Assembly (NCBI GenBank): GCA_944371905.1
Contig: CALVYA010000010.1
Span: 1-50,137 of the forward strand
Direction of reading: 5' to 3'
Origin: an uncultured Bacilli bacterium
Lineage (GTDB): Bacteria > Bacillota_I > Bacilli_A > RF39 > UBA660
Length of the DNA: 50,137 bases
The position numbers and the translations under genes are program-made. This document shows, one piece after another, positions 1 through 50,137 of this stretch. Under the pieces are notes generated by a model. The model searched no databases. It was not told where the DNA came from and saw only the letters and a list, made by a program, of their open reading frames with translations. Every line of letters starts with the position of its first letter. Within the stretch, counting starts at the first letter, position 1.

Positions 1-7
1 TGTACAA

Positions 8-51
8 AAAAGATGAATCTGTGGATAAAACAAATTCATCTTTTCTTTTTT
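8..51 (+). terminator. Intrinsic terminator at the left edge
   Basis: An 11-bp perfect stem (8-18 with 34-44) and a 15-nt loop are followed on the plus strand by a T-rich tract. It would end a plus-strand transcript entering from the left. The opposite direction also has six T after the stem, so it may work both ways. Confidence 0.7.
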
Positions 52-95
52 TATAAAATTTTACCGGAACTCAAATTATTAAAGTTTCTTTAGTT

Positions 96-128
96 ATAAA
101 AAAGCTAGTATTTAATTTTACTAGCTTT
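96..128 (-). terminator. smpB terminator
   Basis: A 10-bp perfect stem (101-110 with 119-128) and an 8-nt loop are followed on the minus strand by a T-run. The hairpin overlaps the smpB stop codon (105-107, TAG) and closes the rnr-capA-smpB transcript. Confidence 0.85.
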
Positions 129-545
129 CTCTAATGTTCTTTTAATATCTCTTTCTTTTATTGCTTCACGTTTATCATAATTTTTCTTGCCTTTACATAA
201 ACCAATTAATATCTTAGCTTTATTGTTTTTAAAATACAATTTTAATGGAATAAGTGTATAACCTTCCAATCGGATTTTGTCATACAATTTTATTATTTCT
301 TTTTTATGCATCAATAATTTTCTAGTTCTTGTTTCACTATGATTAAATATATTCCCTTCTTTATATTCGCCTATATACATATTTAATATAAATAATTCTC
401 TATTTTTTACAATTGCATAACTATCATTAAAATTACAGGCACCATTTCTTATTGACTTTATTTCTGTACCAGTGAGTACAATTCCACATTCATATTCTTC
501 TTCTATAAAATAATCATGTTTAGCTTTTCTATTATATATTTCCAT
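105..545 (-). CDS. smpB: SsrA-binding protein SmpB
   Basis: SmpB binds the tRNA-like domain of tmRNA and brings it to stalled ribosomes for trans-translation in the cytoplasm. The 146 residues match the family length. The OB-fold signature CGIVLTGTEIKSIR (residues 20-33), the TRTRKLLMHKKEI segment and the basic C-terminal GKKNYDKRE followed by a lysine-rich helix are all present. The start has GGGAAGTG about 5 nt upstream. It follows rnr and a CapA-like gene, close to the secG-rnr-smpB order of Bacillus, where ssrA usually comes next. ssrA is not visible here and may lie just outside the left edge. Confidence 0.96.
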   Translation of the reverse strand: MEIYNRKAKHDYFIEEEYECGIVLTGTEIKSIRNGACNFNDSYAIVKNRELFILNMYIGEYKEGNIFNHSETRTRKLLMHKKEIIKLYDKIRLEGYTLIPLKLYFKNNKAKILIGLCKGKKNYDKREAIKERDIKRTLEKASKIKY

Positions 546-557
546 TATTTCACTTCC

Positions 558-1697
558 CTAAATTGGTGATTTAATTACTTTACCACTTCTACTAGTTATA
601 ATATCCATGTACTCATCATAGTAACTTCGATAACCAGGTAATATAGAATCAGTTACTTTATTAAAAGGGTATACTTTAAAATTACTTTTCACATTGCCAT
701 CATTATAATTAGTATAAGTGAGAGTGGCTGTTGGCTTACTTATCATTAAATCACCATTATTTTTCTCAATATTCACTGAAACCATCAAACCTATCCTTCT
801 TTCTAATCCTTCTTGACCAGATAAAAAATTACCAAGCGAATAAATAATTAAAGTATCATCAACATAATCAATTGGCTCAATAACATGTGGATGATGTCCG
901 ATCACAATATCTACTCCTAAACTAGCTAAATAATTAGCGATTTTCTCTTGTTCTTCTGTTATTTCAAAACTGTATTCTTCTCCCCAATGCATTGATACTA
1001 ATAATAAATCTACTTTATCACGCACTCTTTCAATATCTTCTTTTACTTGTTTCTCATCATAAACATTAACATAATAGTCGTTTTCACTTCTAATACCATT
1101 AGTAGTAGTAGTATAGGCTAACAAAGTATACTTAATACCATTTTTTTCTTTTATTTCGATGTTATTTCTATCTTTCCTAGAATTCCTTGATCCACTAGTT
1201 AATACATCCCTTTGATTCTTCCAATAATTATTAGAACTTATTACCGCTTCACTTCCCCTATCCAAAGTATGATTATTAGCTAAACTCACTAGATTAAATC
1301 CTGCATTAATGAATGCATCTCCCACTTCTTGTGGGGAATTAAAAGAAGGATAACTAGATAAGCCAATATCTGTACCTCCTAAAATTGTCTCTTGATTGTA
1401 AAAAGCTAAATCATAATTTTTTACTATTGGACTAATTAGTGATAACATTTTATCAAAATTATATATTCCATCCTCATATGCGTCATCATAAACACTACTA
1501 TGAATAAGTGAATCCCCTACCATGATTAAGGATAATTCGTTTTCTTTTTCAATGACATTTTTTTCATGGTTTTTCTTTTCATAAGAATTAGATTTATTAT
1601 TTTTAACCGCTAAGAAAAGAAGTATTACTATAGTTATAAAAATCATAAGCAATACGATTCTTCTAAATTTTAATTTTCGTTTTCTTTTCTTAGCCAT
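558..1697 (-). CDS. CapA-family (PGA_cap) metallophosphatase-like membrane protein
   Basis: The 379-residue protein starts with a basic stretch and one membrane anchor (about residues 12-28), then a PGA_cap domain facing outward. Metallophosphatase-fold motifs are visible: MVGDSLIHSS near residue 59, YNQETILGGTD, SLANNHTLDRG, MHWGEEYS and the strong GHHPHVIEPID with SLGNF after it. Relatives include CapA/PgsA of poly-gamma-glutamate synthesis, but no capB, capC or capE partner is near, so the substrate is unknown. The start has AGGAGG 4 nt upstream. It sits 8 nt after rnr and 12 nt before smpB, so it is co-transcribed with RNA quality-control genes, an unusual place for an envelope protein. 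Confidence 0.88.
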   Translation of the reverse strand: MAKKRKRKLKFRRIVLLMIFITIVILLFLAVKNNKSNSYEKKNHEKNVIEKENELSLIMVGDSLIHSSVYDDAYEDGIYNFDKMLSLISPIVKNYDLAFYNQETILGGTDIGLSSYPSFNSPQEVGDAFINAGFNLVSLANNHTLDRGSEAVISSNNYWKNQRDVLTSGSRNSRKDRNNIEIKEKNGIKYTLLAYTTTTNGIRSENDYYVNVYDEKQVKEDIERVRDKVDLLLVSMHWGEEYSFEITEEQEKIANYLASLGVDIVIGHHPHVIEPIDYVDDTLIIYSLGNFLSGQEGLERRIGLMVSVNIEKNNGDLMISKPTATLTYTNYNDGNVKSNFKVYPFNKVTDSILPGYRSYYDEYMDIITSRSGKVIKSPI

Positions 1698-1705
1698 TAC
1701 TCCTC

Positions 1706-3817
1706 CTATAATTTTTTTATTATTTCAAAGTCTATTGTTTTACGATCTTTAGAAGCATCTTTTACTTTAATTAATACTCGATCTCCTAATCTATATATTA
1801 ATTTTGTTCTTTCCCCTGTTAACGTTTGAGTAGCTTCATCGAAAATGAAATAATCTCCTAAATCATTAACATGAACTAATCCTTCTACTAAATTATCCAG
1901 TTGAATAAACATTCCAAAGTTATTAACACTAGATATAATTCCTTCATATTCTTCCCCAATATGATCAGCCATATACTCAGCCATTTTCATATCTTCTACT
2001 TCTCGTTCACATTCTACCGATTCTCTTTCTTTAAATGATGAATTATCAGCAATATAAATAAGTTTCTCTTCCCAATGTCTTATTGTATTACTAGACATAT
2101 CATTATGAAATAAATATGTTCTAAGTAGACGATGTACTGTAGTATCTGGGTATCTTCTAATTGGTGAAGTAAAATGAGTGTAACATTTACTAGCTAGTCC
2201 GTAATGTCCTAAATTTTGAGGTAAATAGATAGCTTTTTGCATATTTCTTAATAATAGACTTGATAAAATTTTAAATTCTTTCTTATCCTTTAAAAACTTA
2301 ATTAATTTTTGAATTGATTTTGGACTAACATCTTTAATATTACCTGTTACAGTATATCCTAAAGTTTGTAAAAATGACAAATAAGTTCTTATCTTATCTT
2401 CTTTTGGATATTCATGAACTCTATAAACAAATGGTAAATCCATATAATATATATGCGTTGCTACACATTCATTAGCACTAATCATAAAATCTTCTATTAA
2501 TTTTTCACCTAATCCACGCTCACGCAACACAATATCGATTGGATGACAATTACTATCAACTAAAATTTTAGCTTCATCCACCTCAAAATCAATACTTCCT
2601 CTTTGTTCTTTTGCTTTTCTAATTATTTTAGATAACTCTAGCATTGTTTTTAAATCATCAACATAAGGCTCATATCCTTCTGGAACAATATTCTCCTCTA
2701 AAATTTGATTTACTTTTTTATAAGTCATTTGAATTCTAGATTTAATAACACTCTCAAAAATTTCATAATCGACAGTTTTACCATTTTGATCTATTTCCAT
2801 AACACAAGAAATGGCTAATCTTTCCACATCTGGATTAAGGGAACATATACCGTTAGATAATTTATGAGGTAACATTGGTATTACTCGATCCACTAGATAC
2901 ACAGAGGTCCCACGTTCCATTGCTTCTTTATCTATAGCACTTCCTTCTTTAACATAATAACTAACATCTGCAATATGAACTCCTAATTTATAATTTCCAT
3001 TTTCTAATTTTTCAATTGATATTGCATCATCTATATCTTTTGTATCATCTCCATCGATAGTAAAAATTACTTCTTTCGTTAAATCTCGTCGTCCTATTTT
3101 ATCCTCTTCCTCTACTTCTTCTTTAATAGTATCTAACTCTTCAATAGTCTCTTCATCAAAAGTGTCTTTTATATTATATTTACATACTACCGACAATATA
3201 TCAACACCTATATCATTTTTATGACCTAAAATACGAAGAACTTCTCCATTAAATCTATTATTACTAATTTGAGAAGTCAATTTAACTACTACTTTATGTC
3301 CATCCACTGAACCTTTATTCTTACCTTTAGGTATTTCGATATTAACTTTTAATTTTTCATCATCAGGAATAATATATCCTTTACCTTTCTTGAAATAAAT
3401 TTCCCCCACTACTGTGGATAATTCTCTTTTAACAACTCTTACTATTCTACCTTCTATTCTCCCATCAGGTTTATTACTCAATATTTCTACTAAAACAATA
3501 TCTCCATTAATAGCGCCATTCATATTATCCATACTAACAAAAATATCTTCTTCTTGATTAGAAATATCTACAAAGCCAAAACCCTTTTTATTAGTACGCA
3601 TAATTCCTTTTCGTAAATTGCTGTTTTCAAAAATCATATATTTATCTTTATTAGAATGGTAAATTTCTACTTCCTCTTCTAATTCTTTTAACGTCTTAAT
3701 TAATTCTGTCGTCTCTTCCACTGTTTTAATATTTAAAGCAGAATCAAGTTCCTCAAACGTTAAAGCTCTGTTATATTTTTTTAAAATTTCTAATACTTTA
3801 TCCTTCATTTTATCCAC
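1706..3817 (-). CDS. rnr: Ribonuclease R
   Basis: RNase R is a processive 3'-5' exoribonuclease that degrades structured RNA and, with SmpB-tmRNA, faulty messages. The order is an N-terminal winged helix (residues 1-60), cold-shock domains (about 70-200), the RNB catalytic domain with IDGDDTKDIDDAIS near 255-270 and HFTSPIRRYPD later, and a C-terminal S1 domain (EGIISSVNNFGMF). At 703 residues it is slightly short and lacks the long lysine-rich tail of E. coli RNase R. The start is preceded by AGGTGG. It lies directly downstream of secG, as in Bacillus, but a hairpin with a T-tract separates the two, so it may have its own promoter or depend on read-through. Confidence 0.96.
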   Translation of the reverse strand: MDKMKDKVLEILKKYNRALTFEELDSALNIKTVEETTELIKTLKELEEEVEIYHSNKDKYMIFENSNLRKGIMRTNKKGFGFVDISNQEEDIFVSMDNMNGAINGDIVLVEILSNKPDGRIEGRIVRVVKRELSTVVGEIYFKKGKGYIIPDDEKLKVNIEIPKGKNKGSVDGHKVVVKLTSQISNNRFNGEVLRILGHKNDIGVDILSVVCKYNIKDTFDEETIEELDTIKEEVEEEDKIGRRDLTKEVIFTIDGDDTKDIDDAISIEKLENGNYKLGVHIADVSYYVKEGSAIDKEAMERGTSVYLVDRVIPMLPHKLSNGICSLNPDVERLAISCVMEIDQNGKTVDYEIFESVIKSRIQMTYKKVNQILEENIVPEGYEPYVDDLKTMLELSKIIRKAKEQRGSIDFEVDEAKILVDSNCHPIDIVLRERGLGEKLIEDFMISANECVATHIYYMDLPFVYRVHEYPKEDKIRTYLSFLQTLGYTVTGNIKDVSPKSIQKLIKFLKDKKEFKILSSLLLRNMQKAIYLPQNLGHYGLASKCYTHFTSPIRRYPDTTVHRLLRTYLFHNDMSSNTIRHWEEKLIYIADNSSFKERESVECEREVEDMKMAEYMADHIGEEYEGIISSVNNFGMFIQLDNLVEGLVHVNDLGDYFIFDEATQTLTGERTKLIYRLGDRVLIKVKDASKDRKTIDFEIIKKL

Positions 3818-3834
3818 CTAACAAAATTATACAA

Positions 3835-3858
3835 TAAAAAAAGGACTATTCCTAGTCC
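3835..3858 (-). terminator. Terminator or attenuator between secG and rnr
   Basis: A 6-bp stem (3843-3848 with 3853-3858), a 4-nt loop and a T-run on the minus strand (3836-3842). It ends 6 nt beyond the secG stop and about 20 nt before rnr. The short stem makes partial read-through likely. Confidence 0.7.
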
Positions 3859-3863
3859 CTATC

Positions 3864-4079
3864 TTATACAAATTCCATAACTAAACTAACTACAAAAAAT
3901 ATTAATCCTAATGTCATAGTTAATCTACTAATAAATAATTCTGCGCCACGTTCTTTTCTTTGACTAAATAAATCTGAATTACCTCCAGAAATAATTTGTG
4001 ATGCACCCTCTGCTTTATTACTTTGTAATAACACAATGGCAATTAGTAATAATGATATGATTATTAAAAATATCTTCAT
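3864..4079 (-). CDS. secG: Preprotein translocase subunit SecG
   Basis: SecG is the small auxiliary subunit of the SecYEG channel and helps SecA-driven export. The 71-residue protein has two membrane helices (about 1-21 and 48-69) joined by a loop rich in Gly, Ser and charged residues, as in the family. I start it at 4079 because GGAGGG lies 6 nt upstream; the longer reading from 4115 would run through an intergenic hairpin and has no ribosome-binding site. It sits between eno and rnr. Confidence 0.93.
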   Translation of the reverse strand: MKIFLIIISLLLIAIVLLQSNKAEGASQIISGGNSDLFSQRKERGAELFISRLTMTLGLIFFVVSLVMEFV

Positions 4080-4092
4080 ACCAATCCCTCCG

Positions 4093-4129
4093 TTTTCTAT
4101 ATGATATTTTAACATATCAGTATAGAAAA
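4093..4129 (-). other. Long hairpin between eno and secG
   Basis: A near-perfect inverted repeat: TTTTCTATA/TATAGAAAA (4093-4101 with 4121-4129), then TGATAT/ATATCA (4102-4107 with 4114-4119), with one bulged base at 4120 and a 6-nt loop. There is no T-tract on the minus strand. The secG ribosome-binding site starts directly after the stem. A transcript-stability or processing hairpin, or a translation-control hairpin, is more likely than a terminator. Confidence 0.6.
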
Positions 4130-4147
4130 TGCAAATAAAATCACAAG

Positions 4148-6728
<2,581 letters not shown>

Positions 6729-6741
6729 AAATACACCTCTT

Positions 6742-7155
6742 TTATTTTTTATGATTAAAGTAATCATCAATTACTTTCTGATTATTATTATCTAAAATAA
6801 ATTGTTTCTCTTTATCCGTTTTTATTATAACTAACATAATTATAGGTATAATACTAAATATAAATGCAGTAATACTCTGAAATCTATCATTCATTAAATA
6901 AATTATTATATTAAATATAAATAGTAAAACACTTAATATTAAACGCACGTCTTTTTTGGTTATAAAATCATTTTTATTTAACCCATATATTATTGCATAC
7001 TTAACAGCCAAATAATTTACGGATAAAAAGTAGGCAAAATTTATTAAAATATGCGTATCTATAACACCAAAAACAACCGCTAAACCATATCCTATAATCA
7101 TTAAAGGAACATATCTTAAAAATAAATATATAGATAATAACATTTCATTTTTCAT
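6742..7155 (-). CDS. Small membrane protein of unknown function upstream of murD
   Basis: I do not recognise this 137-residue protein. It has four likely hydrophobic segments (about 8-28, 34-55, 71-87 and 93-111) and a charged, asparagine-rich cytoplasmic tail (112-137). It ends 13 nt before murD and is surely co-transcribed with it; it may be the first gene of a murD-eno-secG-rnr transcript. The start has GGTGG 4 nt upstream. Context hints at an envelope role, but nothing in the sequence shows one. Confidence 0.75.
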   Translation of the reverse strand: MKNEMLLSIYLFLRYVPLMIIGYGLAVVFGVIDTHILINFAYFLSVNYLAVKYAIIYGLNKNDFITKKDVRLILSVLLFIFNIIIYLMNDRFQSITAFIFSIIPIIMLVIIKTDKEKQFILDNNNQKVIDDYFNHKK

Positions 7156-7225
7156 ACAACCACCATTATAATTATACTATTATTATATTTTTTTGAAGTA
7201 GAATATTTTAAATTATTTATCAATA

Positions 7226-7234
7226 TGATATAAT
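7226..7234 (+). promoter_or_regulatory. Extended -10 promoter of the FemAB-type gene
   Basis: TGATATAAT is a perfect extended -10 (TG at 7226, TATAAT at 7229-7234). No good -35 is visible. Transcription would start near 7241, almost on top of the AAGGAGG ribosome-binding site (7243-7249), so the leader is very short. Confidence 0.7.
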
Positions 7235-7255
7235 TTTTACATAAGGAGGAGTGAC

Positions 7256-8518
7256 ATGAAAATAACTATAATAGATGAACAACAATTTGATAATTATTCC
7301 AAAACTCATGAATACAGTAGTTACTATCAATCTTCTTCTTATGCAAAACTAATGAATCATCATGGACTTAAGCCTATGTATTTAGGGTTTTATGATGAAA
7401 ACAAATTAATTGGCACATCATTAATTTTATCTAAACCATCTTTTATGGGATTTAAATATGGATATGCTCCTAGAGGGTTACTTATCGATTATAATAACTA
7501 TAATCAAATAATAGAACTTGCTAAAGATTTAAAAAATTTTTTATTTAAAGAAAGATTCATTTTATTAAAAATAGATCCCTTAATTTTAATTAGTAAACGT
7601 GATAAAGATGGAAATATTATTTACGAAAATTCTCATCGTGATAACATTATGGAAACTTTTAAGAGTGCAGGATTTCATCATTGTGGTTTTAATAAAATTT
7701 TCGAATCAGTCAAACCAAGATGGTTTGCTTATTTAGATTTACAAAACGATGAAGACAATCTATTTAAAAATTTAACAAAACAAACAAGAAACAAAATTCG
7801 TAAAGCAATGAAATTAGGAGTAGAAATATATCAAGATAAAGATGCTATAACTAAAATATATCCCTTCATCGCTAGAAAAGGTAATTATTCCTTAAAATAT
7901 TATCAAGAATTTAGTGAACTATTTTCTAATAATTTAGAAATCTATGTTGCCAAAATAAATACTGAAAAATATGTGGAAGGAAGTAGATTACTATATGAAA
8001 AAGAATTAGAGTATAACGAGTATTTAAATAATATTATTAGTCGCGACGGTTATAAAGGAAAAGATATGAAAGATATCTTAAGTAAAAAGATGGAATCTGA
8101 TAAGTTACTAATTATATATAAAGAATATTTAGTCAACTCAATCACTTTATTAAGAAATCATCCAGAAGGTATTAGTATTGGTGGTACTATTATTGTAAAA
8201 GAAAAAGATACTGTTCATCTATTAATAGATGGCTATGATAAAACATATAGTAAATTTTGCCCATTATACCTTACTAAATGGGAAATAATAAAAAAATATC
8301 TTAATTCTAATTTTAAGTATTTTGATATGAATGCTGTTACTGGAATATTCGATACAAAAGAAGAAAATCCTTACCGTGGTTTAAATGAAATGAAATTAGG
8401 ATTTAATACTACTGTTTATGAATATATAGGAGAGTTTAATCTTATCATTAATAATCCAATCTATGCCTTATATAAAAACATAGTAATAGATGACTCTATA
8501 AAAAATATTGCTAAATAA
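7256..8518 (+). CDS. FemAB/MurM-type aminoacyltransferase (interpeptide bridge or related)
   Basis: FemAB-family enzymes move an amino acid from aminoacyl-tRNA to the lysine of lipid II to build interpeptide bridges. The 420 residues show the twin GNAT-like layout: a first domain with YYQSSSYAKLMNHHG and GYAPRGLLIDY, a basic LTKQTRNKIRKAMKLGVEI segment near 173-191, a long charged helical arm (about 225-285), and a second domain with IVKEKDTVHLLIDGYDK and FDMNAVTGIFD. It is a single copy on the plus strand with its own promoter and AAGGAGG 6 nt before ATG. The residue added cannot be read from sequence. Confidence 0.88.
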   Translation: MKITIIDEQQFDNYSKTHEYSSYYQSSSYAKLMNHHGLKPMYLGFYDENKLIGTSLILSKPSFMGFKYGYAPRGLLIDYNNYNQIIELAKDLKNFLFKERFILLKIDPLILISKRDKDGNIIYENSHRDNIMETFKSAGFHHCGFNKIFESVKPRWFAYLDLQNDEDNLFKNLTKQTRNKIRKAMKLGVEIYQDKDAITKIYPFIARKGNYSLKYYQEFSELFSNNLEIYVAKINTEKYVEGSRLLYEKELEYNEYLNNIISRDGYKGKDMKDILSKKMESDKLLIIYKEYLVNSITLLRNHPEGISIGGTIIVKEKDTVHLLIDGYDKTYSKFCPLYLTKWEIIKKYLNSNFKYFDMNAVTGIFDTKEENPYRGLNEMKLGFNTTVYEYIGEFNLIINNPIYALYKNIVIDDSIKNIAK

Positions 8519-8531
8519 CTAGCAATATTTT
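8502..8531. terminator. Shared terminator of two convergent genes
   Basis: A 12-bp perfect stem (8502-8513 with 8520-8531) and a 6-nt loop, with T-rich sequence on both sides. It covers the stop codons of the plus-strand FemAB-type gene and the minus-strand ATPase gene, which end next to each other. Confidence 0.85.
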
Positions 8532-11188
8532 TTATTAAACCTTAATTTTTTATATATTTCAGATACAATTAAGATAATAGTTGAAAGTAAAAATAAATAT
8601 ATCAAATGCAATACTGGAATTGGGGAAGTTTGCAAAAATTTACTTAAGATATCTACTTCTCCAAATATAATCTGTAATATGATTGCCCCTACAATACTAA
8701 ATACTATAAACGGATTAGTTTTTAAAGAAACTTTATAAAATGATTTATCTTCACTTCGGCAATTAAGTACATGCATATTTTGCATAAATACCATAAGCAT
8801 TACAATATAACCTCTAGCAACACTAACATCCATATTCAAATAATTCAATAGATATAACCATACTAAGAATACAACAATACCTATCGTAGTACCAGATAAT
8901 AACACTTCTTGTAATAGTTTCTTATTAAAAATAGATTCCTTAGTACTTCTAGGTTTTTCCCTCATAATATCTTTATCAGGTTTTTCAAATGATAAAGCTA
9001 AATCTTGTAGTCCATCTGTTACAATATTTAACCATAATAATTGAATTGCAACAAGTGGCATAGGTAAATCAAATATAATAGACATTAAGAAAAATAATAC
9101 TTCGGCAAAACCACACGATAGTAATAAATAACTAACTTTTCTAATATTACTATAAGCTCCTCTACCTTCCTTTATTCCTGCTACTATTGATTTAAAATTA
9201 TCATCAATAATAATCATAGAAGAGGTTTCTTTTGCAGTATCAGTACCACTTCCCATAGCAATTCCAATATTTGCACTTCTAATAGCAGGAGCGTCATTTA
9301 CGCCATCGCCAGTTACTGCAACAAACTCACCCATTCTTTTATATGATTCTACAATTTCTAATTTATCAATTGGCGTAACTCTTGAAAATACTTTTTTACT
9401 AGATACAAATTTATCAAATTCTTCTTGTCCTCTATTAAAATATTCTTCTACTTCTACTCCAGTTGCAATTTCTTCATAACTTTCTACTAAATTCAAGTCT
9501 TTCGCAATTTTAAAAGCAGTTAATGGATGATCTCCTGTAATCATTACTACTTTAATACCGGCAGTACGACATTCTTCAATTGACTCTTTAGCTTCTTCAC
9601 GAATAGGATCAATAAATGCTACCATACCTTGAAAGGTCAAACTACTTATATCTTCTTCTGTATAAAATTCTTTTTCTTCAAATTTCTTTATTTTACCAGT
9701 TGCTAAAGCGATTACACGATATCCTGCTTTCGCTAAATCTTCATTCTGGTTATTAAGCGCCTCTTTATCGATCTTAGATTCTTTATTACCAATATTCATA
9801 TGAGTAGAAAATTTCATAATTTTTTCTAATGAGCCTTTAACAGTACAATAATAATTATTATCTTTTTTATAAAAAACAGCAGAATATTTATTCTCTGATT
9901 CGTATGGTATTTCTCCTACTACTTGTACTTCTTCTTTATTAATACCAGCTTTCATACCTAAGACAAGGAAGGCAATATCAATAGAGTCACCATACATTGT
10001 AAATTTCTTACCTTCTTTTTCTAAAGAAGCTTCATTATTAATGCTTCCTAATAAACTTATTTCTTTAGCACGATTTATATCAGCACCATTTAAAGGTATT
10101 ATTTTTCCTTTATCATTATATCCAGTACCTTCAATATCGTATTCACTATTATCAGGTAATAATATTTTTTTAGCCGTTTGTTCATTAACGGTAAGCGTAC
10201 CTGTTTTATCACTTGCAATGACGGTACAACTTCCTAAACTTTCAACAGAATTTAATTTTTTTACAACAACGTTTTTCTTAGCCATTCTATTAGATGCTAC
10301 CGTAAGAGCCATAGTCAGTGCTAAAGGTAAACCTTCAGGCATAGCTGAAACGGATAAAGCTATTACTGATAAAAATATCTCGCTACCAGGAACATCTTTA
10401 TAAATTAAAACAATCGCTATAATAATAGCAACAACAATAACTAAAATGCTAATTTGCTTGGAAAACTTCTCCATTCTGATAGTAAGAGGTGATTTTGTTT
10501 CTTTTGTATTAGAAACTTTATGAGCTATCTTACCAATTTCAGTATTAATAGCAGTACCAACAACAACTGCTTTAGCACGTCCTGTTACTACTGAAGTACC
10601 AGCATATGCCATATTTTTTCTATCACCTAAAGTACTACTACTATCAACAACGTGATTAGTCTTAACAATGTTAAGACTTTCACCTGTTAAAATCGATTCG
10701 TCTATTTGTAAATTATGGCACTCAATAATTCTCAAATCAGCACTAATTTTATTGCCTGATTCTAACAAGACAATATCTCCAACTACTAACTCATTGGAAT
10801 CGATTTCCGTTTCTTCTCCCTCACGTAAAACTTTACATTTTACTTTTATCAATTCTGATAGACTTTCTGCTGTTTTTTCAGCTTTCCATTCTTGAAATGT
10901 ACCAATGATTAGATCAACTACTACAATAAAAATAATAGCAGCAGCATCTATTATTTCACCAATAATAAGCGAAAATACAATAGTAACAATTAAAAGTATC
11001 ACTATAGGATCTAGCATCTGTCTAAAAAATATTTTAAAAATACTATCCTTTTTCTTTTTAGGCAATTCGTTGGCACCATATTTTTCTAATCGTTTTTTAG
11101 CTTCTTTCTTATTTAATCCCTGTTCCTCATTGGAATTAAATCTAGAAATAACCTCATTAACATCTAAAGTATACCATTTTTCTTCCAT
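8519..11188 (-). CDS. P-type Ca2+-transporting ATPase (P2 type)
   Basis: A cation-transporting P-type ATPase of the plasma membrane, most like Ca2+ pumps. The 889 residues contain the cation ATPase N-domain (1-50), TGES in the actuator domain (168-171), PEGLP in helix 4 (284-288), the phosphorylation motif DKTGTLT (Asp327) and the hinge TGDGVNDAPAIRSA. Ten membrane segments are predicted. Helix 6 keeps the Asn, Thr and Asp of the Ca2+ site in WLNIVTDG. The exact ion is not proven. The start has GGAG upstream, and a good promoter lies 90 nt further up. The gene is free-standing between tuf and the FemAB-type gene. Confidence 0.93.
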   Translation of the reverse strand: MEEKWYTLDVNEVISRFNSNEEQGLNKKEAKKRLEKYGANELPKKKKDSIFKIFFRQMLDPIVILLIVTIVFSLIIGEIIDAAAIIFIVVVDLIIGTFQEWKAEKTAESLSELIKVKCKVLREGEETEIDSNELVVGDIVLLESGNKISADLRIIECHNLQIDESILTGESLNIVKTNHVVDSSSTLGDRKNMAYAGTSVVTGRAKAVVVGTAINTEIGKIAHKVSNTKETKSPLTIRMEKFSKQISILVIVVAIIIAIVLIYKDVPGSEIFLSVIALSVSAMPEGLPLALTMALTVASNRMAKKNVVVKKLNSVESLGSCTVIASDKTGTLTVNEQTAKKILLPDNSEYDIEGTGYNDKGKIIPLNGADINRAKEISLLGSINNEASLEKEGKKFTMYGDSIDIAFLVLGMKAGINKEEVQVVGEIPYESENKYSAVFYKKDNNYYCTVKGSLEKIMKFSTHMNIGNKESKIDKEALNNQNEDLAKAGYRVIALATGKIKKFEEKEFYTEEDISSLTFQGMVAFIDPIREEAKESIEECRTAGIKVVMITGDHPLTAFKIAKDLNLVESYEEIATGVEVEEYFNRGQEEFDKFVSSKKVFSRVTPIDKLEIVESYKRMGEFVAVTGDGVNDAPAIRSANIGIAMGSGTDTAKETSSMIIIDDNFKSIVAGIKEGRGAYSNIRKVSYLLLSCGFAEVLFFLMSIIFDLPMPLVAIQLLWLNIVTDGLQDLALSFEKPDKDIMREKPRSTKESIFNKKLLQEVLLSGTTIGIVVFLVWLYLLNYLNMDVSVARGYIVMLMVFMQNMHVLNCRSEDKSFYKVSLKTNPFIVFSIVGAIILQIIFGEVDILSKFLQTSPIPVLHLIYLFLLSTIILIVSEIYKKLRFNKKYC

Positions 11189-11276
11189 ACTTACTCCTTT
11201 TTATCCATTATAAAGGCCGATATTCATTAATATAAACATAATTACATCTACAATTATTCTTGCTTACTTTATAAAA

Positions 11277-11306
11277 AATATACCACTACTAGATGTTCAA
11301 AGTCAA
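11277..11306 (-). promoter_or_regulatory. Promoter of the Ca2+-ATPase gene
   Basis: On the minus strand, TTGACT (11301-11306), an 18-bp spacer and TATATT (11277-11282), with TG one base before the -10. The predicted leader is about 80 nt. Confidence 0.75.
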
Positions 11307-11334
11307 TAAACCATAAAAGTATTGACACATAATA

Positions 11335-11363
11335 TACAAAAAAAAGACACAAAATTGTGTCTT
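11335..11363 (-). terminator. tuf terminator
   Basis: An 8-bp stem (11344-11351 with 11356-11363) and a tight 4-nt loop are followed on the minus strand by eight T. It ends the str cluster 10 nt beyond the tuf stop. Confidence 0.88.
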
Positions 11364-11372
11364 GATTTTTAA

Positions 11373-12557
11373 CTATTTAATAATTTCAGAAACTGAACCA
11401 GCACCTACTGTACGTCCACCTTCACGAATTGAGAATTTAGTTCCATTTTCAATTGCAATTGGGTGAATTAATTCAACAGTAATAGTTACATTATCACCTG
11501 GCATAACCATATCAACACCAGCTGGTAATTCAATAACACCTGTTACATCAGTAGTTCTGAAATAGAATTGTGGACGATAGTTAGCAAAGAATGGAGTATG
11601 TCTTCCTCCTTCTTCTTTAGAAAGTACATATACTTCTGCTTTGAAAGTAGTATGTGGAGTAACGCTTCCTGGTTTTGCTAATACTTGACCACGTTCAACT
11701 TCTTCACGAGAAATACCACGTAATAATACACCAGCATTATCTCCTGCTTCAGCATAATCAAGTTGTTTTCTGAACATTTCAATTCCAGTAACAACAGTTT
11801 TTTTAGTAGGTTTAATACCAACGATTTCAACTTCGTCGTTAAGTTTTAATTGTCCACGTTCAACACGTCCTGTAACAACAGTTCCACGTCCAGTGATTGT
11901 GAATACATCCTCAATACTCATTAAGAATGGTTTTTCATTATCACGTTCTGGAGTTGGAATCCATTCGTCTACTGCATCCATTAATTCATCGATAGCAGCT
12001 ACATATTTTGGATCTCCTTCAAGAGCTTTTAATGCAGAACCACGGATAATTGGAGTATTATCTCCATCAAATCCATATTCATCTAATAATGAACGAATTT
12101 CCATTTCTACTAAATCTAATAATTCTTCATCATCAACTTGATCACATTTGTTCATGAATACAACCATTCTAGGTACACCAACTTGACGAGATAATAAGAT
12201 ATGCTCACGAGTTTGTGCCATAGGTCCGTCAGTTGCAGCAATAACTAAGATTGCTCCATCCATTTGTGCTGCACCAGTAATCATATTTTTTACATAGTCA
12301 GCATGTCCTGGACAGTCAACATGTGCATAGTGACGTTTTTCAGTTTGATACTCAACGTGTGCTGTATTAATTGTAATACCACGTTCTCTTTCTTCTGGAG
12401 CTTTATCGATATTTGCATAATCAACGAATTCTCCACCAAATTTTTCTGCTTGTCTTTTTGTAATAGCAGCAGTTAATGTAGTTTTACCATGGTCAACATG
12501 TCCGATTGTACCAATGTTAACATGTGGTTTGCTTCTGTCAAACTTTTCTTTTGCCAT
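11373..12557 (-). CDS. tuf: Elongation factor Tu
   Basis: EF-Tu carries aminoacyl-tRNA to the ribosome as a GTP complex. The 394 residues include G1 GHVDHGKT (19-26), the effector region [17 protein letters not shown] and SAL in the GTPase domain, then the two beta-barrel domains ending in [10 protein letters not shown]. The family length is exact. It follows fusA with a 106-bp gap. That gap contains its own promoter and a 6-bp hairpin (12635-12649) without a T-tract, so tuf is likely transcribed both from the str promoter and on its own. Confidence 0.98.
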
Positions 12558-12587
12558 TTTATTTCCTCCTTTTTTAATTACTATTAT

Positions 12588-12616
12588 ATTTTATCTAATA
12601 ATTGATAAATGATCAA
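12588..12616 (-). promoter_or_regulatory. Internal promoter of tuf
   Basis: On the minus strand, TTGATC (12611-12616), a 17-bp spacer and TAAAAT (12588-12593), about 30 nt before the tuf start. Separate tuf promoters inside str clusters are common. Confidence 0.65.
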
Positions 12617-12663
12617 CTATTTTTTCTATAATATCAAGGATTTTCCTTGGTACTATTTGATTA

Positions 12664-14733
12664 TTAATTACCGCTTTTCTTTATTATTTCATCAGCGATA
12701 TTTTTAGGTACTTCTTCATAATGGTCAAATGTCATAATGAAGTTTCCACGTCCTTGGCTATTACTTCTTAAAGAAGTTGCATAACCAAACATTTCTGCTA
12801 ATGGTACCATAGCTGATAACATAATAGCATTACCTCTAGTTTCTTGACCTAAAGGACGTCCACGTCTACTAGTTAAGTCTCCCATAACATTACCAAAGTA
12901 TTCATCAGGTACTGTTACATCAACTTTCATTATTGGTTCTAGTAGTACTGGATTACATTTGTTTTTAGCTTCTTTTAAAGCCATAGACGCTGCAATTTTG
13001 AAAGCCATTTCACTTGAATCAACATCATGATATGATCCATCGAATAAAGTAGCTTTAACATCAATCATTGGGTATCCTGCAAGAACTCCACCTTCTAAAG
13101 CTTCTTGTAATCCTTTATCAGTAACTGGGATGTATTCTCTTGGAACTACACCACCAACGATTGCATCCACAAATTCATATCCTTTATCAGGATTTGGTTC
13201 AAATTTAATCCATACGTGACCATATTGTCCACGACCACCAGATTGTTTAATATATTTACCTTCACAATCAGCAGCTTTCTTAATAGTTTCACGATATGCT
13301 ACTTGTGGTTTACCAATATTAGCTTCTACTGAAAATTCTCTTCTCATTCTATCTACTAATACATCTAAGTGTAATTCACCCATACCAGAAATAACAGTTT
13401 GACCAGTTTCATGATCAGTATGAACTCTAAATGTAGGATCTTCTTCAGCTAATTTTTGAAGAGCTAATCCCATTTTATCTTGATCAGCTTTTGATTTTGG
13501 CTCAACAGCTAATTGAATAACTGGCTCTGGGAATTCCATGGATTCAAGAATTACTGGTTTCTTTTCATCGCAAAGTGTATCACCAGTAGTAGTATTTTTA
13601 AGTCCTACAGCTGCAGCAATATCCCCTGTATATACTTCAGAAATTTCAGTTCTATTATTAGCATGCATTTGAAGAATACGTCCTATTCTTTCTTTAGCAT
13701 CTTTTGTAGAGTTTAAGATATAAGAACCACTACTTAAGTGTCCTGAGTATACTCTAAAGAACGTTAAACGTCCAACGAATGGATCTGTCATTACTTTAAA
13801 TGCTAAAGCACTAAATGGTTCATCATCGCTAGGATGTCTTTCTACTTCATTACCATTTAAGTCTGTTCCTTTGATTGATTCAACATCAGTAGGAGCTGGT
13901 AAATAATCAATAACAGCATCTAACAATAATTTAATTCCTTTATTACCTAAAGCAGTACCACACATAACAGGGAAGAATTTAACTTCAAGCGTTCCTTTTC
14001 TAATTGCTTTTTTAATTTGCTCAACAGAAATCTCTCCACCTTCAAGATAAGTTTCCATCATTTCATCATCAAATTCTGCAACAGCTTCAATTAACTCTGC
14101 ACGTTTTTCTTCTGCTATATCTTTTAATTCCTCTGGTATTTCGATTTCTACTGCATCTTCTTCTTGTTTCCCATCATATTGGTAAGCTTTCATTGTTACT
14201 AAATCAATAATTCCATTAAAACTATCTTCAGCACCAATTGGCCATTCGATAGGTTTAGCATTAACACCTAGTCTAGAATCAATTGATTTTAAACTATAGC
14301 TGAAATCTGCTCCCATCTTATCCATTTTATTAGCAAAAATAATTCTTGGAACTTTAAATTCAGTAGCTTGACGCCATACTGTTTCAGTTTGTGGTTCTAC
14401 ACCAGCTTGAGCATCAATTAAAGCAATAGCTCCATCCAATACTCTTAAACTACGACTAACTTCTACTGTAAAGTCTACGTGCCCTGGTGTATCGATAATA
14501 TTGAAACGATATCCTTTCCAGTATGCTGTAGTAGCAGCTGAAGTAATGGTAATACCACGTTCTTGTTCTTGTTCCATCCAGTCCATTTGTGAAGCACCAT
14601 CATGAGTTTCACCAATTTTGTGGATTTTTTTAGTATGGAATAATACACGTTCTGTACATGTTGTTTTACCAGCATCAATATGTGCCATTATTCCAATATT
14701 TCTAGTTTTATTTAAAGATGTTTCGCGTGCCAT
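12664..14733 (-). CDS. fusA: Elongation factor G
   Basis: EF-G drives ribosomal translocation and, with ribosome recycling factor, splits ribosomes. The 689-residue protein has G1 AHIDAGKTT (17-25), [29 protein letters not shown] and GSALG-like G5 sequence, followed by domains [15 protein letters not shown] is the domain IV signature, and the C-terminal [16 protein letters not shown] is typical. No second fusA copy is in the window. It starts 12 nt after rpsG. Confidence 0.98.
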
Positions 14734-14745
14734 ATTATCCCCTTC

Positions 14746-15213
14746 CTACCAACGATAATGTGCAAATGCTTTATTAGCTTCTGCCATTCTATGTGTATCT
14801 TCACGTTTTTTAACAGCTGCACCAGTACCATTAGATGCATCAATAATTTCAGCGGCTAAATTTTCAGCCATTCCTTTTCCACCTCTTGCTCTAGAGTAAT
14901 TTACTAACCAACGAAGACCTAAAGCTTGACTTCTTGATGGTGATACTTCGATTGGTACTTGGTAGTTAGAACCACCTACTCTACGAGATTTTACTTCTAG
15001 AGATGGTTTAATATTTTCCATTGCTTTTTCAAAAACTTGCATAGGATCTTGTCCTGTTTTTTCTCTTACTATATCAAATGCTTCATAAAGAATTGATTGT
15101 GCAATTCCTTTTTTACCATCTAACATAATTGTATTAATTAATTTTGTAACTACTTTTGATTTATATATTGGATCTGGTAAAACATCTCTTTTTACCGCAC
15201 GTCTTTTACGCAT
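14746..15213 (-). CDS. rpsG: 30S ribosomal protein S7
   Basis: S7 nucleates assembly of the 30S head by binding the 3' domain of 16S rRNA. The 155 residues include [14 protein letters not shown] near the start, [15 protein letters not shown] (about 78-92) and the C-terminal [21 protein letters not shown], so the length is normal. The start begins [10 protein letters not shown] rather than the usual MPRKGxxxKR, a small N-terminal variation. It lies between rpsL (28 nt upstream) and fusA. Confidence 0.98.
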
Positions 15214-15241
15214 TTATATGTCCTCCCTTCGATTTATATTA

Positions 15242-15661
15242 TTATTTAGATTTTTTTTCTTTTTTTGCTCCGTATTTACTACGTCCTTGTTTTCTATCTT
15301 TTACTCCAGCAGTATCTAATGTACCACGAATAATATGATAACGTACACCGATTAAGTCTTTTACACGTCCACCACGTATTAATACAACGCTATGTTCTTG
15401 TAAATTATGACCAATTCCTGGAATATAACAAGTTACTTCCATACCATTACTTAAACGTACACGAGCATATTTACGAAGTGCTGAGTTTGGTTTCTTAGGT
15501 GTCATTGTTCCAACACGAGTACATACTCCACGTTTTTGAGGTGATTTTTGATCAGTTTGTTTCTTTTCGATACTGTTTAATCCAATTCCTAAAACAGGTG
15601 ACTTACTTTTTCTTACTTTGTCAGTTCTGCTTTTTCTAACTAATTGGTTAACTGTAGGCAT
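15242..15661 (-). CDS. rpsL: 30S ribosomal protein S12 with an unusual residue at a streptomycin position
   Basis: S12 sits at the decoding centre and controls accuracy. The 139 residues match Bacillus S12 in length, with [18 protein letters not shown] (47-64) and [19 protein letters not shown] (85-103). The loop that is almost always KDLPGVR reads KDLIGVR: the codon at 15350-15352 is ATC (Ile104), replacing the proline whose changes give streptomycin resistance or dependence in E. coli (Pro90/91). Both streptomycin-site lysines are kept. It is the first gene of the str cluster, behind a folded leader and a strong promoter. Confidence 0.97.
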
Positions 15662-15704
15662 AAATTCAATCTCCTTTCTTTACACATCGCCAGGTGTATC
15701 ATTT

Positions 15705-15749
15705 TTGATTTTAAATATAAGTTTTGCCCATAGCAAAACCTAAAATCAA
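15705..15749 (-). promoter_or_regulatory. Folded leader of the rpsL-rpsG-fusA-tuf transcript
   Basis: Two stacked stems: an outer 9-bp stem (15705-15713 with 15741-15749) and an inner 7-bp stem GTTTTGC/GCAAAAC (15721-15727 with 15733-15739, loop CCATA), with an internal loop between them. A further 5-bp stem TACAC/GTGTA follows before the ribosome-binding site. There is no T-tract, so it is not a plain terminator. Str-cluster genes are autoregulated by S7 in E. coli; whether this leader binds a ribosomal protein is unknown. Confidence 0.55.
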
Positions 15750-15760
15750 TCAGCATCAAT

Positions 15761-15789
15761 AATATATCATTATCTTTTTATGAAGTCAA
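15761..15789 (-). promoter_or_regulatory. Main promoter of the str cluster
   Basis: On the minus strand, TTGACT (15784-15789), exactly 17 bp and TATATT (15761-15766), with TG one base before the -10. It gives a leader of about 90 nt. Confidence 0.85.
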
Positions 15790-15858
15790 CAACTATTTTA
15801 TAAAACTTACAAAAACCTTAATACTCTACTATTATATTCAAAAAATAAACATTGTATA

Positions 15859-15867
15859 TGTTATAAT
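15859..15867 (+). promoter_or_regulatory. Extended -10 promoter of the radical SAM gene
   Basis: TGTTATAAT: TG at 15859, TATAAT at 15862-15867, no clear -35. It leaves a leader of about 14 nt before the ATG at 15888 and supports that start over the upstream TTG at 15873, which would lie at the transcription start. Confidence 0.65.
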
Positions 15868-15887
15868 TCAATTTGGAAGTGAAAAAT

Positions 15888-16787
15888 ATGAATGAATTAT
15901 TAAATAGCTGTACTTTATGTCCAAGAAATTGCAAAGTGAATAGAAATAATAATGAAATAGGCTTTTGTGGCATGACTAACCAATTAATGGTCGCAAGAGC
16001 ATCCCTTCATTATTGGGAAGAACCTATTATATCAGGTGAAAAGGGATCTGGCACTGTTTTCTTTTCTGGCTGTAATCTTAAGTGTATCTTTTGTCAAAAT
16101 TATCAAATTTCTAATAATAATTTCGGTAAAACCATATCCATTCATAGATTATCAGAGATATTTTTAGAATTACAAGAAAAGGGTGCTAATAATATTAATT
16201 TAGTAACTCCTACACATTTTGTTCCTTTAATAATAGAAGCATTAAAAATAGCTAAAATTAAAGGGCTTAATATTCCTGTGGTATATAACAGTAGTGGGTA
16301 TGAAAATGTAGAAACCATCAAATTATTAAAAGGCTATGTTGATATCTACTTACCGGACCTTAAATATTATGATAACAAGTATGCTAATAAATACTCAAAA
16401 TGTGATAATTATTTTGAAATTGCTTCTAAATCATTAGCAGAAATGATTAATCAAGTAGGAAAACCTTGTTTTAATAAAGAAGGTATCCTTATTAAAGGAG
16501 TTATTGTAAGACATATGATAATTCCGGGGTTATTAGAGGATTCAAAAAAAATTATCCGATATCTTGTGGATAACTATAATGACGATATCTTTATTAGTAT
16601 TATGAATCAATATACTCCTACTAATAATTTAATTAATTACCCTGAAATAAATAGAACTATAAATAATAATGAATATGATGAACTTATTAATTATGCAATA
16701 GATTTAGGAATTAAAAATGGATTTATGCAAGAAGGAGAAACACAAAAAACAAGCTTTATTCCAGAATTTGATACTACTGGCGTATAG
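15888..16787 (+). CDS. Radical SAM protein, PflX-like (COG1313 type)
   Basis: A cytoplasmic iron-sulfur radical SAM protein of the PflX group, related to pyruvate formate-lyase activating enzyme; its target is not known. An N-terminal cysteine cluster CTLCPRNC (residues 4-11) and a later FCGM precede the radical SAM motif GCNLKCIFCQNY (about 62-73, CxxxCxxC). VTPTHFVP, DIYLPDLKY and GVIVRHMIIPG further down are typical of the group. The start at 15888 has GGAAGTG upstream, giving 299 residues. No glycyl-radical enzyme gene is nearby. It is transcribed alone, divergent from the str cluster. Confidence 0.9.
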   Translation: MNELLNSCTLCPRNCKVNRNNNEIGFCGMTNQLMVARASLHYWEEPIISGEKGSGTVFFSGCNLKCIFCQNYQISNNNFGKTISIHRLSEIFLELQEKGANNINLVTPTHFVPLIIEALKIAKIKGLNIPVVYNSSGYENVETIKLLKGYVDIYLPDLKYYDNKYANKYSKCDNYFEIASKSLAEMINQVGKPCFNKEGILIKGVIVRHMIIPGLLEDSKKIIRYLVDNYNDDIFISIMNQYTPTNNLINYPEINRTINNNEYDELINYAIDLGIKNGFMQEGETQKTSFIPEFDTTGV

Positions 16788-16795
16788 CTTGTTTT
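16746..16795. terminator. Terminator between convergent genes
   Basis: A 10-bp stem AAAACAAGCT/AGCTTGTTTT (16746-16755 with 16786-16795) encloses a second small stem CCAG/CTGG (16761-16764 with 16777-16780). It covers the end of the radical SAM gene and reaches the stop of the minus-strand gene at 16798. The long loop makes it less certain than the others. Confidence 0.55.
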
Positions 16796-16797
16796 AA

Positions 16798-17064
16798 TCA
16801 CTTCTTACTCTTTTTTTCACTTTTGATAACTGCAAAAACCAACCCTATAGAAGCTCCTACTATAATAAAAATTGGCAACAAATAAAACATAACATTAAGC
16901 ATAACTCCTTTTTCGGCAACAGCTGTTATCGCTTTTAATAAATCAGAATCACACCAGCATATCATTACCAATCCCCAAATAATCATGGATATTATAGCAG
17001 ATGATAACAATATTTCTCCTATAGATGATTCAAATGTTATTTTCTTATTTAAAAACTTTTTCAT
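16798..17064 (-). CDS. Small two-helix membrane protein of unknown function
   Basis: I do not recognise this 88-residue protein. After a basic N-terminus (KKFLNKK) come two hydrophobic segments (about 15-37 and 55-79) and a lysine-rich tail (KSEKKSKK), so both ends are probably cytoplasmic. A weak AGGAAAGTGG lies upstream of the ATG. It stands between the radical SAM gene and the HExxH gene and has no obvious partner. Base use looks like its neighbours. Confidence 0.6.
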   Translation of the reverse strand: MKKFLNKKITFESSIGEILLSSAIISMIIWGLVMICWCDSDLLKAITAVAEKGVMLNVMFYLLPIFIIVGASIGLVFAVIKSEKKSKK

Positions 17065-17162
17065 ACAACCACTTTCCTATTCTCAATATGATTATATAAA
17101 GTTATTAAATTAATTTCAAGTGAAAGAAAATCATTGCTATTAAACTTTACAACTATTATACA

Positions 17163-18107
17163 TCATTTATAAATACAATTTTTATCGAAAATAGCTACAA
17201 TATCTAATACTTCTCTACTTTTAGCTCGTATCTTATTAATCTTATATTTTTTAAACCACTTAACTTTATTTAATTCTGCTTCTTCTTTTAAAATTTCATC
17301 CAACATAGAAGTCAATTTATTATAACTACCTTGAATATTAGTAATATCATCAAACCACCTCTCTATATCATCCACATTCCCCGTAAATCTTAGTTTTTCA
17401 ATTGTTGGAATAAAAGTTCTATTTTTCATTAGTTCTTTACATATATAAGACTGGAAAAAATAAGCATTCGATTTATAGCCTTTTTCATCTATATCATGTT
17501 TTAAAGAATATAATTTATTAGAAAATTCTTCATCTAAAATATTATAGTTACTAAATGAATTAATTATATTAATAATATCTTCTGTTTGTTTAGTATTAAT
17601 AATCTCTTCTAAAGTTACATCTTTACTTCTAGATTTCACTTTATTGATATCATTTCTATAAAATTTAATATAACTAAGTCCTGTTCTTAAAGAAATTTCA
17701 TTATCATCCCATTTAACCTCATTAGATATCGAATTAACTGCATGATTAAATTCATGAACTAAACTATCTATTAAATCAATTAATGTAGAATCATAATAAT
17801 TGTTAATTACTACCTCTTTTACGGAATAAAATTTAGTAAGTCCATCTTCTAGTTTGCTAGCTAATCGTCTATTAAAATAAGCGATATATGAAGAATTACT
17901 CTTATCAGTTATATAAATAGGTATATTTTCAAAACAAGATAAAATACTTCTTTCTTCTCGTATACCATATTTAATGACAAAAGCTGGAATTATTAAATAT
18001 AGAAGATGCCTAATATTATTAGGATAATTATATTTTAAACTTAAATTATTAGTAAAATTTATATATTTGTTCAAAATTTCATTAATATTTCCTTGATTAA
18101 TATCCAT
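17163..18107 (-). CDS. Putative zinc metalloprotein with an HExxH motif, function unknown
   Basis: A 314-residue soluble protein that I cannot assign to a named family. It has a gluzincin-like site: SLVHEFNHAVNSI with His118, Glu119 and His122, preceded by a hydrophobic helix (ILIDLIDSL-like). About 20 residues later the stretch DDNEISLRTGLSYIKF could supply the third ligand (Glu137). No signal peptide or membrane segment is seen, so it would act in the cytoplasm. The rest is helical, with a basic C-terminus. AGGTGA lies 4 nt before the ATG. Activity is inferred from the motif alone. Confidence 0.7.
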   Translation of the reverse strand: MDINQGNINEILNKYINFTNNLSLKYNYPNNIRHLLYLIIPAFVIKYGIREERSILSCFENIPIYITDKSNSSYIAYFNRRLASKLEDGLTKFYSVKEVVINNYYDSTLIDLIDSLVHEFNHAVNSISNEVKWDDNEISLRTGLSYIKFYRNDINKVKSRSKDVTLEEIINTKQTEDIINIINSFSNYNILDEEFSNKLYSLKHDIDEKGYKSNAYFFQSYICKELMKNRTFIPTIEKLRFTGNVDDIERWFDDITNIQGSYNKLTSMLDEILKEEAELNKVKWFKKYKINKIRAKSREVLDIVAIFDKNCIYK

Positions 18108-18164
18108 ATCATCACCTATTTTAATTATACCATACTTAACTATCTTAATACATAAGCAATAAAA

Positions 18165-19367
18165 TTAATTATCTTTTTCATAGTTATCCAAAAGACTGGC
18201 TGGCATTACAATGTTATTTCCGTACTTGTCTTTAATCGAGTCTAGAGTTCTACCTAATTTATGATCTAATTCATCATAAGAATCAAATAATGATAATTGA
18301 CGATCACAATGATCGGTAAAATTACTCAACCTTACTCCTAAATTTCTTATTTTAGTTCCATCCCAAAAATTTTCAAACAAAGTTATTATATTTTCATATA
18401 TTTCACTAGTAATATCCGTAGGATTTTCTAACTTTATTTGTTTAGAAAAAGTCTTAAAATCATAAGTTTTGATAGTAACAGCAACAGTAGAAGTATAACA
18501 CTGTTGGCTTCTTAATATTTTAGTAACTTTCTCCGTTTGTTGTAATAATGTCTTTTTTAATCGATTAATATTATCTACATCTATTTCAAATGTTTCTGAA
18601 ACACTTATACATTTATTAGCTTCTTCTAGAGTAACTACTTTAGAATTATCAATTCCATTTGCATATTCCCACATAGTCACTCCAGAACTTTTAAAATGTT
18701 TCTTCAAAAAATTAATATCTGCTTTAGCTAAATCTCCAATTGTTTTTATTCCAAAACTTTCTAATTTTTCACTTGACTTTCTTCCGACCATAAATAGATC
18801 ACTAACAGGAAGTGGCCACATTTTTTCTTTTACTTCCTCTAAAAACAATGTATGAACTTTATCAGGTTTTTCAAAATCCGAGGCCATTTTAGCACATAAT
18901 TTATTATTTCCTATTCCAATATTAACAGTAAAACCAAATTTATTTTTTATTTCATCTTTTATCTTGTATGCCAAACCTATTAAATCATCATATAAATAAT
19001 TAGTATTACTCATATCTAAAAAACACTCATCTACAGATATTTGTTCCATATCAGGAGAATATTTGGATAAATACGAAAATAGTTTTCTAGAAGTATCATG
19101 ATAATATTCATGGACCGGCGGATATATTTTAAGCCCTGAACATTTTTTTCTAGCACTATAAATAGTTTCTGCCGTTTTTATACCATATTTTTTAGCGACT
19201 GGTGATTTAGCCAATACAATGCCATGACGTTTAGATTCATCTCCACCAATGATAGAAGGAATCATTCTAATATCCGTTTTGTATCCTTCATTTAAAAGTT
19301 TTACCGCTGTCCATGATAAAAAAGCATTATTAACATCTATATGAAAAATAACTCTTTCTTTTCTCAT
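18165..19367 (-). CDS. dinB: Y-family DNA polymerase (Pol IV, DinB-like)
   Basis: A translesion polymerase that copies past damaged bases. The palm motifs are FHIDVNNAFLSW near the start and SVDECFLDMS near residue 113, which carry the metal-binding Asp and Asp-Glu. NIGIGNNKLCAKMASDFEKP is the fingers and thumb signature, followed by the helix-hairpin-helix region and a little-finger domain. It lacks a clear C-terminal QLSLF-type beta-clamp motif in the usual form, but DRQLSLFDSY (near residue 370) fits the clamp-binding consensus. I start at 19367 with GGTGG 5 nt upstream (400 residues), not at the GTG at 19376. Confidence 0.92.
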   Translation of the reverse strand: MRKERVIFHIDVNNAFLSWTAVKLLNEGYKTDIRMIPSIIGGDESKRHGIVLAKSPVAKKYGIKTAETIYSARKKCSGLKIYPPVHEYYHDTSRKLFSYLSKYSPDMEQISVDECFLDMSNTNYLYDDLIGLAYKIKDEIKNKFGFTVNIGIGNNKLCAKMASDFEKPDKVHTLFLEEVKEKMWPLPVSDLFMVGRKSSEKLESFGIKTIGDLAKADINFLKKHFKSSGVTMWEYANGIDNSKVVTLEEANKCISVSETFEIDVDNINRLKKTLLQQTEKVTKILRSQQCYTSTVAVTIKTYDFKTFSKQIKLENPTDITSEIYENIITLFENFWDGTKIRNLGVRLSNFTDHCDRQLSLFDSYDELDHKLGRTLDSIKDKYGNNIVMPASLLDNYEKDN

Positions 19368-19412
19368 AACAACCACCGATTAAATTATAGAACAAATTTT
19401 CGATTTTTTCAA

Positions 19413-19446
19413 TAAAAAAAGAATGTCTTATTTCAATAAAACATTC
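19413..19446 (-). terminator. gpmI terminator
   Basis: On the minus strand, GAATGT/ACATTC (19441-19446 with 19421-19426) continues inward through a wobble pair and TTAT/ATAA, then seven T follow. It overlaps the last codons of gpmI. Confidence 0.85.
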
Positions 19447-20927
19447 CCTGTCATCTCTTTTGGTATTTCTACTCCCATTATTTTTAACATTGTAGGAGCA
19501 ATATCTCCTAATTTACCATCTTTTAGGATATAACTATTATCACAGACGATAAACGGTACTAAGTTAGTTGTATGCGCCGTTAACTTGTTTCCTTCATGGT
19601 CAAGCATTTCTTCACAATTACCATGATCAGCAGTAACTATTAATGTTCCTCTCATACTAGTTACTTTATCATATATTTTACCCAAATTTTTATCCACAGT
19701 TTCTACCGCTTTAACCGCTGCTTCGAAATCACCAGTATGCCCTACCATATCACAATTAGCAAAATTTAAAATTACAACATCAAAATTACCAATCTCTTTA
19801 AGAAGAGTATCACACACCTCATCTGCACTCATTTCTGGTTTTAAATCATAAGTTGCAACTTTAGGGGAAGGAATTAAAATTCTTTTACAGCCTTTCAAGT
19901 CTTTTTCTACTCCTCCATCAAAGAAATAAGTAACGTGAGCATACTTTTCGGTCTCCGCTATTCTTAATTGTGTATATCCTAAATTGCTTATATATTCACC
20001 CAAAGTATTAGATAATTTGTCTAATTCAAAAGCATGAGTAGATATTACTTCATCACTTACTGGCATCATTGTAACTAACTTTAAGTTGTTTATAAAATTT
20101 CTTTCGAACCCATTAAAATTAGGATTAGTAAAAGCACTAAATAATTCTCTTAATCGATCAGGTCGATAATTAAATACTAATAATCCATCATTTTCATTTA
20201 CTAAGCCCTCATTATTTAAAATAGCTGGTTTAACAAACTCATCATAAATTTCTTCTTTATAACTATTCTCTATAACCTCTTTGTAATTATCATATTTATT
20301 ACCACTACCATTAACAATAGTATCATATGTTAATTTAATTCTATCCCATCTATTATCACGATCCATAGCATAAAATCTTCCTGCAATAGTTGCAATACTT
20401 CCTACTTGAGTCTTTTTTATCTTTTCATCTAACATATCTAGATAAGTCATAGCACAGTCAGGTAATGTATCACGTCCATCTAAAAACAAATGATAATAAA
20501 CATTAGTAATATTTTCTCTTTTACATAAATCAATAATAGCAAAAAGTTGATTAATATGGGAATGAACCCCGCCATCACTAAGTAATCCAAAAATATGTAG
20601 TTTAGAGTTATTCTTCTTAACATGTGCAAACAAATTCAAAAACTCTTGATTTTCATAAAAAGTTTCATCCTTAATTTTACTGTTAATAAGTTCTAAAGGT
20701 TGGTATACTATTCTACCAGCACCTATGTTCATATGTCCTACTTCACTATTACCCATTTGTCCAGATGGAAGTCCAACCATTTCACCACTAGCTTGTAACT
20801 TGGAATGTGGATAATTATTCCATAAGTAATCAAAATTAACTGTATTAGCATGCTTAATGGCATTACCATACTCCTCATCTTTTAATCCAAATCCATCCAA
20901 AATTGTTAATATTACAGGTTTTTTCAT
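19428..20927 (-). CDS. gpmI: 2,3-bisphosphoglycerate-independent phosphoglycerate mutase
   Basis: GpmI interconverts 3- and 2-phosphoglycerate using two metal ions and a phosphoserine. The 499 residues include TILDGFGL (metal-binding Asp), the nucleophile region GQMGNSEVGHMNIGAGR (Ser62 or nearby), LDGRDTLP, YAMDRDNRWDR, the second metal site NFANCDMVGHTGDFEAAV and TADHGNCEEM. The start has AGGAGG 8 nt upstream. It lies 12 nt behind the DUF4143-type ATPase gene and is driven by that gene's near-consensus promoter. It is step four of the glycolytic set in this window. Confidence 0.97.
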   Translation of the reverse strand: MKKPVILTILDGFGLKDEEYGNAIKHANTVNFDYLWNNYPHSKLQASGEMVGLPSGQMGNSEVGHMNIGAGRIVYQPLELINSKIKDETFYENQEFLNLFAHVKKNNSKLHIFGLLSDGGVHSHINQLFAIIDLCKRENITNVYYHLFLDGRDTLPDCAMTYLDMLDEKIKKTQVGSIATIAGRFYAMDRDNRWDRIKLTYDTIVNGSGNKYDNYKEVIENSYKEEIYDEFVKPAILNNEGLVNENDGLLVFNYRPDRLRELFSAFTNPNFNGFERNFINNLKLVTMMPVSDEVISTHAFELDKLSNTLGEYISNLGYTQLRIAETEKYAHVTYFFDGGVEKDLKGCKRILIPSPKVATYDLKPEMSADEVCDTLLKEIGNFDVVILNFANCDMVGHTGDFEAAVKAVETVDKNLGKIYDKVTSMRGTLIVTADHGNCEEMLDHEGNKLTAHTTNLVPFIVCDNSYILKDGKLGDIAPTMLKIMGVEIPKEMTGNVLLK

Positions 20928-20939
20928 AATAACTTCCTC

Positions 20940-22214
20940 CTATATTGCATCTGCTAAACAAAATAATGCATAAATTGGTATATATCTTACACCTTTTTTC
21001 ACACTAAAATTATCTTCGGTTATACGAATTGCATCTTTTATGCCAAATTTATTCATGAATAAAGTAAGTGCTTTCGATTTAGAAACATTTTTATTTACAA
21101 GTTCAATCGGAATAATACGTCCTGCTCTAGTCTGAATTACAAAACTAACTTCTGCTTTCCCTTCAGATTGATAATAATATAATCCATAACCAGAATTTAA
21201 AAGATTAATAGCAATACAATTTTCATATATAATATTTTTCATTTTATAATCATTTAAAAATTTATTCTTATTTAAATGCATTTGATAAAACAAAAGTCCC
21301 GTATCACTCATATATAATTTAAAACTTTCCATATCTTTACAACTACTAAGGGGAGATTTAACGTTACTTATTTTATAACATTTATAAGCTAATCCGTTGT
21401 TGTGAAGAAAAGAAATTGATTTATCATAATCTTTAGATCTACTTCCAAGCTTTATAAGACCGTATTGAAATTTTCTATTTTGTTTTTGTAATTGAAAAGG
21501 AATACTGTCTAATACTTCATTACATCTTGTAATATCTATCAAATTATTTAACATTCCTATTTCTTTTCGATAACTGTCCAAAACTTTATCATATACAGGC
21601 ATAGATAATAACGTATTTTTATCTTGTAACTTAATAGATACTGCTTCTGGCATACCGCCAGTCATTACAAAATCATCAAAATATTCAAGTGCCACCGAAT
21701 GAAAAGGCATAACTGTATTGTTTTTAAAAGATGTTTTAATAAATTCTACTAATTGATTATTACCACTGGCTATTAAATATTCTTCAAAATCCAAAGGGTA
21801 CATTGCCTTATAATGAAATTCCTCACCTTTAAATTTGTTCAAATTTTCTTTTAATGATGTAATCATTATTATATGATAGCCATTGTCAAATTTTCCAAAT
21901 ACTCTAAGGCCATTTACAATGTCAACATCATTGATATTATCAAATATAATCAAAGTATCATTTATCATTATCATCTCATTAGATAATAATGATAATTTTT
22001 CAATTATTCTATCAATAGTTTTTTCTTTTTTTAATATATTTAATAATTCCAAATTATTATCGCAATTAAAATAAACAACATTTTTATATTCATCTTCACC
22101 AAATTTAATGGCTGTATAGGTTTTTCCTACTTGCTTATTACCATAAATTAATAATGGTTTTCTAGTTAAGTCTTTTTTCCAACGTTTTAAATAAAGATTA
22201 ATTTTTCGTTCCAT
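20940..22214 (-). CDS. AAA-type ATPase with DUF4143 C-terminal domain
   Basis: A 424-residue protein of the common AAA_14 plus DUF4143 type, whose cellular role is poorly known. The Walker A is LLIYGNKQVGKTYTA (about 20-34) and the Walker B is TLIIFDNIND (about 88-97). The C-terminal half is nuclease-like: AEVSFVIQTRAGRIIPIELVNK has the order D/E...E..K seen in DUF4143. I start at 22214 with GGAGG 7 nt upstream; the longer reading from 22331 crosses the promoter and terminator. It shares a transcript with gpmI. It could be a genomic passenger, as this family is often mobile and scattered. Confidence 0.88.
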   Translation of the reverse strand: MERKINLYLKRWKKDLTRKPLLIYGNKQVGKTYTAIKFGEDEYKNVVYFNCDNNLELLNILKKEKTIDRIIEKLSLLSNEMIMINDTLIIFDNINDVDIVNGLRVFGKFDNGYHIIMITSLKENLNKFKGEEFHYKAMYPLDFEEYLIASGNNQLVEFIKTSFKNNTVMPFHSVALEYFDDFVMTGGMPEAVSIKLQDKNTLLSMPVYDKVLDSYRKEIGMLNNLIDITRCNEVLDSIPFQLQKQNRKFQYGLIKLGSRSKDYDKSISFLHNNGLAYKCYKISNVKSPLSSCKDMESFKLYMSDTGLLFYQMHLNKNKFLNDYKMKNIIYENCIAINLLNSGYGLYYYQSEGKAEVSFVIQTRAGRIIPIELVNKNVSKSKALTLFMNKFGIKDAIRITEDNFSVKKGVRYIPIYALFCLADAI

Positions 22215-22248
22215 AAAATGACCTCCTAACGCAATTATATACAATATA

Positions 22249-22277
22249 ATTATATTACTTTTTCTATTTATAGTCAA
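22249..22277 (-). promoter_or_regulatory. Strong promoter of the ATPase-gpmI transcript
   Basis: On the minus strand, TTGACT (22272-22277), exactly 17 bp and a perfect TATAAT (22249-22254). It is the best sigma-A match in the window, suiting a glycolytic gene. Confidence 0.88.
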
Positions 22278-22297
22278 TAGAATGTAAAACCAGCTAG

Positions 22298-22332
22298 TAA
22301 AAAAAGAGCTGTCAAAAATAATGATTGACAAC
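22298..22332 (-). terminator. spo0A terminator
   Basis: On the minus strand an 8-bp stem GTTGTCAA/TTGACAGC (22325-22332 with 22308-22315, one G-T pair) is followed by C and seven T. It lies 4 nt beyond the spo0A stop. Confidence 0.88.
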
Positions 22333-22335
22333 TAA

Positions 22336-23112
22336 TTAATATGTAGATACAGATTGATGAAATTCTAATCGTAATTTATCAGCAACAGTAACAATAAATT
22401 CTGAATTAGTGGGTTTTGCTTTATCAATATCAACGCTATGTCCAAATATTTCTTCCATCAAATCCCAATTACCTCTATTCCAACTAACTTCTATAGCATG
22501 ACGAATAGCTCGTTCTACTCTAGATACTGTTGTATTAAATTTATTAGCAATATCAGGATATAATTCTTTAGTTATTCCACCGATTACTTCTGGTTTCTCA
22601 TAAAGAATCGCTATTCCTTCTCTTATATATTGATATCCTTTTATATGTGAAGGGATTCCTAATTCATGTAATATTTTAGTAATAGATATTTGTAGATTAT
22701 TATGATACACATCAATTGTTTTATTCACATACGCTTCTTCTTCTACACATTCCATTACTCTTTTTTCTAAATCAGTCAGTTCAAAAGGTTTCAGTATAAA
22801 ATACTTTATTCCCATTTCTGATACTTTCCTTATCATATCTCCTGCATTATATGAGGTTAATACAATAACGTTTTTATCTATATTAGCATCTTTCATTTCC
22901 TGTAATACAGATAATCCATCTTTCTTAGGCATAATTAAATCTAATATTACTACATCGTAATCATTTTGATTTTCTCTTATTAATTTCATACCCTCAATAC
23001 CATCATGGGCTTCTAAAGATATATCAATACTAGCATGATCACTAAAATACTCCTTTACCATTTTGATTAACTCTAGATTATCGTCAATCATAAGCACTTT
23101 AATGTTTTTCAT
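22336..23112 (-). CDS. spo0A: Response regulator Spo0A
   Basis: Spo0A is the master regulator of entry into sporulation and stationary phase in Bacillota. The 258 residues have a receiver domain (1-125) with acidic Asp10-Asp11, the phosphorylation site Asp58 in [13 protein letters not shown], a threonine in VLTSYNA and lysine in FILKPFEL. The Spo0A C-terminal DNA-binding domain follows (about 140-258) with [16 protein letters not shown] and the recognition helix [19 protein letters not shown], nearly the family consensus. An 0A-box lies about 90 bp upstream. No sporulation effector genes are in the window, so a full sporulation programme is not shown. Confidence 0.96.
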
Positions 23113-23200
23113 ATTCTATCCTTTCTTACTTCATGCAAGACTAATTATACAACAAAATTCTATCTTTTTGTAGAGAAAAATTTAGCTAGTTTTGTAAAGT

Positions 23201-23211
23201 TTTGTCGAAAA
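23201..23211 (+). promoter_or_regulatory. 0A-box upstream of spo0A
   Basis: TTTGTCGAAAA contains TGTCGAA (23203-23209), the core bound by Spo0A. It lies about 90 bp upstream of the spo0A start, and a weaker TTTGTAAAG lies at 23191. Autoregulation through 0A-boxes is known in Bacillus. The site was found by eye, not by a scored search. Confidence 0.6.
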
Positions 23212-23230
23212 TTTTCATTTTTTTAGAAAT

Positions 23231-23261
23231 AAAAAAATCAATATATTTTTATTATTGATTT
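23231..23261 (-). terminator. tpiA terminator
   Basis: On the minus strand a 9-bp perfect stem (23253-23261 with 23235-23243), a 9-nt loop and a T-run. It starts directly at the tpiA stop and separates tpiA from spo0A. Confidence 0.88.
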
Positions 23262-23975
23262 TTATTTACACTTATTAATAATTTCTTTAAATTCATCTAC
23301 TTTAGTACTAGCTCCTCCAATTAAATATCCATCTATAATATTTAATTTATTTAATTCGTCAATATTTTTTTCATTAACACTTCCACCATATAAGATAATA
23401 TTTGCTACTTTATATTTTGTAGTTAAATAATCTCTTAAATATTTAACTACATCATTTATTTCATCATTGGTAGGAGTAACACCAGTTCCAATGGCCCAAA
23501 TAGGCTCATAAGCTATAATAACCTTTTCTACTAACTCTAAAGATAAGTCTTTAAAAGCTCCTTCTAATTCTTCCACAAGAACATTTTTTGTTAAACCTTT
23601 ATCTTTTTCTTCTTCTGTCTCGCCTATACACAATATGGGTATCATTTTATTTTTTAATAATTGTTTAATCTTAATTCGAGTATCGTTAATAGATTCATTT
23701 AATTTTTGACGTCTTTCACTATGGCCTACAATAGAAAAATCAACTCCAATACTTTTTAACTGCTCTGCTGATAATTCTCCCGTTGTAGCGCCCGTTTCAT
23801 AATTTGATACCGTTTGACTACCCAACAAAATATTTTGGCCTTTAAATCTATCTAAGTAAATAAAACTAGGACAAATCACAACAGTATTACTATGCAATGC
23901 CCCAATACCTAGCAAAAATTCATCCATATCTCTACTGTTTAAATAAGATTTTTGATTACCAACAATCAATTTCAT
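23262..23975 (-). CDS. tpiA: Triosephosphate isomerase
   Basis: TpiA interconverts dihydroxyacetone phosphate and glyceraldehyde 3-phosphate. The 237 residues are a little short of the usual 250, but all catalytic residues are present: Asn7 and Lys9 in VGNQKSY (usually GNWKMN), His85 in IVGHSERR, Glu157 in AYEPIWAIGTG and the phosphate loop ILYGGSVN. AGGAG lies upstream of the start. It begins 1 nt after the glycosyltransferase gene and ends a probable pgk-flippase-glycosyltransferase-tpiA operon. Confidence 0.96.
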   Translation of the reverse strand: MKLIVGNQKSYLNSRDMDEFLLGIGALHSNTVVICPSFIYLDRFKGQNILLGSQTVSNYETGATTGELSAEQLKSIGVDFSIVGHSERRQKLNESINDTRIKIKQLLKNKMIPILCIGETEEEKDKGLTKNVLVEELEGAFKDLSLELVEKVIIAYEPIWAIGTGVTPTNDEINDVVKYLRDYLTTKYKVANIILYGGSVNEKNIDELNKLNIIDGYLIGGASTKVDEFKEIINKCK

Positions 23976-23976
23976 A

Positions 23977-25197
23977 TTATTTTCTCCTAAACTTATTAAA
24001 TATTTTGAAAATATTAAAAGGTTCTTTTTTCGTTCCTATAGCATGCTCATAAACATCTAAAACCCCTTCAGCATAGTATTTAGAACTATGTCTTTCCGCA
24101 TTTAATCTTGCTTGCTTTGCTAAATTATCTAGTTTATCATGATTATCATATAATTCATACACATCTTTAATATATTCCTTTTTATTTTTAAAAATACGTC
24201 CATTTAAATCATCTACCACTACATTTCTAAAACTTTCATCATCTATACATAAAGGAGGTACTCCTCCAGCCATTGCCTCTATTACTGTTAATCCTTGAGT
24301 TTCCGTAGTAGAAGCTGTAGCAAATACATCTGCCAATTGGTAGTAACATGGAATTTCTTCCCACGGAACTTTACCAGTAAAAATAATATTATCGTTTAGC
24401 TTATATTTATTAGCTAATTTTTTATATTTATCACTATCAGGACCATCACCGATAATAATTAACTTCACATTAAGATGCTTTTTAACGATTTCTTTTTGTG
24501 CTTCTATTAAAAAAACAATATTTTTTTCCTCTGCAATTCTACCTACAAACACAATAATAAAATCATCTTTTAGAATCAACAATTCTTTTTTTAATTTAGT
24601 TACTTTTTTCATATCAACATTTTCTTTATAAAAACGTTCTATTTCGATTCCTGTAGGTATAATATGAATATTTTTATCTACCTCATATTTATCTTTAAAT
24701 AAATCATAAGTTTTTTTGGTTGGTACAATCAGTTCATTAGCAGTTTTATCACAATAAAACAATGTTAAGTATTCAACTATTTTCTTGCTAGATTTATCAA
24801 AATAACCATGAGTAATATAATGTACATAATCCTCATACATAGTGTGATAAGTATGGACCAAAGGAATATTCAACTGCTTAGCTATAATTCTAGCAAAAGT
24901 ACCAACACCAAATTCAGTATGAGAATGAATAATATCTAAATTCCATTTTTTTATAATATTAATAGCTCTCAAAGGATAAACTCCTGTTAAACGGTAATCA
25001 TAAATACCTATTGGGATTCCAGGAACTCTGATAACCGTATTATTATCTTCTATTTTATATTTCAAACTATCATTATTTACTGTTACAACAAAAACTTGAT
25101 GTCCTTTTTTCTCAAGTGCATGCTTTAACATGCAAACACTAGTAGATACCCCATTAATATATGGTGGATAAGTATCCGTAAACAATCCTATTCGCAT
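23977..25197 (-). CDS. GT4-family glycosyltransferase, probably diacylglycerol glucosyltransferase
   Basis: The 406-residue GT-B protein has an N-terminal FTDTYPPYINGVSTSV motif, HSHTEFGVGTFAR and HTYHTMYEDYVHYITHGYFDK, the pattern of 1,2-diacylglycerol 3-glucosyltransferases such as alMGS of Acholeplasma. The C-terminal nucleotide-binding domain has IIFTGKVPWEEI and the EX7E motif in ETQGLTVIEAM. It would make monoglucosyl-diacylglycerol at the inner membrane surface, a membrane lipid and possible lipoteichoic acid anchor. It overlaps the flippase-like gene by 10 nt and has GGAGAGG upstream of ATG. The sugar and acceptor are inferred from the family. Confidence 0.88.
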   Translation of the reverse strand: MRIGLFTDTYPPYINGVSTSVCMLKHALEKKGHQVFVVTVNNDSLKYKIEDNNTVIRVPGIPIGIYDYRLTGVYPLRAINIIKKWNLDIIHSHTEFGVGTFARIIAKQLNIPLVHTYHTMYEDYVHYITHGYFDKSSKKIVEYLTLFYCDKTANELIVPTKKTYDLFKDKYEVDKNIHIIPTGIEIERFYKENVDMKKVTKLKKELLILKDDFIIVFVGRIAEEKNIVFLIEAQKEIVKKHLNVKLIIIGDGPDSDKYKKLANKYKLNDNIIFTGKVPWEEIPCYYQLADVFATASTTETQGLTVIEAMAGGVPPLCIDDESFRNVVVDDLNGRIFKNKKEYIKDVYELYDNHDKLDNLAKQARLNAERHSSKYYAEGVLDVYEHAIGTKKEPFNIFKIFNKFRRK

Positions 25198-26210
25198 TTT
25201 TTTACCTCTCCTTTAAAGAAACTAATAGTTATAGCTCCCAATATAATCCCAAAATAATAAGTAATAAATCTCCATACTAACATACTAGCAGATAAAACTG
25301 AACCACTAATAAAATTACCGAAAAATTGCATAAATCCATATTCAATTCCTCCTGTACCACCAGGAATAGGAACGAAAGCTCCGATAATTAACACATAAGC
25401 AGAAGCAGAAATAGTCTCTATTGCACTTATATTGAAATTTCCCATTCCGTATATTACAAACAACGGAATAATATAAAATGCTCCTAAAGCTAAAAAGCAA
25501 TATACAAAACCTTTTACAAACAAGATTTTTTTATGAGAAAGTAATGTTGCACTTTCATGGAATTCACTCAATCTATTAGACCATTTTTCAATTGTCTTTT
25601 CTCTATCTTTTACTATTTTCAATTTATGACAAACTTTAATCAACAAATGTACTATTTTTCTATTAAATTTCGTAGAAAAACTAATAAACAATAATCCTAC
25701 ACCAACAGCAGCATTAATAATAAAACCAACTAAAGTTAATTGCCTTAAGATATCTATTTCTTTAAAAAAATGAAAACGATAATTTAAATAGATAGCAATA
25801 ATACCATGAACAATTAAAGCCATTTGATACAAAATAAAATTTTGCAAAATAATATTAGTCCCTTTTGTAGGCTTGATACCTAATTTAGATAAATAATAAA
25901 CTTCCATAGGTTGTCCCCCACTAGAAAAGGGGGTAATCCCGTTGAAAAATTGGGTTATAAGAGTCAATTGAAATATTTTTTTAAATTGCATTTTTTTAGA
26001 ATACTCTTTTGTAATCATAAACAAACATAATGCTCTTAAAATCCAATACACAAAGATAAAAATTACTGCAAACAATATCCAGCTAAAATCTGCCTTTATT
26101 AATGTATTGATTATATTAACAAAATCATCTTTGAGTACAAAATATAGTACTAGTATTAAAACAATTAATAATATAATTGCATTTTTTCTAACATTTTTAA
26201 AATACTTCAT
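25188..26210 (-). CDS. LPG_synthase_TM / flippase-like integral membrane protein (UPF0104 type)
   Basis: A 340-residue polytopic protein of the lysylphosphatidylglycerol-synthase membrane-domain family without a cytosolic synthetase domain. About eight hydrophobic segments are visible. The signature FFNGITPFSSGGQPMEVYYL lies near residues 88-107, and FVPIPGGTGGIEYGF near 276-290. Such proteins are thought to flip glycolipids or phospholipids. It begins 1 nt after the pgk stop with no clear ribosome-binding site, so translation may depend on coupling to pgk. It overlaps the glycosyltransferase, suggesting a joint job: make the glycolipid, then move it. Confidence 0.85.
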   Translation of the reverse strand: MKYFKNVRKNAIILLIVLILVLYFVLKDDFVNIINTLIKADFSWILFAVIFIFVYWILRALCLFMITKEYSKKMQFKKIFQLTLITQFFNGITPFSSGGQPMEVYYLSKLGIKPTKGTNIILQNFILYQMALIVHGIIAIYLNYRFHFFKEIDILRQLTLVGFIINAAVGVGLLFISFSTKFNRKIVHLLIKVCHKLKIVKDREKTIEKWSNRLSEFHESATLLSHKKILFVKGFVYCFLALGAFYIIPLFVIYGMGNFNISAIETISASAYVLIIGAFVPIPGGTGGIEYGFMQFFGNFISGSVLSASMLVWRFITYYFGIILGAITISFFKGEVKKCE

Positions 26211-26211
26211 A

Positions 26212-27396
26212 TCAATTTATATCATCTATAGCTGTTATTCCAGGCAATTTTTTCCCTTCAATATATTCAAGCGTTGCTCCTCCACCAGTAGAAGCGTGTG
26301 TAACTTTATCTTTATACCCCAATTCCTTGCTTGCAGCAACGATATCTCCACCACCTAATATTACTTTAGCATCAATACTAGCAACTTTTTCTAATATTTT
26401 TTTTGTTCCGTGTGTAAAATTAGAAAATTCATAAACTCCTAAAGGTCCATTCCAAAAAACTACTTTAGCACTTTCTAAAATCTTAGAAAAGACATTAATG
26501 GTCTCTTCTCCTAAATCTAATCCCATCTCATTATCAAATATATTTTCTACATTTGTAATACGAGAAGGAGCATCATTTAAAAATTCTGTAGTCACTTTGA
26601 CGTCTGTTGGTAAAACTATTTTATCAGAATACTGATTCATAATTTCTTTAGCAAAATCAACATTTGCTTCGTCTAAAATCGAAGTACCAATATTAATTCC
26701 CTTAGCTTTTAGGAAAGTATAAGACATGCCCCCTCCTATCAATATTTTATCAGCTTTATTCACTAAATTCTTTATCACATTTATTTTATCTTCTACTTTA
26801 CTTCCTCCAAGAATTACTACAAATGGATGTTCCGGATTATCTAAAATAGACAATTCTTTTAATTCTTTTTCAATTAAAAAACCAATTCCAGAAGGTAAAT
26901 GCTTAGCAATACCAACATTAGAAGCATGACTTCTATGAGCAGTACCAAAAGCGTCATTAATAAATATATCTCCTAGGGAAGCCCAATATTTACCCAATAC
27001 TTCATCATTGCCGCTTTCTTTCTTTCCCTCTAAATCTTCATATCTTGTATTTTGCACCAACAAAACATCGCCCTGTTTCATAGCACTAATAGCGCTTTCT
27101 AAACTAGCACCTCTCGTTTCTTTCACAAAAGTAACTGTTTTACCCAAAAGTTTAGTTAACTCTAAAGCCACTGGCTCTAAGGTGTTTTTTAATTTATCCT
27201 CTTCGCTTTTAACTCTTCCTAAATGAGAAAATAATATAACTTTAGCTCCATGATTCATAGCATACTCAATAGTTGGAATACTAGTTACAATTCTATTATT
27301 ATCAACTATTTTTCCATCCTTAATTGGAACATTAAAATCACATCTAATTAAAACTTTTTTATTATTCAAATCAAAATCTTTTATTGTTTTTTTCAT
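26212..27396 (-). CDS. pgk: Phosphoglycerate kinase
   Basis: Pgk transfers phosphate from 1,3-bisphosphoglycerate to ADP. The 394 residues show RCDFNVPIKDG (about 18-28), FSHLGR, NDAFGTAHRSHAS in the substrate domain, the hinge, then LGGSKVEDKI, WNGPLGVYEF and GGGDIVAA in the nucleotide domain. I start at 27396 with AGGAGG 7 nt upstream; the reading from 27417 adds seven poor residues. An extended -10 promoter lies 30 nt further up. It is the first gene of a tight run ending in tpiA. Confidence 0.97.
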   Translation of the reverse strand: MKKTIKDFDLNNKKVLIRCDFNVPIKDGKIVDNNRIVTSIPTIEYAMNHGAKVILFSHLGRVKSEEDKLKNTLEPVALELTKLLGKTVTFVKETRGASLESAISAMKQGDVLLVQNTRYEDLEGKKESGNDEVLGKYWASLGDIFINDAFGTAHRSHASNVGIAKHLPSGIGFLIEKELKELSILDNPEHPFVVILGGSKVEDKINVIKNLVNKADKILIGGGMSYTFLKAKGINIGTSILDEANVDFAKEIMNQYSDKIVLPTDVKVTTEFLNDAPSRITNVENIFDNEMGLDLGEETINVFSKILESAKVVFWNGPLGVYEFSNFTHGTKKILEKVASIDAKVILGGGDIVAASKELGYKDKVTHASTGGGATLEYIEGKKLPGITAIDDIN

Positions 27397-27421
27397 ACAT
27401 GAGCCTCCTATAATCACGTTA

Positions 27422-27451
27422 ATTATACCATAACAAATACTAAAGACACAA
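27422..27451 (-). promoter_or_regulatory. pgk promoter
   Basis: On the minus strand, TTGTGT (27446-27451), an 18-bp spacer and a perfect TATAAT (27422-27427) with TG one base upstream. It drives pgk and the three genes behind it. Confidence 0.75.
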
Positions 27452-27488
27452 TAAAATACAAGAAAAAATAATATTACAAAAATGTAAG

Positions 27489-27513
27489 AAAAAAAGTCTA
27501 TTGAATAGACTTT
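27489..27513 (-). terminator. Terminator behind the 166-residue protein gene
   Basis: On the minus strand an 8-bp stem AAAGTCTA/TAGACTTT (27493-27500 with 27506-27513) and a 5-nt loop are followed by T-rich sequence. It overlaps the stop of the gene at 27512. Confidence 0.87.
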
Positions 27514-28012
27514 ACTTAATTAACAATTTTGGCTTTTCATCATTATATAAAGAATCCACTCTCGCCTTTTTTACACCTTTAGCAGTATTATAGGATGATA
27601 TAACTTGATTTCTGATATTTTCTTTTGCTACACTTTCAACTCCATGTTCTACATAATGGCGTGCAATCATATCAAATACACCATCCATTAATGGATATCC
27701 TTCTTCTTCCATGATATCTTTTATTAAAAGTTTATCTTCAGGAGTTAATTCCCTTCCTTTAATAGAATGAGTTAATCTTAATCTAGAGCTCATATCTAAC
27801 TTTTGAGAAACCCAAAAAGTTTTATCACTAAATACTCTTAATGTCAAACCAATACTAACTCTTCTTTGCTTATAAGCTATTTTAGATAAAGTAATAGGAT
27901 CAATATCGGTAAGTGCATAATATTCTAATAAAGAAAAACGATTTCCTAATTCTTCATTTCTATAAAATTTAATACCATATTCAACTACATCTAATAATTC
28001 ATTATTTGTCAT
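27512..28012 (-). CDS. Unknown protein between gap and pgk
   Basis: I do not recognise this 166-residue soluble protein. It is mainly charged and helical. The segment DPITLSKIAYKQRRVSIGLTLRVF (about 37-60) has the spacing of a helix-turn-helix, and RLRLTHSIKGRELTPEDKLLIKDIM follows. No membrane segment or catalytic motif is seen. It stands as a single gene between gap and pgk with its own near-consensus promoter and terminator; in Bacillus the regulator CggR stands beside this locus, but this protein does not resemble CggR. A DNA-binding role is only a guess from the one segment and the position. Confidence 0.7.
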   Translation of the reverse strand: MTNNELLDVVEYGIKFYRNEELGNRFSLLEYYALTDIDPITLSKIAYKQRRVSIGLTLRVFSDKTFWVSQKLDMSSRLRLTHSIKGRELTPEDKLLIKDIMEEEGYPLMDGVFDMIARHYVEHGVESVAKENIRNQVISSYNTAKGVKKARVDSLYNDEKPKLLIK

Positions 28013-28047
28013 AATTTTCTCCCCTCTTTTTTTAAGATGTATTGATT

Positions 28048-28075
28048 ATGTTATCACATAAATAAAAGATGTCAA
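28048..28075 (-). promoter_or_regulatory. Promoter of the 166-residue protein gene
   Basis: On the minus strand, a perfect TTGACA (28070-28075), a 16-bp spacer and TAACAT (28048-28053) with TG upstream of the -10. TGTTGACAT and ATGTGATAACA form an imperfect dyad across it, which could be an operator. Confidence 0.7.
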
Positions 28076-28085
28076 CATTTTTTTA

Positions 28086-28111
28086 TAAAAAAAGGAGATT
28101 TTTATTTCTCC
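28086..28111 (-). terminator. gap terminator
   Basis: On the minus strand GGAGA/TCTCC (28107-28111 with 28094-28098) and an 8-nt loop are followed by seven T. It overlaps the end of gap. The stem is only 5 bp but GC-rich for this genome. Confidence 0.78.
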
Positions 28112-29106
28112 ATTAAATATTTAGCGGTACGAACCATCTGTGTAGAATATCCCATTTCATTGTCATACCATGCAACTACTTTCACTAATTGAGTACCATC
28201 TACATCTAAGGTACTAGTAGATAATCCATCCACTAATGCCCCACAATGTGATCCTATAATATCACTTGATACTACTGGATCATCTGTATATTTTAAAGTT
28301 TCATTAGTATGATTTTTTAATACACGATTGATCTCCTCTACTGTAGTTATTTTTTCAAATTCTAGTACCAAATCAATTACTGAACCAGTAGGTACTGGGA
28401 CTCTCATTGCTGTACCATCTAATTTCCCTTTCAAATTAGGTAAAACACTGCCAATTGCGCTAGCAGCTCCAGTAGAAGCTGGTATAATATTAGCAGCAGC
28501 AGCACGCCCACGGCGAGCTTTAATTCCTTTTTTATGTGGAACATCTAAAGTAGCTTGATCATTAGTATAGGCATGAATCGTTGTCATATAGCCACGTTTT
28601 ACATGAAAAGTATCATCCAATACTTTTAAAACAGGTGCCAAACAGTTGGTAGTACATGATGCCGCAGAAATAATCTTTTCACTACCATCTAATATATTAT
28701 TATTAACATTATAAACAATTGTCTTAATATTCCCTTTTGCTGGTGCTGAAATAATTACTTTCTTTGCTCCTGCATTAATATGAGCCATAGCTTTTTCCTC
28801 TGATGTAAATTTACCAGTACATTCAAATACTACATCAATATCAAGATCTTTCCATGGTAAATTATTAGGATCCATCTCAGAAAAAATAGTTATTTCTCTA
28901 TTTCCAACTATAATCTTATTATCTTTATGGCTTATTTCCTCTACACGATAATTTCTGTGATTAGTATCATATTTAAGTAAATATGCCAATTGTTCAGCAT
29001 CAGTTAAATCATTAATAGCCACAACTTCAAAGTCATTATCTTCTTCCATTAATCTAAATACTAATCTTCCTATTCTCCCAAATCCATTAATTGCTACTTT
29101 TATCAT
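28102..29106 (-). CDS. gap: Glyceraldehyde-3-phosphate dehydrogenase
   Basis: GAPDH oxidises and phosphorylates glyceraldehyde 3-phosphate. The 334 residues have the Rossmann motif INGFGRIGR (6-14), Asp33 favouring NAD, the nucleophile Cys151 in SAASCTTNCLAP, the catalytic histidine in TIHAYTNDQ, RRGRAAAANIIP and WYDNEMGYS. I start at 29106 with GGAGG upstream; the reading from 29142 runs into the preceding gene. The nucleoside kinase gene ends 13 nt upstream, so the two are probably co-transcribed. It is the first of the five glycolytic genes in classical order. Confidence 0.97.
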   Translation of the reverse strand: MIKVAINGFGRIGRLVFRLMEEDNDFEVVAINDLTDAEQLAYLLKYDTNHRNYRVEEISHKDNKIIVGNREITIFSEMDPNNLPWKDLDIDVVFECTGKFTSEEKAMAHINAGAKKVIISAPAKGNIKTIVYNVNNNILDGSEKIISAASCTTNCLAPVLKVLDDTFHVKRGYMTTIHAYTNDQATLDVPHKKGIKARRGRAAAANIIPASTGAASAIGSVLPNLKGKLDGTAMRVPVPTGSVIDLVLEFEKITTVEEINRVLKNHTNETLKYTDDPVVSSDIIGSHCGALVDGLSTSTLDVDGTQLVKVVAWYDNEMGYSTQMVRTAKYLMEK

Positions 29107-29119
29107 TATATCTCCTCCT

Positions 29120-30766
29120 TTAATTAAAACAACTTCCACCAATAAATTCTCTTAACAAAGAATCTTTGGGAATATCCTCTGAAGGTATTGGCAGAAACAT
29201 TTTTAACATATTAATTAATCTTTTAGCTTCATTATAATACTCACTATTACTATCTACCGAATATAATAATGGCTCAACATAAGTTTTTAACACTCCTAAT
29301 TCATATATAAACGCTGAATTAAAGATACAATCAGCTTCATCCTGATAAGGAAAAATATATTTTTCTTCTCCTTTTCTAACCTCTGGCCACCTTTTAATGG
29401 TCTCTACTACTCCATACCCTCTAGTTTTATTATCTCTTACTATTCTTCTTAGAAGACGATTATCAGTAGTAGAAATACGATTATGGTTATCTAAATTTAA
29501 CCCTGTTAATGGCGAAATATATATTTTATATTTATTCTCTCTAGGAATAGAAGTTAATATTTCTGGATTTAAGCCGTGAATTCCTTCTATCATTAAAATA
29601 TCGTCTTTCCCTAATTTTAATTTTTTTCTAAATTCTTGTTGTCCTAATAAGAAATTATAAATTGGCATTGTAACTTCTTTACCCTCCAATAATTCTTTCA
29701 TTTGACTATCAAAAAGAGGTAAATCGACTGCTTCTAATGCCTCAAAGTCATATTCTCCTTCTGGAGTTTTAGGAGTATCTTCACGTTTTAGAAAATAATC
29801 GTCCATAGATACTGTATGGGGAACAAGACCGAAACTTCTTAAATACATTCCTAATTTATTGCAAGTTGTTGTTTTACCTGAAGAAGAAGGACCTGCAATT
29901 AAAATTATTTTTATTTTATCTCTTTTAGAATATATATCTTTTGCAATATTTAATAGTTTATTACTTTGCAAGGTTTCATCCATTCTGATTAAATTTCCAA
30001 TATTCCCACCACTTACTAATTCATTCAAAGAATAAGAATTATCAATATTCATAAGTTTAGCCCAATCATGATATTCACTAAAAACTTCAAATATTTTAGG
30101 ATGATGAACATATTCTTTGATTGAATCATTCATATACACAGTTGGAAACAATAAAACAAAACCCTCTTCGTTTAAATATTTCAGATCAAAAGAGTTCAAC
30201 ACCCCAGTAGATATAGGCATATTACTAAAAAAGAAGTTATATAAGTTCCCTAATTTATATAATGTAACATAAGTATTAGTATTATACTTCATTAATCCCA
30301 CTTTAGATGGATCTTTAATACTCTTAAAATATTTAATAGCATCTAATCTATCTACATTTATTTTATCAATAGGTAAATTCATCGCTACTAATTCATGCAT
30401 TCTTTTTTTTAAAAACGAAATTTTTTCCTCATCTATTTTAACATCCGTTTCGATATATAAACCTTTATCTAAAGAATGCTTTACTCTGATTTTACCACCA
30501 TATAAATCTTTAAAAGCATAAATAGTAAGATACACTAATCCATTTAAGTAAATTCTATTAGCTTCACGATCTTGATAATCGCAAAATTCTATATTCCCTT
30601 CCTCATCGACTTTTTCATTTAATTCTTTATATTGGTTGTTTTGTTTAGCGATAATAATTGGATTTTTAAAATTACTTTGATACATTCTGCTAAGTTCTAG
30701 ATAAGTTGTATTTTTAGACACTTCTTTTTCTTCACCCATAACAGTTATTTTGATATTTTCTATCAT
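29120..30766 (-). CDS. Nucleoside kinase of the uridine kinase/PRK family with TGS-like N-terminus
   Basis: The 548-residue protein joins an N-terminal TGS-like domain (about 1-65) and a threonyl-tRNA-synthetase second-domain-like region with HSLDKGLYIETDV (about 100-112) to a C-terminal P-loop kinase. The P-loop is AGPSSSGKTTT (about 301-311), followed by VSMDDYFLKREDTPKTP, DFEALEAVDL, MIEGIHGLNP and the lid region STTDNRLLRRIVRD. This is the usual architecture of the Bacillota and Thermotoga group annotated as uridine kinase. I start at 30766, as the ATG at 30775 touches its own ribosome-binding site. It lies upstream of gap; the substrate is a family inference. Confidence 0.88.
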   Translation of the reverse strand: MIENIKITVMGEEKEVSKNTTYLELSRMYQSNFKNPIIIAKQNNQYKELNEKVDEEGNIEFCDYQDREANRIYLNGLVYLTIYAFKDLYGGKIRVKHSLDKGLYIETDVKIDEEKISFLKKRMHELVAMNLPIDKINVDRLDAIKYFKSIKDPSKVGLMKYNTNTYVTLYKLGNLYNFFFSNMPISTGVLNSFDLKYLNEEGFVLLFPTVYMNDSIKEYVHHPKIFEVFSEYHDWAKLMNIDNSYSLNELVSGGNIGNLIRMDETLQSNKLLNIAKDIYSKRDKIKIILIAGPSSSGKTTTCNKLGMYLRSFGLVPHTVSMDDYFLKREDTPKTPEGEYDFEALEAVDLPLFDSQMKELLEGKEVTMPIYNFLLGQQEFRKKLKLGKDDILMIEGIHGLNPEILTSIPRENKYKIYISPLTGLNLDNHNRISTTDNRLLRRIVRDNKTRGYGVVETIKRWPEVRKGEEKYIFPYQDEADCIFNSAFIYELGVLKTYVEPLLYSVDSNSEYYNEAKRLINMLKMFLPIPSEDIPKDSLLREFIGGSCFN

Positions 30767-30900
30767 TTTAACCATCCTCTTTCTATTCTAGTTATATTTT
30801 ACCATATATTTTATGCAATTATATATATTTTTTTCGTTTTATTGTAAAAGTATGTATATTTCATAAGTATTCCTACTATTATAAATATAGGTGATAAATA

Positions 30901-31485
30901 ATGGCATTAGTACCCATAATTATAGATAAAGAAGGTTCAAGTGAAAGAAGTTATGATATTTTTTCTAGATTATTAAAAGATAGAATCATTATATTAAGTG
31001 GAGAAATAGATGATACTTTGGCTAATAGCATAGTAGCCGAACTTCTATATTTAGATTCAGTAAATCATAACGAAATAAGCCTTTATATTAATTCTCCTGG
31101 AGGATCTATTACATCTGGAATGGCTATCTTCGATACTATGAATTATATCAAAAGTGACGTATCTACTATATGTATTGGAATGGCAGCTAGTATGGCAGCA
31201 TTTCTATTGTCATGTGGAAAAAAAGGAAAAAGATATGCTCTACCTAACTCTGAAATAATGATTCATCAACCATTAGGCGGTATCCAAGGGCAAGCGACAG
31301 AAATAAAAATTGCAGCAGAGCGAATATTAAAATTAAAAAATAAATTAAATACTATTTTATCTCAAAATACTAGCCAAGACATAAAAAAAATAGAAGAGGA
31401 TACAGAACGAGATCATTTCCTAGATGCTAATGAAGCATTATCTTACGGAATAATTGATAAAATAATAGAAAAAAAGGAAAATTAA
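30901..31485 (+). CDS. clpP: ATP-dependent Clp protease proteolytic subunit
   Basis: ClpP forms the tetradecameric chamber that degrades proteins fed by ClpX or ClpC. The 194 residues include SPGGSI (65-70), Ser97 in [14 protein letters not shown], His122 in [10 protein letters not shown] and Asp171 in [12 protein letters not shown], the full catalytic triad. The N-terminus begins [12 protein letters not shown], which is mature-like, so little or no propeptide is cut. AGGTGAT lies upstream of ATG. No CtsR operator was seen before it. It is a plus-strand gene converging on whiA, and the two stop codons overlap. Confidence 0.96.
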
Positions 31486-31497
31486 TTTCCTTTTTTT
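31469..31497. terminator. Bidirectional terminator of clpP and whiA
   Basis: A perfect 12-bp stem (31469-31480 with 31486-31497) with A7 and T7 ends and a 5-nt loop. The TTAA in the loop (31482-31485) holds both stop codons. Confidence 0.9.
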
Positions 31498-32423
31498 GGT
31501 TCACTTATTTTTAATGCGATTTCCCTAATTTTACGAAAGCGATGATTTAAACCGGATTTAGTTATTTTTTTCCCCGTTTCTAATGAAATTATTTCACTTA
31601 ACTCTTGCAATGAAGTCTCTGGATACTTCAATCGATAAATACATGCTTCTCTTATTTTTTCATCTAAAAACTCTAACCCTAATTCTTCACTAATTAAATT
31701 GATATCATTAATTTGATTATTACAAGTATTAATCATTTTATCAATGTTGGCTTGCTCACAATTGTTAAGTCTATTCGTCATATTTTTTTGCTCTCTTAAA
31801 ATTCTAACATTCTCATAATACAAAAGTGCCTTCGAAGCTTGAATTAACCTTAAAAAGTCACTAATTTTTTCTGAATCTTTAATATATATCATATATTTAC
31901 TATCTCTCATTAAAATTTTGCTATTTAATGAAAACTGATTTAAAAGGCGCTGAATAAATACCGATTCATATTTTTGATCAATTAATATTTCTAAATGATA
32001 CCTAGATGTTTTAGGATCATTAACACTACCTTTGGATAAAAATACTCCCCTTAAATAAGCTTTTTTCTCATCATTGGAATCCGTTATATAATCTTTCGGT
32101 ACAATTAAATATTCTGACTTTTCATCAATAACAGATAAATCATTTAAAATATCTTTTACTTTTTCTTTGACCTCTATTATATAAATATTATTACGATTAA
32201 AAGTATTACTTCTTTTGGTTGTAATATAAGCATTAACACCATAAATATCTTTCAAAAAAGAATAAAATCTTTTAGCAACATTACTATTTTCAGTATTTAA
32301 TTCAATACAATTCATATCATATTTAGCATTAGTACGTATAAACGCGGACAATTCAGCTATATTTTCTGATTTAGTCATATCTAATTTTGATATTTCATCT
32401 TTAATATTGGCTGTAAATGACAT
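31482..32423 (-). CDS. whiA: DNA-binding protein WhiA
   Basis: WhiA is a homing-endonuclease-fold protein without nuclease activity that affects cell division and chromosome segregation in Bacillota and sporulation genes in Streptomyces. The 313 residues have the LAGLIDADG-like part with [27 protein letters not shown] (near 108-134) and the C-terminal helix-turn-helix with [15 protein letters not shown] and [16 protein letters not shown] lies upstream of the start, 2 nt behind the yvcK stop. The yvcK-whiA pair is conserved, but rapZ, which usually comes before it, is absent. Confidence 0.95.
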
Positions 32424-32425
32424 AT

Positions 32426-33376
32426 TTATTTCCTCATCATGTAAGAAAATATAATAGAACCTAACTTTAGACTATCGTGTCTTATTGAACCATCTTGTAA
32501 AGTTAAAATATCGTCTACAATAAGTTCCACACCCATATCTTCTACATTTTTAGTATCGATTGATACTGGATCTTTCTCTTCTTTACGTCGGTATTTTTCT
32601 AATGTTTCTGAATCGATATTAGAATTTGCTGCTATAACGACATCAATTGTATTATTACCTAGACAATTTGTTAACACTTTTAAATGGTCACTAACACCAA
32701 AATCATCAGTTTCACCTGGTTGAGTCATAGCATTGCATAAATACATTATCTTAGCATTAGTTTTATGAATAGCATCTTTTACATCCTTACATACTAAATT
32801 AGGTAATAAACTAGTGTATAAACTTCCCATACTTAAAATTACTAAGTCTGCTTCCATAATAGCATCTACTACTTCTGGTAAAACATGAGGTTCATTTTTA
32901 TAAAATATTCTTTTATATTTTTTATTAGCTTTTGTTATATTCTCTTCTCCTTCAATAATTTCGCCATCCACTGTTTCACCCATTAAAGTAAGAAAATCTT
33001 CAGAAACGGGTAAAACAGTATGTCTTACATCTAATAGTTTCGCTAATGCCGCTATACTTTCTTTTAAATTCCCAGTCATATTAAGCATTGCTACTAATAT
33101 TAAGTTACCTAAGGCATGACCATCTAAATCGCTAGAAGTTCTAAATCTATATTCTATTAATTTTTTTATGTTATCATCTATCTCAGATAAATTAGAAATA
33201 ACTTTTCTAATATCTCCTACTGCTGGAATATTAAATTCATTTCTTAATTTTCCTGTAGAGCTCCCATCATCAGAAACTGTAATAATAGCAGTAATATCCA
33301 CGGGAAAATTCTTGAGTCCTCTTAGCAATGATGAAAGACCAGTTCCTCCACCTAAAACAGCTATCTTTTTATTCAT
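32426..33376 (-). CDS. yvcK: Gluconeogenesis factor YvcK (CofD-like)
   Basis: YvcK is a UDP-sugar-binding protein of the CofD fold needed for cell-wall homeostasis and growth on gluconeogenic carbon. The 316 residues include VLGGGTGLSSLLRGLK (about 6-21), TVSDDGSSTGKLR, PAVGDIRKVISNL, GHALGNLIL, SMGSLYTSLLPNL and YLCNAMTQPGETDDF, all family hallmarks. I start at 33376; the ATG at 33385 overlaps its ribosome-binding site. It sits between the kinase-like tail-anchored protein and whiA. Confidence 0.95.
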   Translation of the reverse strand: MNKKIAVLGGGTGLSSLLRGLKNFPVDITAIITVSDDGSSTGKLRNEFNIPAVGDIRKVISNLSEIDDNIKKLIEYRFRTSSDLDGHALGNLILVAMLNMTGNLKESIAALAKLLDVRHTVLPVSEDFLTLMGETVDGEIIEGEENITKANKKYKRIFYKNEPHVLPEVVDAIMEADLVILSMGSLYTSLLPNLVCKDVKDAIHKTNAKIMYLCNAMTQPGETDDFGVSDHLKVLTNCLGNNTIDVVIAANSNIDSETLEKYRRKEEKDPVSIDTKNVEDMGVELIVDDILTLQDGSIRHDSLKLGSIIFSYMMRK

Positions 33377-33399
33377 AAACACCATCCTATTTTATTATA

Positions 33400-34014
33400 T
33401 TAATTTAATATTTTTGAAAGAACCGCAATTATTGTAATAATTGATATAATTATAACTGGATAAAATACAATCTGGACAAAAGCAGCTTCATCATCATTAG
33501 AATACATTTTACCATATTCTGTCGCTTTAGCCTTTTGCACAGCTTTACCTTTAGAATTACTTCCTACCTGGTTAGTATAATCACTATAATAACGTGAAGT
33601 ATCTCCGTTTAAAATTACATTGGCAAAATATTCATTATTTGGAATATATATTGCTATTTCTTTAAAATATTTTTTTATATAATCAGTATCTAATTGTGAA
33701 TAATCGGTAAATCCATTATCAAAAGAAAGAAAAGCACCAATGGCTAGTTTTGATAAACTAAGAATATTATTAGGAAAATCTACTTTACTATTTTGAGATT
33801 TAGCAATAGTAGAAAACATAAAAACACTATAATTGCTAGAAGAATCAATTTTATTTTTTTCTAATAAAATAGTATCCGAATTTAATTCATTCACATAATA
33901 TCCGTGTGCATGAAGATACTTTAATTGACTATCCAAATTTCTAAAAATTTGATCTATTTCATTGATATCTTTATTATACGTTAAATATTGCCTAAGCGTT
34001 TCTTTTCCTTTCAT
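33400..34014 (-). CDS. Tail-anchored protein with a degenerate kinase-like segment, unknown function
   Basis: I do not recognise a named family for this 204-residue protein. Residues about 20-50 read LDSQLKYLHAHGYYVNELNSDTILLE in pieces, whose spacing resembles the helix E and catalytic-loop region of Ser/Thr kinases (HRDLKPENILL), but the catalytic Asp is replaced. A later LSLSKLAIGAFLSFD resembles the helix after the activation loop. A Lys/Ser-rich linker leads to one C-terminal membrane helix (about 181-201), so the body faces the cytoplasm. I start at 34014 because a perfect extended -10 lies at 34031-34039; the ATG at 34032 would be in it. It occupies the place of rapZ before yvcK-whiA. 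Confidence 0.65.
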   Translation of the reverse strand: MKGKETLRQYLTYNKDINEIDQIFRNLDSQLKYLHAHGYYVNELNSDTILLEKNKIDSSSNYSVFMFSTIAKSQNSKVDFPNNILSLSKLAIGAFLSFDNGFTDYSQLDTDYIKKYFKEIAIYIPNNEYFANVILNGDTSRYYSDYTNQVGSNSKGKAVQKAKATEYGKMYSNDDEAAFVQIVFYPVIIISIITIIAVLSKILN

Positions 34015-34030
34015 ATTATTCACCAATATC

Positions 34031-34039
34031 ATTATAACA
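34031..34039 (-). promoter_or_regulatory. Extended -10 promoter of the tail-anchored protein gene
   Basis: TGTTATAAT on the minus strand (TATAAT at 34031-34036), in the short gap behind sigH. It would start transcription near 34024, 10 nt before the ATG at 34014. Confidence 0.65.
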
Positions 34040-34044
34040 TACAG

Positions 34045-34656
34045 TTATAATACTTCAATTATATTTTGTTTTTTTCTAAGCTTATTCTTAATACTGCTAA
34101 TAGCATTATCCACCTTTTTATAATCTAAATTTAATAAAATAGAAATTTCTTTATTAGTAAAATTATTCAATTTTAATTCATAAATTAAAGAATGTAAAAA
34201 AGATAAATCATATTTAAAATTCAATATTTGCTTAACTCGTTCATTTTCGTAAAATTCTTCTATATTATTAACCTTATTTTCTATCAAACTGTCTATACAA
34301 TTTCCTTCTTCATCAATTTCTTTGTCTAACGAAATACTATTTGATAAAATATTATGTTTTTCTCTACTGTGATTTCGAAGGCAAGTTTGAAATTCATGTT
34401 TTACAAATGTCTTAACATAAGTATAGAAAAGAACTCCCTTATGCTCATCAAAATTTTTAATTGCAGAATTTAATCCATACAATCCAGCTTGGTACAGATC
34501 ATCCCAACTTATTCCTAAATAACGATAATTGCGATAAATTTTTTGTGCTTCTACTTTTATCATTTCACCATATTTTTTATAAAGACTATTATAAGCCTCT
34601 TCGTTATTTTCACCTATTAAATATAATAATTCATAATCATTAACAGTTTTATACAT
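34045..34656 (-). CDS. sigH: SigH-type RNA polymerase sigma factor
   Basis: A sigma-70 family factor of the SigH group. The 203 residues contain region 2: EEAYNSLYKKYGEMIKVEAQ, then the core-binding and -10 recognition part DLYQAGLYGLNSAIKNFDEHK (about 52-72) and FYTYVKTFVKHEFQTCLRN. Region 4 is ELKLNNFTNKEISILLNLDYKKVDNAISSIKNKLRK (about 157-192), a helix-turn-helix. The middle stretch SISLDKEIDEEGN matches SigH linkers. The gene order cysS-mrnC-rlmB-sigH matches Bacillus, which supports the name. Together with Spo0A it points to a post-exponential programme. AAGGAGG lies just before ATG. Confidence 0.85.
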   Translation of the reverse strand: MYKTVNDYELLYLIGENNEEAYNSLYKKYGEMIKVEAQKIYRNYRYLGISWDDLYQAGLYGLNSAIKNFDEHKGVLFYTYVKTFVKHEFQTCLRNHSREKHNILSNSISLDKEIDEEGNCIDSLIENKVNNIEEFYENERVKQILNFKYDLSFLHSLIYELKLNNFTNKEISILLNLDYKKVDNAISSIKNKLRKKQNIIEVL

Positions 34657-34664
34657 AAGCCTCC

Positions 34665-35363
34665 TTATTTTTTTATTCGAATTGCCTCATATATCATTAT
34701 TCCCGCTGCTACGGATGCATTTAAACTATTAATTTTCCCATACATTGGTATTTGAGCAATAAAATCACAAGATTCTCTTACTTGTCTAGACATGCCAGTG
34801 CCTTCATTACCAATTACTAATGCTATTTTACCAGTATAATCAATTTGTCTATAATCCATACTGTTTTCCATATCAGTGCCTACTATCCAATAACCTTTAT
34901 TTTTTAACTGTTGAATAGTTTGATTTAAGTTGGTAACTTTAGCTATCTTCATATTTTCCAAAGCTCCTGCACTAGTTTTCATCACTGTTGAATTAATATC
35001 AACACTTCTATCTTTTGGGATAATAATTCCATCCACTCCTGCTGCTTCTGCTGTTCTAATAATTGCTCCTAAATTATGAGGATCCTCCAAATGATCTAAT
35101 ATAACTACTACCGAAGAAAGATTATTAGTAAAATCTTCAATATCAGAATATTTAAAATCTTCGATATATAAAATTATACCTTGACTAGAGTATTTATCAA
35201 ATTTTGAAAATTCTTTTTTCCCCAATTTCTGTGGATAAATTTTTTTATTTTCAATTAAGTTCAAAATTTCTTTATCATCAAAATTTTCATATAAAATTAT
35301 TTTTTCAATCTTTTTATTATTTTTTAATATTTCTTTAGCAACATTTTTACCATAAACTATCAT
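34665..35363 (-). CDS. rlmB: 23S rRNA (guanosine-2'-O-)-methyltransferase, RlmB type
   Basis: A SPOUT methyltransferase of the TrmH family. The 232 residues have a substrate-binding N-terminal domain (YGKNVAKEIL) and the catalytic SpoU domain with LDHLEDPHNLGAIIRTAEAAGVDGII (motif 1, about 88-113), ALVIGNEGTGMSRQV (motif 2) and INSLNASVAAGIMIYEA (motif 3), the knot that binds SAM. I start at 35363 with GGGAGG 6 nt upstream; the ATG at 35390 overlaps mrnC. It lies 8 nt before sigH in the conserved cysS-mrnC-rlmB-sigH order. Confidence 0.94.
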   Translation of the reverse strand: MIVYGKNVAKEILKNNKKIEKIILYENFDDKEILNLIENKKIYPQKLGKKEFSKFDKYSSQGIILYIEDFKYSDIEDFTNNLSSVVVILDHLEDPHNLGAIIRTAEAAGVDGIIIPKDRSVDINSTVMKTSAGALENMKIAKVTNLNQTIQQLKNKGYWIVGTDMENSMDYRQIDYTGKIALVIGNEGTGMSRQVRESCDFIAQIPMYGKINSLNASVAAGIMIYEAIRIKK

Positions 35364-35376
35364 ATTGGTCCTCCCA

Positions 35377-35757
35377 TTAATCTTTGTCATTTAAAATAAA
35401 AGACATTATTTCTTCTATTCTAGTCTTATTTTCCATCAAATCTAAATATCCTATAACAGCTTCCAATGCAGTAGCATATTTATAAGTAATAATATCACAA
35501 TTTTTAGGATGAGAATTGCTTTTATAATTTCTAGCTCTCTTAATAACATTATTCTCTTCTTCAGTAAAAAAATCAACATCCATTAATTCTTTCAAAAATT
35601 TAGCTTGATTAATAGCACTAACATATTTTATCGATTCCTTCTGTAAAAAATTAACATTTGCAATATTTTTATTGATGAGAAATTTTCTTACATAATTTTC
35701 ATAAATCGTATCTCCTAAATAAGCAAGTACCAAAACATTGATTTCTAAAATAGACAT
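35377..35757 (-). CDS. mrnC: Mini-ribonuclease 3
   Basis: Mini-III is an RNase III catalytic domain without a double-stranded RNA-binding domain; it matures 23S rRNA ends in Bacillus. The 126 residues have the signature LAYLGDTIYENYVRKFL (11-27), with Asp15 and Glu18 as metal ligands, and the second cluster ATALEAVIGYLDL (about 96-108). It stands between the zinc peptidase gene and rlmB. Its ribosome-binding site AGGTGATG is part of a 6-bp hairpin directly before the ATG. Confidence 0.94.
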   Translation of the reverse strand: MSILEINVLVLAYLGDTIYENYVRKFLINKNIANVNFLQKESIKYVSAINQAKFLKELMDVDFFTEEENNVIKRARNYKSNSHPKNCDIITYKYATALEAVIGYLDLMENKTRIEEIMSFILNDKD

Positions 35758-35760
35758 ACT

Positions 35761-35776
35761 TCATCACCTGTGATGA
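35761..35776 (-). promoter_or_regulatory. Hairpin covering the mrnC ribosome-binding site
   Basis: TCATCA/TGATGA with loop CAGG on the minus strand, ending 3 nt before the mrnC ATG. The AGGTGAT ribosome-binding sequence lies in the loop and 3' arm, so the fold would hide it. Confidence 0.5.
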
Positions 35777-35811
35777 TTTTACAATGATTCACAAAAAAAG
35801 TCCAGAATAAT

Positions 35812-35836
35812 AAAAAGAAGCTATTAATAAGCTTCT
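35812..35836 (-). terminator. Terminator behind the zinc peptidase gene
   Basis: On the minus strand AGAAGCT/AGCTTCT (35830-35836 with 35816-35822), a 7-nt loop and a T-tract. It covers the stop of the gene at 35835 and would separate it from mrnC, though read-through is possible. Confidence 0.8.
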
Positions 35837-36518
35837 AATCATCACTACTTCTAGCAATTAATACTAATCTGAATATTTCTATTAAAGTGGTTAATAAAGA
35901 TGCTACATAAGTAAAAGCTGCAGCCCTTAACATTCTTTGACTTCCAATTTGTTCTTTAGATACTAAAAAATTATTTTTGGCAATCTCCTCTTTTGCTCTT
36001 CTAGATGCATCTAATTCTACTGGTAAAGTTACAAGTTGAAACAAAAGAATAACTAATTCCAATGCAATACCAATCCAAATTAGATCAACAATACTAAAAA
36101 CAATCCCTATTAAAATTGCAAAATATCCAACTTTAGAAGAAAGATTAACTAAAGGAAACATAGCGCTTCTAAAACGCATAAAGCCATATCCTTCTTTATC
36201 CTGAATAGCATGACCAACTTCATGCGCTGCTACCGATACTGATGCAATAGACGTTCCACTATAAACTTCTCTAGACAGTCTTATCACTTTTCTAGTAGGA
36301 TCATAATGATCAGATAAAAAACCTCTGGTTTCAGTAACATAAATATTATTCAAACCATGCTTATCTAAAATTTCTCTTGCTACTTCCCCACCTGTTAATT
36401 CTTTACTATTTTTTATCTTCTTATATTTAGAATATGAAGAACTCACGTAAATTTGAGCAATAATAGTAATTAAAATACTAACAAAAATCAATAAATAACT
36501 TAAACTATAATAATCCAT
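35835..36518 (-). CDS. YugP-type membrane zinc metallopeptidase
   Basis: A 227-residue membrane protein of the Zn_peptidase_2 family (YugP in Bacillus). An N-terminal helix (5-25) is followed by a soluble part with GEVAREILDKHGL and VTETRGFLSDHYDP, then the zinc motif in VSVAAHEVGHAIQ (His99, Glu100, His103). Three further helices follow (about 122-145, 148-172 and 205-223). LDASRRAKEEI is typical of the family. Substrates are unknown. AGGAGG lies 4 nt before ATG. It is inserted between cysS and mrnC, which adjoin in Bacillus. Confidence 0.9.
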   Translation of the reverse strand: MDYYSLSYLLIFVSILITIIAQIYVSSSYSKYKKIKNSKELTGGEVAREILDKHGLNNIYVTETRGFLSDHYDPTRKVIRLSREVYSGTSIASVSVAAHEVGHAIQDKEGYGFMRFRSAMFPLVNLSSKVGYFAILIGIVFSIVDLIWIGIALELVILLFQLVTLPVELDASRRAKEEIAKNNFLVSKEQIGSQRMLRAAAFTYVASLLTTLIEIFRLVLIARSSDD

Positions 36519-36528
36519 TTCTCCTCCT

Positions 36529-37923
36529 TTATATTAATTCGTAAGTAGTTCCTTTTTTTGAATCAATTAATTTTACTCCCTTTTCAAACAATTCATCTCT
36601 TATTTTATCTGCTAAGGCAAAATCTTTATTTTTCTTAGCTTCATTTCTTTGTTTAATCTTAGCCAAAATTAACTCTTCTAATTCTTCACTAACTTCTTTT
36701 GGTTCCTCTATTAAAGACAAAGATAAAACCTTATCAAAATCATCAATTAAATATAATTTAGTAAAATCCGATAATTCTTCATCTTTTAATACATCATAGA
36801 CAAGTGTTAACATAGAAGAAGTATTTAAATCATTTCCTAACGCTTCTTTAAATTTATTTTGATAAAAATCCAATTTTTTATCACTCAAATTAGGCGTTCT
36901 ATTTAATTGTTTAATTTTACTTTTTAATTTAATATATGCAGTTTCTGCACTCTTTAGTGCTTCCCATGTAAAAGTTAATTGATTTCTATAATGACTATTT
37001 AGACAAAAATATCTATAACTAAGTGGGTTATAACCTCTTTCTTCTAGTAAAGAAACGGTTAAAAACTCTCCTTTAGATTTACTCATTTTTCCAGATTGAT
37101 CATTAAGATGTTCTCCATGAATCCAATAATTACACCATTTATGTCCAAAATAGGCTTCGCTTTGAGCAATTTCATTAGTATGATGCGGAAAAATATTGTC
37201 AACACCACCACAGTGAATATCTAAGTATTCACCTAAGTATTTACCACTAATACCACTACATTCGATATGCCATCCAGGATATCCTATTCCCCAAGGAGAA
37301 TCCCATTTCATATCTTGATTTTCAAACTTACTAGTAGTAAACCATAAAACAAAGTCTCCAGGATTTCTTTTATATTTATCTTCTTCTACAGTATCTCTGA
37401 CACCGATCATTAAATCCTCAGGATTTTTACCAGACAATTCATAATAATTATTTGCTTTCGTTATATCAAAATATACATTACCATTAGATAAATAAGCATA
37501 CCCTTCTTCTAACATTTTACTAATCATTTTAATATAAGTATCAATATGATCACTCGCTTTTTCAACAATCGCAGGTTTCCTAATATTTAACTTACTACAA
37601 TCTTGAAAAAAGGCATTAGTATAAAACTTGGCAATATCATAAACTGATTTATGTTCACGAGCACTAGCTATTTTCATTTTATCCTCACCAGAATCCGCAT
37701 CACTGGTCAAATGTCCAACATCTGTAATGTTCATCACTCTTAACACTTCATATCCTAAATATTCCAGTCCCTTTTCCAATATATCCTCAAATATATAAGT
37801 TCTCAAGTTTCCTATATGAGCATAATGATACACAGTAGGACCACAAGTATATAATCTAACGATTCCCTCTTCATTAGGAGTAAACGTTTCAATTTTCTTA
37901 GTAAGAGTATTATATATATTCAT
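36529..37923 (-). CDS. cysS: Cysteinyl-tRNA synthetase
   Basis: CysRS charges tRNA-Cys. The 464 residues carry the class I HIGH-type motif in YTCGPTVYHYAHIGNLRTY (about 27-45), the zinc ligands CGPT, GWHIECSG and HTNEIAQSEA, and the KMSKS motif in GKMSKSKGEF, then the helical anticodon-binding part with KNKDFALADKIRDEL. I start at 37923 with GAGGTG upstream, not 37953. Only about 70 bp of leader precede it, too little for a T-box. It is the first gene of the cysS-(peptidase)-mrnC-rlmB-sigH run. Confidence 0.97.
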   Translation of the reverse strand: MNIYNTLTKKIETFTPNEEGIVRLYTCGPTVYHYAHIGNLRTYIFEDILEKGLEYLGYEVLRVMNITDVGHLTSDADSGEDKMKIASAREHKSVYDIAKFYTNAFFQDCSKLNIRKPAIVEKASDHIDTYIKMISKMLEEGYAYLSNGNVYFDITKANNYYELSGKNPEDLMIGVRDTVEEDKYKRNPGDFVLWFTTSKFENQDMKWDSPWGIGYPGWHIECSGISGKYLGEYLDIHCGGVDNIFPHHTNEIAQSEAYFGHKWCNYWIHGEHLNDQSGKMSKSKGEFLTVSLLEERGYNPLSYRYFCLNSHYRNQLTFTWEALKSAETAYIKLKSKIKQLNRTPNLSDKKLDFYQNKFKEALGNDLNTSSMLTLVYDVLKDEELSDFTKLYLIDDFDKVLSLSLIEEPKEVSEELEELILAKIKQRNEAKKNKDFALADKIRDELFEKGVKLIDSKKGTTYELI

Positions 37924-37982
37924 TTCACACCTCTTTTTTATTATATTACACATATATGAAAATTTTGTGTTGTTTCTATGTA

Positions 37983-37991
37983 ATTATAACA
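37983..37991 (-). promoter_or_regulatory. Extended -10 promoter of cysS
   Basis: TGTTATAAT on the minus strand (TATAAT at 37983-37988), 2 nt beyond the T-tract of the NERD gene terminator. A second TATAAT lies at 37940-37945. No good -35 for either. Confidence 0.55.
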
Positions 37992-37992
37992 T

Positions 37993-38017
37993 AAAAAGTA
38001 GTATATAAATACTACTT
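37993..38017 (-). terminator. Terminator behind the NERD gene
   Basis: On the minus strand a 9-bp perfect stem AAGTAGTAT/ATACTACTT (38009-38017 with 37996-38004) and a 4-nt loop are followed by T-rich sequence. It covers the stop codon at 38012. Confidence 0.85.
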
Positions 38018-38995
38018 AAACATTTTTAAATCACTATTTATAACATTTAATATATCTTTGCCATGCAAATTAAATTTGATATTAGATAAAATTTTCATAT
38101 TTTTCAATTGGTCTAATGTTTTAGGCCTTTTTAAAAGAAGACTATTTAATTCGTTATCAGTAAATATATAATAAGCAGGAACATTCATATTATTAGACTT
38201 CTTTAACCTTAACTCCTTCAATTTGTTCTTTAATTCTTTTTCTTGTAATAAAATATTTTTATATTTTTCTACCAAACTACTTCTATCATTACAGGAATTA
38301 GCTTCTAAAAAAGAATTAGCTAAAGTTAACATAGTTTTTTTAGAAGAAAAACTATTATGATCATAATTCTTTATATCTCGTTTTATATATTCTACAAGAT
38401 TATCTACTCTTACAACAGAGTTTTTTATTTCTTTTAGAGCATATTTAACATTCAATAAAGAACGAGAATTAGAAAGAACTACTAATGGCTTATACCATAG
38501 ATTATCAAAACTATTTTCTCTAAAAAAAGTAATAAACTTATTATGTTTACTAAGCCAACGTTTTTTTAATATTTCTTTATGACTAACAGCCTGATTATAA
38601 GGAGAATAAATTGCTTCCTTTATATGATTATTATTTAAACAATAGGAACGTTGAAATTGTCCGTGACTATCAACTGTAATATCTCCAATTAAATTTTTAC
38701 ACTCTACTAAATAGCAATAACCTTTTGTTATAATTATATAATCAATTTGTGCTTTTAAATCTTCAAAAGTTAATGTGATATCGTGGAGAACATACATACC
38801 AATATTAGAATTTTTCAATTCATATGCTATCTCTTTTTCTCCTTGTAAACCTATTTCTAAAAATTTAATATCTTTATTGATCTGACTTCTGTCTATAAGC
38901 TGTTCCCGAATCATTTTTAATTGTTCAAGTTGTAATTCCAAATTACTATCTTCTTTTAAAAAAACAGCATCTCTAAACTTATCAAATGTAATCAT
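38012..38995 (-). CDS. NERD-domain (nuclease-related) protein
   Basis: The 327-residue protein has a NERD domain, which keeps the PD-(D/E)XK fold. LEIGLQGEKEIAYEL supplies the first Glu, then IDYIIITKGYCYLVECKN gives the Asp and the E-x-K pair (near residue 96). The C-terminal half is a long charged helical part with KEKELKNKLKELRLKK (about 255-275), then an HRDC-like stretch ending in YYIFTDNELNSLLLKRPKTLDQLKNM in pieces, where the helicase-type HRDC pattern is visible. Function is unknown; DNA binding or cleavage is plausible. I start at 38995 with GGAGTG upstream. It follows the LTA-synthase-like gene. Confidence 0.85.
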   Translation of the reverse strand: MITFDKFRDAVFLKEDSNLELQLEQLKMIREQLIDRSQINKDIKFLEIGLQGEKEIAYELKNSNIGMYVLHDITLTFEDLKAQIDYIIITKGYCYLVECKNLIGDITVDSHGQFQRSYCLNNNHIKEAIYSPYNQAVSHKEILKKRWLSKHNKFITFFRENSFDNLWYKPLVVLSNSRSLLNVKYALKEIKNSVVRVDNLVEYIKRDIKNYDHNSFSSKKTMLTLANSFLEANSCNDRSSLVEKYKNILLQEKELKNKLKELRLKKSNNMNVPAYYIFTDNELNSLLLKRPKTLDQLKNMKILSNIKFNLHGKDILNVINSDLKMFK

Positions 38996-39023
38996 ATAAT
39001 CACTCCATCGTATTATCTTATCA

Positions 39024-41069
39024 TCAATAATCAATTACTGAAAAATAATCACTGTTTAAAATTTTATCATTAATATTAATTTTTTCATTTACTTCTTCCG
39101 ATATTTTTTTAACATACTTTGGATCAATCTCATTTGGAACTTCACCATTATAATAAATATTTCCATCATACCAACTATAATCATTAAAATAAACGTATTC
39201 TTCATGATATTTACTAAAAACATCTGTACCTAAATAATACGATGGTCTATAAGAAAGATTAAACATGTTAGCAATGGTCGGAGTGATATCGATAGTATCC
39301 ATTACTGTATCAATTTGCTGATTCTCTATGTCTTTGCTCCAAATTATAAGAGGCATTGGTATGCTTTGCAATAATGATAGTTTTGAAAAATCTTCATTAG
39401 ATACACTAGGAATGTTTTTTGAATAATTATAAGCCCCATGATCAGAAAAAATTACAATTACTGTATCGTCTATTTTATGGTCTTTCTCTAATTTTTCTTT
39501 CAAAATTGTCAAAAAATCATCAGTTTCCCTTGCTAATACACTAATTACAGTAGTATCTTCTTCTTCAACTTTTAATTCTTCATAACTAGAATCATCTAAC
39601 CTTTTAATTATTTGAAACATAGGATTAGTATTATCATAAGGCATATGTGGAGTGTAAGTAATGATAAATGTCATAAACTTATCACTTTCAGGAACAAGTA
39701 AATGATATATATTATCATTTTCAGCTAAAGTAGAATCAAGTCTAGTTTCCACATCAGGATATATTTCTTTTAAAGCATAGTGGTTTTCAAAACCTATAGC
39801 TCTATGAATCCCTTCCCTATTATAAAATCCACCATAATTCATATGAACAGAATTTACTGTATATCCATTTTGTTTAAATAAATTAGGTAAAGATAAATCA
39901 TAATTATTAGTATCATAATTAAATGCAGCTGTTCCGTCGGTAGGAGCATGTAACCCAATAAGAGCCGAAAATTCACTATTAAATGTTGCACCACTACCAA
40001 ACATAGGAGCGTATCTATTAGTAAAATTAAGTCCTGTTTCCCTAAAATAGGTTAAAGTAGGCATAATCTCATCATTAACTAAACGATTATCAATACTTTC
40101 TAGCATAATCATAATGATATTTTTATCTTCAAAAATATTACTATAATCATTTTCTTGATATTGTATTTGGTCATTTCTTTTTTCAAAATATGAAGCAACT
40201 ATCTCTCGATCCTTAGCAATATCTACTGACAGTTTTTTTTCAACAAATTTATATATGTTACGAAAAGTATATTCATATAGTCCTGATACTTCCATACTTC
40301 TATTGGGACTAACAAAACTATCGTAAACATTTCTTGGATAATTATTAGAGTCCCATTGATTTTCTGGAACTGCAGCTCCATATTTCCAAATAGCTATACT
40401 ACGTAATCCTAACACACAAAATATAGCAATTAATATAATAAGTATTTTTTGTTTATAATTGGTCTTTGGATATTCTACTTTTCCCATAATATATATTACA
40501 AAAATACTAATTATAATGGGAATAAAAACAATTAATATTGTTTTAAAATTTATTGAAGATATTGCAACTGAAGCATAATCTAATCCTTCTCCTGCGGAAA
40601 ATAAATCAGTTAATTTAAAAAAGCGATCTAATATATTAGCATGAACCAGTTCTGCAAATGTTAATATAGAAAAGAATAATACAAAAAATCCATATACATA
40701 TCTTCCTTTTTTATTTCCACAAAAATATAATAATACTAACAAAATCAAAATATATGATAAAGAAAATAAAAATGGACTTAAACTCTTCGTGCGATAAAAA
40801 GGCTCCATTTTATTTCCAGTTAGTCTTAATGCTATATCAAAAATTAAAAATGTGACAATAGAACCAAATATAATCAAAAAATAATGAAAATATTTTGAAT
40901 GAACAAAGTTTTTAAAAATATTTTTAAAAGTTCTATTCTCTAATTCTATTTTTAAATTTGTTATTTCTTGTTTTAAATAATTTACATCTTGATTAAGAAG
41001 TTCAATTTTATTAATTAAATCGTTATTATTTTCTGTCCTTTTATTACTTTTAACGGTTACTTTAGACAT
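39024..41069 (-). CDS. LTA synthase-like sulfatase-family membrane enzyme
   Basis: A 681-residue protein of the LtaS group, which polymerises glycerol phosphate from phosphatidylglycerol outside the membrane. A cytoplasmic N-terminal coiled coil (about 16-46, repeated Leu/Ile with Glu and Lys) precedes five membrane helices (about 64-84, 105-124, 130-150, 177-199 and 208-228). The extracellular sulfatase domain follows with IMLESIDN (metal Glu334), the nucleophile Thr362 in SGATFNSEFSAL and IFSDHGAYNY. LtaS proteins usually lack such a coiled coil. AGGGGG lies before ATG. Other sulfatase-fold transferases are possible. Confidence 0.85.
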   Translation of the reverse strand: MSKVTVKSNKRTENNNDLINKIELLNQDVNYLKQEITNLKIELENRTFKNIFKNFVHSKYFHYFLIIFGSIVTFLIFDIALRLTGNKMEPFYRTKSLSPFLFSLSYILILLVLLYFCGNKKGRYVYGFFVLFFSILTFAELVHANILDRFFKLTDLFSAGEGLDYASVAISSINFKTILIVFIPIIISIFVIYIMGKVEYPKTNYKQKILIILIAIFCVLGLRSIAIWKYGAAVPENQWDSNNYPRNVYDSFVSPNRSMEVSGLYEYTFRNIYKFVEKKLSVDIAKDREIVASYFEKRNDQIQYQENDYSNIFEDKNIIMIMLESIDNRLVNDEIMPTLTYFRETGLNFTNRYAPMFGSGATFNSEFSALIGLHAPTDGTAAFNYDTNNYDLSLPNLFKQNGYTVNSVHMNYGGFYNREGIHRAIGFENHYALKEIYPDVETRLDSTLAENDNIYHLLVPESDKFMTFIITYTPHMPYDNTNPMFQIIKRLDDSSYEELKVEEEDTTVISVLARETDDFLTILKEKLEKDHKIDDTVIVIFSDHGAYNYSKNIPSVSNEDFSKLSLLQSIPMPLIIWSKDIENQQIDTVMDTIDITPTIANMFNLSYRPSYYLGTDVFSKYHEEYVYFNDYSWYDGNIYYNGEVPNEIDPKYVKKISEEVNEKININDKILNSDYFSVIDY

Positions 41070-41096
41070 ATAGATTCCCCCTATAAGTTATTATTT

Positions 41097-41105
41097 ATTG
41101 TATCA
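41097..41105 (-). promoter_or_regulatory. Extended -10 promoter of the LTA synthase-like gene
   Basis: TGATACAAT on the minus strand (TACAAT at 41097-41102). The upstream 17-bp position carries only a T-run as -35. Confidence 0.6.
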
Positions 41106-41140
41106 CACTTTAAAAATATAAAAAAGATGAAAAATAACAT

Positions 41141-41171
41141 AAAAAAATACTTGTTGAAACAAATATTTTTT
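41141..41171 (-). terminator. Terminator behind the deoxyribosyltransferase-like gene
   Basis: On the minus strand AAAAAATA/TATTTTTT and TTGT/ACAA stems separated by one mismatch (41142-41154 with 41159-41171), 4-nt loop, then T-rich sequence. It lies 12 nt beyond the stop. Confidence 0.75.
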
Positions 41172-41182
41172 CTAAATAAAAA

Positions 41183-41986
41183 TTATTTTCTCTGTAATAT
41201 CTTTTGTTTTGGCGCATCCTCTATCTGTTGATTTTCGCGAATTAACATACAACTAGCTTCTAACAATTCACTTAGATTATTATATGGAACATCATTATAC
41301 TCGACGCTATAAAGCCAATCTAAATATTTTGTTTTAGGAGCCCCATCTGGCCTTCCATATAATATCCTTTTTTTACTAATCCAATAACCAAACTCTACAT
41401 TGGTAGTAAATGCCGGCATTGTTTCTAAATCTCTTGGAATCCAAAATAATATTGAAGTAGCTTCTGTTAAGGCTTCCCGTTCCCACTCCGCTTGATCAAC
41501 ATAATCATCTTTAGATTTCATAGTAGAAAGCTCTGGAATGTAGACAACTCCATCAAATTCTAATTCTGATAATTTTAACAAAGCCTCCTCACGCCAAGAA
41601 ATAATATTTTTATCTCTTGGAGTAGGACCGGCTAAAAAAATTGATTTTTGTCCCTTTATAACTTTTTCATCAGAATAGTTTGGCTTAGTTTTAGTTTTTT
41701 TAAATGTAGTAATTGTTGTATTAGGAATTATTGCTTTTTTTACATCTTTTATTGTCATCAAAGTACCTAATACAGGACCATTATCTTTCTTTTTTTCCTC
41801 CATCAACATTCTTCTAATAGTTTTTTTCAAAATCAAATATTCTTCATTAGTATTTTCTGATATTTCTTGCGCTTGCACTTTTACTAGTGCTGCATTAATC
41901 ATAACTCTACTAACAAGAATTTTATCACTATCATCTAGTTTTAATATTTCTTCTAAAGATATTAAATCTTCTGAATTTGTATACAT
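41183..41986 (-). CDS. Nucleoside 2-deoxyribosyltransferase-like protein
   Basis: The C-terminal half of this 267-residue protein has the Nuc_deoxyri_tr2 pattern: SIFLAGPTPRDKNIISWREEAL in pieces near 115-136, YIPELST, then QAEWEREALTEATSILFWIPRD and TTNVEFGYW, which supply the nucleophile-type Glu and substrate loop. The N-terminal 100 residues are charged and helical and not recognised. It may act on nucleotides or NAD-like substrates. I start at 41986 with GGAGGG 5 nt upstream; the TTG at 42070 would read into the SEC-C remnant. It is the last chromosomal gene before the accessory element. Confidence 0.8.
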   Translation of the reverse strand: MYTNSEDLISLEEILKLDDSDKILVSRVMINAALVKVQAQEISENTNEEYLILKKTIRRMLMEEKKKDNGPVLGTLMTIKDVKKAIIPNTTITTFKKTKTKPNYSDEKVIKGQKSIFLAGPTPRDKNIISWREEALLKLSELEFDGVVYIPELSTMKSKDDYVDQAEWEREALTEATSILFWIPRDLETMPAFTTNVEFGYWISKKRILYGRPDGAPKTKYLDWLYSVEYNDVPYNNLSELLEASCMLIRENQQIEDAPKQKILQRK

Positions 41987-42054
41987 TTCTACCCTCCATT
42001 TGATTAAAGTAAGAACAAATAAATATTTAAATTTTCGACTCTTTACAAAATAAG

Positions 42055-42110
42055 CTATTTGCCACAGCAATTTTTATACTTTTTTCCACTTCCGCATGTT
42101 CAAGCAATCC
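42055..42110 (-). pseudogene. Decayed SEC-C zinc motif (secA-tail remnant)
   Basis: On the minus strand, 42099 to 42055 reads [14 protein letters not shown] and a TAG stop, the end of a SEC-C motif ([14 protein letters not shown]) as found at the C-terminus of SecA. Just upstream the frame is closed by TGA (42100-42102). The preceding bases resemble the GAT-CCT-TGC-CCA codons of the motif with one extra base. No start or ribosome-binding site belongs to it. The living secA ends 5.4 kb away with [10 protein letters not shown], so this is not a simple copy of the same tail. Confidence 0.7.
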
Positions 42111-42112
42111 AA

Positions 42113-42202
42113 GTATTTATAGTATTATCAGTATTTACGTAATTATTGGTATTTCAAGACTTCGTGGCACTGGTAACAAAAATATTTGTGGTATTTATAG
42201 TA
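42113..42202. repeat. Short direct repeats and a dyad at the left end of the element
   Basis: GTATTTATAGTA occurs exactly at 42113-42124 and 42191-42202; GTATTT also occurs at 42131 and 42149. The second copy runs into a perfect 8-bp dyad ATAGTACT/AGTACTAT (42197-42204 with 42208-42215). Spacing fits arm-type integrase sites, but this is inference. The rest of the gene-free stretch 42103-42292 holds nothing else I recognise. Confidence 0.5.
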
Positions 42203-42292
42203 CTATTAGTACTATGTTTATTTTATAATTTGAAAACAAAGCGGAAACATTGTGTGCATCCGTTTACAATAATAGTATATCACAATTTTTAA

Positions 42293-44194
42293 TTACAAAT
42301 TTAATAATTCTATTAATTTATCAAAAATTCTAATATAATCATCAGATATATTAGTTTTTGTGACATTTTCTGCTAAAGTAACTTTAAAATCTTTTATTAA
42401 TTTTTTTGCTTTTTTTGAATCTGTCTCATTATATCTAATCCATTCTTCTATTACAGATATATTTGCTACGGATTCATCATTTATTTTTTCCGTATTTATT
42501 TTTACTTTAAAAGCATTTCTATCTCCAAACTTATTACTCTCTGTAATTATATATTTAGGAGTATAAAAGTCTTCACAAGTTGATATTAATCTATCAATAT
42601 TGAACTCATCGTACTTGTACCATTTACCAGCATATCTTTCTTGCTCAAACACTTTTTTTTGATCAGAAGACACTTCATCTGCATCAGATATAATATAATA
42701 ATCTTTTGCCAACAATCCCCATAAACTTGCAAACTCTCTAAACTTTGTTGCTCCAGGCACATGTGTTAAACCAACTTTTTTAAATTTATTTTTTTTAGTT
42801 TTATTTAATTTATTCAATGCCACATGAAACAAATGTTTATCAATCCAGCCCTCAAAAACTAAATTCTTATCATTGATAATTGCATATACTTTCATTCCCA
42901 ATGCATTATATAACGTTTTTGCATTATCATAATTACTTTCATTAGCTTCTTCTATGCTTGTACATTCGCTATCTTTTGTAACAATATAATGTCTTCCTAT
43001 ATTAGTAGTATCGATCATAGATGTAGAGTGGGTTGAATAAAAAACATAATTATTTTTTCCAATATTAATTAATTCTTCTTTTAAATATTCTTGTCCGGGA
43101 ATATCTATTTTAGTTTCTGGCTCATCAATTAAAATTAGAGTGTTATTTAACTGTTTATTCTTATTTTTTACTGAAAGCATTATCATATATGTTATTAACC
43201 GTTTAAATCCATCACTTCTTTTATCCAATAAATATGAATTGTTAGTATCCCTTATTCTAATATTAATATTATCAACATTTTCCCTTAATTCCAACTTACA
43301 ATTTTTAGGCATACTTTTCCATATTTTTCTTAAATATATAGTGGTCTTTTCACTGACTTCATCTAATAAATTTTGAAATGATGCCTCTCCCATTTCTTTG
43401 CATTCATTATATTCTTCTTTAATGTTTGTAATATTATTTAATTCAAATATATACTTTAACGGTATGTTAATGTTTGGATTTTCTATAAAGCTTTTAATTG
43501 TGATAGAAGCAGGTAATAAGTACTCATCTTTATATTCCCAAAAAAGGACATCTGGAATATTATTATTAGCAATTTTCATCCCAAGTTCACAAAAATAATC
43601 GTGTAAATCTTCTGCAACTATTTTTATTAAGTTTTCACTGCTTACGTCATATTCATCTATATTAATAATTATTTTTTCTTTAATTTCATGTTGTTCTTGT
43701 GTTTCTTTATTGATAATACTAATTGGATTTTCTGGTGTTGCATTCAAAAATTTAAGATTATCATTTATTATATATTTATCATCATTATCTAAGATATAAT
43801 ATTTTAATAATCTTTCGCTTTTTCTTATATCTATATCATAAACATAATTAAAATCAAGAAAATCCAAAAGTTTTACGTACTTGCCATTAAACATTATAAA
43901 ACTATCTTTCTTTGATGAATATATTTTTTCTTGTGCCTTTTTATAAAATTCGATTTGTTCATCTTCTGACATTAACATAATAAATTCTATGTTTGATTCT
44001 TGGAAACTTCTTGTTCCCTCTTTAATAAATTCTTTAGTTAATTTAACACTATTATTCAAAGTCGATAATGCAAGTAATAAATTACTTTTACCACTCTCAC
44101 TTAATCCAACAAATATTTTGCATCCTCTGGTTATATCAATAGTGCATTCGTGAATAGACTTAAAATTTTTTATATTTACAGTTTTTAATATCAC
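42293..44194 (-). CDS. OLD-family ATPase with TOPRIM nuclease domain (probable phage defence)
   Basis: The 633 residues combine an ABC-type ATPase, split by an insertion, with a TOPRIM domain. Walker A is GLSESGKSN (30-38), the signature-like stretch is DKRSDGFKRL (334-343), Walker B LILIDEPET (363-371) and the H-loop YSTHS (386-390). TOPRIM residues are Glu448 in LVFEGWID and the DxD pair Asp504/Asp506 in ISDADE. OLD proteins are nucleases; relatives act in phage defence. No UvrD-like helicase (GajB), reverse transcriptase or AriB partner adjoins, so it fits a stand-alone OLD. It starts with GTG behind GGGAG. A dyad directly in front suggests regulation. Confidence 0.88.
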   Translation of the reverse strand: MILKTVNIKNFKSIHECTIDITRGCKIFVGLSESGKSNLLLALSTLNNSVKLTKEFIKEGTRSFQESNIEFIMLMSEDEQIEFYKKAQEKIYSSKKDSFIMFNGKYVKLLDFLDFNYVYDIDIRKSERLLKYYILDNDDKYIINDNLKFLNATPENPISIINKETQEQHEIKEKIIINIDEYDVSSENLIKIVAEDLHDYFCELGMKIANNNIPDVLFWEYKDEYLLPASITIKSFIENPNINIPLKYIFELNNITNIKEEYNECKEMGEASFQNLLDEVSEKTTIYLRKIWKSMPKNCKLELRENVDNINIRIRDTNNSYLLDKRSDGFKRLITYMIMLSVKNKNKQLNNTLILIDEPETKIDIPGQEYLKEELINIGKNNYVFYSTHSTSMIDTTNIGRHYIVTKDSECTSIEEANESNYDNAKTLYNALGMKVYAIINDKNLVFEGWIDKHLFHVALNKLNKTKKNKFKKVGLTHVPGATKFREFASLWGLLAKDYYIISDADEVSSDQKKVFEQERYAGKWYKYDEFNIDRLISTCEDFYTPKYIITESNKFGDRNAFKVKINTEKINDESVANISVIEEWIRYNETDSKKAKKLIKDFKVTLAENVTKTNISDDYIRIFDKLIELLNL

Positions 44195-44210
44195 ATTATC
44201 ACTCCCTAAT

Positions 44211-44236
44211 AAAAAAAGAATATCTTAATGATATTC
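44211..44236 (-). promoter_or_regulatory. Dyad with T-tract directly before the OLD gene (operator or attenuator)
   Basis: GAATATC/GATATTC (44218-44224 with 44230-44236), 5-bp loop, then seven T on the minus strand running into the ribosome-binding site. It starts about 10 bp beyond the -10 box. As RNA it would be a terminator at the very 5' end; as DNA it would be a repressor site. Confidence 0.6.
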
Positions 44237-44246
44237 GGCTACTATA

Positions 44247-44275
44247 ATTTTACCATATTTTAACAAATCAAACAA
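44247..44275 (-). promoter_or_regulatory. Promoter of the OLD nuclease gene
   Basis: On the minus strand, TTGTTT (44270-44275), 17 bp and TAAAAT (44247-44252) with TG one base upstream. The gene-free stretch 44276-44416 behind the integrase holds one inverted repeat TTTTCTT/AAGAAAA (44357-44383) and nothing else I can name. Confidence 0.65.
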
Positions 44276-44416
44276 TTATTGGTAATAAATTTTTTATTAT
44301 ATTATTTAACAGACTATTTATAGATTACTTTATAACATATAAAAGGTTGATGTGCATTTTCTTATCTGGATAAATAAAGAAAATTTAATCTGTTATTTTA
44401 GTTATAATTTGGTCTA

Positions 44417-45058
44417 TTATTTTTTGTTGATTTGTTTTTCAAATACATTACTAACATATTTCTTTGATTCTTTAGTAGTTGAAACGTAATAATTCTCTGT
44501 AGTTTCCACTCTACTATGACCTAATACTTCAGCGACATCTTTAATTTCTACACCACTTCTTAAAGTTTTAGTTGCAAAGCTTCCTCTTAAGTCATAGAAC
44601 CGGCAATTATTTATTCCTAGTTCATGATGTATAATCCTATATGGATAACGTATTAAATCCGTACCTATGTATCTTCCATTATCTTTAACAAACACTAAAT
44701 TTACTTTTTCTTTCTGCTTTGACTTGTATTTCAACTCAATTATTCTATTTTCCACTACTTTACCATACTTATTTTTAACTTCTTCTAGGTTATAATCATA
44801 ATATTTTGTTTTATATTTTTTTCTATTATTACTCTGATAATGATGATAAATTTTCAATACCTTTAATAAAGTTTCACATATATATACTTCTCTAACACTA
44901 CTATCAGTTTTTGTTGTGCCAAAAAACCATCTTCCTTTGTTATCTTTTGTTTTGCAATAAACTGTTTTATTAATTTTTATAATTCTATTTTCAAAATCTA
45001 TATCATCCCAAGTTAACGCACATACCTCTCCTGTTCTCATACCTGTAAAGCATGCCAC
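44417..45058 (-). CDS. Tyrosine integrase, C-terminal (catalytic) part
   Basis: This carries the catalytic half of a phage-type tyrosine recombinase: Arg in FTGMRTGEVCALTW, the box II region RFYDLRGSFATKTL with Arg, LGHSRVETTENYYVS with the His and the nucleophile Tyr, and a lysine-rich end. Box II has Tyr where many integrases have His; this YDLRGSFAT form recurs in Bacillota. The frame is open upstream to about 45150 and reads NHIYTNEEIEKILTRFKEN, so 45058 is only the first ATG, not a true start. It joins the N-terminal part through a -1 shift at an A8 run, giving 415 residues. Confidence 0.85.
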   Translation of the reverse strand: MACFTGMRTGEVCALTWDDIDFENRIIKINKTVYCKTKDNKGRWFFGTTKTDSSVREVYICETLLKVLKIYHHYQSNNRKKYKTKYYDYNLEEVKNKYGKVVENRIIELKYKSKQKEKVNLVFVKDNGRYIGTDLIRYPYRIIHHELGINNCRFYDLRGSFATKTLRSGVEIKDVAEVLGHSRVETTENYYVSTTKESKKYVSNVFEKQINKK

Positions 45059-45138
45059 TAAAAATGCACATATAAAAGTTTTGTTTTCTTTGAATCTAGT
45101 TAAAATTTTTTCTATCTCTTCATTAGTGTAAATATGAT

Positions 45139-45663
45139 TTATTCTGTTTTTTTTAAACCATATGATAGAACTCTAGGAATTGATAGTTCAACAGCTGGAT
45201 TATAATTTAAAAATCCAAAGTAATTTGTTGCATCTCTAAAAGAACTTTTTATTACTTTTTGATAAATTCTTAATGCATCTTTTGTTTTTACTTTTTGCGA
45301 TAATTTTAATAATGCTTGATTTAGTAAATATGGGGTTATTGAATATAACATATATTTTCCTAGTTCTGCTTTTATTGTTTTAAAAGTTTCTTTATATCTT
45401 TTTGCTGTGGAATACTTAAAATTAATTTCAAAATATTCACTCATCCAATAATCTAAGTAATCAGCGTATGTCATATTTGCCTGTTTATTAACTCCCCCAT
45501 TAATATATTCATCATAGGCTTTCATTCCGGCAATATATGCTTCATTTTTTGTTCTAAACCCTGATTTGTTGATAAACTTTCTTTTCCCATTTATTTTTGC
45601 AATTTCAAATTTATACTGATAAACCTTTCCTCTTTTTGTTACATTAACTCTCATATCATTCAT
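45139..45663 (-). CDS. Tyrosine integrase, N-terminal part (frame broken at an A8 run)
   Basis: This holds the arm-binding domain (KRGKVYQYKFEIAKINGKRKF) and the SAM-like core-binding domain (MTYADYLDYWMSEYF to the NPAVELSIPRV end) of a phage-type integrase. The reading stops at TAA (45139-45141) soon after GLKKTE, where an intact protein would continue. The break is at eight A (45147-45154 on plus as T); a -1 shift there restores the frame. In the zero frame the run holds A-AAA-AAA, a classical slippery sequence. I start at 45663 with AAGGA upstream; a TATAAT lies at 45702-45707. Confidence 0.82.
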   Translation of the reverse strand: MNDMRVNVTKRGKVYQYKFEIAKINGKRKFINKSGFRTKNEAYIAGMKAYDEYINGGVNKQANMTYADYLDYWMSEYFEINFKYSTAKRYKETFKTIKAELGKYMLYSITPYLLNQALLKLSQKVKTKDALRIYQKVIKSSFRDATNYFGFLNYNPAVELSIPRVLSYGLKKTE

Positions 45664-45727
45664 TCCTTTCCTTTTTCTATTTTTCATTTATTTACAAAAT
45701 CATTATAATTAACAACATCCAAATTAT

Positions 45728-45762
45728 AAAAAAATGCTAACATATTTCTATGTTAACATTTT
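45728..45762 (-). terminator. abiE operon terminator
   Basis: On the minus strand AAAATG/CATTTT and TAACATA/TATGTTA with one mismatch between them (45731-45744 with 45749-45762), 4-nt loop, then seven T. It lies 3 nt beyond the abiEii stop. It is about 80% identical to the hairpin at 47311-47342 on the other side of abiE. Confidence 0.85.
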
Positions 45763-45765
45763 GTA

Positions 45766-46632
45766 TTAAGATACTGGTGTAAGCTCTTTTTGAAGTAATT
45801 TTATGATTATTTCTATGGCATCCATAACATCTTCATAGCTTATGTCTTTTACATATATCTTTTTAAGTTTATATCTATTAAAATTATTTTTTAATCTTTC
45901 ACTGTTTTTTATTAAATCAAAACTAGAAATAATCATATTTATATCGAATTTTGATTCCCGTCTTTCAAAAGTATTTTTGATTGCTTTTACCAAATCATCT
46001 TTATTAATATCATTATAAAATCTAGTTAATAAAATATACAAATCATAAAAATCTTTTGCTCTTGTGTTCATGATATTATCAGTAATAAATGTTTCAAATT
46101 TTTCAGCTATGATAGTTTCTTTATTAAACACCATAATATTAATATAAGAATCATCAAACATGCATTTATATTTAAAGTTTAATTCTTTAGGTGTAATAGG
46201 ATCTCCTACAGTGACATCAATTGCTAATGGTACTCTTAAATGTTCCTTATATCCAATTAATTTAACTTTTAATCCACCATATTTATCTATTAGTCTAATA
46301 TCTTTAATACTAACAATTTCAAAAGTTATTCCATCTTTACCATCAATACTTATTATTTCTTTTATTATTTTTTCTAGTATTTTAGCTTCTAATGGTATTC
46401 CTTTTAACATTGTATCCATATCTTGAGTAGTTCGACGTTCATCGCCAAATATTGCAGATAATAAAAGCCCACCTTTTAATATGAAATTATATTTGTATTT
46501 ACTAATTCCAATCCTATATAATAATCTTTCAAAAAAGTACATCTGCATAATATCTTGTGGTTCTAAATGATTTTCATGGGCTTTGGTTTTAATTTTTATT
46601 TTTAAATCTTCAGCATTAATAACATTTTTCAC
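45766..46632 (-). CDS. abiEii: AbiEii-type nucleotidyltransferase toxin
   Basis: The toxin of a type IV toxin-antitoxin system that aborts phage infection. The 288 residues belong to the DUF1814 nucleotidyltransferases: motif I is GGLLLSAIFGDERRTTQDMD (Gly54-Gly55, Asp71, Asp73), motif II VKLIGYK, motif III with IDVTVGD and motif IV IIAEKFETFI with NTRAKDFYDLYIL. It starts with GTG directly after the abiEi stop; GGAGG lies 11 nt upstream within abiEi, so the two are translationally coupled. Relatives block growth by adding nucleotides to tRNA. Confidence 0.92.
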   Translation of the reverse strand: MKNVINAEDLKIKIKTKAHENHLEPQDIMQMYFFERLLYRIGISKYKYNFILKGGLLLSAIFGDERRTTQDMDTMLKGIPLEAKILEKIIKEIISIDGKDGITFEIVSIKDIRLIDKYGGLKVKLIGYKEHLRVPLAIDVTVGDPITPKELNFKYKCMFDDSYINIMVFNKETIIAEKFETFITDNIMNTRAKDFYDLYILLTRFYNDINKDDLVKAIKNTFERRESKFDINMIISSFDLIKNSERLKNNFNRYKLKKIYVKDISYEDVMDAIEIIIKLLQKELTPVS

Positions 46633-47226
46633 TTACATTAACACCTCCAAATATCTATTAACTTCATCTTCGACATTAAGTTTTTTAGAATATTCTACTA
46701 ATTTTGGTAAATCTCTATTTTGCTTGTTCCTTAAATATTCAGTAATAGCATATTTAACAGTTTCTAAATCCTCTTTTTCTTTGTTTTTTAATAAATCACA
46801 AATACATCTTTCAGCATTATAACAAGTAATAATTTGGCCCTGTGGACTTTTAATTTCTATTTTTCCTAATTCAAAGATTTCTTTTTTTACAAAGTGTAAT
46901 TTTACATTATCCATATGTTTTAATTTCCCATTATATCCTCGGCAGACCGTAATGTGATAAATACTTGGAACTGTTTCACATAAACCTAAAAAATAAAGTG
47001 CTGTATCGTGTGAAAAAGTAGCGTTGTTTCCATAAATTAAATTAAAATATTCATCTCCCCAAGTATTTGGTAAAATATATAATCCATTTTTTACTCTTTC
47101 TATTTTGCCAGCTTTAACTAATCTTGTTAAAAATACACTATTAATACCATGTTTACAAACTTCTTTTGTTGTGATTATACCATTATTTACTTTAATTAGA
47201 TTTAAAATTTGCTCTTCTTTATTCAT
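46633..47226 (-). CDS. abiEi: AbiEi-type antitoxin and repressor
   Basis: The antitoxin of the AbiE system. The 197 residues begin with a winged helix (about 1-52: QILNLIKVNNGIITTKEVCK, then INSVFLTRLVKAGKIERVKNGLYI), which in relatives binds the promoter, followed by the AbiEi C-terminal domain with FSHDTALYFLGL, ITVCRGYNGK, IKSPQGQIITCYNAERCICDLL. It precedes the toxin, as usual. A 9-bp inverted repeat surrounds its promoter. AAGGAA lies before ATG. It is the first element gene after secA, separated from it by a hairpin. Confidence 0.92.
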   Translation of the reverse strand: MNKEEQILNLIKVNNGIITTKEVCKHGINSVFLTRLVKAGKIERVKNGLYILPNTWGDEYFNLIYGNNATFSHDTALYFLGLCETVPSIYHITVCRGYNGKLKHMDNVKLHFVKKEIFELGKIEIKSPQGQIITCYNAERCICDLLKNKEKEDLETVKYAITEYLRNKQNRDLPKLVEYSKKLNVEDEVNRYLEVLM

Positions 47227-47233
47227 AATTTTA

Positions 47234-47281
47234 TGTTCCTTTCAACATACATTATACTACAATTGTTAGTTAAAAGGAACA
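47234..47281 (-). promoter_or_regulatory. abiE promoter with inverted-repeat operator
   Basis: TGTTCCTTT (47234-47242) and AAAGGAACA (47273-47281) form a perfect 9-bp inverted repeat with a 30-bp gap. TATAAT (47251-47256, minus) lies between them, one arm covers the -35 position and the other the ribosome-binding site. AbiEi of Streptococcus represses by binding inverted repeats in its promoter. Confidence 0.7.
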
Positions 47282-47306
47282 CATAAACACAATATAATTT
47301 AATTAC

Positions 47307-47342
47307 AAAAAGAATGTTTACATATTTTTATGCAAACATTCT
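47307..47342 (-). terminator. Hairpin and terminator between secA and abiEi
   Basis: AGAATGTTT/AAACATTCT (47311-47319 with 47334-47342) and an inner CATA/TATG, separated by one mismatch, with a 4-nt loop and five T on the minus strand. It would end secA transcripts before the abiE promoter. Confidence 0.75.
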
Positions 47343-47351
47343 CTTATTTTT

Positions 47352-47459
47352 AAGGTATTTTGCAGTATTTCAACTCTTTTTGCAAACAATTTCAATATTT
47401 TTTTATTTTCTATTTTTTCTAAAATACATGTATTGCCTTATTTTATAAGGTATTATGCA
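47352..47459. repeat. Short repeats at the secA end of the element
   Basis: AAGGTATTTTGCA (47352-47364) and AAGGTATTATGCA (47447-47459) differ at one base; GTATTTCAA at 47365 also occurs at 42149. CCTTAT/ATAAGG (47436-47441 with 47445-47450) and the palindrome ATACATGTAT (47424-47433) lie between. They may be integrase arm sites. Confidence 0.45.
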
Positions 47460-49954
47460 TCACGGCCATGACAAAATTTATATTTTTTGCCCGAACCACA
47501 TGGGCAAAGATCATTTCTACCAATTTTTTTGCTTTTTTTAGGTTGAGCTTTAATAGCATCTTTACCATCATTAGTTATTTTATCTTTAGCCACTTCTTTT
47601 CTTTCAATGTTTTGTTTAATCTCTGATTTAACTAAGAAAATAGTAACATCTTTATCAATATTTTGTAACATATTGTCAAACATTTGATATCCTTCTACAG
47701 TATAAGCACGTAGTGGATCATCATGTCCATAACTTCTTAAATGAATTCCTTCTCTTAAATGGGACATTGTATTAATATGTTCTGTCCAATACTTATCAAT
47801 AATATTTAAAACAATTACTTTTTCAAATTCGTCTGAAATTTCTTTTGGAACCACTTTTATTTTTTCTTCATATTCTTCTACAATAATATTATATATTATT
47901 TCAATAATATCGTCTTCGTTACGTCCTTCTAAATCTTTAAAATTTAATTCTTTCTTTAATAAATTTTCGTTTGCAAATTCAACAATCTCTTTAATATCAT
48001 CATCTGTTAGTTTTCCTTCTGGATAAACGTGAGATTTAATTAAATCCATAACATGATTATGAACAGCATTTAAAACTGTATTATGAATAGATTCATTGTC
48101 CAAAATTTCATTTCTTTTAGCATATATAATTTCTCTTTGATTATTCATCACATCATCATATTGCAATAATTGTTTACGAATATCAAAATTATTACCTTCC
48201 ACTCTAGATTGTGCAGTTGCAATCGCCTTTGAGAAAGTTTTAGATTTAATACATTGATCTTCAGTAAAACCTAATGTTTGCATCATCATCTTGATTCTAT
48301 CACTACCGAATCTAACCATTAAATCGTCTTCCATAGACACATAAAATTGAGTAAATCCAGGATCTCCTTGACGACCAGAACGACCTCTTAACTGATTATC
48401 AATACGACGAGATTCATGCCTTTCAGTACCTAATACACACAATCCACCTAATTCTTTTACTTCGTCGGTTAACTTAATATCTGTTCCACGTCCAGCCATA
48501 TTAGTAGCAATAGTTACTGCTTTCTTTTCACCCGCTTTTGCAATGATTTCAGCTTCTCTTGCATGGTTTTTTGCATTTAATACTTCATGAGGTATTTTCT
48601 TTTTTTTCAATAAATCACTAATTAATTCATTAGTTTCAATAGCAATAGTACCAACTAGAACAGGTTGTCCTAATTTATATCTTCTTTCGATTTCATTTAT
48701 TAATGCTTTATATTTACCAACTTTAGTAGCATAAACAAGATCTGGTTCATCATCTCTTATTACTTCCTTATTAGTCGGTATACAAATAACAAACATATTA
48801 TAAATATTTCTAAATTCTTCTTCTTCTGTTTTTGCAGTACCTGTCATACCAGATAATTTTTTATACATTCTAAATAAATTTTGAAAAGTAATAGTAGCAA
48901 GAGTTTTAGTTTCTTGTTGAATCTTAACTCCTTCTTTAGCTTCAATAGCTTGATGAAGACCATCACTAAAAGCACGGCCTTTCATTAAACGCCCCGTAAA
49001 TTGATCAACAATTACTACTTGCCCATCTTGAACTACATAATCAACATCATTTCTCATAGAATAATTAGCTTTCAACGCTTGATTGATATGATGTACTAAA
49101 CTAGTTTGATTAATATCATATAAGTTATCCACTTTAAAATACTGTTCACCTTTTTTTACTCCATCTTCTGTAAGACTAACAGATTTTGTTTTCTCATCAT
49201 AAATATAATCTTCTTCTTTTTTTAAACTTTTAACAAAACTATCAGCATCCGTATAAAGGCGAGCACTTTTCATCTCACCACCTGATATAATCAAAGGCGT
49301 TCTGGCTTCATCTATCAAAACAGAATCAACTTCATCGATAATAGCAAAATTTAGTCCTCTTTGAACTCTATTTTCACTGCGAACGACCATATTGTCACGA
49401 AGATAATCAAAACCTAATTCATTATTTGTAGTATACAAAATATCACATTCATATTGTTCCTTTTTTTCTTTTGCACTTAAACTTCTAAGGTTAGTACCAA
49501 CCGTAAGTCCTAAAAATCTGTGAATATTACCCATCCAATTCGCATCACGATCAGCCAAATATTCATTAACAGTAACTATATGCACCCCGTTACCAGTTAA
49601 AGCATTTAAATATGCTGGCATAACACTAGTTAAAGTTTTACCTTCTCCTGTTTTCATCTCAGCAATATTTCCAAAATGAATTGCAATAGCACCCAATAAC
49701 TGTACATAGTAAGGTTTTTCACCAATTACCCTAAAACAAGCTTCCCTTGCTGTTGCATAAGCTTCAACTAATATATCTTCAAGAGTTTCTCCTTTATTTA
49801 ATCTTTCTTTAAACTCATCTGTTTTAGCTTGTAATTCATAATCACTTAATTTTGTATATTCCTCATCTAAAGCATCAATTTTATCAGCTAATGCAGAGAA
49901 TTTTTTTAATTCTTTGTATTCATGATCGAATAAATTTCTAAATATGCCCATCAT
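47453..49954 (-). CDS. secA: Preprotein translocase ATPase SecA
   Basis: SecA drives export through SecYEG. The 833 residues contain Walker [13 protein letters not shown] (99-110), [15 protein letters not shown] (about 206-220), the preprotein cross-linking domain, [11 protein letters not shown], the [13 protein letters not shown] helicase motif, the helical scaffold and a C-terminal SEC-C zinc motif [18 protein letters not shown] just before the end. The tail KFCHGRDA differs from the stranded KNCCGK remnant. The start has AGGAG 5 nt upstream. A strong promoter lies 20 nt further up. The element described here begins right behind its stop. Confidence 0.97.
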
Positions 49955-49974
49955 ACCATCTCCTCATATTGAAT

Positions 49975-50003
49975 ATTTTATCAAAAAAACACAAATAATA
50001 CAA
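49975..50003 (-). promoter_or_regulatory. secA promoter
   Basis: On the minus strand, TTGTAT (49998-50003), 17 bp and TAAAAT (49975-49980) with TG one base upstream. The leader would be about 14 nt. Confidence 0.75.
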
Positions 50004-50050
50004 AGTTTTTAGATAATAAAATAGCAAAAGTTATAATAATGTATTATTTT

Positions 50051-50083
50051 AAATAAAAAACCACTAGTTCAACTAGTGGTTTT
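50051..50083 (-). terminator. Terminator upstream of secA
   Basis: An 11-bp perfect stem (50057-50067 with 50073-50083) and a 5-nt loop with six T on the minus strand. It would close a minus-strand gene to the right of the window. Confidence 0.75.
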
Positions 50084-50114
50084 ACTTAAACACCTATAAG
50101 GTGATATTACTGGC

Positions 50115-50137
50115 AGCTCCCATTTGGGAGCTTTTTT
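50115..50137 (+). terminator. Plus-strand terminator at the right edge
   Basis: AGCTCCC/GGGAGCT (50115-50121 with 50126-50132), a 4-nt loop and at least five T to the window end. No plus-strand gene is seen before it. Confidence 0.8.

Follow-up and report, generated by a model that had tools for sequence, protein, structure and literature searches.

An integrase gene in two frames downstream of secA

The window analysed here, 50,137 nucleotides of a contig from an uncultured Bacilli bacterium, carries on its minus strand a tyrosine integrase gene (44417..45687) that is split between two reading frames. The first half, identified from the ORF list and Pfam, is a zero-frame ORF (45142..45687; stop-inclusive 45687-45139) encoding a short product of at most 182 aa, hereafter IntN, which contains arm-binding and core-binding domains (Arm-DNA-bind_4 and Phage_int_SAM_3) without a catalytic domain. 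The second half is an open region in the -1 frame (~45172 to 44417, minus strand), encoding the end of a linker followed by a tyrosine-recombinase catalytic domain (Phage_integrase, PF00589, E 8e-24). Read in the first-half frame, the junction on the minus strand (45139-45172) contains GGT TTA AAA AAA ACA GAA TAA; the T8 at 45147-45154 of the plus strand is thus an A8 run on the coding strand, and the zero-frame stop TAA (45139..45141) is the third codon past AAA AAA. Since the -1 frame is open for 18 nt before the run and the zero frame is shut 5 nt after it, a shift is possible only within the 34-nt overlap of the two frames, as read from the sequence of the window junction. This overlap holds, in the zero frame, a slippery heptamer of the X_XXY_YYZ type, namely A_AAA_AAA (45154-45148, with the eighth A at 45147), and the -1 frame would be used from 45148 on.

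The ORFs overlap in 0 and -1 register and jointly encode one known type of protein, with the arm-binding, core-binding and catalytic domains in that order according to Pfam, structure models and solved relatives. An earlier note on this DNA had described two integrase halves in different frames that a -1 shift at the A8 run, read as A-AAA-AAA in the zero frame, joins into a protein of 415 residues with all domains; the sequence and the ORFs bear this out, the count of 415 aa holding from the second ATG and becoming 423 aa from the first. A pattern search recovered TGMR, YDLR, LGH and TTENYY in the window copy as putative catalytic boxes, with the Tyr of YDLR replacing the usual first His. By the same kind of search, 23 of 27 split integrases have Y-D-L-R where H-x-x-R is usual (the pattern could not read the other four), as do 45 of 113 intact ones.

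The AlphaFold2 model of IntN (pLDDT 83.8) begins with an arm domain, continues with a core-binding domain and ends in coil, and its best Foldseek match is lambda integrase (1z1b, E 5.7e-5), of which it resembles the first half. In the model of an intact relative (L094 in our numbering of loci; pLDDT 86.8) the last core-binding helix spans residues 129-148 and is separated by coil (149-178) from the first catalytic helix, which begins at 179. Alignment to this model places the frameshift junction in the coil between the core-binding and catalytic domains. The best solved relatives are 6en0/6emy (Tn1549 Int) by sequence and 6en2 by fold.

The integrase gene lies on an island next to secA (47453-49954, minus strand). 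An attL-like site (47440..47505, minus strand) corresponds to the 3' end of secA and encodes 15 residues and a stop, while an attR-like remnant (42040..42104, minus strand) encodes 13 residues and a stop and looks like a displaced older secA 3' end, so that the island would span ~42.04-47.5 kb. The pattern that matches at 42074 has one further match in the window, and since 11 of 100 shuffles gave at least two, the attR-like call rests mainly on the coding match. The secA of the window now ends in CHGRDA and the displaced copy in CCGK. All on the minus strand, the cargo includes an AbiEi-type antitoxin (46633..47226), an AbiEii-type nucleotidyltransferase toxin (45766..46632) and a defence-type, OLD-like AAA ATPase/TOPRIM nuclease (42293..44194); no excisionase gene was recognised in the window island.

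In related genomes, split and intact integrases alike are often found just after secA, and 30-90 bp from the 3' end of secA recur further along several islands, among them those at L172 (60 columns, 92%), L160 (33 columns, 97%) and L143 (88 columns, 76%); in other loci examined, such a repeat was not found. Judged from these sequences, the attachment site of the integrase family appears to be the 3' end of secA. Neither the window nor any of 26 loci yielded a tRNA att site, and titles and opening lines of abstracts in the open-access literature gave no report of secA as a known integration site. At least two integrase copies lie close together at L078, L083, L172, L092 and other loci, several of them beside secA, which suggests islands stacked at one site. 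Between secA and the split integrase of L169 lies a gene of the tryptophanyl/tyrosyl-tRNA synthetase family (PF00579; L169:3719-4708), possibly a cargo copy, and the integrase of L077 is accompanied by a KilA-N protein (L077:3536-4417) that matches the PADLOC model PDC-S22 (E 1.1e-117) and is a candidate defence protein.

Conservation of the split and selection at the junction

Searches with the joined protein gave matches in 36 of 194 related genomes, 80 of 385 from the family and 56 of 385 from the order, these sets overlapping, and the matches of many relatives break at one common residue. Reading the junction DNA in the fetched loci yielded 37 distinct split candidates, of which 34 were scored after removal of a non-junction, a fragment and a truncated copy. 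The zero frame contains A_AAA_AAA in 30 of the 34 scored junctions (27 with A8, two with A9, one with A10); the 27 A8 runs lie in the phase NNA AAA AAA ANN, TAA or TAG is the third codon past AAA AAA in 26 of them, and both A9 copies and the A10 copy are still split by -1. Among eight split copies held out, from genomes first met in the order-wide search, seven have A8 in the same phase and the eighth (L207 copy 2) is a degraded A7.

All 22 copies that pass a full-length filter require a -1 shift; the filter demands that both halves be long and presupposes the -1 frame, so that L070 could not enter. In these copies the alternative frame contains 17-30 stops over each half. The six full-length held-out copies likewise keep both the run and the -1 split. 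The four remaining scored junctions carry A7 (L159, L083 copy 2, L172 copy 3 and L070). L159, L083 copy 2 and L172 copy 3, like L207 copy 2, have other lesions in addition, and L070/L168 is otherwise undamaged and one base out of register, so that it would need a +1 or -2 shift. Decaying integrase copies occur at L015, L016, L076, L131, L132 and L172. The apparent intactness of L070 and L079 in one classification was an artefact of overlapping alignments. The near-identical integrases of L131 and L132 (97% over the first 61 catalytic residues) are both cut in the C half after ...IIKIN by inserted DNA, whose frame resembles what we take to be an IS1595-type transposase. A search of a phage collection returned four short matches only, and viral contigs contained only distant relatives (at most 33% identity), none classed as split.

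By itself, A8 in the integrase phase is not rare. In 322 ordinary genes (355 kb) from the window and loci L176-L195, representing five genomes that carry split integrases, it occurs 40 times against 43-49 expected; A7 and A8 are tolerated in the coding sequence of these genes, and runs of at least nine A occur five times in all three phases against 71-92 expected. It is the recurrence of the split at one and the same position, conserved across dozens of divergent copies, that exceeds chance.

In a quick, unrooted maximum-likelihood tree of 86 sequences, all 18 split integrases form one clade (SH-aLRT 99), and none of the 68 intact relatives falls inside it; proteins of fewer than 300 residues had been dropped and 54 of 140 near-copies removed, and L070 is absent. 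The simplest reading of this tree would be a single gain of the split arrangement. Both halves appear constrained, with dN/dS mostly 0.05-0.27 among the 14 least diverged pairs (for the two halves, 0.20 and 0.24 in L164/L078 and 0.10 and 0.16 in L170/L164). Some close pairs have C-half values of 0.36-0.57, in genes that are mosaic in the last third, and in two the N-half values reach 2.0-2.5 on the basis of very few changes. In most pairs among L157, L160, L161, L174 and L162 the first two thirds are near-identical and identity drops abruptly in the last third, perhaps as a result of recombination that swaps cargo.

The codons of the junction were compared in 19 non-redundant copies (the 22 minus three near-duplicates). 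The two junction lysines are each encoded by AAA in 19 of 19, while each of the other 16 conserved Lys columns contains AAG in at least one copy (68 of 294 codons in total). Likewise, the Ile/Val codon whose last two bases begin the zero-frame stop is NTA in all 16 copies that have this residue, compared with genome usages of 0.39 for ATA and 0.43 for GTA. No probability is attached to these counts because the copies share ancestry. In the 29 intact relatives examined, this linker varies and lacks an A-run, indicating that the run is not kept for the sake of the protein; the site is conserved and under selection beyond protein coding.

Probable programmed slippage and its alternatives

We consider it very probable, from this comparison of sequences, that the integrase gene contains a conserved programmed -1 frameshift, acting at the ribosomal or the transcriptional level. 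Its conservation in many genomes of a family of uncultured gut bacteria makes the split look like a throttle built into the gene and not like damage. The earlier note had listed programmed frameshifting among several options and named, as evidence in its favour, a split frame with a conserved A7-A8 run in orthologues; such a run, mostly A8, is what we found across the clade, together with the -1 split in all 22 copies that passed the full-length filter and in the six full-length held-out ones. Under programmed frameshifting, most decoding would stop at the zero-frame TAA just past A8 and yield IntN, the two DNA-binding domains alone, and an occasional slip on A_AAA_AAA A, presumably at low frequency, would lead into the -1 frame and produce the full integrase, which we expect to be the active recombinase. 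IntN may then occupy att sites or form mixed complexes and so restrain excision of the secA island, in the manner of InsA and OrfA of IS1 and IS3.

Whether the slip would take place on the ribosome is in our view about evenly balanced. Stimulators are common in programmed -1 genes, not required by them, and none was recognised here. No conserved downstream RNA structure was detected in 16 copies (z -1.35 to +2.14 against shuffles that preserved single-base composition only; consensus fold empty), and no Shine-Dalgarno-like stimulator was found at the usual distance in the split copies. That A8 is barely avoided in ordinary genes suggests that a bare A8 is probably weakly slippery, which is consistent with a low dose of integrase. 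The earlier note had also suggested that the dose of integrase would be coupled to ribosome slippage, and such a coupling may exist. In E. coli, A_AAA_AAA is less prone to shifting than A_AAA_AAG, according to published data (PMC5009743).

The alternative level is transcription, where the polymerase would slip on A8 so that some of the mRNA contains A9 and encodes the full integrase in a single reading frame. As a special case of programmed frameshifting it would give the identical two protein products, and we regard it as a serious possibility with somewhat less than an even chance of being right. It would fit the uninterrupted run, the junction Lys codons that are never AAG, the eighth A, which is superfluous for ribosomal tandem slippage and is kept in all A8 copies, the lack of detected ribosomal stimulators and the avoidance of runs of at least nine A in all phases. 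Also in its favour, seven A can suffice for slippage of the polymerase in the IS1447 group of Firmicutes (PMC6211511). On the other hand, every full-length copy counted has its run in the phase needed for ribosomal slippage, the majority of runs, being A8, fall short of the nine A usually cited for polymerase slippage, and A8 itself is barely avoided in ordinary genes.

Replication slippage from A8 to A9 that turns the integrase on in some cells, a phase variation that the earlier note had kept in view, is improbable. The site is a homopolymer, the clade also contains runs of A7, A9 and A10, and cells in the ON state might excise the island and so escape sampling; against this, no in-frame (A9-type) allele was seen among the full-length split copies (22 filtered and six held out), the two A9 copies and the A10 copy remain -1 split, A8 is short for a phase-variable tract, and phase variation would not predict selection for the zero-frame stop. 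We find it equally hard to credit that the halves are two separately translated proteins, the C half with its own start, which assemble as a split integrase. Constraint on both halves and an overlap of few bases would agree with such an arrangement, but in 11 of the 22 full-length copies the C frame offers no ATG, GTG or TTG ahead of the catalytic TGxR motif, such a start would deprive the catalytic domain of its first helices, and it would be left unexplained why the A-run and its codons are conserved. A recent inactivating mutation and a sequencing or assembly error (the earlier note had raised recent mutation and sequencing error) are effectively excluded for the clade by the number of independent copies: several copies do show decay, but the same split recurs in many genomes from unrelated projects with both frames under constraint.

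Comparison with known systems

Programmed frameshifting is classic for DDE transposases. Much as in this integrase, IS3-family and IS1 elements (OrfA/OrfAB, InsA/InsAB') have overlapping DNA-binding and catalytic ORFs that are joined by frameshifting, and their upstream DNA-binding ORF can regulate (PMC5009743). Their enzymes are DDE transposases of insertion sequences, whereas here the enzyme is a tyrosine site-specific integrase on a secA island; its catalytic half is a PF00589 tyrosine recombinase and not a DDE transposase, which sets it apart from IS3 and IS1 insertion sequences. In addition, many IS frameshift sites have stimulators, while none was found at the integrase site. The IS1447 group resembles the integrase in having an A homopolymer (transcriptional slippage at A9) in a recombinase of a mobile element of Bacillota, but it belongs to the IS3 family of transposases and its slippage was shown by experiment, whereas for the integrase slippage is predicted from sequence. 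By analogy with IS1 and IS3, the integrase clade may have gained the same logic independently, with IntN, lacking catalysis, as the main product and a dominant brake on the scarce full-length enzyme, and with excision from the end of the essential gene secA throttled by slippage frequency alone, a proposal that we hold to be as plausible as its negation.

Tyrosine integrases of the Tn1549/Tn916 type and of lambda have the same arm, core-binding and catalytic domains. To our knowledge their genes are single frames, unlike those of the present clade, which are split at the linker. In symbiosis islands of Mesorhizobium a programmed ribosomal frameshift controls excision of the element, there by way of FseA, a regulator required for transcription of the excisionase gene and not the integrase (PMC5882170). 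The suicidal (partitioned) integrases of archaea are likewise present in the chromosome as an N and a C part (PMC8371274), but in these the integration itself splits the gene into two separate parts, whereas the two halves here overlap at a single place, in different frames. A programmed frameshift in a tyrosine integrase was not reported in the titles and abstract openings surveyed in the open-access literature, and passages of PMC4066793, PMC3711429, PMC10885494 and PMC8138268 describe none; the two-thirds covered of the main review of the field (PMC5009743) do not mention integrase, recombinase or tyrosine.

If the frameshift is real, it would be wrong to dismiss frame-split integrases of low-GC genomes as pseudogenes, and the secA family, with its frameshifted and intact members, would offer a natural comparison for what the throttle does.
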